Positions 1 to 33,597 of a stretch of 33,597 bases of DNA are shown here, piece after piece (within the stretch, counting starts at the first letter, position 1; every line of letters starts with the position of its first letter). A program made the position numbers and the translations under genes. Where the stretch lies: the NCBI GenBank assembly GCA_021108035.1, contig JAIORQ010000071.1, positions 1 to 33,597 on the forward strand, in the 5' to 3' direction. The notes under the pieces were generated by a model. It did no database searches. It had not been told where the DNA came from and saw only the letters and a list, made by a program, of their open reading frames with translations. The stretch is from Bacteroidales bacterium (GTDB lineage: Bacteria; Bacteroidota; Bacteroidia; Bacteroidales; JAADGE01).

Positions 1-2613
1 CATAAAGAAAAAGGAAGGGGGCGGAAAAAAGGGAACAACGTGGTGAAACTATTCAATTATTTGTATAAATCAGCCAATCTATTTATTGTTGAAAATAACC
101 AATTGAAATTCAAGTCTCAATATTTTAATTTTGAAATATATGAAGGCATTAAATATATTTTAGCAGATTATTTCAGAAAGAAACATGCACATAATTCAAG
201 GAATATAATCAATAATCCTGAAAAAGAATTGTCTCTTTTGTCGCCAAGAGGTGTAATACCTGAAAGAATATTTAATATACTTGGAGAAATATCTGCATGC
301 CATACAAAAGATTTTTCAGATGTAATGAAATTACCTTTTTCACAGGTAGGCATCGGAACTGAAAACGCTCATCCAAGATTTATTGCGTGCTTATTAAGAA
401 TTGGAGACTTATTAGATATAGATAATAATAGATTTTCAGATGTCATATTAAAAACATTAGTTAATATTCCTGTGGATACACTAATGCATAAATCAAAGCA
501 TTTATCAATCAAATCATATAGGGCGGACAGTTCAAAAATTGAAATTATAGCAAAATGTGACGACTATAATGTAGCGAATATCACAAATCAATGGTTTGAA
601 TATATAAATAACGAGATTAGTAAGCAAATGATTAAATGGAACGAGATTGTTCCGGACAATAGTTTTGGGTATCTACCAACAATAGGAAACCTTAAAGTTG
701 AATTAGAAAACTATGAATATATTGACAGTAAAAAGAAGCCTAAATTTAAAGTTGATACAGATAAGGCGATGGAGTTGTTGCAAGGAGCCGGATTGTATGA
801 CAGTGACTATCAGTCATTAAGAGAAATTTTACAAAATTCTGTTGATGCAACATTAATCAGAATATGGCTTGAAAACAAAAAAGATAAAAACTTTGAGACT
901 CCTCAAAGTACAGATTATAGAAATTTATTAAAAGACTATCCGGTAGAAATAAAAATTAAAACATTAGGCAAAGTAGGTATTTGGCAAAATTGGGAAATTG
1001 AAATCTGTGATAATGGAATAGGTATTTCAATTGATGATTTAAAATATCTAATGAATACAGGAAGTTCATCCAGAAATACAAGAAAAAACAATGTCATAGA
1101 ACAAATGCCTGTTTGGATGAAACCATCCGGAATATTCGGAATTGGGTTTCAAAGCATATTTATGTTAACAGATTGTGTTAGAATAGAAACAAAAAGCTAT
1201 TTTGATGAAAAACTACATTTATTTGAACTTTACAGCCCTAACTCCAATAGAAAAGGTGATATTCTAATTAAAAAGAAAGAGACTAATCACTCTTACAAAC
1301 CGGGAACAAAATTAAAATTCAAGTATAAAACACCTGCTGTTCCTGACAGATATTCAATCCCTAGTAAACATCAAAATGCAAGTAGAGTTGCACATAACTA
1401 TGATCCATTTTCATATGATTCTATGGATATTGAATTCGCAAAAATTATTGATGAAGTGTTTATATTTAAAAATAAAAGTGTAATACCTATTAAACTTTCA
1501 ATTGACAATGATGATTTAACTCCTATACTGAAAAAAGAAATTGAATTTAAATATTTTGATAAAGAAACATCCATTGAAATGAATGTTTGGCCTGGTGATT
1601 TAGCCTATGAATTCAGAACTGATTACTACTATAAAAATCAGCCAATTAAAGAGTTATTTCATCTTAAATTTATTGGTTTCGAATTCAATATTCATTCAGA
1701 TAAAGCATCAAAAGTTTTATCTCTTAATCGTAACAAAATTAGATCTGAATATAGAAATAAGCTGACAGAAAATATTTATAAAGCTGTTTTTAATGTTCTT
1801 ACTAAACATTTTAATGATATTTTCAGTAATGATGAAGATAAAAAAAAGGATAAAGAATTGAAATATATCGGAAGTATGTTTTTAAATTTTTATACTGATA
1901 GGGAAAAATTTATAAACTTTAATATTAAGGACTATAATCAATGGGAAAAAATTCCTATTCCTGTTAATGATGGAAAAGATGATATTGGGATGAAAGAACT
2001 ATTAGAGGAAAGTAAACAATTGACAATTAAATATTTAAAAATTGGTGATAATATTGATACTTATAAATTTGAAGATAAAAAATTAGAGATAAGTATAAAA
2101 GGAGAAGAACCTAAATATAATTATACAAAATTTTTATTCAGTAAAGTTAATGAGTATTTTAGATGTATAACAAGAAAGCATGATGCAAAAATAAATGCAA
2201 CTGTACATAGTTATTTCAAAAACAATGAATGCAGTCCGTTTTATTCATATGATATTAAATTAATTTTACGAAACATAAAAGAAGGTTATCATAGTAATGC
2301 AAGATTATTTATCCCTTGTTTAGAGAAATTTAAAGAATTAAAGTTAAAAGAAAATGCAAAAAAACCTTATGTTTTTAATTACAATCTGGATAATAAAATT
2401 TTATTTTCTATATCAATGATGTTGTCTCCTTATATTCGTATTGAAAAAGGTTATAGAGATGCTAAATTAGAAGTTAACTTAAACGACAAAGTATTTGAAT
2501 GGGTTTATGAAAACAGATATGATAAAAAAGTAACAATGCAACAGATTAAAAATACTTATCAAAAACTTATTAATTCTATTGATTTAGAAGAGATAAATAG
2601 AAGCAATCATTAG
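1..2613 (+). CDS. HD-domain / GHKL (Hsp90-like) ATPase protein, 5' end outside the window
   Basis: The frame is open from base 1 with no stop before the first possible start (GTG at 40, giving 857 residues), so the N-terminus probably lies outside. Numbering from that GTG, residues about 47-130 look like the second half of an HD hydrolase domain (KKHAHNSR at 47-54, ACHTKD at 86-91, RIGDLLDID at 120-128); the half that would carry the metal-binding HD pair is absent. A GHKL ATP-binding domain follows: N box REILQNSVDA (261-270), G1 box DNGIGIS (324-330), G2 box GIFGIGFQS (364-372). About 480 lysine-rich C-terminal residues are unrecognised. The fold is that of Hsp90, MutL and MORC-type ATPases; an HD domain in front is a known but poorly characterised bacterial arrangement. 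The substrate is unknown, and a stress or defence role is only a guess. The first 35 bases are a purine-rich run and may be unreliable. It converges on the PP2C gene. Confidence 0.8.
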   Translation, partial: HKEKGRGRKKGNNVVKLFNYLYKSANLFIVENNQLKFKSQYFNFEIYEGIKYILADYFRKKHAHNSRNIINNPEKELSLLSPRGVIPERIFNILGEISACHTKDFSDVMKLPFSQVGIGTENAHPRFIACLLRIGDLLDIDNNRFSDVILKTLVNIPVDTLMHKSKHLSIKSYRADSSKIEIIAKCDDYNVANITNQWFEYINNEISKQMIKWNEIVPDNSFGYLPTIGNLKVELENYEYIDSKKKPKFKVDTDKAMELLQGAGLYDSDYQSLREILQNSVDATLIRIWLENKKDKNFETPQSTDYRNLLKDYPVEIKIKTLGKVGIWQNWEIEICDNGIGISIDDLKYLMNTGSSSRNTRKNNVIEQMPVWMKPSGIFGIGFQSIFMLTDCVRIETKSYFDEKLHLFELYSPNSNRKGDILIKKKETNHSYKPGTKLKFKYKTPAVPDRYSIPSKHQNASRVAHNYDPFSYDSMDIEFAKIIDEVFIFKNKSVIPIKLSIDNDDLTPILKKEIEFKYFDKETSIEMNVWPGDLAYEFRTDYYYKNQPIKELFHLKFIGFEFNIHSDKASKVLSLNRNKIRSEYRNKLTENIYKAVFNVLTKHFNDIFSNDEDKKKDKELKYIGSMFLNFYTDREKFINFNIKDYNQWEKIPIPVNDGKDDIGMKELLEESKQLTIKYLKIGDNIDTYKFEDKKLEISIKGEEPKYNYTKFLFSKVNEYFRCITRKHDAKINATVHSYFKNNECSPFYSYDIKLILRNIKEGYHSNARLFIPCLEKFKELKLKENAKKPYVFNYNLDNKILFSISMMLSPYIRIEKGYRDAKLEVNLNDKVFEWVYENRYDKKVTMQQIKNTYQKLINSIDLEEINRSNH

Positions 2614-2661
2614 AAAGCAATTTTAATTTGACTAACCGCCGTCTTTGACCTTATATATTTA

Positions 2662-3620
2662 TCAAATCTTCACACCCATTACCAATATATCATCAATTTG
2701 GTCTTCATCGCCTTGCCATTCTGTTAATGTGCGTTCTAAAATTTCTCCTTGTTCTTTTATTGGTTTGTCTTGAACAGACATAATAACTTCTCTCAATTGC
2801 TTATACATAAACTTCTTATTTTTCGGTCCTCCGAATTGATCTGCATAACCGTCAGAAAAAATATAGACGGCATCACCTGTCTCAAGTTGTATGGTGTGAT
2901 CGGTAAATATATCAACAACTCCGTCAACATTAACGCCTATTGGCAACTTATCGGCTTTAATCTCGTGAAGTTCTCCTTTATGAACATAGTATAAAGGATT
3001 ATATGCACCTGCATACATTAGTTCTTTTTTTTCAAAATCAATGGTGCAAACCGCCAAGTCCATACTGTCTTTTACACCGCTTTCATCGTCAGTCTGCCTT
3101 AATATTTCATTAACACTTTCATCTAAAAAAGATAATACTTTTCCGGGTGTATCAATTTTTGTTTTTCTGACAGCTTGTGTTAAACTGTTAAATCCTATAA
3201 CAGACATTAATGCTCCCGGAACACCGTGTCCGGTGCAATCAACTGCAGCAAATAATACTTTATTATGAAATTCAGAAATAAAATAAAAATCACCGCTTAC
3301 AACATCTTTCGGCATATATAATATGAAATGTTTAGGCAAAAGTCTGTCAACTAAATATTCAGGAGGAGCAACAGCCGTTTGAATTCTATATGCATATCTA
3401 ACACTGTCTAACAGATCTTTCTTTTTTCCTTCAAGCTCTTTATTTGCAACATCAGCTCAAATTTGTGAAGTCTTTTATAAAAAATCAAAGCCTCTTTATA
3501 ATTTGTTTGATTTTCATATAAATCGGCCAATGATTTTAAACAAAGTATAATAACTTTTTCATCTCTTTGCTTTTCTGCTGCAGCAAGGGCTTCTTTTAAT
3601 GATGTTTCAGATTGTTGCAT
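2662..3620 (-). pseudogene. TPR - SpoIIE-type PP2C phosphatase, interrupted by a frameshift
   Basis: Two minus-strand frames form one gene. The first begins at ATG 3620 (an in-frame TGA lies five codons upstream) and encodes about 57 residues with a TPR helix pair (LADLYENQTNYKEALIFYKR). It then leaves the original frame and stops near 3408. The second frame resumes with ADVANKELEGKKKDLLDSV and RIQTAVAPPEYLVDRLLPK, running into a complete SpoIIE domain: DVVSGDFYF, AAVDCTGHGVPGALMS, DSMDLAVCTID, YIFSDGYADQFGG, DQIDDILVMGV. The total is 959 bases, one short of 320 codons, so a single lost base near 3458-3462 explains it. SpoIIE domains dephosphorylate Ser/Thr on anti-sigma antagonists, with Asp and Gly of DGxxD motifs holding Mn/Mg. 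The phosphatase half is intact and could be made from an internal start. Either a real mutation or a sequencing error; no slippery heptamer fits the needed shift. Confidence 0.82.
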
Positions 3621-3650
3621 AATGATAATTATTTGTCAGCCTACAATATA

Positions 3651-3658
3651 CAAAAGTA
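3651..3658 (-). promoter_or_regulatory. Bacteroidota -7 box (TACTTTTG) for the TPR-PP2C gene
   Basis: On the minus strand TACTTTTG matches TAnnTTTG and lies about 30 bases upstream of the ATG at 3620. No -33 TTTG is present at the usual distance. It supports the short N-terminus of this TPR protein as the true start. Confidence 0.5.
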
Positions 3659-3687
3659 TTTTTATCGGGACAAATTCATATCAAATA

Positions 3688-3726
3688 TAAAAAAAACAAA
3701 GCCGATAAACAATATTGTTATCGGCT
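3688..3726 (-). terminator. Intrinsic terminator of the LRR gene
   Basis: GCCGATAA (3701-3708) pairs with TTATCGGC (3718-3725). On the minus strand the stem is followed by a T-rich run, and it lies about 25 bases after the stop of the LRR gene. Confidence 0.75.
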
Positions 3727-3751
3727 TAAAATATACATTGAATGTTAAAAA

Positions 3752-4666
3752 TTATTTCGGTATAATAATTATCGTTGCATCAGGATTGCGTTTTTGAAGA
3801 ATTTTTTCAAACTCTTTCACTTCAGCATCAGTAATTTCTATACCTTTTGCCCTCAACATAGTTAATATTGAATGTCCCAATAAATAATCCAAGCTTTTTG
3901 CTTTTATCTTTGTATTTGAACAATCAATATCTTGCAATGTTTTTAATAATTGTATAGGTCTTAAAGATTCCACTTTAGTATCGGAACAATCAAGACTGTT
4001 AAGAAACTTTAGTTTTGACAAAGGTGAAAGATTATCAACATTTGTTTTGCTGCAATTCAAAACTCTCAATTCATACATATAATTTACTCCGTCTAAACTA
4101 TATAATGATACATTTTCAGAAATATTCAAATCACTTAAATTTTTTAAATCTTTTAAGATTCTGAGATCAACTATCGTTGTATAATGAGCATCAAGTTTAT
4201 ATAATTTTTCTAAATTTCTGAGTGGAACAAGACTTTTAACCATTGTATTTCCACAATTGATTTCTTCTAAATTATTCAGATTAGATAAAGGAATAACTGA
4301 GTTAATATTATCATTATCAGAACAATCTATTTCTTTAAGATTTATTAACCCGTCAATACCTTCAAGACTTTCAATGCCGCTGTTGCTTGCTTTTATAACC
4401 TCTAAAAGTTGTAAGGCAACAGCCGGCTTTAAGCTTTTAATATCTTTGTTATTCTCAATATCAAGAAATACCATCTTTCCTATTTCATTCAGTTGCTCAT
4501 CAGTAGGATTTATGTTTTTTCCTTTAAAATGTTGCTTTTGAATTACTTTTTTCCATGCAGGAGATAAAGATTCCCACCATTCTCTGTCTGTTGATTGAGC
4601 AGAAGCTGTATTAAATATACTCAATAATAAAATTGCTGTAAAGAAATATTTCAAAACTGTTTTCAT
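3752..4666 (-). CDS. Exported leucine-rich-repeat protein
   Basis: 304 residues. Residues 1-23 form a signal peptide (hydrophobic core, ASA cleavage site, Q24 next). A short W-rich segment follows (REWWESLSPAWKKVIQKQ), of a kind I know from the N-termini of Bacteroidota LRR proteins. From about residue 85 to 270 there are roughly eight repeats of 22-24 residues with forms such as LKEIDCSDN, LRVLNCSKTNV, LNSLDCSDTKV, LQDIDCSNTKI. The regular Cys/Asn ladder indicates an LRR solenoid. The C-terminus (about 35 residues, NPDATIIIIPK) is a short cap. It is predicted to be periplasmic or surface-exposed, probably a binding or adhesion protein; nothing shows its ligand. It has its own downstream terminator and neither neighbour suggests a shared function. 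Confidence 0.85.
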   Translation of the reverse strand: MKTVLKYFFTAILLLSIFNTASAQSTDREWWESLSPAWKKVIQKQHFKGKNINPTDEQLNEIGKMVFLDIENNKDIKSLKPAVALQLLEVIKASNSGIESLEGIDGLINLKEIDCSDNDNINSVIPLSNLNNLEEINCGNTMVKSLVPLRNLEKLYKLDAHYTTIVDLRILKDLKNLSDLNISENVSLYSLDGVNYMYELRVLNCSKTNVDNLSPLSKLKFLNSLDCSDTKVESLRPIQLLKTLQDIDCSNTKIKAKSLDYLLGHSILTMLRAKGIEITDAEVKEFEKILQKRNPDATIIIIPK

Positions 4667-4748
4667 AATTTAAAATAATTTAATTGGTTCAATAATTATT
4701 TCAGTAAAAAAATCTGTTCTGTCAAATGAACATTCTGTCATTTATTCA

Positions 4749-5696
4749 TTAATCTCTGTATCCGATTAATGCTTCCAATTGAATCCCTTCAAGGTCATCA
4801 AACGCAAGAAGTGTCGGATAATAATCAAACTGTAAATCTCTTGCTCTTATTACAAAAGTTGCTTCAGACTTTTCATACGAAGAAAATATCTTAAAAATCA
4901 GTTCATCACTATTATAATTACCGTCAAAATGGAATAATGTTATATCTACTTGGAAAGTTATCGGAAAATCTGCGACTCCGGGTGCACCTACAACTGTTTC
5001 TTCATAACCGTTGAAGAGAATTACTACATCAATATCACTTCCAATATAAAAACTCGGCATCCATAATGTTACATCAAAAATATCTATCTTTTTCGGTGGT
5101 GGTTTTATAACCATATTTCTGGAAAACTTTGATGTATCAGTATTGCAAATTGCATTAAGAACAGTTGTGTATGTACCTTCATTTTCATAAACGAAAGTCG
5201 GGTTTTTTTCAATTGAAGTATCTGCAACACCGGTTCCGAATTCCCAAAGAAATCTCGTTGAATGTAATGAATAATTTTGAAATTCAACATAAGCCGGAGC
5301 CCATAAATAATCAGCTAATGTAGCATAATCCCAATCAGAATATACAGCTGTTGAATCTTCTGTGAGATATAAAGAAATCGACTTTGAATCGAAAGCTTCT
5401 TTTTGCTTTATAGAGAGTGTTACTTCATAAACTCCGTGTTCATTGTAAATATGAACAGGCTCTTTGTCATGAGAAGTTGTTCCGTCACCGAAATCCCAAG
5501 TTATTTCAAGTTTTTTAGTTCTGTATTCCGCATCCGGATAAAAATAAACAACATAAGGAGGAGAGCAATTTTCTACACTGTCAATTATTCCGAAAACCTC
5601 AACTTTTCCTTTACAATTAGTTAATAAGATTGACGAAAAAATAATTAAAATAAGTATTAGCAAGCCCGAAAGGCTGAATTGTACGTTTGTTTTCAT
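4749..5696 (-). CDS. PKD-domain lipoprotein
   Basis: 315 residues. A hydrophobic N-terminus ends in ILLTNC, giving a lipobox with Cys28 as the lipidated residue. Two PKD-like beta-sandwich domains are readable: one around residues 45-105 with the diagnostic WDFGDGTTS (67-75) and HIYNEHGVYEVTLSI, and a second around 130-190 with FLWEFGTGVADTS and FVYENEGTYTTVL, where the second Gly-Asp is replaced. A C-terminal region of about 120 residues (DVTLWMPSFYIGSD onward) is beta-rich and unrecognised. PKD lipoproteins in Bacteroidota are usually outer-membrane or surface-anchored and take part in adhesion or polymer binding; the ligand here is unknown. It lies downstream of ychF on the same strand but has its own -7-like sequence (TATATTTA near 5722-5729), so it is probably transcribed alone. 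Confidence 0.85.
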   Translation of the reverse strand: MKTNVQFSLSGLLILILIIFSSILLTNCKGKVEVFGIIDSVENCSPPYVVYFYPDAEYRTKKLEITWDFGDGTTSHDKEPVHIYNEHGVYEVTLSIKQKEAFDSKSISLYLTEDSTAVYSDWDYATLADYLWAPAYVEFQNYSLHSTRFLWEFGTGVADTSIEKNPTFVYENEGTYTTVLNAICNTDTSKFSRNMVIKPPPKKIDIFDVTLWMPSFYIGSDIDVVILFNGYEETVVGAPGVADFPITFQVDITLFHFDGNYNSDELIFKIFSSYEKSEATFVIRARDLQFDYYPTLLAFDDLEGIQLEALIGYRD

Positions 5697-5771
5697 AATA
5701 TTAGGTTTTATATATTAACATTGTAAATATACAAAAAAAGCGCCAATTCTTATTTTTTCAGACCATTTTTA

Positions 5772-6869
5772 TTAAACATTAAATCTAATATTAAGTATAT
5801 CACCGTCTTCAACAATATAGTTTTTCCCTTCAACATGAAGTTTACCGACTTCTTTACATTTTTGTTCAGAACCCAATTCAATAAAATCATCAAAATGCAT
5901 AACTTCTGCTCTAATAAATCCTTTTTGCAAGTCACTGTGAATTATTCCGGCAGCTTCAGGTGCACTCATCCCGGTTTTTAATGTCCATGCATGAATTTCT
6001 TTCGGACCTACTGTAAAAAAAGTTTGCAGATTTAAGAGATTATAAGCAGCACGAATCAACTTGTCAACACCGGGTTCTACTAATCCGGCGTCTTCCAAAA
6101 ATTCATGTCTTTCTTCTTGAGTTTCCAAATCTGAAATATCTGCTTCCAAAGCAGCTGCAATAATTAATATTTGTGCATCTTCTTCTTTTAAAGCTTCTGT
6201 AACTTCTTCGGTATATTTGTTTCCGTCAACAGCAGAAGTCTCATCAACATTACACACATACATAACCGGTTTTATTGTTAATAAATTAAGATCCTTTACA
6301 TATTTTTTATCTTCTTCTTTAACTGCTGCGGAATGTGCCGGTTCCAAATTTTCCAGATGTTGCTTGTAAACTTTTAAAACTTCCAATCCTTTAAGCGCAT
6401 CTTTATCATTTGATTTGGCAATTTTCTCAAGTCTTGTAATTTTTTTTTCAATTGATTCTAAATCTTTCACCTGCAATTCAAAATTAATAAGCTCCATATC
6501 TCGTACCGGATCAACAGAGCCTTCAACATGCAGCAAATTTTCGTCATCAAAGCATCTTAATACATGAATTAAAGCATCAGTGTTTCTTAAATCTCCGAGA
6601 AACTTATTACCTATACCCTCCCCTTCGCTTGCACCTTTTGCAATACCGGGAATATCAACTATATCCACAACAGTTGGTATAATCTTTTCCGTTGGTTGCA
6701 ACTTTTCTAATTCATATAAACGATTATCAGGAACTTTTACTGTTCCCAGATTTGATTTATCTGTGCTGAAACTAAAATTAGTAACTTCAGCTTTAGTTTC
6801 CGAAAAGCAATTAAAAATCGTTGTTTTGCCTATATTAGTAAGTCCTACTATGCCACACTTTAAAGCCAT
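5772..6869 (-). CDS. ychF: Redox-regulated ribosome-associated ATPase/GTPase YchF (OLA1 family)
   Basis: 365 residues from the start chosen here. MALKCGIVGLTNIGKTT carries the P-loop, VDIVDIPGIAKGASEGEGIGN the switch/G3 region, and CNVDE sits at the usual specificity-motif position. The coiled-coil insertion (KDLESIEKKITRLEKIA) and the C-terminal TGS domain (TFFTVGPKEIHAWTLKTGMSAPEAAG ... EDGDILNIRFNV) complete the YchF order. The family binds the ribosome and prefers ATP. An ATG ten codons upstream (6899) is in frame, but it lies inside the -7 promoter box TACTTTTG, so the transcript would begin below it; ATG 6869 also matches the standard MALKCGIVGL start. The PNVGKS of most bacteria is TNIGKT here, a form I associate with Bacteroidota homologues rather than damage. 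Confidence 0.96.
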   Translation of the reverse strand: MALKCGIVGLTNIGKTTIFNCFSETKAEVTNFSFSTDKSNLGTVKVPDNRLYELEKLQPTEKIIPTVVDIVDIPGIAKGASEGEGIGNKFLGDLRNTDALIHVLRCFDDENLLHVEGSVDPVRDMELINFELQVKDLESIEKKITRLEKIAKSNDKDALKGLEVLKVYKQHLENLEPAHSAAVKEEDKKYVKDLNLLTIKPVMYVCNVDETSAVDGNKYTEEVTEALKEEDAQILIIAAALEADISDLETQEERHEFLEDAGLVEPGVDKLIRAAYNLLNLQTFFTVGPKEIHAWTLKTGMSAPEAAGIIHSDLQKGFIRAEVMHFDDFIELGSEQKCKEVGKLHVEGKNYIVEDGDILNIRFNV

Positions 6870-6896
6870 TTCAATATTTTTTTTATTTAAGGTGTG

Positions 6897-6904
6897 CAAA
6901 AGTA
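6897..6904 (-). promoter_or_regulatory. -7 promoter box of ychF
   Basis: TACTTTTG on the minus strand matches TAnnTTTG. The predicted transcription start is near 6889, giving a leader of about 20 bases to ATG 6869 and ruling out the longer ATG at 6899, which overlaps the box. Confidence 0.6.
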
Positions 6905-6925
6905 GTTATTTATTTTATTTACTCG

Positions 6926-9193
6926 TTAAAAACTATAACCAATACTAAAGTATGTCCAAAATTTGTTAATTGTAGTATTTTTCGACATTACAATCATCAT
7001 TGGTCCGATTGGAGAATCGTATGAAATTGATAATCCTCCTCCAAAATAATAATTATTATAGTCTGAAATATCTGCAAATAAATAATCCAAGGTATTGGTT
7101 TCAAACATTCCGTTGGCAATAATCCCAAAATACAGATCAGGAATAAACTCATAGCGGACTCCAAGTCTGTAAATTAATCCATTATTGGCAAAACCGAAAT
7201 TTGTAGGCATCCCGTAAAAAGGCAAATTATAAAAACTTTTTTGATTTAACACTCCTCCTACAAGAAATGAATTAAGTTGATAATCTGACTTATTTAATAC
7301 AGCAAACATATCAGCAGAATTAATAATTGTCAATTTTTTGTATACAGTATTGTATTTACGCCATATTAGTTTTAATTGTAAATAATTTGAATCAAGTTCT
7401 GTTACAGGATTTTCTTCACCCTGAAAAACTGTATCTGTTTCATGGTAATATAATTTCTTTTTTGGTTCAAAATTGAATAAACCTGTCAATTTAAACTCCA
7501 TCCCTTTCTTTGGAAAATATTTTTTATCAAAACTATTATAATGATATACTAATCCGGCAATTTTTGTATTTAGCTTATACTTAACAAAATCACCATATTC
7601 ATAACCTGTAACTATATTATAATCAAAATTTTGATAAGACAGGATTCCTTTAATTAAGGAATTTAATTTTAACGAATAATTGTATTCAAAATCAAAGCTG
7701 TTAAAAGACCTGTTATATTGAGATTCAATAATTGCAGTTTGATTATCATAAAATTTCAGGTCAGAATTATAGAAACGGTAAGCAAAAGCCAAAGAAGATT
7801 TATTTTCCTTTCCGAGATACTTCAAATAACGTACACGTACGGAAGGAAATTCTGATAATCTGAACTTTGCTTCAAGTTTACTGCCGCTTAGGAACATATT
7901 TCTTAATACTAATTGAAAAATAAGACCTACTTTATTATCTGTTGAATAGTTTAATGCAAAATTCAAAGTTTTAGTCGGACTTTCTGCAAAAAAATATTTG
8001 ATTTTATAACGATAGGGATCTATCGGAAATAAAGTATAGCCAATTTTTTCAAAAAGTCTTGTACCGTATAAACGATTAATATTTTCGTGCAAATTTTCAG
8101 GTGTAATATAACCACCCAAATCATCACCTAACATATTATTAACCATCTTTTCTGAATTCTTATTATTAATTTTATTAGTTTCGAATTCAAAAATTTGAAG
8201 CGAATCAATTAAATCTTGTTTTTTTATTTTTTTTGGAGTATATTTCTTCAATCGTTTTGATATTGCAAGCAATTCATCGTAATGCTTCATTGATTCTTTG
8301 TAACCTCTCATAACAAAAGTATCAGACTTTTGGAAATCTGCAACAGATAAATCGTGTAACGGCGGCTCAATATAAACATCTAAAAACTTAACTTTCTTCT
8401 TCGCATCAATTATTGATGCTAAAAGTGAGGATTGCTTTAACAGTTCAATCACTGAGTTCAAATCCTCTTCAGGTAAAAGTTGACCGCCTACATAAACTCC
8501 GATTATAATATCAGCACCCAAATCTTGAGCAACATCCACAGGAAAATTATTTACCAAACCACCGTCAACCAACAATTTACCATTATGTTTTACAGGCTCC
8601 ATAATTGTTGGAATTGACATAGAAGACCTCATTGCTGTTGTAAGACTGCCTTTATCAAAAATATATTGTTCTCCTGTTAAGATATCAACAGCAACACACC
8701 TGAATTGTATAGGAAAATCATCAAAACTTGAATCCTTGGCAGCAGTCCATGTAAGTCTGTCAAATAACAATTCCAGTTCATGACCTTTTATTGCTCCTGA
8801 AGGTAATTGCGGAATCCAACCTTTTATAGGAAATTCCATAATATACTCACCATACTCTTCTTTCTCTTCAACACTAATTTGACGTAAATCTATCTGATTA
8901 CTCAATACTAAACCCCAATCCTGAACTCGTATCATCTCTTCAATGCTGTCAATACTAAATCCGATTGAATATAAACCGCCAACAATACTTCCCATTGATG
9001 TTCCGACAATTAAATCAGGATAAATTCCTGCTTGCTCCATAACTCTTAAAAAACCTACATGAGCCATTCCTTTAGCACCTCCCCCACTTAACACAACTGC
9101 AACTTTAGGACGTTTACCGCCGGTAGTATTTTGAGAAATTAAATTTATCTGAAAAATAAATATTATAATGATAAAAATTGAAACCTTTTTCAT
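6926..9193 (-). CDS. Patatin-like phospholipase fused to POTRA and outer-membrane beta-barrel
   Basis: 755 residues. A signal peptide (1-20) precedes a complete patatin domain: oxyanion loop SGGGAKG (36-42), nucleophile elbow GTSMGS with Ser66, and the dyad aspartate in VDGGLVNNFP (Asp210). After a linker (about 300-345) comes a POTRA-like segment (RLFEKIGYTLFPIDPYRYKIKYFF), then about 340 residues of alternating beta strands (FRLSEFPSVRVRYLKYLG, FDKKYFPKKGMEFKLTGLF) ending in a terminal Phe (YFSIGYSF), typical of Omp85/BamA-like barrels. This patatin-POTRA-barrel order is that of PlpD/FplA-type (type Vd) autotransporters and is common in Bacteroidota. It likely cleaves phospholipids at or outside the outer membrane. 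A TATATTTG box lies 25 bases upstream. The downstream gene ychF has its own promoter. Confidence 0.93.
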   Translation of the reverse strand: MKKVSIFIIIIFIFQINLISQNTTGGKRPKVAVVLSGGGAKGMAHVGFLRVMEQAGIYPDLIVGTSMGSIVGGLYSIGFSIDSIEEMIRVQDWGLVLSNQIDLRQISVEEKEEYGEYIMEFPIKGWIPQLPSGAIKGHELELLFDRLTWTAAKDSSFDDFPIQFRCVAVDILTGEQYIFDKGSLTTAMRSSMSIPTIMEPVKHNGKLLVDGGLVNNFPVDVAQDLGADIIIGVYVGGQLLPEEDLNSVIELLKQSSLLASIIDAKKKVKFLDVYIEPPLHDLSVADFQKSDTFVMRGYKESMKHYDELLAISKRLKKYTPKKIKKQDLIDSLQIFEFETNKINNKNSEKMVNNMLGDDLGGYITPENLHENINRLYGTRLFEKIGYTLFPIDPYRYKIKYFFAESPTKTLNFALNYSTDNKVGLIFQLVLRNMFLSGSKLEAKFRLSEFPSVRVRYLKYLGKENKSSLAFAYRFYNSDLKFYDNQTAIIESQYNRSFNSFDFEYNYSLKLNSLIKGILSYQNFDYNIVTGYEYGDFVKYKLNTKIAGLVYHYNSFDKKYFPKKGMEFKLTGLFNFEPKKKLYYHETDTVFQGEENPVTELDSNYLQLKLIWRKYNTVYKKLTIINSADMFAVLNKSDYQLNSFLVGGVLNQKSFYNLPFYGMPTNFGFANNGLIYRLGVRYEFIPDLYFGIIANGMFETNTLDYLFADISDYNNYYFGGGLSISYDSPIGPMMIVMSKNTTINKFWTYFSIGYSF

Positions 9194-9217
9194 AATAAAA
9201 TAATTATTTTAAACCCT

Positions 9218-9225
9218 CAAATATA
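9218..9225 (-). promoter_or_regulatory. -7 promoter box of the patatin-barrel gene
   Basis: TATATTTG on the minus strand, about 25 bases before the ATG at 9193, matches TAnnTTTG. It is preceded by a T-run instead of a clear -33 element. Confidence 0.5.
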
Positions 9226-9261
9226 CAAAAAAATAAGCCGACTTAATAAACAAAATTTTCA

Positions 9262-9269
9262 TACTTTTG
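9262..9269 (+). promoter_or_regulatory. -7 promoter box of acnB
   Basis: TACTTTTG, 32 bases upstream of the ATG at 9302, is identical to the box in front of ychF. It is divergent from the patatin promoter, and both lie in the 108-base space between the two genes. Confidence 0.55.
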
Positions 9270-9301
9270 CATAAAATAAGAAATACAATAATCTATATAT
9301 A

Positions 9302-11827
9302 ATGACAGAAAAATATTTAAAGCACAAAGCCGAAAGAAATGCAATGGGGATACCTGCTCTTCCTCTAAATCCGGAACAAACAGAAGAATTATGTTTATTA
9401 CTCGGAAATCCGCCTGTAGGGAAGGAAGATTTTTTGATGAATTTGTTTACGGAAAGAATCTCTCCGGGTGTTGACCCTGCTGCAAAAGTAAAAGCAGAAT
9501 TTCTGCATAAAATAATTAAAAAAGAAAAAAAATCACCTTTAATTTCAGGCAAAAAAGCTGTTGAAATTCTGGGAACTATGTTAGGCGGATATAATGTGGC
9601 ACCCTTAATTGATACATTAAGCAATAATGAATTGGCAGAAGAAGCCGTAAAATCATTATCGCAAACCATCTTTGTTTACGAGGCATTCAGCACTGTTGCA
9701 GAATTAGCAAAAACAAATGTACATGCAAAAAAAGTTGTAAAATCATGGGCAAATGCCGAGTGGTTTACATCAAAATCTGCAATACCTGAAAATATAAAAG
9801 TGAAAGTATTTATGGTTGAAGGCGAAACCAATACCGATGACTTATCTCCGGCAAGTGATGCTTGGAGTCGCTCGGATATTCCTTTGCATTCGCTTTCAAT
9901 GCTTAATGCAAGAAAACCTGAAGGCTTAAAAGAAATAGCCGAATGGAAAGCAGAAGGCTGTAAAGTTGCATATGCAGGTGATGTTGTGGGTACCGGTTCT
10001 TCCAGAAAATCGGCAACCAACAGTGTATTGTGGCATATGGGAGAAGATATCCCTTTTATTCCGAATAAAAAAAGAGATGCAGTAGTAATAGGCAACGTAA
10101 TAGCTCCTATATTTTTCAATACGGTTGAAGATTCAGGCGGTTTACCGATAATTGCGGATGTTGCAAAATTAAATCACGGAGATATTATTAACATCAATAC
10201 TGTTAAAGGTGAAATAACATCCGAATCGGGTGATGTATTATCGACTTTTGAATTAAAACCGAATACACTTGCAGACGAATTCAGAGCAGGCGGTCGTATT
10301 CCGTTGATTATCGGGCGAAAGCTAACTAATGATGCAAGAAAATTTCTCGGAGAGGAAGAAACAGATGTTTTTGAGAAACCGAATAATCCTGTTCCGAAAG
10401 CAAATCAACAATACACTCTTGCTCAAAAAATGGTTGGTAAAGCTTGCGGTATGAAAGGGGTTTTACCCGGAATGGCAGTTGAACCGAAAATGACAACTGT
10501 AGGTTCGCAAGATACAACAGGACCGATGACAGCAGATGAAATTACCGAATTGGCATGTTTAAAATTCCAAACCGATTTATTTATGCAATCATTCTGTCAT
10601 ACAGCTGCTTATCCTAAAGAAAGTGATAAAAAAATGCACAAAGCATTACCGAAATTTATAACGGAACGTGAAGGAGTATCTTTATATCCGGGCGACGGTG
10701 TTATTCATTCATGGTTGAACAGAATGCTGATTCCCGATACAGTAGGAACAGGCGGTGATTCTCACACCAGATTTCCTCTCGGAATATCATTTCCTGCAGG
10801 TTCCGGATTAGTTGCATTTGCAGGTGCATTAGGTTCTATGCCGCTTGATATGCCTGAATCTGTTTTGGTTAAATTCAAAGGCAAAGCAAAACCGGGTATT
10901 ACATTAAGAGACGTAGTGAATGCTATTCCTTTATGGGCAATTAATAAAGGTTTAATGACCGTAGAAAAAGAAAATAAAAAGAACGTTTTTAACGGCAGAA
11001 TATTAGAAATGGAAGGTATGCCTGATATTTCTGCCGAACAAGCATTTGAATTAACAGATGCCGCTGCCGAAAGAAGTGCTGCTGCTGCAACTTATAAGTT
11101 ATCAGAAAAATCTGTTGCAACTTATTTACGTTCAAATGTTGCACTTCTTGAGAAAATGATAAAAGACGGATACGGATATGCACCGACTATTCAAAAGCGG
11201 ATTGATGCCGGAAAAGATTGGTTAAAAAATCAGAAATTAATGACAAGAGATGAAAATGCAGAGTATGCTGCTGTTATTGAAATTGATTTATCAGAAATTA
11301 AAGAGCCTATTGTTTGTTGTCCGAATGATCCGGATGATGTTAAATATATTTCGGAAGTTCAAAATACGAAAGTTGATGATGTGTTTATAGGTTCATGTAT
11401 GACTAACATCGGGCATTTCAGAGCAGCATCTAAAATTTGGGAAGGATTTGATCGTAATCCAAATGTAAGGACTTACATTGTTCCGCCGACAAAAATGGAT
11501 CAAGATAAGTTAAAATCAGAAGGTGAATATGCCAAATTCAGTAAAATGGGTGCAAGAATCGAAATTCCGGGTTGCTCAATGTGTATGGGTAATCAATTGA
11601 GAATGCCTGACGGAGTAACCGTTTTCTCCACATCAACTCGTAACTTTGATAATCGTATGGGGAAAGATACACTGGTATATCTCGGTTCGGCTGAAATGGC
11701 TGCAATTGTTTCTGTCTTAAATCGCATTCCTACTCCCGAAGAATATTTTGAATATTATAATAAATATGTACTTCCGGAAGAAAGTAATATTTATAAATAT
11801 TTGCAGTTTGATGAGCAATATGTATAA
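9302..11827 (+). CDS. acnB: Aconitase B (bifunctional aconitate hydratase / 2-methylisocitrate dehydratase)
   Basis: 841 residues in the AcnB domain order. The N-terminal HEAT-like domain (about 1-150, YLKHKAERNAMGIPALPL) precedes the swivel domain (about 160-370, TNTDDLSPASDAWSR, AGDVVGTGSSRKSATNS) and the catalytic [4Fe-4S] domain. The cluster ligands are Cys699 (GSCMTNIGHFRAA), Cys758 and Cys761 (IPGCSMCMGNQ). GGDSHTRFPLGISFPAGSG and STSTRNFDNRMG are the usual substrate-site segments. It converts citrate to isocitrate in the TCA cycle, and family members also act on 2-methyl-cis-aconitate. The swivel domain being N-terminal to the catalytic domain separates it from AcnA. The gene stands alone, with its own promoter and no co-directional partner. 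Confidence 0.97.
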   Translation: MTEKYLKHKAERNAMGIPALPLNPEQTEELCLLLGNPPVGKEDFLMNLFTERISPGVDPAAKVKAEFLHKIIKKEKKSPLISGKKAVEILGTMLGGYNVAPLIDTLSNNELAEEAVKSLSQTIFVYEAFSTVAELAKTNVHAKKVVKSWANAEWFTSKSAIPENIKVKVFMVEGETNTDDLSPASDAWSRSDIPLHSLSMLNARKPEGLKEIAEWKAEGCKVAYAGDVVGTGSSRKSATNSVLWHMGEDIPFIPNKKRDAVVIGNVIAPIFFNTVEDSGGLPIIADVAKLNHGDIININTVKGEITSESGDVLSTFELKPNTLADEFRAGGRIPLIIGRKLTNDARKFLGEEETDVFEKPNNPVPKANQQYTLAQKMVGKACGMKGVLPGMAVEPKMTTVGSQDTTGPMTADEITELACLKFQTDLFMQSFCHTAAYPKESDKKMHKALPKFITEREGVSLYPGDGVIHSWLNRMLIPDTVGTGGDSHTRFPLGISFPAGSGLVAFAGALGSMPLDMPESVLVKFKGKAKPGITLRDVVNAIPLWAINKGLMTVEKENKKNVFNGRILEMEGMPDISAEQAFELTDAAAERSAAAATYKLSEKSVATYLRSNVALLEKMIKDGYGYAPTIQKRIDAGKDWLKNQKLMTRDENAEYAAVIEIDLSEIKEPIVCCPNDPDDVKYISEVQNTKVDDVFIGSCMTNIGHFRAASKIWEGFDRNPNVRTYIVPPTKMDQDKLKSEGEYAKFSKMGARIEIPGCSMCMGNQLRMPDGVTVFSTSTRNFDNRMGKDTLVYLGSAEMAAIVSVLNRIPTPEEYFEYYNKYVLPEESNIYKYLQFDEQYV

Positions 11828-11898
11828 CAACTGCAAGCATATGTGCCTGTTAATAAACAAGTTATCGGACAGCTTATTGATTTGTGATTATAGGTAAT

Positions 11899-11935
11899 TA
11901 AAAAACGCACAAAAACAAATTGTTTAAGTGCGTTT
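11899..11935 (-). terminator. Terminator of tRNA-Leu
   Basis: AAACGCAC (11903-11910) pairs with GTGCGTTT (11928-11935), with further AACAA/TTGTT pairing inside. On the minus strand the stem begins one base after the tRNA and runs into six T. On the plus strand (acnB side) there is no T-run. Confidence 0.75.
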
Positions 11936-11936
11936 G

Positions 11937-12020
11937 TACCTGAGGCCGGGCTCGAACCGGCACGACATTGCTGTCATTGGTGTTTGAGACCAACGCGTCT
12001 ACCAATTCCGCCACTCAGGC
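11937..12020 (-). tRNA. tRNA-Leu (anticodon CAA)
   Basis: On the minus strand the gene begins GCCTGAGTGGCGGAATTGGT and ends with the T-arm GGTTCGAGCC and acceptor CTCAGGT plus discriminator A; 84 nt. The anticodon arm TTGGT-CTCAAAC-ACCAA gives CAA, which reads UUG. The long variable arm (after the anticodon stem, TGACAGCAATGTCG) is of class II, as expected for Leu. The first acceptor pair is G1-U72. The 3' CCA is not encoded. Confidence 0.95.
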
Positions 12021-12036
12021 TGAAAAAATAGGATTG

Positions 12037-12068
12037 CAAAGGTATCTGATTTATCGAATTTCTCCAAA
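12037..12068 (-). promoter_or_regulatory. Promoter of tRNA-Leu (TTTG, 20 bases, TACCTTTG)
   Basis: On the minus strand TTTG (12068-12065) and TACCTTTG (12044-12037) are spaced by 20 bases, a near-perfect Bacteroidota vegetative promoter. The start of transcription would be about 9 bases before the tRNA. Confidence 0.7.
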
Positions 12069-12095
12069 TTTATTTTTAATCGTTTTGCAGAAAAA

Positions 12096-14417
12096 TTAAT
12101 TTATAAACAGAAGTTTAGTAACAAAGGTTTGAGAACCGTCTTCATTTGAACAAAAAACAAGATATACCCCGGTACTTACTGTTCTTCCGTCAAAGGTCTT
12201 TCCGTCCCAAATTGCTTGCCCGCCCAATGCATCAGTTTCAAATACAACATTACCGGAAATATCCGTAAATTTTACATTTACCTCATCGGCTAAACCGGTA
12301 ACTGTGATCACGCCTTCATACCCGGGCCTCACAGGATTCGGGAATACATAAACTTCTCCGAAAATATCTTCTGCTTTTGTGGCATCACTTCTGTATGATA
12401 ATATCCCTTTATCCGTTAAGATGAATACTTCACCGGATTTATGATTAATACCAATATCTACTATTGAATTTGAGATCAACGGACTGTTATATATATTGAA
12501 ATTATGGACCTCTTCTTTTCCGTTATCAGATACCAAAAACAAACCGGAATTTTGTGTAGCTATCCATTTTCTGTCAGCACCGTCTGTTTCAATATCCGTA
12601 ACTATATCAGTACTTAAAAGATATTGTTCTGTAGTATCATTGCCGTATGATGTCAATTGTATTCTGTCTGCATAAAAATTATCTGAAAATACGTCATCCG
12701 GATTATAATATATAACTACACCTTCTTCAGTTCCGACCCAAACATTTCCGTCTTTATCTTGTTCAATAGCATATACAGTACTTGATATTAGCTCACCGTC
12801 GGAAGTTTTCGGTGTAAATTTTTTAAATGTATCATCATCTTTATCAAGAGGTGTATTGTTATCATCCAAAACTAAAATACCGCCTCCTTCTCCTAAATTA
12901 ATCCATTTATGGTTATTTTCCATAACAACAATATCGCCCGTTTCAACACTTGTGATTGCTCCGTTAAAATTATAACTCTCCCATTCATTATCCGGTGTTC
13001 TCACAGAAACAGGCTCTCCTGTATTTGGATTTGATACCCATAAATTATTATTATTATCAAATACAAGGCTTGTTATTCTGATATAACCGTATCCATATCC
13101 CGTATAAGGTTGAAGGCTGCTGTTTAAATGATTGTATGCATTTTGCCATTCATTATTTTGAAATTCGAAAATACCATACCCCCAAGACCCGATAAATAAC
13201 CGATTTTTATCGTCAGGATGAACAGCAATTGAAAAGAAATTCCAGGCAGTATCATTCGTAATTTCAAATGTTTCCCAATTTTCATTTTCAAATACATTGT
13301 AAACAGGGCTGTGCCATGCTTTTGCTTTATTATTTCCGTTAGTTGTTATAACTTTTCCGTTGACAGTTTCAATATGTGCAGTGGTATTATTTGACGGGCC
13401 GTTGGGATATACAAAATTTAACACATCTGAATTTGTATAAACTAAACCCCATTTGCTGTCTGCAATAAAAAAATTATCTGAATCATCAATAATTCCGTAT
13501 TTCATTTGAGGCCATGTTGAAATATCTTGATTTGTAAAGCTGTACCAATTTAAGTGTTTGACGGAATTGAAATTTTGATCAAATACCTTTATGTAGCCTT
13601 GCATTGTAAAAACAATCCGGTTTTCGTTATCAGTAATTGACTTGATATTATCAATTTTAATGTCATCATTAAGTTGCCAAGAGTTGTTTCTGTATTCATA
13701 CAATGTATCATTCTCAGTAACAGGATTTATTTGATTGGCAAATAGTGTGTTACTGAAATAGTGAACGATATTAAATTTGTAATTATTATTTGGGATGCTT
13801 TCAAGCAATCCCCAATTTCTGTAGTCAACAAGATCTTGAGAATTAAAATCGGCATAAAACAATCCTTCGTCAGTTGCAGCATAAATATTATTTTCATCAA
13901 AAGTAATATCATTAACTTTTACATAAGATGCATTGTCTCCGATATAATAAGTATCATTAAACTCCAAGCGATTAATGTCTAAAAGAACAATACCAAAACC
14001 GCAAGACAAATATGCAATATCACCGGAAAACGTAATATTATAAATAGTTTTATCAGCACTGATTTGTTTTCTTTTTATATCTGATAAATTATAAATAATA
14101 TTATTTATTAAAATATCAATATTAGAATTCTCATAAATTATTAAAAGTGCATTATTTGCACTGTTATATGCAATTCTCTCAATTTTAGAATCGCTTAAAC
14201 CGTTAACCTTTGTTAATTTTTCTAAAGTGCCTTCTTGCTTATCATAAGAAAAAACTGCTAATTCAGCTGCAACATATACTTTGCTGCCGGCATCAGCCAC
14301 GCAATGAGTTTTTTTGTATGAAAAATGATCTCTCCATTTTCCGACAGGAACTTGAGTAAAGGCATTAAAATTTATAAATAAGAAGATAAAAAATAAGCCG
14401 GTTTTTACAGATTGCAT
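12096..14417 (-). CDS. porZ: PorZ-like type IX secretion system protein (propellers plus C-terminal sorting-type domain)
   Basis: 773 residues. After a signal peptide (about 1-22) comes PVGKWRDHFSYKKTHCVADAGSKVYVAAELAVFSYD, matching the characteristic start of PorZ proteins. Two beta-propeller regions follow with repeats of the type VNDITFDENNIYAATDEGLFYAD, NNLWVSNPNTGEP, GNVWVGTEEGVVIY and DRKWIATQNSGLFLV. The last about 85 residues (VYVFPNPVRPGYEGVITVTG ... DGRTVSTGVYLVFCSNEDG) are a T9SS-type C-terminal domain. PorZ is part of the cell-surface attachment complex of T9SS, where it helps deliver anionic LPS to cargo. No other T9SS gene lies in the window; this is normal, as porZ is often unlinked. 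It follows the XTP diphosphatase gene by 54 bases, so co-transcription is possible. Confidence 0.85.
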   Translation of the reverse strand: MQSVKTGLFFIFLFINFNAFTQVPVGKWRDHFSYKKTHCVADAGSKVYVAAELAVFSYDKQEGTLEKLTKVNGLSDSKIERIAYNSANNALLIIYENSNIDILINNIIYNLSDIKRKQISADKTIYNITFSGDIAYLSCGFGIVLLDINRLEFNDTYYIGDNASYVKVNDITFDENNIYAATDEGLFYADFNSQDLVDYRNWGLLESIPNNNYKFNIVHYFSNTLFANQINPVTENDTLYEYRNNSWQLNDDIKIDNIKSITDNENRIVFTMQGYIKVFDQNFNSVKHLNWYSFTNQDISTWPQMKYGIIDDSDNFFIADSKWGLVYTNSDVLNFVYPNGPSNNTTAHIETVNGKVITTNGNNKAKAWHSPVYNVFENENWETFEITNDTAWNFFSIAVHPDDKNRLFIGSWGYGIFEFQNNEWQNAYNHLNSSLQPYTGYGYGYIRITSLVFDNNNNLWVSNPNTGEPVSVRTPDNEWESYNFNGAITSVETGDIVVMENNHKWINLGEGGGILVLDDNNTPLDKDDDTFKKFTPKTSDGELISSTVYAIEQDKDGNVWVGTEEGVVIYYNPDDVFSDNFYADRIQLTSYGNDTTEQYLLSTDIVTDIETDGADRKWIATQNSGLFLVSDNGKEEVHNFNIYNSPLISNSIVDIGINHKSGEVFILTDKGILSYRSDATKAEDIFGEVYVFPNPVRPGYEGVITVTGLADEVNVKFTDISGNVVFETDALGGQAIWDGKTFDGRTVSTGVYLVFCSNEDGSQTFVTKLLFIN

Positions 14418-14471
14418 TATGCTGAAATTTTGGTTACTTGACTTTAAACGAAAAAAAAGAATGTTAATTGT

Positions 14472-15047
14472 TTATCTGTTTTTTAAAAATTCTGCCAATT
14501 TTCTGCTTGCTCTTCCTCTGTGGCTGATTTTATTCTTTTCTTCAGAAGATAATTCTGCAAAAGTCTTGTTATAACCTTTTGGTAAAAAGACAGGATCGTA
14601 ACCAAAACCTGATGTTCCTCTTCTTTCTTTCAATAAAGTTCCCTCAATGATACCTTTAAATTGATATTCTTTACCGTCAATTACCAAAGATATAACAGTT
14701 TTAAATTGGGCTTTTCTGTTTGAAACACCGGTTAATTTTTTTAGTACTTTTTCAATATTATCATCAAAACTGCACCCCTCACCTGCATATCTTGCAGAAT
14801 AAACTCCCGGTTCACCGTTTAATACATCAATTTCCAATCCTGTATCATCTGCAAAACAATTCGTTTTATAATTCTCATAAATATAAAACGCTTTTTGTGA
14901 TGCATTCCCTTCAATAGTATCTTGAGTTTCAGGAATATCTTCAACACAATTTATATCTTTGAGATTGAGAATTTCAAAGTCATTACTTATAATTGTCTTT
15001 ACTTCTTCAAGTTTATGTTTGTTATTTGTTGCAAATACCAGTTTCAT
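14472..15047 (-). CDS. rdgB: XTP/dITP diphosphatase (RdgB/HAM1 family)
   Basis: 191 residues, the usual family length. All signatures are present: [12 protein letters not shown] (5-16), ADDTGLEID with the general-base Asp (66-74), [12 protein letters not shown] (78-89), [13 protein letters not shown] (about 145-157) and KISHRGRA near the C-terminus. The enzyme hydrolyses non-canonical purine triphosphates (dITP, XTP, ITP) to the monophosphate and pyrophosphate with Mg, keeping them out of DNA and RNA. It is cytosolic. It lies 54 bases upstream of porZ on the same strand and may share its transcript. Confidence 0.97.
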
Positions 15048-15174
15048 TATTTAAAATGGTTGTCTTTTTAATTATGATTAAATATTTTATGAATACTGAA
15101 ATAAATTACTGACAATTCAGTGATAATAGTTCAGCACAAGTTGTTCTCATATGTTTGCGTTAAAGTCGCAAATT

Positions 15175-15645
15175 CTACAAAATCCAACAAACACCCACTC
15201 TAATGTTTGTAGCATAATATCCGACTTCGGTAAACAAGCCGAATTTCTTTTTTTTATTTAACTTAAAACGAGAACCCACAAAAATATCAGGGAAAAAATG
15301 GGTATCTTCCATCGGGACAAAAGCAACACCTAATCCGGCATATACATCTAAGTGTTTAGTTCTGTAAGTACCAAAATGAAAAGCTGTTCGGGCTGTTATT
15401 ACCGGAGAAATCTCATCTTCAACAAATAACATAACAGCATATAAACCTGCACCTAAATAACCAATATCTCTGATTGTTGATAATGATCTTTCATAACTTG
15501 CATTTACAGCAGGAGCTCCTGTTCCGAGAATTTTATATCCTCCGCCAAGAGCAACGGCATTCTTTCCTTTTCTGAAAACATCTTGCCCAAATGATATTTG
15601 TAATGTAAAAAAAAGTATGACAAAAATTAAGATTTTCTTAATCAT
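15175..15645 (-). CDS. Small outer-membrane beta-barrel protein (paralogue of the next gene)
   Basis: 156 residues: signal peptide (about 1-20, cleavage at FGQ), then alternating strands with Gly- and Tyr-rich turns. Segments NASYERSLSTIRDIGYLGAGLY, TAFHFGTYRTKHLDVYAGLGVAF, DIFVGSRFKLNKKKKFGLFTEVGYYATNIRVGV align with equivalent segments of the upstream gene, so the pair arose by duplication. Eight strands would fit the length, as in small OmpA/OmpW-like barrels. The function is unknown; porin or structural roles are possible. It is 49 bases downstream of its paralogue, probably in one operon. A small hairpin (TTTGCG / CGCAAA) overlaps its stop but lacks a T-run. Confidence 0.8.
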   Translation of the reverse strand: MIKKILIFVILFFTLQISFGQDVFRKGKNAVALGGGYKILGTGAPAVNASYERSLSTIRDIGYLGAGLYAVMLFVEDEISPVITARTAFHFGTYRTKHLDVYAGLGVAFVPMEDTHFFPDIFVGSRFKLNKKKKFGLFTEVGYYATNIRVGVCWIL

Positions 15646-15694
15646 AAGATTAATTTTTTATTAATATGCCTTTTTTTAGTTATACTTATTCAGC

Positions 15695-16234
15695 TTAAAA
15701 CTTTAGCGTAATACCTGCCTTTAAATATGAGATACCGTAACCGACTTCTGCAAATAAACCGAAATTAGATGACATCATATATCTTGCACCGGCAAATACA
15801 TCATCAACGAAATAAGAATCTGTGCTTATATAGTCATCATAATAATATCCTGTATATGAATATTTGCTGAATCCAATACCGGCATGTACTCCTGCATACA
15901 AATCAAAATCGCCGGTATCAAAAAAACCGAAATGAAATACACCTCTTGCAGCAATTATACCATTTGTATATGTATCTCTATATATCCCGTGATTATACCA
16001 TGAAGTCCTGAAAGAACCAAATCCTCCGACACCAATAACACCAACATCAGGAATATTAACAATCCCAACTTCAAAACTTGCATTAAAAGAAGGAACAGGT
16101 GCAAGAGTATTAATATAACCCCATCCTAATCCAATCCCGACATTAATTGCTACATCTCCTTTTTCGAACGCCTGACCATTTGCAGTATATACCACTGAAA
16201 CAACAGCAATTAAAATAAATAATCTTTTAAACAT
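15695..16234 (-). CDS. Small outer-membrane beta-barrel protein, first of a tandem pair
   Basis: 179 residues with signal peptide (about 1-20, TANGQ). The mature part alternates strands rich in Gly, Tyr and Phe: KGDVAINVGIGLGWGYINT, VIGVGGFGSFRTSWY, GVFHFGFFDTGDFDLYAGVHAG, VDDVFAGARYMMSSNFGLFAEVGYGISYLKAG, ending in the aromatic C-terminal residue typical of outer-membrane barrels (TLKF). It has an insertion of YYYDDYISTDSYF-type residues not found in its paralogue, perhaps an extracellular loop. The promoter box TATATTTG lies at 16270-16277. The role is unknown; the pair may be expressed together. Confidence 0.8.
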   Translation of the reverse strand: MFKRLFILIAVVSVVYTANGQAFEKGDVAINVGIGLGWGYINTLAPVPSFNASFEVGIVNIPDVGVIGVGGFGSFRTSWYNHGIYRDTYTNGIIAARGVFHFGFFDTGDFDLYAGVHAGIGFSKYSYTGYYYDDYISTDSYFVDDVFAGARYMMSSNFGLFAEVGYGISYLKAGITLKF

Positions 16235-16269
16235 AATATAATAGTTTATGGTTTATAAAAATAAAAACA

Positions 16270-16277
16270 CAAATATA
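16270..16277 (-). promoter_or_regulatory. -7 promoter box of the barrel-protein pair
   Basis: TATATTTG on the minus strand lies 36 bases before the ATG at 16234. It is divergent from the manB promoter 40 bases away. Confidence 0.5.
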
Positions 16278-16316
16278 AGTAATATTTTTTCTTAGTATTA
16301 TATAAAAATCTCAATA

Positions 16317-16347
16317 TTTGAAACAAAATAAAAAAATTATACCTTTG
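16317..16347 (+). promoter_or_regulatory. Promoter of manB (TTTG, 19 bases, TACCTTTG)
   Basis: TTTG at 16317-16320 and TACCTTTG at 16340-16347 are separated by exactly 19 bases, the best Bacteroidota consensus match in the window. The leader to ATG 16401 would be about 45 bases. Confidence 0.75.
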
Positions 16348-16400
16348 GAGCTGATTATTAAAATTTATTTATATTAAAAACTTAACTAAATTATTTTCAA

Positions 16401-17735
16401 ATGAAAGCCTTCCATGCATATGATATCAGAGGAATTTATAATCAAGATTTTAATAAAGATGATGCATATAAAATCGGATATTTTATTCCGGAGTTATTAA
16501 AAACAAATAAAGTTTTAGTAGGCAGAGATGTCAGAATTTCATCACCTGAAATTTTTAAACACTTATGCAAAGGAATAAATGATGCCGGAGCAGATGTTTA
16601 TGATCTTGGATTATCAACAACACCTATGGTTTATTTCATAACAGCAAAACACGGTTTTGATGCATCTGTTATGATTACGGCCTCTCATAATTCAAAAGAA
16701 TATAACGGAATGAAAATATCTCGAACCGATGCTATTCCCGTAGGTTATGATACAGGACTTAATAAGCTTGAAGAAATGTTGGAAACAAAAGAAGTTAAAA
16801 TTAAAGAAAAAAGAGGGTCTGTTATTTCATATAATCAAAAAAATGAATATATAGATTTTCTGAAAAAATACATACCTGATCTTTCTCAACTTAAAATTGC
16901 TGTAGATTGTTCAAACGGGATGGCTGCTTTATTAATTAAAGAATTATTGGGAGATACTCCGGAATATATTTTTGATGAACTTGACGGAACTTTTCCAAAC
17001 CATGAAGCAAATCCCTTAGTTCCGAAAAATATAGTTGACCTTCAAAATCTTGTAAAAAAAGAAAAAGCTGATATAGGAATTATTTTTGACGGTGATGCTG
17101 ACAGAGTTATGTTTACAGATGAAAACGGAAAGTTTATTTCACCCGATTTAATGATTGCTGTTCTCGCAGATTATTTTAAAGATGAAAAGGGTAAATTCTT
17201 GCAAGATATCAGAACTTCAAAGGCTGTTGCGGAATATATCGGTAATCGTTTTGAGATGAATATGTGGAAAGTAGGACGAGCATATGCAGCATTAAAACTA
17301 AGAGAAATTGACGGTGTATTCGGAGGAGAATTGGCAGGTCATTATTATTTTCGAGATTTTTATTATTCAGATTCAGGACTGTTGGCAACTTTAATTCTTC
17401 TGAATGTTATAACTGATAATAAGAAAAACGGAATAAAGGTTTCTGAAATGATCTCTAAAATTGAAGCCTATAAAAATTCAGGAGAAATTAATTTCAAACT
17501 TGAGAAGAAGAAAGAAGCAATGGAAGCTGTGAAAGATTTTTATTTTCAACTTTCAGAAGAACCTGCTGCATTTTACGACTTCGACGGATACAGAGTAGAA
17601 TACAATGATTGGTGGTTTAACATAAGACCGTCGAATACAGAACCGTATTTAAGAATGTTGGTGGAAGCAAAATCAAAGGAATTGCTTGATGAAAAAGTTA
17701 AAGAGATCACAGAGATTATTAAAAGTTTTGATTGA
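16401..17735 (+). CDS. manB: Phosphomannomutase / phosphoglucomutase
   Basis: 444 residues, alpha-D-phosphohexomutase family with all four domains. The start is MKAFHAYDIRGIYNQDF. The phosphoserine loop is TASHNSKEYNGMK with active Ser95; the Mg loop is DGDADR (in IIFDGDADRVMF); the sugar loop is GGELAGHYYF; the phosphate-binding loop is RPSNTEPYLRM in domain 4. It interconverts mannose-6-phosphate with mannose-1-phosphate, and often glucose phosphates too, supplying GDP-mannose or UDP-glucose for surface polysaccharides. GEXXGH with Tyr-Tyr next fits a dual PMM/PGM, but specificity cannot be fixed from sequence. It is preceded by a strong promoter and followed by a repeat-filled spacer, so it seems monocistronic. 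Confidence 0.93.
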   Translation: MKAFHAYDIRGIYNQDFNKDDAYKIGYFIPELLKTNKVLVGRDVRISSPEIFKHLCKGINDAGADVYDLGLSTTPMVYFITAKHGFDASVMITASHNSKEYNGMKISRTDAIPVGYDTGLNKLEEMLETKEVKIKEKRGSVISYNQKNEYIDFLKKYIPDLSQLKIAVDCSNGMAALLIKELLGDTPEYIFDELDGTFPNHEANPLVPKNIVDLQNLVKKEKADIGIIFDGDADRVMFTDENGKFISPDLMIAVLADYFKDEKGKFLQDIRTSKAVAEYIGNRFEMNMWKVGRAYAALKLREIDGVFGGELAGHYYFRDFYYSDSGLLATLILLNVITDNKKNGIKVSEMISKIEAYKNSGEINFKLEKKKEAMEAVKDFYFQLSEEPAAFYDFDGYRVEYNDWWFNIRPSNTEPYLRMLVEAKSKELLDEKVKEITEIIKSFD

Positions 17736-17962
17736 AAATGACTAAAACATTGTTAAATTGTTTCATTGCTAAATTGTTAAAAAACAGAAATATAACAATG
17801 ATTATTCTTTCAAATTAAAAAACAAACAACAAAATTATTAACAACGCAGCTTTCCGAAATAATCTGAACAAGTCGTCCCGTTTTTTTCGAGATTTGTTTA
17901 TAATTTTCAGTGCCGGCATAAAACTATTCATATAACACTATAAAACTATAACACTATAACGC
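17736..17962. repeat. Composite intergenic repeat, copy A (8-base repeats plus a hairpin-prone block)
   Basis: 17747-17778 holds four degenerate 8-base units (acattgtt, aaattgtt, tcattgct, aaattgtt). 17875-17904 (starting gtcccg, then a T-run) matches the reverse complement of 20970-20999 with one indel and one substitution. 17931-17960 is an 8-base-period run of actata units just before the exchanger start. No gene is seen. Confidence 0.6.
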
Positions 17963-19015
17963 ATGTTATTTATCTATATATTAATTTTACTTGCATCATT
18001 CTATGTATTGGCAAAAGTTGTTGATGACTATTTTGTAGATTCATTAGATTATGTTGCTGAAAGACTAAAAATGTCCCATGATGCTGCAGGGGCAACTTTA
18101 ATGGCCATAGGTTCCAGTGCACCGGAGTTATTTGTTGCAATTTTTGCTGTTATTCGTCCCGACGGAAATCATGAAGCTATAGGAATCGGAAATATTGTAG
18201 GTTCTGCCTTATTTAATATTTTAGTAATAACAGGAGCTGCTGCTATTGTCAGAAAAGCATTTATTGCTTGGCAAGGAGTTGTGAGAGACTTGGTATTTTA
18301 TGCAATTTCTGTCGTTTTACTTTTATTAACTTTAGCAGACGGAAAAGTATCATATGCAGAAGCGAGTATTCTTATAGCTGTCTATCTTATTTATGTTTTA
18401 GTTGTTGTATATTGGCGTAAAATGTTTAAATATAACGACCCTGATGAAAAGATAACAGTAAAGGAAACAGACGAAAATAAAGAACTGAAATTATATGAAA
18501 AAATCATGAGTCCGCTTGATTTCATTCTTAAAAAAATCTTTCCGCCTGCAAAATATAATTTTGCTGTATTCTTTATGTCAATTGCGATAATTGCAGGTAT
18601 CAGTTGGGTATTAGTTGAAAGTGCTATACATATAGCTCGTATTTTAAATATTTCTGAAGCAATTATTGCAGTTACTGTTCTCGCTGTAGGAACATCAATT
18701 CCTGATTTATTGTCATCACTAATTGTTTCAAAACAAGGAAGAGGCGGAATGGCAATAAGTAATGCCGTAGGTTCAAATATTTTTGATATATTGATAGGAT
18801 TAGGATTGCCTTTTATGATTATAATATTAACAACAGGAGGTAAAGCATCATTGGATATAGGAAATATTGAACAATCCGTTTATTTTTTATTGGTATCTGT
18901 AGTTATTGTCTTTTTATTATTTGTAATAAATAAATGGAAAGTCGGAAAAATTTTTGGAAGTTTCTTGATAGTTATTTATTTAGCATATGTTGTTTGGGTA
19001 ATTATTACTGTATAA
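17963..19015 (+). CDS. Calcium/sodium antiporter (CaCA superfamily, NCKX-like motifs)
   Basis: 350 residues, about ten membrane segments in two inverted halves joined by a charged loop (about 150-190). The alpha-1 repeat is GATLMAIGSSAPE (43-55) with GSALFN at 80-85; alpha-2 is AVGTSIPDLLSSLIVS (241-256) with NAVGSNIFDILIGLG (267-281). The acidic residues Glu55 and Asp248 are the ion ligands expected for this family. SSAPE/GTSIPD with SNIFD resembles the potassium-dependent exchangers (NCKX) and bacterial YrbG. It probably exports Ca2+ using the Na+ gradient; K+ dependence is an inference. A strong hairpin terminator follows. It is not obviously co-transcribed with manB. Confidence 0.92.
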   Translation: MLFIYILILLASFYVLAKVVDDYFVDSLDYVAERLKMSHDAAGATLMAIGSSAPELFVAIFAVIRPDGNHEAIGIGNIVGSALFNILVITGAAAIVRKAFIAWQGVVRDLVFYAISVVLLLLTLADGKVSYAEASILIAVYLIYVLVVVYWRKMFKYNDPDEKITVKETDENKELKLYEKIMSPLDFILKKIFPPAKYNFAVFFMSIAIIAGISWVLVESAIHIARILNISEAIIAVTVLAVGTSIPDLLSSLIVSKQGRGGMAISNAVGSNIFDILIGLGLPFMIIILTTGGKASLDIGNIEQSVYFLLVSVVIVFLLFVINKWKVGKIFGSFLIVIYLAYVVWVIITV

Positions 19016-19057
19016 ATTGAAGTAGTTTTACAAGTGTAAAAGCTCTTATGATAAAAT

Positions 19058-19098
19058 ACAAATGAGCGATTTCATATTACAAATCGCTCATTTTATAT
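19058..19098 (+). terminator. Intrinsic terminator of the Ca/Na antiporter gene
   Basis: AAATGAGCGATTT (19060-19072) pairs perfectly with AAATCGCTCATTT (19081-19093), with an 8-base loop and a T-rich 3' side. It lies 45 bases after the stop and could work in both directions. Confidence 0.85.
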
Positions 19099-19205
19099 TC
19101 TTAACAAAGCAGCAGAAAATTCCTTTAACCATTATTTTTAAAAGGCAAAAATATCTCAAACGCTGTTGTGAAGTAAATTTTTCAGGTTACAAACAGCCTG
19201 TTTTT

Positions 19206-19598
19206 TTAAAAGAATTTTTTCAAAACTCCGTAAAGCAACAAAACAAGTCCGATAACCATTACTGCAATTCCCAACCACGTTGCGCTTGTAACAACTAAAT
19301 ACAATAAAAGTCCAAAAACCAATAGTCCGGCACCTACTAACAGCATTGAACTCATGGCATTCTTTATTCTTTTTTTATCTTTTATTAACTTCCTGTTATT
19401 TCTTTTTATTTTTTTAAATTCTTTTTTACTGATTTTATCAGTTTGAATGATCATCTTTTCTGTGTCATCATTATTTTTGGTCACTTCATTTTCAATTTGT
19501 TTTTGATTTAATTTATTCTCATCTGTGAAACTCTCTGCACTATACACTCCCGAATAAATAAATAGTGACATAACTAAAAGTAAGAAAACTTTTTTCAT
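19206..19598 (-). CDS. Small exported membrane protein, two TM segments
   Basis: 130 residues. A signal peptide (about 1-20) is followed by an Asn/Asp/Lys-rich stretch (ENKLNQKQIENEVTKNND), a very basic helix (KEFKKIKRNNRKLIKDKKRIK, about 58-78) and two hydrophobic segments (SMLLVGAGLLVFGLLLYLVV and LGIAVMVIGLVLLLYGVL) ending in KKFF. The family is not recognised. The basic helix next to the membrane could bind phospholipid head groups or nucleic acid, but that is speculation. The -7 box TACATTTG (19641-19648) lies 43 bases upstream. Confidence 0.65.
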   Translation of the reverse strand: MKKVFLLLVMSLFIYSGVYSAESFTDENKLNQKQIENEVTKNNDDTEKMIIQTDKISKKEFKKIKRNNRKLIKDKKRIKNAMSSMLLVGAGLLVFGLLLYLVVTSATWLGIAVMVIGLVLLLYGVLKKFF

Positions 19599-19640
19599 AA
19601 TTTATCAGTTTTTAAATTTTCAAAAAAAATAATAATTACA

Positions 19641-19648
19641 CAAATGTA
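19641..19648 (-). promoter_or_regulatory. -7 promoter box of the small membrane protein gene
   Basis: TACATTTG on the minus strand matches TAnnTTTG, 43 bases upstream of the ATG at 19598. Confidence 0.45.
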
Positions 19649-19705
19649 TTAAATATTTTTCAAATTAAATTCATTAAATTAATTATTAAAGATAAAAGTA
19701 TTTAA

Positions 19706-19840
19706 TTTTTTGCTGCTGTAAATTTACAGGAGGAATTATATAAATCAGGAAAAGCATTAAGAATAACAGAATAATGCCTTCCTATATGGCAGACAGGAAA
19801 AACCGGAAATTATAATGCTTTGTTGAAAAAAATTCCCTAA
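19706..19840 (+). pseudogene. Possible decayed coding remnant
   Basis: One plus-strand frame reads AAVNLQEELYKSGKALRITE, a TAA, then CLPIWQTGKTGNYNALLKK and a second stop, with a protein-like composition unlike the surrounding AT-rich spacer. There is no start codon or promoter. It may be the leftover of a gene with one internal stop, or chance. Confidence 0.22.
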
Positions 19841-19873
19841 AGAAAAAAACGCCGGATAAATACCGACGTTTAT
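19840..19873 (-). terminator. Terminator downstream of the coiled-coil lipoprotein gene
   Basis: AAACGcCGG (19848-19856) pairs with CCGaCGTTT (19863-19871), with one internal C/A mismatch. On the minus strand it is followed by seven T. It lies beyond the palindromic element, about 170 bases after the lipoprotein stop. Confidence 0.6.
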
Positions 19874-19880
19874 ATTCTGT

Positions 19881-20009
19881 ATTATTCATGAATTAATCAA
19901 TAAACCGTTAAAACGGTTGGAGTTTAGCTCATTTATTAACCCACGACTTAAGTCGTGGGTTGAAATCAAAATATTGATTATAACCGTTTTAACGGTTTTT
20001 ATGAATAAT
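19881..20009. repeat. REP/BIME-like element with three palindromes inside inverted flanks
   Basis: From outside in: ATTATTCAT (19881-19889) is inverted at 20001-20009; TAATCAATA (19893-19901) is inverted as TATTGATTA (19972-19980); the hairpins AACCGTT/AACGGTT occur at 19903-19918 and 19982-19997. In the middle lies a perfect 24-base palindrome (19938-19961, arms AACCCACGAC). It occupies the gap between two minus-strand genes. REP-type repeats of this build are often spread by RAYT transposases; none is in the window. Confidence 0.75.
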
Positions 20010-20040
20010 GCAGGATATATAATTAATGGCTTATGAGAAA

Positions 20041-20919
20041 TTATTCTTTCACAGAAATAACCAAATACTTTGACATCTTCCAAAAATCATCTGCATTGAT
20101 AACCTTTAGCTTAATATATTTACCGTCGGCAGATTGTTCAAATTTATAAGAACCTTCAGGATGATCGGTAATTAATTGAACTTTCTTTGTTTCGTTTAAA
20201 GAAAACTCCATAGTTTCTCTGATATCAACCTCAGTAAATTCAGATTCTTTCATTTTCACTTTTGTATTGCTTCCTATTCCTATAAATCCTCCGTCAGATT
20301 TTAAAATCCCTTTGTTTTTAAGATTTTTCTTCGTATCAATAATATAAAAAGCAGTATGCAATTTTACATCTTGATCTGTTATCAGAGAATCTTTCACTAC
20401 ACTTTCAAATGACATTTCTGCAAGACTGCTGTCCATTGCTGCAATTTTTAGATTTAATTCAGTAATATCAATATTTTTCTGTACCAATTGCGAACGTAAA
20501 TCAGTTAATTCAATATCTTTCTGAACAATACTGTTATTAAGCAGTTTAATTGTAGTTCTTAATTCTTTATTTTTTGAATTCGACTTATCTAATTTATTTC
20601 TTAAATAAGCCAGTTTCTTCTTGTTTTCTTGCATTAATTCATATATAGCCAAAATATCGTTATTTATAGCTTCAACATCTGTATCTTCAAGTTCAACATC
20701 TCCAACAGTTTGGGTTGTAATGATATTTTCTTTTTCCTTAATTTCATTCAAATTCATTTGAATTTCATTAAATGATTTTAAATATTCATTCATTGTAACC
20801 TGATCTTCAGATGTTATACTCATCAAACTGTCAACTTGACTTTTTAGTCTGATTTCTTCTTTGCTTTCACCGCATGCAAACATAAGCGGAATTAATAATA
20901 AAAAAAGATAATGTTTCAT
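20041..20919 (-). CDS. Coiled-coil lipoprotein
   Basis: 292 residues. The N-terminus MKHYLFLLLIPLMFACGES gives a lipobox with Cys16. Residues about 20-170 are a long coiled coil (EIRLKSQVDSLMS, ENKKKLAYLRNKLDKSNSKN, VQKDIELTDLRSQLVQKNID). A C-terminal globular domain of about 110 residues contains KLHTAFYIIDTKKNLKNKGI, LITDHPEGSYKF and SKYLVISVKE. I recall similar uncharacterised lipoproteins across Bacteroidota but cannot name a function. It is probably outer-membrane anchored with the coil in the periplasm. It has no partner gene; a REP-like element and a terminator follow it. Confidence 0.75.
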   Translation of the reverse strand: MKHYLFLLLIPLMFACGESKEEIRLKSQVDSLMSITSEDQVTMNEYLKSFNEIQMNLNEIKEKENIITTQTVGDVELEDTDVEAINNDILAIYELMQENKKKLAYLRNKLDKSNSKNKELRTTIKLLNNSIVQKDIELTDLRSQLVQKNIDITELNLKIAAMDSSLAEMSFESVVKDSLITDQDVKLHTAFYIIDTKKNLKNKGILKSDGGFIGIGSNTKVKMKESEFTEVDIRETMEFSLNETKKVQLITDHPEGSYKFEQSADGKYIKLKVINADDFWKMSKYLVISVKE

Positions 20920-20929
20920 AATAGATATT

Positions 20930-21184
20930 TTTATAGATTTATAAATATTGTAATTATTTCATTATTTAGAATTATAAACAAATCCCGAAAAAACGGGACA
21001 AGCTATCCCGAAACAAGTACGGGACAAGTTATTGTCTGTAATTTTGTTGTTTTTTATTTAAAGTTGTTCCTGTTACATTGTTACATTGCTTCATTGTTAA
21101 ATTGTTTTGTGATTTTCCTGCCTACAGCAAGCCTTTGAACTTTGAACTTTGAACTTTATAACTCACCATATACAAACTTACTCT
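20930..21184. repeat. Composite intergenic repeat, copy B (inverted relative to copy A)
   Basis: 20970-20999 (aattataaacaaatcccg and on) matches copy A in reverse complement. It is followed by a second CCCG...CGGGACAAG hairpin (21006-21027), a taattttgttgt block also found inverted in copy A, four 8-base units at 21075-21106 (acattgtt, acattgct, tcattgtt, aaattgtt), and three tttgaac units at 21134-21154. No gene is seen. Confidence 0.6.
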
Positions 21185-22327
21185 TTAAATCAGTATAAAT
21201 AAATAACCGACAATCAACCCTACTACTACATTTACAAGTTTCGCAACTAAAAAACTTTTACCCGATTCAGCTAATAAAGGAATTGAACCGTGACCGTCTT
21301 GAACAATAGAATTAGTTAACAAAACCGCAAAAGGTATTATGCCTGATGCAAATAAACTGATAAAAATGATATGCGGCCCGCTTTCCGGTATTAATCCGAT
21401 TAAAGCCGCAATTAAAATTACAAAATAAATATTTCCTTTTATCCAATCTCTTACATCAATAAATTCATTCAAAAAATGCAATACTAAAAATGCACTGAAT
21501 GTCCATAATAATAATCGTAAAAAATGCTTTTTTATTACATGTCCCCACAAATGTTTTTTTAAAAAATGATCGGGTACAGTGAAAGCAATGAATAATCCTA
21601 TTAAAGTTACAATAAAAAAAGTGATTTTTTCCCATCCCCAATGTAAATGTTCCTCATGTTGACGTTCCTTTTCTTCCTGATAATCAATTTGGTCATTAAC
21701 ATGCAATTGATCTTTTGTGTAATGTGTATCTTCAGTATGTTCAGTTTCAATTATTGTAAGATTGTGTTCGTGAAAATCTGCTCCGAAAAATAACAAGGAA
21801 AGAAAAGCCATTCCGAAAATAATTAAAACAGCTCTTTGCCAAATCATTTTTTTGATCTGAATAAGTATTGTTTTCGGATCAAAGCACACACATTCAGGTT
21901 CATTATTATGAACGAATTTATGATCCATAGTTCGCCCTATATACTTTTTCTCTCTAAAAATCAATTGAATTACAAAACCGGAAATTAAAGAAATTGCAAA
22001 GATAATAATCATGAGCTTCAGTGCTGTTGAAGGAATCATTGCAAACATCACAAAAGCTTCATCACCTGAGGTTGCAATAAGTGCCGTAATAAGAGCAGCT
22101 ATACCAACAGTTCTGTGAACATACATTGATACAACGGCAAAAGTGCCGAGACAACCCGGAATAATTCCCAGAAAAGCAGCCAATAATATTTGCAACCACG
22201 GATTTTTTGAAAAAAAATGTGAATGCTTTCCTTTAGTTTGAACAATAATATATTCTATCACAAGCATCATCACCAATACAAATACGGTGATCATTACAGC
22301 TTGCTTTACAATTGCCAATAAAAACAT
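21185..22327 (-). CDS. Putative 10-TM heavy-metal exporter (ArsP_2-like / putative manganese transporter)
   Basis: 380 residues with about ten membrane segments. The two conserved halves contain FLGIIPGCLGTFAVVSMYVHR (53-72) and IGLIPESGPHIIFISLFASG (310-329), each with the Pro-rich kink and small residues seen in the ArsP_2 family, plus ATSGDEAFVMF (85-95) and QDGHGSIPLLAESGKSF near the C-terminus. A loop at about 184-230 is rich in His, Glu and Asp (FHEHN, EHTEDTHY, RQHEEHLHW) and could bind divalent metal. The family is annotated as a putative manganese or metal exporter; the substrate is not proven. Its start is four bases beyond the last base of yidD, so the two are almost certainly co-transcribed. 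Confidence 0.82.
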   Translation of the reverse strand: MFLLAIVKQAVMITVFVLVMMLVIEYIIVQTKGKHSHFFSKNPWLQILLAAFLGIIPGCLGTFAVVSMYVHRTVGIAALITALIATSGDEAFVMFAMIPSTALKLMIIIFAISLISGFVIQLIFREKKYIGRTMDHKFVHNNEPECVCFDPKTILIQIKKMIWQRAVLIIFGMAFLSLLFFGADFHEHNLTIIETEHTEDTHYTKDQLHVNDQIDYQEEKERQHEEHLHWGWEKITFFIVTLIGLFIAFTVPDHFLKKHLWGHVIKKHFLRLLLWTFSAFLVLHFLNEFIDVRDWIKGNIYFVILIAALIGLIPESGPHIIFISLFASGIIPFAVLLTNSIVQDGHGSIPLLAESGKSFLVAKLVNVVVGLIVGYLFILI

Positions 22328-22331
22328 TAAT

Positions 22332-22616
22332 TCACTTTAAATATTTATCAATATCAAGTTTTTTTACTTTTATTTTTCTCATACCTTTGGGTAATACCGG
22401 ATCGTATCCTGAAGTACCCCAAGGATGACATTTCGATAATCGTTTTAAGCCTAAGAAAAAACCTCTGATTCCATGAACCCTGACAGCTTCAATTACATAT
22501 TCCGAACAAGTTGGGATATGCCTGCAACTGGCAGGTGTGAATGGTGATATCCCGTATTTATAAATCTTTACGGGAAAAACAGCAATATAAAATAATATTT
22601 TTTTAATAATTCTCAT
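22332..22616 (-). CDS. yidD: Membrane protein insertion efficiency factor YidD
   Basis: 94 residues from ATG 22616; an in-frame TTG four codons upstream (22628) is possible but less likely. The YidD signature is complete: KYGISPFTPASCRHIPTCSEYVIEAVRVHG, then GLKRLSKCHPWGTSGYDPV with the three conserved Cys. It begins with an amphipathic helix (IIKKILFYIAVFPVKIYKY) that associates with the inner membrane. YidD assists YidC-dependent insertion. It is usually near rpmH-rnpA-yidC; here it instead leads a transporter gene, with only four bases between them. The C-terminal tail MRKIKVKKLDIDKYLK is a basic extension beyond the core. Confidence 0.94.
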   Translation of the reverse strand: MRIIKKILFYIAVFPVKIYKYGISPFTPASCRHIPTCSEYVIEAVRVHGIRGFFLGLKRLSKCHPWGTSGYDPVLPKGMRKIKVKKLDIDKYLK

Positions 22617-22683
22617 TTCAGCTTTCAAAAATATATAATATCTTGATATTTAACTATAATTAATTCACCTTGTATAAAAAAAG

Positions 22684-22714
22684 TTTGTTTTTTGCAGTAT
22701 AAAAAGTATTTTTA
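22684..22714 (+). promoter_or_regulatory. Promoter of the propeller-SpoIIE gene (TTTG, 19 bases, TATTTTTA)
   Basis: TTTG at 22684-22687 and TATTTTTA at 22707-22714 are 19 bases apart, with one mismatch in the last base. The start would be near 22721, 25 bases before the TTG at 22746, which supports that codon. Confidence 0.55.
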
Positions 22715-22745
22715 CAAGTTCCGCTGAAATTTTAACATATAAAAG

Positions 22746-25700
22746 TTGAAAAATTTTATTTCATATACATTAGTAATTTTTTTTTCTTCACTATTTATTT
22801 TAACAGGTTTAAAAACTAAAAACTTGTTAAATAATTCTAAACAAAAAATTGAGAAATCATTTTCAGAAAAAGATACAAACATAAACAAATTACCGGAAGG
22901 TTATCAATACATAAGTAACTTTTCATTTAAAAAAAATAAAAAAATAAGCTCTGTAACACAAGACAGTTCCGGAGTAATGCTTTTTACAAATAACACAGGA
23001 ATAATATTTTTTGACGGTAAAAACGAAAGAAATCTTTTTATAAAAGATGCTCCTAATATTATAAAAAAATATAAAAAAACCAACTCCTTTTTTATTGCTT
23101 GCAGAAAAGGATTCGGAATGTTAACTAAGGATAAAACAGGTGCTTATATTTATCAATCACTGTCTGAAAAAAGAAGACATAATGAAAATTATTCAGATAT
23201 AGTTATTATATCCGAAAAAATATTCTTTATTAATGAAAAGAAAATCGTAAGTATTAAACCTGATAATCCTGAAGAAACTACAATAGAGTATGTTGATGAA
23301 AAGAACACCATTAATCATGCATTTGAACATAAGGGTGATGTATATTTAAATCTCAATAATTCCGGAATCCATATTTTTAAAAATGATTCAATAATTCAAA
23401 TTGTTAATAATACTGTTTTTTCTGATTATGAAATTTTATTTGATATTCCGTTTAATGAATCATTAATATTAGGAACATCTGATAATGAATTGTTCTTATT
23501 CGACGGAAATAATTACAGCCGTTTTAATACATCATCAGATGATTATATAAAAGAAAGTGTAATAACCGGAGGTACTGATTATGATAAAGATTGGTTTGTA
23601 ATTACAACATTAAACGGAGGAGCAATTATTATCAATAAAAATACCGGTAATGCAGAATATACCATAAACTACAGAACAGGCTTACTTGATGATGAAATAA
23701 TAACATCATACGTCTGTAACAGCGGAGGTCTTTGGCTTTCACATGAATACGGAATTAGCAGAGCAGCATTTGATATACCCGTAAAAAACTTTGGTAATTA
23801 TCCGGGTATTCAAGGAAAAATAAATTCAATACAGGTTTTTGACAGTACTCTTTATGTTGCAACAGGTGAAGGCTTATATTATTTATCAGAAATAAAAAGT
23901 TATGATGAAGTTAAAATTGCAACAGATAAATGGGTAAAATCAAGAATTAAAATAAACGCAAATACAAATAATATTTCTCCTGCATATAACATTGTCTCTG
24001 ATACCGATGATGAAATTAATGAAGATGATTCTGAAGATGCAGGTTTTTTTAAACGTTGGAGAAAAAGAAGAGATAATAAGAAAGAAAATGATGAAACAGA
24101 TGATGATATAACAGAACCCGAAGCAACAGATGACAATTATGAGGACTCTCTGACTAAAGAGGAAAGGTATAAAACAGAGTATAAAAAAGTAACTGAATAC
24201 CGGAAAATATATGAATTACAATCCGTTAAATATTCATATAAAAAAATATCCGGTATTAACAGTAAATGTAAATTTTTAAAACCTTTTAACAACGGGTTAC
24301 TTGCAGTAACAAACTCAGGTTTATATTTTGTTAAAGCTTACGAAACAAAAACCATTATTCCGGATGAATATATCTATGATATTTCCGGAAAAGCAACAGA
24401 CAATATAATCTTTGCAGCAACTTCAAAAGGAATATATAAAATACACAAATCAAGTGATAATATATCAGCATATAAAATTGAAAACGAAAAACCGGAATAT
24501 AAAAAGATTAAAAGATTATATAAGATTAATGATACCGCAATATGGGCAGGATATTTAAATAAACTGTTTCTGTTTAAATTCAAAAAAAACAGAATAAGTT
24601 CTTCAGAGCAGTTTAAATTGAATTCAGACATAAATGAAGACGTAATTATTACAAAATACAAGAACAGACCGGTATTTATTTCGAGTGATAATGCTTTTTA
24701 TTTAAATAATGAAATTAATGACATTGTTGAAGATAATGAATTAAACAAATTAATCAGAAATGCTGACAATATATATTTTACATCAGATACAAGCTATATT
24801 ATTTACGGACAAAATAATTCAGTTTCTCAAATAAATATTAATCAACCCTTACCTTATCTGAAATATGCTTGGCTGGTTGACTATGTTGAAAATCTAACTT
24901 TTGATAATGCTTATAACATTTGGCTTGTTTCAAGAGATAATATGATTTATAAGATCAGCCCTGAAAAATACAGTAACCGTAATTTTAATATTAGTATTAT
25001 TGATATTAAAGATAAAGAAGAAAATTCTTTAGATAACTTTTCGGATATAAAATTAGGCAGTAACTACAAAAGAATAACAATATATCTTTCTTCTCCCTGT
25101 TTTTTTAAAAATGATTTTGTAACGTATTATTACGGTATTGATACAAACAATGAAAAAGACTTTATTGAATCTTCTAAATCAAAAATTATAATTCCGGAAC
25201 TTACTTCCGGTAATCATATCATATATTTATTTGCAGTAAACGAAATAAACGAAAAGAGTGAAACTATCAAGATTAATATTGAGATAAATCCACCGTTTTG
25301 GCAAACTAATCATTTTTTAATTGCCGTTTTTGTTGTATTTATCTTATTAATTTCATTATTAATTTCAGGGGTATACAGAATAAGACAACGAAAGATCAAA
25401 GAATATAACGAAATTCTGGAACTTAAAGTAAAAGAAAGAACTGTTGAAATTAAAATACAAAATAAACAAATCCAAAAACAAAACTCTGAAATTATTGAAC
25501 AAAACAGAAAGATCGTTTATCAAAATGAAGAGATTACCGGAAGTATAAAATATGCCCGTAAAATACAAAAAGCAGCACTTCCGGAAACTGATATTCAATC
25601 TAAATATTTATCAGGATTTTTTAACTTATTTAAACCAAGGGATATTGTAAGCGGTGATTTTTATTGGATGACAGAAGCTCAAAACAAATTATTCATTGCT

Positions 25701-26294
25701 GCCGTTGATTGTACGGGACATGGTGTTCCGGGAGGGTTTTTGAGTATGTTGGGAATTTCATTTCTAAATGAAATAGTAACTGACATGAACAAAAAAACAG
25801 AAGATATTAAAGCTGCCGACATATTAAATGTGCTGAGAAATAAAATGATTACTACTTTAAGCCAACATAATGAACATACAACACATGACGGCATGGATAT
25901 GGCTTTGGTAATTATCGACAAAGAAAATATGTTGCTTAATTATGCCGGTGCTAATAATCCGGCATATATTATCAGAAAAAATCGATTGAGTAAAATAACA
26001 GCAAACAGAATGCCTATTGGTTTCAATAAAAAATTGAATGATATAGATTTTACCAATAAATTTTTAAAGTTAAAAATGAATGATTCAATTTATTTATTTT
26101 CTGACGGATATGCCGATCAATTCGGTGGTGAAAATAATAAAAAATTCAACTCAAGACGTTTTAGAGAATTATTAATTCACTTGCAGAAATTTCCTATGGT
26201 ACAACAAAAAGATATTGCGGAGACTATTCTGAAAAGATGGCAAAAAGATAATATTCAAATTGATGATATTTTATTAATAGGTATTCAAATTTAA
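22746..26294 (+). CDS. Propeller-sensor, single-TM, SpoIIE-type protein phosphatase
   Basis: 1182 residues with a TTG start, supported by a promoter 30 bases upstream and by MKNFISYTLVIFFSSLFIL, an N-terminal signal anchor. Residues about 50-790 contain two-component-type propeller repeats (TQDSSGVMLFTNNTGIIFFDG, NGGLWLSHEYGISRAAFD-like units). Residues about 800-850 resemble a Y_Y_Y domain, with a TM helix at about 855-878 and a coiled coil (LKVKERTVEIKIQNKQIQKQ) to about 945. The SpoIIE phosphatase is at about 960-1182: VSGDFYWM, AAVDCTGHGVPGGFLSMLG, HDGMDMALVIID, YLFSDGYADQFGG, QIDDILLIGI. The periplasmic propeller probably senses an envelope signal and controls cytoplasmic dephosphorylation. 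An acidic and basic insertion (about 418-480, EDDSEDAG, FKRWRKRRDNKKENDETDDD) interrupts the propeller. No STAS or anti-sigma partner is nearby. Confidence 0.88.
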   Translation: MKNFISYTLVIFFSSLFILTGLKTKNLLNNSKQKIEKSFSEKDTNINKLPEGYQYISNFSFKKNKKISSVTQDSSGVMLFTNNTGIIFFDGKNERNLFIKDAPNIIKKYKKTNSFFIACRKGFGMLTKDKTGAYIYQSLSEKRRHNENYSDIVIISEKIFFINEKKIVSIKPDNPEETTIEYVDEKNTINHAFEHKGDVYLNLNNSGIHIFKNDSIIQIVNNTVFSDYEILFDIPFNESLILGTSDNELFLFDGNNYSRFNTSSDDYIKESVITGGTDYDKDWFVITTLNGGAIIINKNTGNAEYTINYRTGLLDDEIITSYVCNSGGLWLSHEYGISRAAFDIPVKNFGNYPGIQGKINSIQVFDSTLYVATGEGLYYLSEIKSYDEVKIATDKWVKSRIKINANTNNISPAYNIVSDTDDEINEDDSEDAGFFKRWRKRRDNKKENDETDDDITEPEATDDNYEDSLTKEERYKTEYKKVTEYRKIYELQSVKYSYKKISGINSKCKFLKPFNNGLLAVTNSGLYFVKAYETKTIIPDEYIYDISGKATDNIIFAATSKGIYKIHKSSDNISAYKIENEKPEYKKIKRLYKINDTAIWAGYLNKLFLFKFKKNRISSSEQFKLNSDINEDVIITKYKNRPVFISSDNAFYLNNEINDIVEDNELNKLIRNADNIYFTSDTSYIIYGQNNSVSQININQPLPYLKYAWLVDYVENLTFDNAYNIWLVSRDNMIYKISPEKYSNRNFNISIIDIKDKEENSLDNFSDIKLGSNYKRITIYLSSPCFFKNDFVTYYYGIDTNNEKDFIESSKSKIIIPELTSGNHIIYLFAVNEINEKSETIKINIEINPPFWQTNHFLIAVFVVFILLISLLISGVYRIRQRKIKEYNEILELKVKERTVEIKIQNKQIQKQNSEIIEQNRKIVYQNEEITGSIKYARKIQKAALPETDIQSKYLSGFFNLFKPRDIVSGDFYWMTEAQNKLFIAAVDCTGHGVPGGFLSMLGISFLNEIVTDMNKKTEDIKAADILNVLRNKMITTLSQHNEHTTHDGMDMALVIIDKENMLLNYAGANNPAYIIRKNRLSKITANRMPIGFNKKLNDIDFTNKFLKLKMNDSIYLFSDGYADQFGGENNKKFNSRRFRELLIHLQKFPMVQQKDIAETILKRWQKDNIQIDDILLIGIQI

Positions 26295-26307
26295 TTAAGG
26301 TAACCTT

Positions 26308-26499
26308 ATGAATAAACCGACAAAACGATCAAAAGCAAATGAGATTCTTTGGCTGGCAATTGCTGTAATGAGTTTGATCGTAGCCGTCCACAGCACTGTA
26401 AATCAATCCTTTTCTTCAGCTTGGTATTATTACGGATTTGTATTAATAGCCCTGTTTATGTACCTTATCAGAAAAAATCAAAGAACAAACAGCAACTAA
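26308..26499 (+). CDS. Small two-TM protein behind the SpoIIE gene
   Basis: 63 residues: basic N-terminus (MNKPTKRSKANE), TM1 (ILWLAIAVMSLIVAVHS), short loop with Trp and three Tyr (SSAWYYYGFVL), TM2 (IALFMYLI) and a basic tail (RKNQRTNSN). It begins 13 bases after the phosphatase stop, so it is probably translated from the same transcript. Family not recognised. Its position suggests, without proof, an accessory role in the same signalling unit. Confidence 0.65.
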   Translation: MNKPTKRSKANEILWLAIAVMSLIVAVHSTVNQSFSSAWYYYGFVLIALFMYLIRKNQRTNSN

Positions 26500-26554
26500 T
26501 CTTGCATTTGTAAAAAAATTTTACTTCTGTTTTTTTCAAAATTTATTTTAAAAT

Positions 26555-26584
26555 TTTGCAAATAAAAAAATATCCCTATATTTG
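26555..26584 (+). promoter_or_regulatory. Promoter of tRNA-Phe (TTTG, 18 bases, TATATTTG)
   Basis: TTTG at 26555-26558 and TATATTTG at 26577-26584. The tRNA begins 18 bases after the -7 box, so the transcript has a very short leader. Confidence 0.65.
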
Positions 26585-26602
26585 CAACCGCAAAATTAAA
26601 AA

Positions 26603-26675
<73 letters not shown>

Positions 26676-26680
26676 CTTGG

Positions 26681-26722
26681 AAGATTGAAGGAACAGAACA
26701 TATTCTTTCAATCTTTTTTTCG
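26681..26722 (+). terminator. Terminator of tRNA-Phe, overlapping the end of the YARHG gene
   Basis: AAGATTGAAGGAA (26681-26693) pairs with TTCTTTCAATCTT (26703-26715) with one G-T pair, followed by TTTTT. The opposing YARHG gene ends inside the hairpin. Confidence 0.85.
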
Positions 26723-27415
26723 TTCATAAGATTGTATGAGTTTCACATTCTTCTTTTCAATATCGGAAAGCCAAGCCTCAACATCAGGGTATGACGGGTA
26801 GTAACCGGTTTGACTTTCAAAATATGCTTTTAAATCTTTAGATTTGAAACTGTAACCGTATCTGGCATAAATCTCGTTTCGCATCAATCGAAGTTCTTTC
26901 TTACTCTTTTCTTTCAGATCATTATCCGTTAATAATCGTTTATAAGTTTCAGGATATTTCCCCTCAAAATCACTCCTCAAAAAATCATGCGGATCACTGC
27001 TGTAATAATCATGTGAGTCAATTTCTTCACAACTGTCATCAATGCCGTTTTCAAACCATATAAAAGGAATTGTAAAGCTATGATCTGAACTGCATTTTCT
27101 TGCAACATAATACTCATAATGATTAATTGAACTGACATGAACAATATCTCCCTTAGGTTCGCCCCACCATGCATCGGTAAAATAAATATGTACTTTTGAT
27201 CCGATGATTTTATATGTTCCTGATTCAATAGACGGCTCAGATTCACAACCGGAACATATACTTATTACACCCATATCATCAAAAAAATAATAATCATTAC
27301 CTCCGCTTGCACAATCAGAAGTTATATATGACTTACCTCCCAATTGAGCGTAGGAGCTTAATGTAAAAATGACTGCCAAAAAGAATAAAGCTGATTTTAT
27401 GTATATTGGTTTCAT
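26708..27415 (-). CDS. Exported YARHG-domain protein
   Basis: 235 residues with a signal peptide (about 1-24, SYAQ). The middle part (about 25-150) has a beta-rich domain with cysteines spaced like CASGGNDYYFFDD, SICSGCESEP and ARKCSSDH, ending in an acidic Tyr/Asp/Ser stretch (EEIDSHDYYSSDPHDF). The C-terminal about 65 residues carry the YARHG signature: KELRLMRNEIYARYGYSFKS, LKAYFESQTGYYPSYPD, IEKKNVKLIQSYE. YARHG occurs in extracellular proteins of Bacteroidota and Firmicutes, often next to a lipid or peptidoglycan-linked module; its role is unknown. The stop lies inside the tRNA-Phe terminator, a tight convergent arrangement. Confidence 0.85.
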   Translation of the reverse strand: MKPIYIKSALFFLAVIFTLSSYAQLGGKSYITSDCASGGNDYYFFDDMGVISICSGCESEPSIESGTYKIIGSKVHIYFTDAWWGEPKGDIVHVSSINHYEYYVARKCSSDHSFTIPFIWFENGIDDSCEEIDSHDYYSSDPHDFLRSDFEGKYPETYKRLLTDNDLKEKSKKELRLMRNEIYARYGYSFKSKDLKAYFESQTGYYPSYPDVEAWLSDIEKKNVKLIQSYERKKD

Positions 27416-27577
27416 GTGTCTAAAATTTTATTATTAATTGATTTTGTATAAGTTGCACACTTTGTAATGTTTGCTGACATTATTTGAATTAAAGATAAGC
27501 TTTTTTTGGTGTACTTGCAACATTTTTGAGTAAAAATCTGTCTGTATAATAAACAGCTCTACATAAAGCTTAATATC

Positions 27578-27679
27578 ATGGAAGAATCAGACAAAAATAT
27601 TACGATTTCAACCGAAAATAAAGAGTTGGTTGAGGAATTACTTGAAAAATTTATTGAACTGTCGTTAGAAGAAGAATAA
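27578..27679 (+). CDS. Possible small acidic ORF (33 codons)
   Basis: ATG at 27578 opens 33 codons: MEESDKNITISTENK, ELVEELLEKF, IELSLEEE. It is strongly acidic (Glu/Asp at 14 of 33), and the second half reads as one amphipathic helix (ELVEELLEKFIELSL). It lies in an otherwise gene-free stretch between 27416 and 27954. No good promoter or ribosome site was found, and random short ORFs are common in AT-rich DNA; the helix-like pattern is the only argument in favour. Confidence 0.3.
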   Translation: MEESDKNITISTENKELVEELLEKFIELSLEEE

Positions 27680-27954
27680 AAATTTAATTAATCTTATAAA
27701 AAGTAAAAACGACCAATGCAAAATAAATAAATGATCATTTATATACCTCCCTTTTTCTTAAACAAACTGATCTCCAACATTTTCACCCCTAATCCAAAAA
27801 ACGAAAAACCTTAAGTTTCAAAAAAAATCACTTCTGAAATCTGATTTCTAAAATCTAAACTCATAATTTTTGCCTATATTAAGCGTTTGATTTATATGGG
27901 TTTTCCGTATATTTTATTAGCTTTGAAACTTTAATTTATTTATAACTGATTCCT
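27680..27954. other. Intergenic stretch with the lipoprotein promoter region
   Basis: No gene, tRNA or hairpin was recognised in the first 230 bases. TAGCTTTG at 27918-27925, 30 bases before the GTG start of the next gene, fits the TAnnTTTG -7 box. Confidence 0.45.
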
Positions 27955-28518
27955 GTGATAAAAAAAATATCTAAAGTACAATTCGTGATATTGCTGATGG
28001 TGAGCATGTTAATTATATCTTCCTGTTCAAGAAAAGTAGTTAAAGTTGTAGAAAACAGAAAAGTAGTTGACAATAAAAAGAATAAAAATGATAAATCCGG
28101 TTCGGATCCGATAATTAATACGGAGAAAAATACAAGTGAGGGCGGTAAAGCCGTTCTTGAGATCGGACGTAAAATGGCTTTAAAAGATAAAACAATCGTT
28201 AAGGGAAGTTGCTGGGATTATATTAATGAAGTATATAAAAGGGCAGGCTACGGAACAAACAAGAAAGTAGTTTACAAAAGCAAAAAAAGCGGTCCTTATG
28301 TTGATATCAGCAAAATACAACCGGGCGATTGGATATATTATGTAAATTATTCATACGGCGGTGTTGAACACAGCGGAATATTTGTTTACTGGAAAGACTA
28401 CAAGAATAAAATTGGTGTAACCTTAAGTTACGGTGGTGAAAGCCGCAATGAACCCGGACGTTATCGTTCTTATGATCTCAAAAGTGTATATTATATCACA
28501 AGGGCGGGTACAAATTAG
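27955..28518 (+). CDS. Lipoprotein with a cysteine-peptidase-like (NlpC/P60- or CHAP-like) domain
   Basis: 187 residues from GTG 27955, the codon that best fits the signal peptide (MIKKISKVQFVILLMVSMLIISSC). Cys24 is the lipidated residue. After a basic linker (about 25-60, VVENRKVVDNKKNKNDKS), residues about 65-187 contain GSCWDYINEVYKRAGYG (Cys86 as possible nucleophile), IQPGDWIYYVN and VEHSGIFVYW (His129), the spacing expected for NlpC/P60 or CHAP cell-wall amidases. Glu128 or a later polar residue could complete the triad. It probably cuts peptidoglycan peptides from the outer-membrane side. The family assignment rests on the Cys/His pattern only. Confidence 0.62.
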   Translation: MIKKISKVQFVILLMVSMLIISSCSRKVVKVVENRKVVDNKKNKNDKSGSDPIINTEKNTSEGGKAVLEIGRKMALKDKTIVKGSCWDYINEVYKRAGYGTNKKVVYKSKKSGPYVDISKIQPGDWIYYVNYSYGGVEHSGIFVYWKDYKNKIGVTLSYGGESRNEPGRYRSYDLKSVYYITRAGTN

Positions 28519-28600
28519 TATCAAGTTAAACATAAATTTTCGCAACATAACAATTTCACCAACAAGGCGGTTCAAAGTCTGCTTTCCGGAAAAACACGAA

Positions 28601-28632
28601 ACAAACTCTGTAAGCCGACTTCGGAAGTTTGT
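28601..28632. repeat. Hairpin in the convergent gap between two genes
   Basis: ACAAACT (28601-28607) pairs with AGTTTGT (28626-28632), with an inner CCGA/TCGG stem. Outer CCGGAA/TTCCGG arms extend it to about 70 bases. It could serve as a shared terminator, but no T-run follows on either side. Confidence 0.4.
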
Positions 28633-28659
28633 CCCGAAACATTTCACGGTTCTTCCGGT

Positions 28660-30201
28660 TTATAAATTTTTAATATTATCTTCAAATTTTGAAGGAGTAA
28701 TACCGGCATATTTTTTAAAAGCAATGTAAAAACATGATCTTGTTTTAAAACCTGCATTTTCCCCTATTGCCTCAATGGATAATAACCTGTTTTTTATTGA
28801 ATCGGATAATAAAAACATAGCTTCTTTTACCCTGTATTCATTAATAAAATCATTGTAATTTTTTCGGTATTCGTTATTTATTATCTCGGAAAGATAATTT
28901 CTGTTTGTTGATATTTTTTTTGCCAGTTTATCAATTGTCAGATCATGCTGTGTAAAAGTTTTGTCTGTTTCAAACAGTCTTTCTATTCTTCTCAATATTC
29001 TTTCTTTTTCATCATCGTGTACATTGTTTTGAGAATACGTATTACCGATTTGCAAGTTTTCTTTAATGTTTTTCAGTTCTTTTTCTTTCGACAATACATC
29101 AAGGTTTTTAGAAACAAGAAATTTATATGCTTTATTTTTTTTCCGGTATTGAATAAGAATTATTGTTATTGCAGCACCGGTAAGAATTAATACAATAATA
29201 TATATTATATGAGTTTTTTTATGGTGCTTAATTTTTATGGTTTTTATATTATTTTCGTATTCCAAGCTTTGTATTTGTTTATCTTTTTTCTCGGTTTCAT
29301 ATTTGGTTTTTATATCTGCAATTTGCTTGTGTGTTTCCAAACTAAAAACAGAATCTTTTAAACCGGTATATTGTTTATAATATTCAAAAGCTTTTTTGTA
29401 ATTGCCCATAGCTGAATAGCTTTCTGAAAAAGATTCATAATTTTCTATAATAATTTCTTTTGTATTTAGAGTTTCTGCAATTTTAAGGCTTTTGTCAAAA
29501 TACAATAATGCTTTATTGAACTTACCGAGTTTGTTGTATATTTCTCCGATATTAATTAATGAAGATGCAATTCCCCTTTTATCCTTGATTTCTTCTTTTA
29601 TTTTTAATGATTTTTGATGATATTCCAAAGCATCTTCATAATTGTTTAATTCTTTATAAATAAGTCCAATATTATTTAATGAAGATGCAATTCCTCTTTT
29701 ATCCTTGATTTCTTCTTCAATTTTTAATGATTTTTTATAATATTCCAAAGCTTTTTTATAATTGTTTAAATTTTGATAAATAAGCCCGATATTATTTAAC
29801 AAATTTGTAATTTCAAGTTTATTATCAAGTTTTTTAAATATATGTATCGCATTATTATAGCATTCCAAAGCTTGTTCATGTTTTGATTGGTAATATAATA
29901 CTACACCTATATATTTTAAAGCAAATGCTTGTTCTGTTCTGTTATTTTGTTTTCTCGCGAGTTGCAGTGCAAGGCTTGCAATTTTTTTTGCCTTTTCGGG
30001 AAAGTTGGGGAAATATTCTTTTGCGAGTTCATTTAAAAGTTTTGGTCTTTCGTTTATATTAACGGTTTTTAATAAGTTTTTGAGGCTGTCGGTTTTGCTA
30101 TGGTTTTGTGCAAAACTTGCCGTGCATATTACAATAAACAGTATTATTATTAATGTCTGCCTATTCGGCAGATTGGCTTTTTTGCTGCAATTTCGGTTCA
30201 T
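28660..30201 (-). CDS. TPR - transmembrane - AraC-type transcription regulator
   Basis: 513 residues. Signal anchor 17-31; periplasmic TPR array about 85-285 with units such as NNIGLIYQNLNNYKKALEYY and INIGEIYNKLGKFNKALLYF; then a coiled coil (about 285-325); TM helix 332-350 (IIYIIVLILTGAAITIILI); basic cytosolic linker; AraC/XylS-type double helix-turn-helix at about 405-513 (TIDKLAKKISTNRNYLSEII, IEAIGENAGFKTRSCFYIAF, GITPSKF). This layout is a one-component sensor found widely in Bacteroidota, where periplasmic TPRs gate a DNA-binding domain across the membrane. Two adjacent TPRs are nearly identical at DNA level (exact 120-base period, 29551-29790). Its target genes are not evident; the nearest divergent region is the repeat-rich 30.2-33.4 kb stretch. 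Confidence 0.88.
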   Translation of the reverse strand: MNRNCSKKANLPNRQTLIIILFIVICTASFAQNHSKTDSLKNLLKTVNINERPKLLNELAKEYFPNFPEKAKKIASLALQLARKQNNRTEQAFALKYIGVVLYYQSKHEQALECYNNAIHIFKKLDNKLEITNLLNNIGLIYQNLNNYKKALEYYKKSLKIEEEIKDKRGIASSLNNIGLIYKELNNYEDALEYHQKSLKIKEEIKDKRGIASSLINIGEIYNKLGKFNKALLYFDKSLKIAETLNTKEIIIENYESFSESYSAMGNYKKAFEYYKQYTGLKDSVFSLETHKQIADIKTKYETEKKDKQIQSLEYENNIKTIKIKHHKKTHIIYIIVLILTGAAITIILIQYRKKNKAYKFLVSKNLDVLSKEKELKNIKENLQIGNTYSQNNVHDDEKERILRRIERLFETDKTFTQHDLTIDKLAKKISTNRNYLSEIINNEYRKNYNDFINEYRVKEAMFLLSDSIKNRLLSIEAIGENAGFKTRSCFYIAFKKYAGITPSKFEDNIKNL

Positions 30202-30451
30202 GTAACAGGAGGTTTACGGGTTTATAATGTCAGTTTTAAAATTATTAAAAAAATATGAATAATCCTATTTTTTTTCAAAACCTCGTAAAAAAATAACTCA
30301 CAGGGAATATGCCTTGTTTTTAAAATTAGCACCCAATTTTAATTGGGTGTATATAATTGAAAATAAACAAACTATAGTACGCTTTAGCGTACTTTATTAT
30401 CTTAACTTGACGGCTATGGGATTTAGGAGTAAGACACAACAATTTCATAAC

Positions 30452-30757
30452 AATTAACACTATAAACCAACATAGTCGCACCCCGACTTTCAGATTCCGG
30501 TAATATACAATTTTTCGAAAAGTCATCCGATGAATGATTTTGCAAAAAGCTGATATTTATTTAAGGGTTTGTAATAAAATAAACTGTGCATTTGAACAAG
30601 GTTATTTCATTACAAACCCTAAGCTGCTAACCGGTTAATTACAAATTCATCGGATGAATTAGATTACCGGCAGGAAACTATAACCCTGTCCGCATTTAAA
30701 AACACGGCACAATTTTAAACATTTGACTACACCGGATTTTTTGTTTTTTCTTGTTTA
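30452..30757 (+). repeat. Structured dispersed element, copy 1
   Basis: Outer stem TCATCCGATGAAT (30523-30535) pairs with ATTCATCGGATGA (30645-30657). An inner 19-base stem, AGGGTTTGTAATAAAATAA (30564-30582) with 30602-30620, has one mismatch and a 19-base loop. The 189 bases 30471-30659 differ from copy 2 at only three positions. The 3' tail (30680-30757) contains cggcacaattttaaac followed by a GC-rich and T-rich stretch like a terminator. Tail spacing is shorter than in the other copies by about 30 bases between two cggca repeats. Confidence 0.8.
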
Positions 30758-30770
30758 GAAAACATTTTAG

Positions 30771-30805
30771 ACCGTTATTTTGAAACTCATTTGCAAAATA
30801 ACGGT
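30771..30805 (+). promoter_or_regulatory. Hairpin upstream of the ATPase gene
   Basis: ACCGTTATTTTG (30771-30782) pairs perfectly with CAAAATAACGGT (30794-30805) around an 11-base loop. TATATTTA (30813-30820), a one-mismatch -7 box, follows eight bases later, and the ATG is only six bases after that. The arrangement looks like an operator, and suggests a leaderless or nearly leaderless transcript. Confidence 0.5.
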
Positions 30806-30825
30806 TTTATTAATATATTTACAAA

Positions 30826-31992
30826 ATGATTACACGAAATAAATTAAAAGAAATTGCAGAATCTTTGGAATATTTTCCTGTTGTAGGTATTATTGGTCCG
30901 CGCCAAGTCGGGAAAACCACAATAGCTAAAGAAATATCGAAAATAAAAAAAAAAGAAACTATTTATATTGACCTCGAAAATCCGAGAGATATTGCAAAAT
31001 TGCATGATCCGGTTCTTTATTTTGAAGATAATATTGATAAATGTATAATATTAGATGAAATACAGAATACGCCTCATTTGTTTTCTGTATTACGTTCTAT
31101 GGTAGATTTAAAAAGGGAGCCGGGCAGATTTATTATATTAGGCTCGGCAAGCCCTGAATTAATAAGAGACTCTGCAGAAAGTCTGTCCAGGCGGATAGCA
31201 TATATAGAATTATCCCCTTTTAATTTAACAGAAGTATATAAACCCAAGCAAAAAATTATTGATAAATTATGGCTTACAGGAGGTTTTCCTGATGCGTTTC
31301 TGATAAATAATCCGAAAATTACTGAACAATGGCACTACAACTATATTAAAACCTATGTTGAAAGAGATTTGCCGAATTTGGGTTTAAAGATTGATAAAAA
31401 TATTCTAATGAAATTGTTACAAATGCTGTCGCATATACACGGCGATATTATTAATTACAACAATTTATCAAAATCGCTCGGTTTAAGTTCTAATACTGTT
31501 AAAAAATATGTGAGTTTTTTTGAAAGTGCATTTATTGTGCGATTACTTCAGCCTTTTCATACCAATATGAAAAAACGAATTATAAAATCACCAAAAATTT
31601 ATATCAGGGATACCGGAATATTACATTATTTACAAAACATAAGCGATAAAGAAGATTTGTACGGGAATCCTATAATAGGCAATTCGTGGGAAGGTTTTGT
31701 TATTGAACAGATTATTGAAATACTGCCAAGTAAATATCAAGTATATTTTTATCGTACACATGATGGTTCCGAATGTGATTTACTTATTGCAAAATCGCAA
31801 AAACCTGTTGCTTCAATAGAAATAAAGTATAGTTCGGCACCCAAATTAACAAAAGGGACATTATTTGCTTTTGATGATTTGAATTCAAAAAACAATTTTA
31901 TTGTAACACCTGACAGCGATGATTATTTATTAAAAAAGAATATAAGAGTATGTAATATTTATGATTTTCTGGTAAAATATTTGCCGAATTAA
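30826..31992 (+). CDS. DUF4143-type AAA ATPase
   Basis: 388 residues. Walker A GPRQVGKTT (24-32), Walker B CIILDEIQ (73-80) and sensor ILGSASP (104-110) form an AAA+ core. TGGFPDAF (151-158) is the typical junction. A helix-turn-helix follows (about 200-223, NNLSKSLGLSSNTVKKYV), then the DUF4143 C-terminus: GNSWEGFVIEQI (285-296) and ECDLLI ... IEIK with Asp318, Glu332 and Lys334 in the pattern of a PD-(D/E)XK nuclease fold. The family is large in Bacteroidota and archaea and its function is not established. The gene is bracketed by 14-base direct repeats (30772-30785 and 31995-32008) and by tail fragments of the structured element, suggesting acquisition as a unit. Composition is as AT-rich as its neighbours. 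Confidence 0.88.
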   Translation: MITRNKLKEIAESLEYFPVVGIIGPRQVGKTTIAKEISKIKKKETIYIDLENPRDIAKLHDPVLYFEDNIDKCIILDEIQNTPHLFSVLRSMVDLKREPGRFIILGSASPELIRDSAESLSRRIAYIELSPFNLTEVYKPKQKIIDKLWLTGGFPDAFLINNPKITEQWHYNYIKTYVERDLPNLGLKIDKNILMKLLQMLSHIHGDIINYNNLSKSLGLSSNTVKKYVSFFESAFIVRLLQPFHTNMKKRIIKSPKIYIRDTGILHYLQNISDKEDLYGNPIIGNSWEGFVIEQIIEILPSKYQVYFYRTHDGSECDLLIAKSQKPVASIEIKYSSAPKLTKGTLFAFDDLNSKNNFIVTPDSDDYLLKKNIRVCNIYDFLVKYLPN

Positions 31993-31994
31993 TG

Positions 31995-32061
31995 CCGTTA
32001 TTTTGAAATTAGACTCCATAATTATTTAAAAAAAACCGGTACAGTTTTAAACATTTAACTA
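31995..32061 (+). repeat. Downstream direct repeat and tail-module fragment of the structured element
   Basis: ccgttattttgaaa at 31995-32008 repeats 30772-30785. 32037-32061 (cggtacagttttaaacattt and on) matches copy 1 at 30705-30729 in 22 of 25 positions. Only the tail, not the stem part, is present. Confidence 0.6.
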
Positions 32062-32104
32062 AAGGTCATATTGTCTGTGTATAATTATTCTATTAAGCTT
32101 GAAA

Positions 32105-32145
32105 AATAAAATAAGGTTTTTATGCTGTAAAAACCTTATTTTTAA
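32105..32145 (+). terminator. Intrinsic terminator of the ATPase gene
   Basis: AAATAAGGTTTTTA (32109-32122) pairs with TAAAAACCTTATTT (32128-32141), with a 5-base loop and five T on the 3' side. It lies about 115 bases after the stop. Confidence 0.8.
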
Positions 32146-32355
32146 AGTTTTAACCTTAACAGAAAAAATGATTCGATTTAGTCAACCTTATTACTTTATT
32201 GATTTGTTTTGCATAAAGTAACAAAATTAGTATTGTTTCATAACAGTTCATTTATTAATCCTGTTTGTCAATTTTTAATGTTCTTTCATATATGTTTCGG
32301 TAATGTTCCTTGTAAACGAAATGTAATGATTTAAATATTCTGCGATTTCCATATT
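32146..32355. other. Gene-free stretch without a clear feature
   Basis: Only short frames occur (the longest ATG frame seen is under 20 codons). TTACTTTAT and ATAAAGTAA form a weak 9-base hairpin near 32190-32222. Nothing else was recognised. Confidence 0.5.
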
Positions 32356-32431
32356 AACCTTTAAACGGTTACAACCGTTAAAAGGTAGTTGCAGATCATC
32401 TGCTTTTTAGCGGTTAGTACCGCTTAAAAGC
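32356..32431. repeat. REP-like palindrome cluster
   Basis: Hairpin 1: ACCTTTAAACGGTT (32357-32370) with AACCGTTAAAAGGT (32373-32386), 13 of 14 paired. A small palindrome gcagat-c-atctgc follows at 32391-32403. Hairpin 2: GCTTTTTAGCGGT (32402-32414) with ACCGCTTAAAAGC (32419-32431), 12 of 13 paired. The three-part order is like that of the element at 19881-20009 with other sequences. Confidence 0.6.
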
Positions 32432-32625
32432 TAAATTTTGTAACATACTATGATTATTATAAGCATTTAAAGTACAGGTCATTCAGTTAAATAAGCTAAT
32501 AAGTTTGTTTCTTCTGCAACTATCTGTCTGACAACATAAAAGTTTTGCGAATATATGCTCATACAGTTGCTTTGCACCTTTTACGTTCAAGCACTATTTA
32601 AAATTATTATTAGCACTTGTTGGCA
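32432..32625. other. Gene-free stretch between two repeat elements
   Basis: AT-rich, with no supported coding frame or strong hairpin. It separates the palindrome cluster from copy 3 of the structured element. Confidence 0.4.
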
Positions 32626-32900
32626 GTCAGTTAATTACAAATTCATCGGATGAATAGATTAAGCTTTTCGGAGTAAACTCAACTTTATAACTTTAAGACA
32701 ACTCCGAAAAGTGTCGGTGTGAATACTTTTGCAAAAAGAAAATAAGATTATTGGCTTATAATCAGTTAATTAACAAATTCACACCGACACTAAAACACTT
32801 CAAACTATCACCCTGCCTGCATTTAAAAACCCGGCAAGCATAAAACAAAAAATCCGGCACAGTTTTAAATTTAACTATATCGGGCTTTCTGTTTTGTTTA
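32626..32900 (+). repeat. Structured dispersed element, copy 3 (diverged stem)
   Basis: It opens with an orphan right half-stem (32630-32655, 26 bases identical to 30634-30659). Then CTTTTCGGAGT (32664-32674) pairs with ACTCCGAAAAG (32701-32711), and GTGTCGGTGTGAAT (32711-32724) pairs perfectly with ATTCACACCGACAC (32777-32790). The framework cgaaaagt, ttttgcaaaaag and ttaattaacaaattc agrees with copies 1 and 2, but the stem sequence differs and the inner 19-base hairpin is absent. The tail (32808-32900) contains ccggcacagttttaaattta as in copy 2. Confidence 0.75.
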
Positions 32901-32914
32901 TGTGCCCGTTACAA

Positions 32915-33010
32915 AACCAACGGGTTAACCCGTTGGTTATACCGAACTTATTAATTATTTCAAATAAGTTTTAATTTAGTGAGGGCTTCACTTTAAGTGA
33001 AACCCTCACT
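32915..33010. repeat. Two long palindromes
   Basis: A perfect 24-base palindrome at 32915-32938 (arm AACCAACGGGTT) and a 33-base palindrome at 32978-33010 (arms AGTGAGGGCTTCACTT and its complement, 15 of 16 paired). Both lie between copies 3 and 2 of the structured element. Confidence 0.7.
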
Positions 33011-33029
33011 TTTAAAAATGTTGACTGTC

Positions 33030-33385
33030 AGTCGGAGTGCGACCTCACTTAAATACAAAAATATAATAATAATTAACATGCTATAAATAAACATAGTCGC
33101 ACCCCGACTTTCGAATTCCGGTAATATACAATTTTTCGAAAAGTCATCCGATGAATGATTTTGCAAAAAGCTGATATTTATTTAAGGGTTTGTAATAAAA
33201 TAAACTGTGCATTTGAACAAGGTTATTTCATTACAAACCCTAATCTGCTAACCGGTTAATTACAAATTCATCGGATGAATAAATTACAGGCAGGAAACCC
33301 TTCACCCTGCGCATTTAAACCCCCGGCAAGTTTAAAATAAAAACCCGGCACAGTTTAAATTTAACTATGCCGGATTTTTGGGTTT
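33030..33385 (+). repeat. Structured dispersed element, copy 2 (most complete)
   Basis: An additional outer inverted pair, AGTCGGAGTGCGAC (33030-33043) with GTCGCACCCCGACT (33096-33109), has one mismatch. Stem 33144-33156 pairs with 33266-33278, and the inner 19-base stem is as in copy 1. The tail ends in CCGGCA (33345-33350) pairing TGCCGG (33368-33373), followed by ATTTTTGGG, which has the form of an intrinsic terminator on the plus strand. Confidence 0.8.
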
Positions 33386-33423
33386 GTTTATTATTTTATA
33401 CTACCTTATAACAAGGACGTTGG

Positions 33424-33546
33424 TTAATAACCTTCAGTAAATAAATAATCTGTTGCATCTTGAAAACGAGACTCGCCATTACTCATAATATAATAAAGTG
33501 CTGCCCAATATTGTGTAGTTCCTTGATATGCATAAAAATCTTGGCT
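33424..33546 (-). pseudogene. Possible 3' remnant of a gene
   Basis: A minus-strand frame of 40 residues between two stops reads SQDFYAYQGTTQYWAALYYI then MSNGESRFQDATDYLFTEGY. Composition and ordering are protein-like, whereas the upstream sequence (33547-33597) is AT-rich spacer. It may be the C-terminus of a lost or frameshifted gene. The family is not recognised. Confidence 0.35.
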
Positions 33547-33597
33547 TTAGTTTAGGTATTCTGTGAAATATTTTATATCTTTACAAAAAAATAAGAT

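Follow-up and report, generated by a model that had tools for sequence, protein, structure and literature searches.

How can a repeated DNA element change the sequence of its stem and keep the stem paired? The question is raised by three copies of such an element in the window, that is, the whole analysed stretch of 33,597 nucleotides from a Bacteroidales bacterium. Copies 1 and 2 are alike over 200 nt (30460–30659 and 33081–33280) with 5 differences; the 189 shared bases with three differences reported in the initial annotation are recovered within 30471–30659 (189 nt, 3 differences). Watson–Crick pairs are formed at 14/15 stem positions in copies 1 and 2 and at 15/15 in copy 3, in which 7 of the 14 arm positions, counted by eye, differ from copies 1 and 2. 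The repeats and the pairing are confirmed as real, and with them the claim that the stem changes its sequence while it stays paired.

The copies in the window belong to a family of short inverted-repeat transposons (MITEs) and have decayed. In copies 1 and 2, which are mosaics, an A-type core with decayed ends contains another palindrome and is adjoined by arms of a second element type. Copy 3, whose right end is lost, adjoins the right half of an A-type element. No ORF of at least 60 aa overlaps copy 3, which has no transposase gene of its own. The features are the following:

30475–30488, no strand assigned: only remaining arm of an element of the second type adjoining copy 1 (30452–30496 matches C27 and C16 at 85%).
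30517–30662, forward strand: A-type core of copy 1, its loop containing a 57-bp palindrome; arms at 30521–30535 and 30645–30659 (model R1, 51.9 bits; 14/15 pairs).
30564–30620, no strand assigned: palindrome in the copy 1 loop (self-match on the other strand).
32625–32680, forward strand: right half of an A-type element, comprising loop end, right arm and right end repeat (repeat D4 and sequence matches; borders by eye, approximate).
32695–32711, forward strand: end repeat on the left of copy 3 (AAGACAACTCCGAAAAG), its right counterpart missing (by eye against the family ends).
32706–32794, forward strand: core of copy 3 (D type), comprising arm, 52-bp loop and matching arm (99.0 bits with model R1, copy 3 being among the 34 copies from which that model was built).
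32710–32724, forward strand: left arm of copy 3 including one flanking base (inverted repeat I22; 15/15 pairs with the right arm).
32777–32791, forward strand: right arm of copy 3 (inverted repeat; 15/15 pairs with the left arm).
33030–33109, no strand assigned: element of the second type adjoining copy 2, with arms 33030–33043 and 33096–33109 separated by 52 bp, ends unrecognisable (by eye; same arms and gap in L021); the window did not pass the end-repeat search.
33138–33283, forward strand: A-type core of copy 2, its loop likewise containing the palindrome; arms at 33142–33156 and 33266–33280 (model R1, 52.5 bits; 14/15 pairs).
33185–33241, no strand assigned: palindrome in the copy 2 loop (matches the copy 1 palindrome on the other strand).
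33345–33373, forward strand: tail of copy 2, a hairpin CCGGCA...TGCCGG followed by ATTTTT; a separate repeat outside the core (repeats D8, D9, D11, D12; also C8, C25, C92).

Elements with this stem follow a fixed plan: an end, a 14-bp arm, a core of about 52 bp, the matching arm, a spacer of about 14 bp and the other end. With a covariance model, the plan was detected in 17 of the 21 genomes of the family and, across a sample of 149 from the order, in 16, the own genome included. The alignment contained 262 rows, 28 of which were second hits at one place or identical sequences; of the remaining 234, 7 were dropped because pairing fell below 11 of the 15 arm positions, in at least two cases (L065, L242) only via a register shift. 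The 227 kept copies carry 95 left-arm sequences. The core, arms included, is 87–90 long in 218 of them, and the distance between the arms varies by no more than one or two bases. The absence of further copies with compensatory changes had been named beforehand as grounds for abandoning the claim; many such copies were found. Paired copies are favoured both by the pairing filter and by the model, which was trained on 34 copies with paired arms. A pattern scan blind to the arms gave 71 loci, whose arms pair at 10–14 of 14 positions in 43 and at 0–8 in the other 28 (3 of these 28 come from a bin carrying the family).

Stretches resembling TTTTGCAAAA and CAGTTAATTA are conserved in the core. Between-cluster identity of the "conserved loop columns" is 72%, these columns having been hand-picked as conserved. 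An exact match to the IHF consensus is present in the core of 50/227 copies versus 0.2% of random nearby stretches; this putative IHF site is suggestive only, because the stretch is conserved anyway. In a second class of elements, with TTAAATCYGCAAGT ends, the core reads the opposite way round. Within the same genome, the arm motif also recurs in elements whose ends are unrelated.

The suggestion that the repeat is a non-autonomous mobile element proved well founded. The own genome contains 65 elements shorter than 200 bp (61–154 bp) with ends like GAGNCCACTCCGAAAAG, and exact 6-bp duplications flank 45 of them versus 3.3 expected from shuffled flanks. In the wider set of 222 core copies, 115 have ends that match at 12/17 positions or more, where shuffled ends would give about 4.8; exact 6-bp duplications accompany 53 of these 115 (1.9 expected). 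At one locus the element is missing in two relatives. Matching ends are also carried by a 1817-bp insertion sequence (IS) of the own genome, which encodes a DDE-type transposase (G000:C56:50776-52592; ends, read inward, GAGTCCACTCCGAAAAG and GAGCCCACTCCGAAAAA). Taken together, these data strongly support the mobile-element reading. The elements are short, present in tens of copies per genome and devoid of transposase, with terminal inverted repeats, a constant 6-bp duplication and ends common to an IS, as in MITEs.

The flanking duplication of the IS in C56 agrees at 5/6 positions only. Its protein reaches 83.3 bits with NCBIfam NF033551, below the curated cut-off of 270; it matches DUF772 above the cut-off and Pfam DDE models below theirs. 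A relative with similar ends, 41% identical, occurs in G103, a genome of another family of the order, with no flanking duplication (3/6). The transposase was not found in the other 23 genomes searched, several of them with many element copies. No arms are present in either IS or in two sister MITE groups, all of which have the same or matching ends; the IS in C56 also lacks the core.

How the two arms change was analysed in 34 cores. Their 15-bp stem is 93.3% paired, 12/15 pairs change on both sides, and the covariation score is 0.80 versus at most 0.13 in slid versions of the stem. Cruder counts give no clear excess: the observed number of pairs with a double change is reached by 51/500 shuffles and that of pair types by 357/500. 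In one-step comparisons, which are not independent, the partner position also changes in 39/84 cases versus 5.6 expected, and only 21 of these 39 paired changes lead from Watson–Crick to Watson–Crick.

Mismatches between the arms are equally often G.T and A.C (59 each in 144 arm pairs with positions 2 and 8 left out; 66 and 85 with all positions counted), versus 12 and 0 in a control of nine tRNAs (Fisher p 5e-4 versus the arms). Each arm tends towards an imperfect 11-bp palindrome. Its dyad symmetry amounts to 74% in 19 arm clusters, versus 38 ± 4% after permutation (0/5000 permutations reached it), and is confined to one axis; poor palindromes occur as well, e.g., GTGTCGGTGTGAAT in copy 3 of the window. 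Mismatches cluster at the dyad centre: position 7 is affected in 7/25 subfamilies, which are not independent of each other, versus 16/325 at other positions. Wobble is not tolerated, each arm is palindromic and mismatches lie at the dyad centre; therefore, the paired arms resemble one duplex-DNA site present twice. The initial annotation took the pairing to imply selection for, or copying of, structure. The same three observations weaken the part concerning selection; copying, by template switching, may hold.

On balance, we favour the interpretation that the elements form a superfamily of short non-autonomous DNA transposons whose arms are duplex-DNA sites of one putative dimeric protein with diversifying specificity. 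The transposase of the IS, or its relatives, would move the elements in trans. Both arms could be bound by the same putative dimer at rigid spacing, while proteins on the core would bend the DNA and bring the arms together. A shift in binding specificity would force both arms to shift, giving paired changes without any RNA fold. The arms change together and the DNA between them stays mostly unchanged probably because one protein must recognise both. This protein is probably not the transposase of the IS, since the IS and the two sister MITE groups share the ends and have no arms.

A broader proposal is put forward tentatively. The arms could be the address of a fast-diversifying, sequence-specific DNA-binding factor that serves MITE families whose ends, and perhaps also transposases, are unrelated. 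The twin palindromes around a bend-like core would then form an order-wide modular cassette for targeting or synapsis, with turnover of specificity as in the REP–RAYT system and both sites updated in concert.

Mutational homogenisation, in which template switching copies new mutations from arm to arm and the match is kept without selection, seems rather unlikely. It agrees with the frequent paired one-step changes and with the lack of enrichment of wobble intermediates, and could also perfect the palindrome of each arm. However, the coupling is explained in this way and the plan is not: the rigid spacing, the end of the arm after about 14 bp and the lasting mismatches at the dyad centre are left without explanation.

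Recognition of folded single-stranded or cruciform DNA, as for REPINs and the IS200/IS605 group, is unlikely. Here, a nuclease or transposase would read the hairpin, and pairing would be selected at the DNA level. Single-stranded DNA of the element could indeed form a long hairpin (−27.3 kcal/mol, z −6.8 versus shuffles), and two inverted palindromic units at fixed spacing resemble REPINs (PMC3116915). Nevertheless, the elements bear terminal inverted repeats and 6-bp duplications, which indicate that duplex DNA is transposed by a DDE enzyme; arms are missing from the IS and from the sister MITEs that share these ends; and a long hairpin does not predict mismatches concentrated at the dyad centre of each arm.

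We consider it quite improbable that the element is a structured RNA, i.e., a transcribed long hairpin with a conserved internal loop (a small RNA, an mRNA-stability element or a terminator) in which RNA pairing is selected. Strong helix covariation and the RNA fold of one copy (z −6.8 versus shuffles) are in line with it, as are the intergenic position (212/218 copies outside ORFs of at least 90 aa) and the sense of the upstream gene (same in 106, opposite in 71). This orientation bias is weak, and it does not extend to the downstream genes (82 and 78). G.T is no commoner than A.C, unlike in the tRNAs, and each arm has its own dyad. Elements gave no Rfam match at the gathering score, only two chance-level snoRNA matches near them; in the window Rfam finds only two tRNAs, elsewhere. 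The supposed tail and terminator of the element fared no better: the ccggcacagttttaaa tail belongs to a dispersed repeat of its own, with further matches at C8, C25 and window positions 32024–32061, no core is seen by eye beside it in the DNA read at C8 and C25, and a terminator scan limited to loops of 3–8 did not list the tail of copy 2. The small RNA claim gains no support, and its version with an own terminator is rejected.

Other readings were rejected. The core lies the same way round in the A–D elements oriented by their geometry (by eye), and therefore there is no sign of inversion by an invertible switch. The arms could not be target duplications of an inner element, as they match inverted, not direct, at non-palindromic positions (by eye), nor part of the transposase's end, as both IS and the sister MITEs with the same ends lack them. 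A phage or plasmid origin was dismissed after a single query sequence against each collection gave no match at E 1e-3; five viral contigs fit the loop pattern, and their arms pair at only 5/14.

The preferred reading, duplex-DNA sites within short transposons, has a methodological side. RNA-style covariation statistics are very strong here, yet the mismatch chemistry and the arm dyads oppose RNA, and dispersed repeats of this kind could become false positives in RNA catalogues. It also raises the question of which protein reads the arms and why its specificity changes fast while the core stays. The architecture is widespread, and its description was not found in the literature searched: among the matches listed, no title or abstract start named this element, and those obtained with the letters of the end repeat concerned plants, animals, humans or fungi, judging by their titles.

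The IS in C56 resembles IS1182-like DDE insertion sequences by its matches to NF033551 (83 bits) and DUF772 and carries the ends of the elements; it differs in staying far below the NF033551 cut-off, and from the elements in lacking arms and core. Parallels are also found in bacterial MITEs that carry additional motifs (Correia/NEMIS, RUP, ERIC and BrickBuilt). The host of BrickBuilt, Porphyromonas gingivalis, is a member of the Bacteroidales. These MITEs are likewise short and intergenic, with terminal inverted repeats and target duplications; Correia elements contain an internal IHF site (PMC2229807, PMC10969869), and BrickBuilt is a MITE of P. gingivalis (PMC4596501). Each has one internal sequence, whereas in the present elements the core is conserved while the matched arm palindromes on either side of it are repeatedly replaced, and elements with unrelated ends show the same plan. 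Another parallel is provided by REPINs, or REP doublets with RAYT transposases. To our knowledge, REPINs have no end repeats and no target duplication, unlike the present elements with their end repeats and 6-bp duplications. The GTAG/CGTC tags of REPINs were not noticed by eye in our elements. REPINs are intergenic and consist of two inverted palindromic units separated by a spacer of set length; their palindromes are lineage-specific and show compensatory changes (PMC3116915). The two inverted units and the set spacer are shared by the elements described here; in REPINs, however, the spacer is the variable part between conserved units, whereas in the present elements variable arms enclose a conserved core.

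Nearly certainly, these repeats are MITEs (short inverted-repeat transposons without a transposase of their own). Copies 1 (30452–30757) and 3 (32664–32900), used as queries, gave dispersed matches in their own genome. The end sequence CACTCCGAAAAGTC occurs there 123 times with at most two mismatches (27 for the reversed control), and pairing of CACTCCGAAAAGTC-like ends yielded 70 candidate elements among the loci retrieved. Flanking 6-bp duplications are exact in 45 of 65 elements shorter than 200 bp, against 3.3 expected with shuffled flanks, and carry one mismatch in 12 of the 65; the target site is AT-rich. Besides CTCC, the variants GTAT, GTCT or GTTT stand ahead of AAAAG. Recognisable ends are found in 115 of the 222 core copies with enough flank, and these show 53 exact duplications (1.9 expected) and 26 with one mismatch (8.7 expected). 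The non-autonomous mobile element, one option of the initial annotation, is thus borne out by shared ends and target duplications.

In the own genome, one locus holds 285 bp (element plus another repeat) versus 12 bp in the relative G012, and 305 bp versus 32 bp in the relative G013; in G004 it is occupied by 564 bp of other sequence. Another dispersed repeat of ~130 bp (L006:1300-1428), with many matches in the own genome and G010, adjoins one element with the A-type core of copies 1 and 2.

Matching ends (GAGTCCACTCCGAAAAG and, read inward, GAGCCCACTCCGAAAAA; 15/17 alike) bound an insertion sequence of the same genome (contig C56, 50776-52592), which encloses a 545-aa ORF and is flanked by AATATT and AATAAT (agreement 5/6). 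The encoded protein passes the cut-off of DUF772 and stays under those of the DDE and IS1182 models. In G103, from another family of the order, a 41% identical protein lies inside a 1827-bp insertion sequence with ends GAGTCCACTCTAAAAAG and no flanking duplication. D160, D357 and E458, conserved between the two proteins, are taken for a putative catalytic triad. No match to the transposase was obtained in the other 23 genomes of the same search, and G001 is the only one of 13 genus relatives with any match: a partial one containing stops, and a weak one.

Two sister groups, recognised by eye (GCCACGAATGCACGAA and GCCACTAAAACACCAAG groups), have the same ends and other insides, GCCACTAAAACACCAAGACACAAA and GCCACGAATGCACGAATTT, without these arms; the arms are therefore unnecessary for movement by whatever moves those groups.

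Sister MITE groups and second-class element
L050, L054, L119, L089, L110, L115: sister MITE group, ~150 bp, same ends, no core
L059, L092, L093, L094, L098, L101, L106, L108: sister MITE group, 131-133 bp, same ends, no core
Window 33030-33109: second-class element

MITEs of this second class are bounded by TTAAATCYGCAAGT, and in four listed places (L486, L477, L149, L021) they have arms of like kind 52-55 bp apart. The core is reversed relative to the first class within the same arm-core-arm plan, and two of the four places share the motif TCATCGGATGA with A-type elements of the same genome.

The repeats and pairing reported initially were confirmed, in a far larger family. Copies 1 and 2 (33030-33385) differ at 5 of 200 common nucleotides, three within the 189 first compared, and copy 3 has a different stem sequence with all pairs kept. 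Second-class arms adjoin copies 1 and 2; their ends are no longer recognisable. An A-type half, a D-type core and the tail together form a composite (32621-32895) that recurs at contig C51 (353 nt at 87%) and in another bin (L377, JAUVIG010000514.1; 300 nt at 83%), so that the composite itself was copied or inherited. A dispersed terminator-like hairpin repeat, CCGGCA...TGCCGG, lies at 30703-30747, 32842-32895 and 33330-33391 and on contigs C8, C25 and C92, several copies being close to contig ends. An AAA_14/DUF4143 ATPase gene (30826-31992) separates copies 1 and 3, and a gene encoding TPR and AraC-type HTH domains contains a tandem 120-nt direct repeat (29534-29773, 86%).

The covariance-model search proposed earlier, run with a model of 34 paired cores (R1), was positive for 11 of 14 genomes of the genus and brought many further copies: 73 matches at E 0.01 in the own assembly (4.96 Mb, 116 contigs, the window being contig C71). 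The family gave 17/21 genomes (6/7 genera) and the sampled order, under stricter filters, 16/149 (14/132 genera), all these counts, that for the genus too, including the own genome; the matches listed comprise 52 in G018 and 29 in G014. Several G012 contigs (C3, C16, C26, C36, C53) start or stop within ~120 bp of these elements; the elements thus seem to interrupt assembly, so that true copy numbers are probably higher. Removal of double hits left 234 places, and the pairing filter 227 copies, among which there are 95 different left arms and 144 different pairs of arms. In 218 of the 227 the core is 87-90 long, though many loop columns are low in information (consensus aaTTTtgcAAAAt...CTtaTaatCAgtTAATTAaaAa). 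The genome collection was also scanned, blind to the arms, with the loops as sole query; of the 71 loci obtained, arm pairing reaches 10-14 of 14 positions in 43 and 0-8 in the remaining 28, 25 of which come from other, mostly unrelated taxa. By their titles, the named records with a paired element belong to Salinivirgaceae, Prolixibacteraceae, Odoribacter, Bacteroidales, Chlorobi or Chlorobiota, with one Gracilibacteria. By a simple ORF caller, six of the 218 copies overlap ORFs of at least 90 aa. Upstream neighbours run in the element's own sense at 106 copies and against it at 71; for downstream neighbours the numbers are 82 and 78.

All 227 copies fall into 32 arm clusters; 203 were assigned to genomes through a hand-made table. 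Single clusters account for the copies retrieved from G109 (12/12) and G096 (7/7), and seven occur among 55 copies of the own genome, a pattern compatible with either a lineage-specific factor or bursts that each started from one master copy. Between 19 arm clusters, identity is 40% in arms and 55% in loops. Across these 19, complementarity of the five dyad pairs is 74%, while column permutation gives 38 ± 4% (0/5000), and there is a single axis only; each arm thus itself tends to a palindrome. Among arm pairs one base apart in each arm, the two changes fall on partner positions in 39 of 84 comparisons, which share members, where 5.6 would be expected; 21 of the 39 lead from one Watson-Crick pair to another. 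The coupling of the arms is therefore direct.

Of four readings, the best, held with moderate confidence, is that the arms are twin duplex sites for one putative protein, and the rigid spacing over variable bases suggests protein geometry. A dimer touching both half-sites but not the centre would leave mismatches at the dyad centre. Mismatches between arms affect position 7 in 7 of 25 subfamilies, position 8 in 5 and the other 12 positions in 11 together (position 7 versus all others, Fisher p 5e-4, the subfamilies not being independent). A hairpin does not predict this gathering, but is able to form: one copy folds as single-stranded DNA at -27.3 kcal/mol and another as RNA at -44.4 (both z -6.8), values that do not tell which form matters.

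The initial step from pairing to structure stood as to covariation (15-bp stem 93.3% paired in 34 copies, 12 of 15 pairs changing on both sides), and not as to RNA-type wobble. If an RNA strand is under selection, G.U is expected in excess of A.C. The 144 distinct arm pairs, with positions 2 (helix end) and 8 (dyad centre) of 15 omitted, gave G.T 59, A.C 59, other mismatches 58 and Watson-Crick 1696; all positions together gave 66, 85 and 132 mismatches, respectively. In nine tRNAs of the same loci the counts are G.T 12 and A.C 0 (Fisher p 5e-4). Many arm mismatches probably reflect decay after insertion, diluting any wobble signal; the 25 subfamily consensuses are the better test, with small numbers (G.T 6, A.C 6). 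Template switching, which would keep arms matched, is a less probable alternative.

The novelty lies in the architecture, in which matched but variable palindromes flank a constant core and which recurs with different ends across an order.
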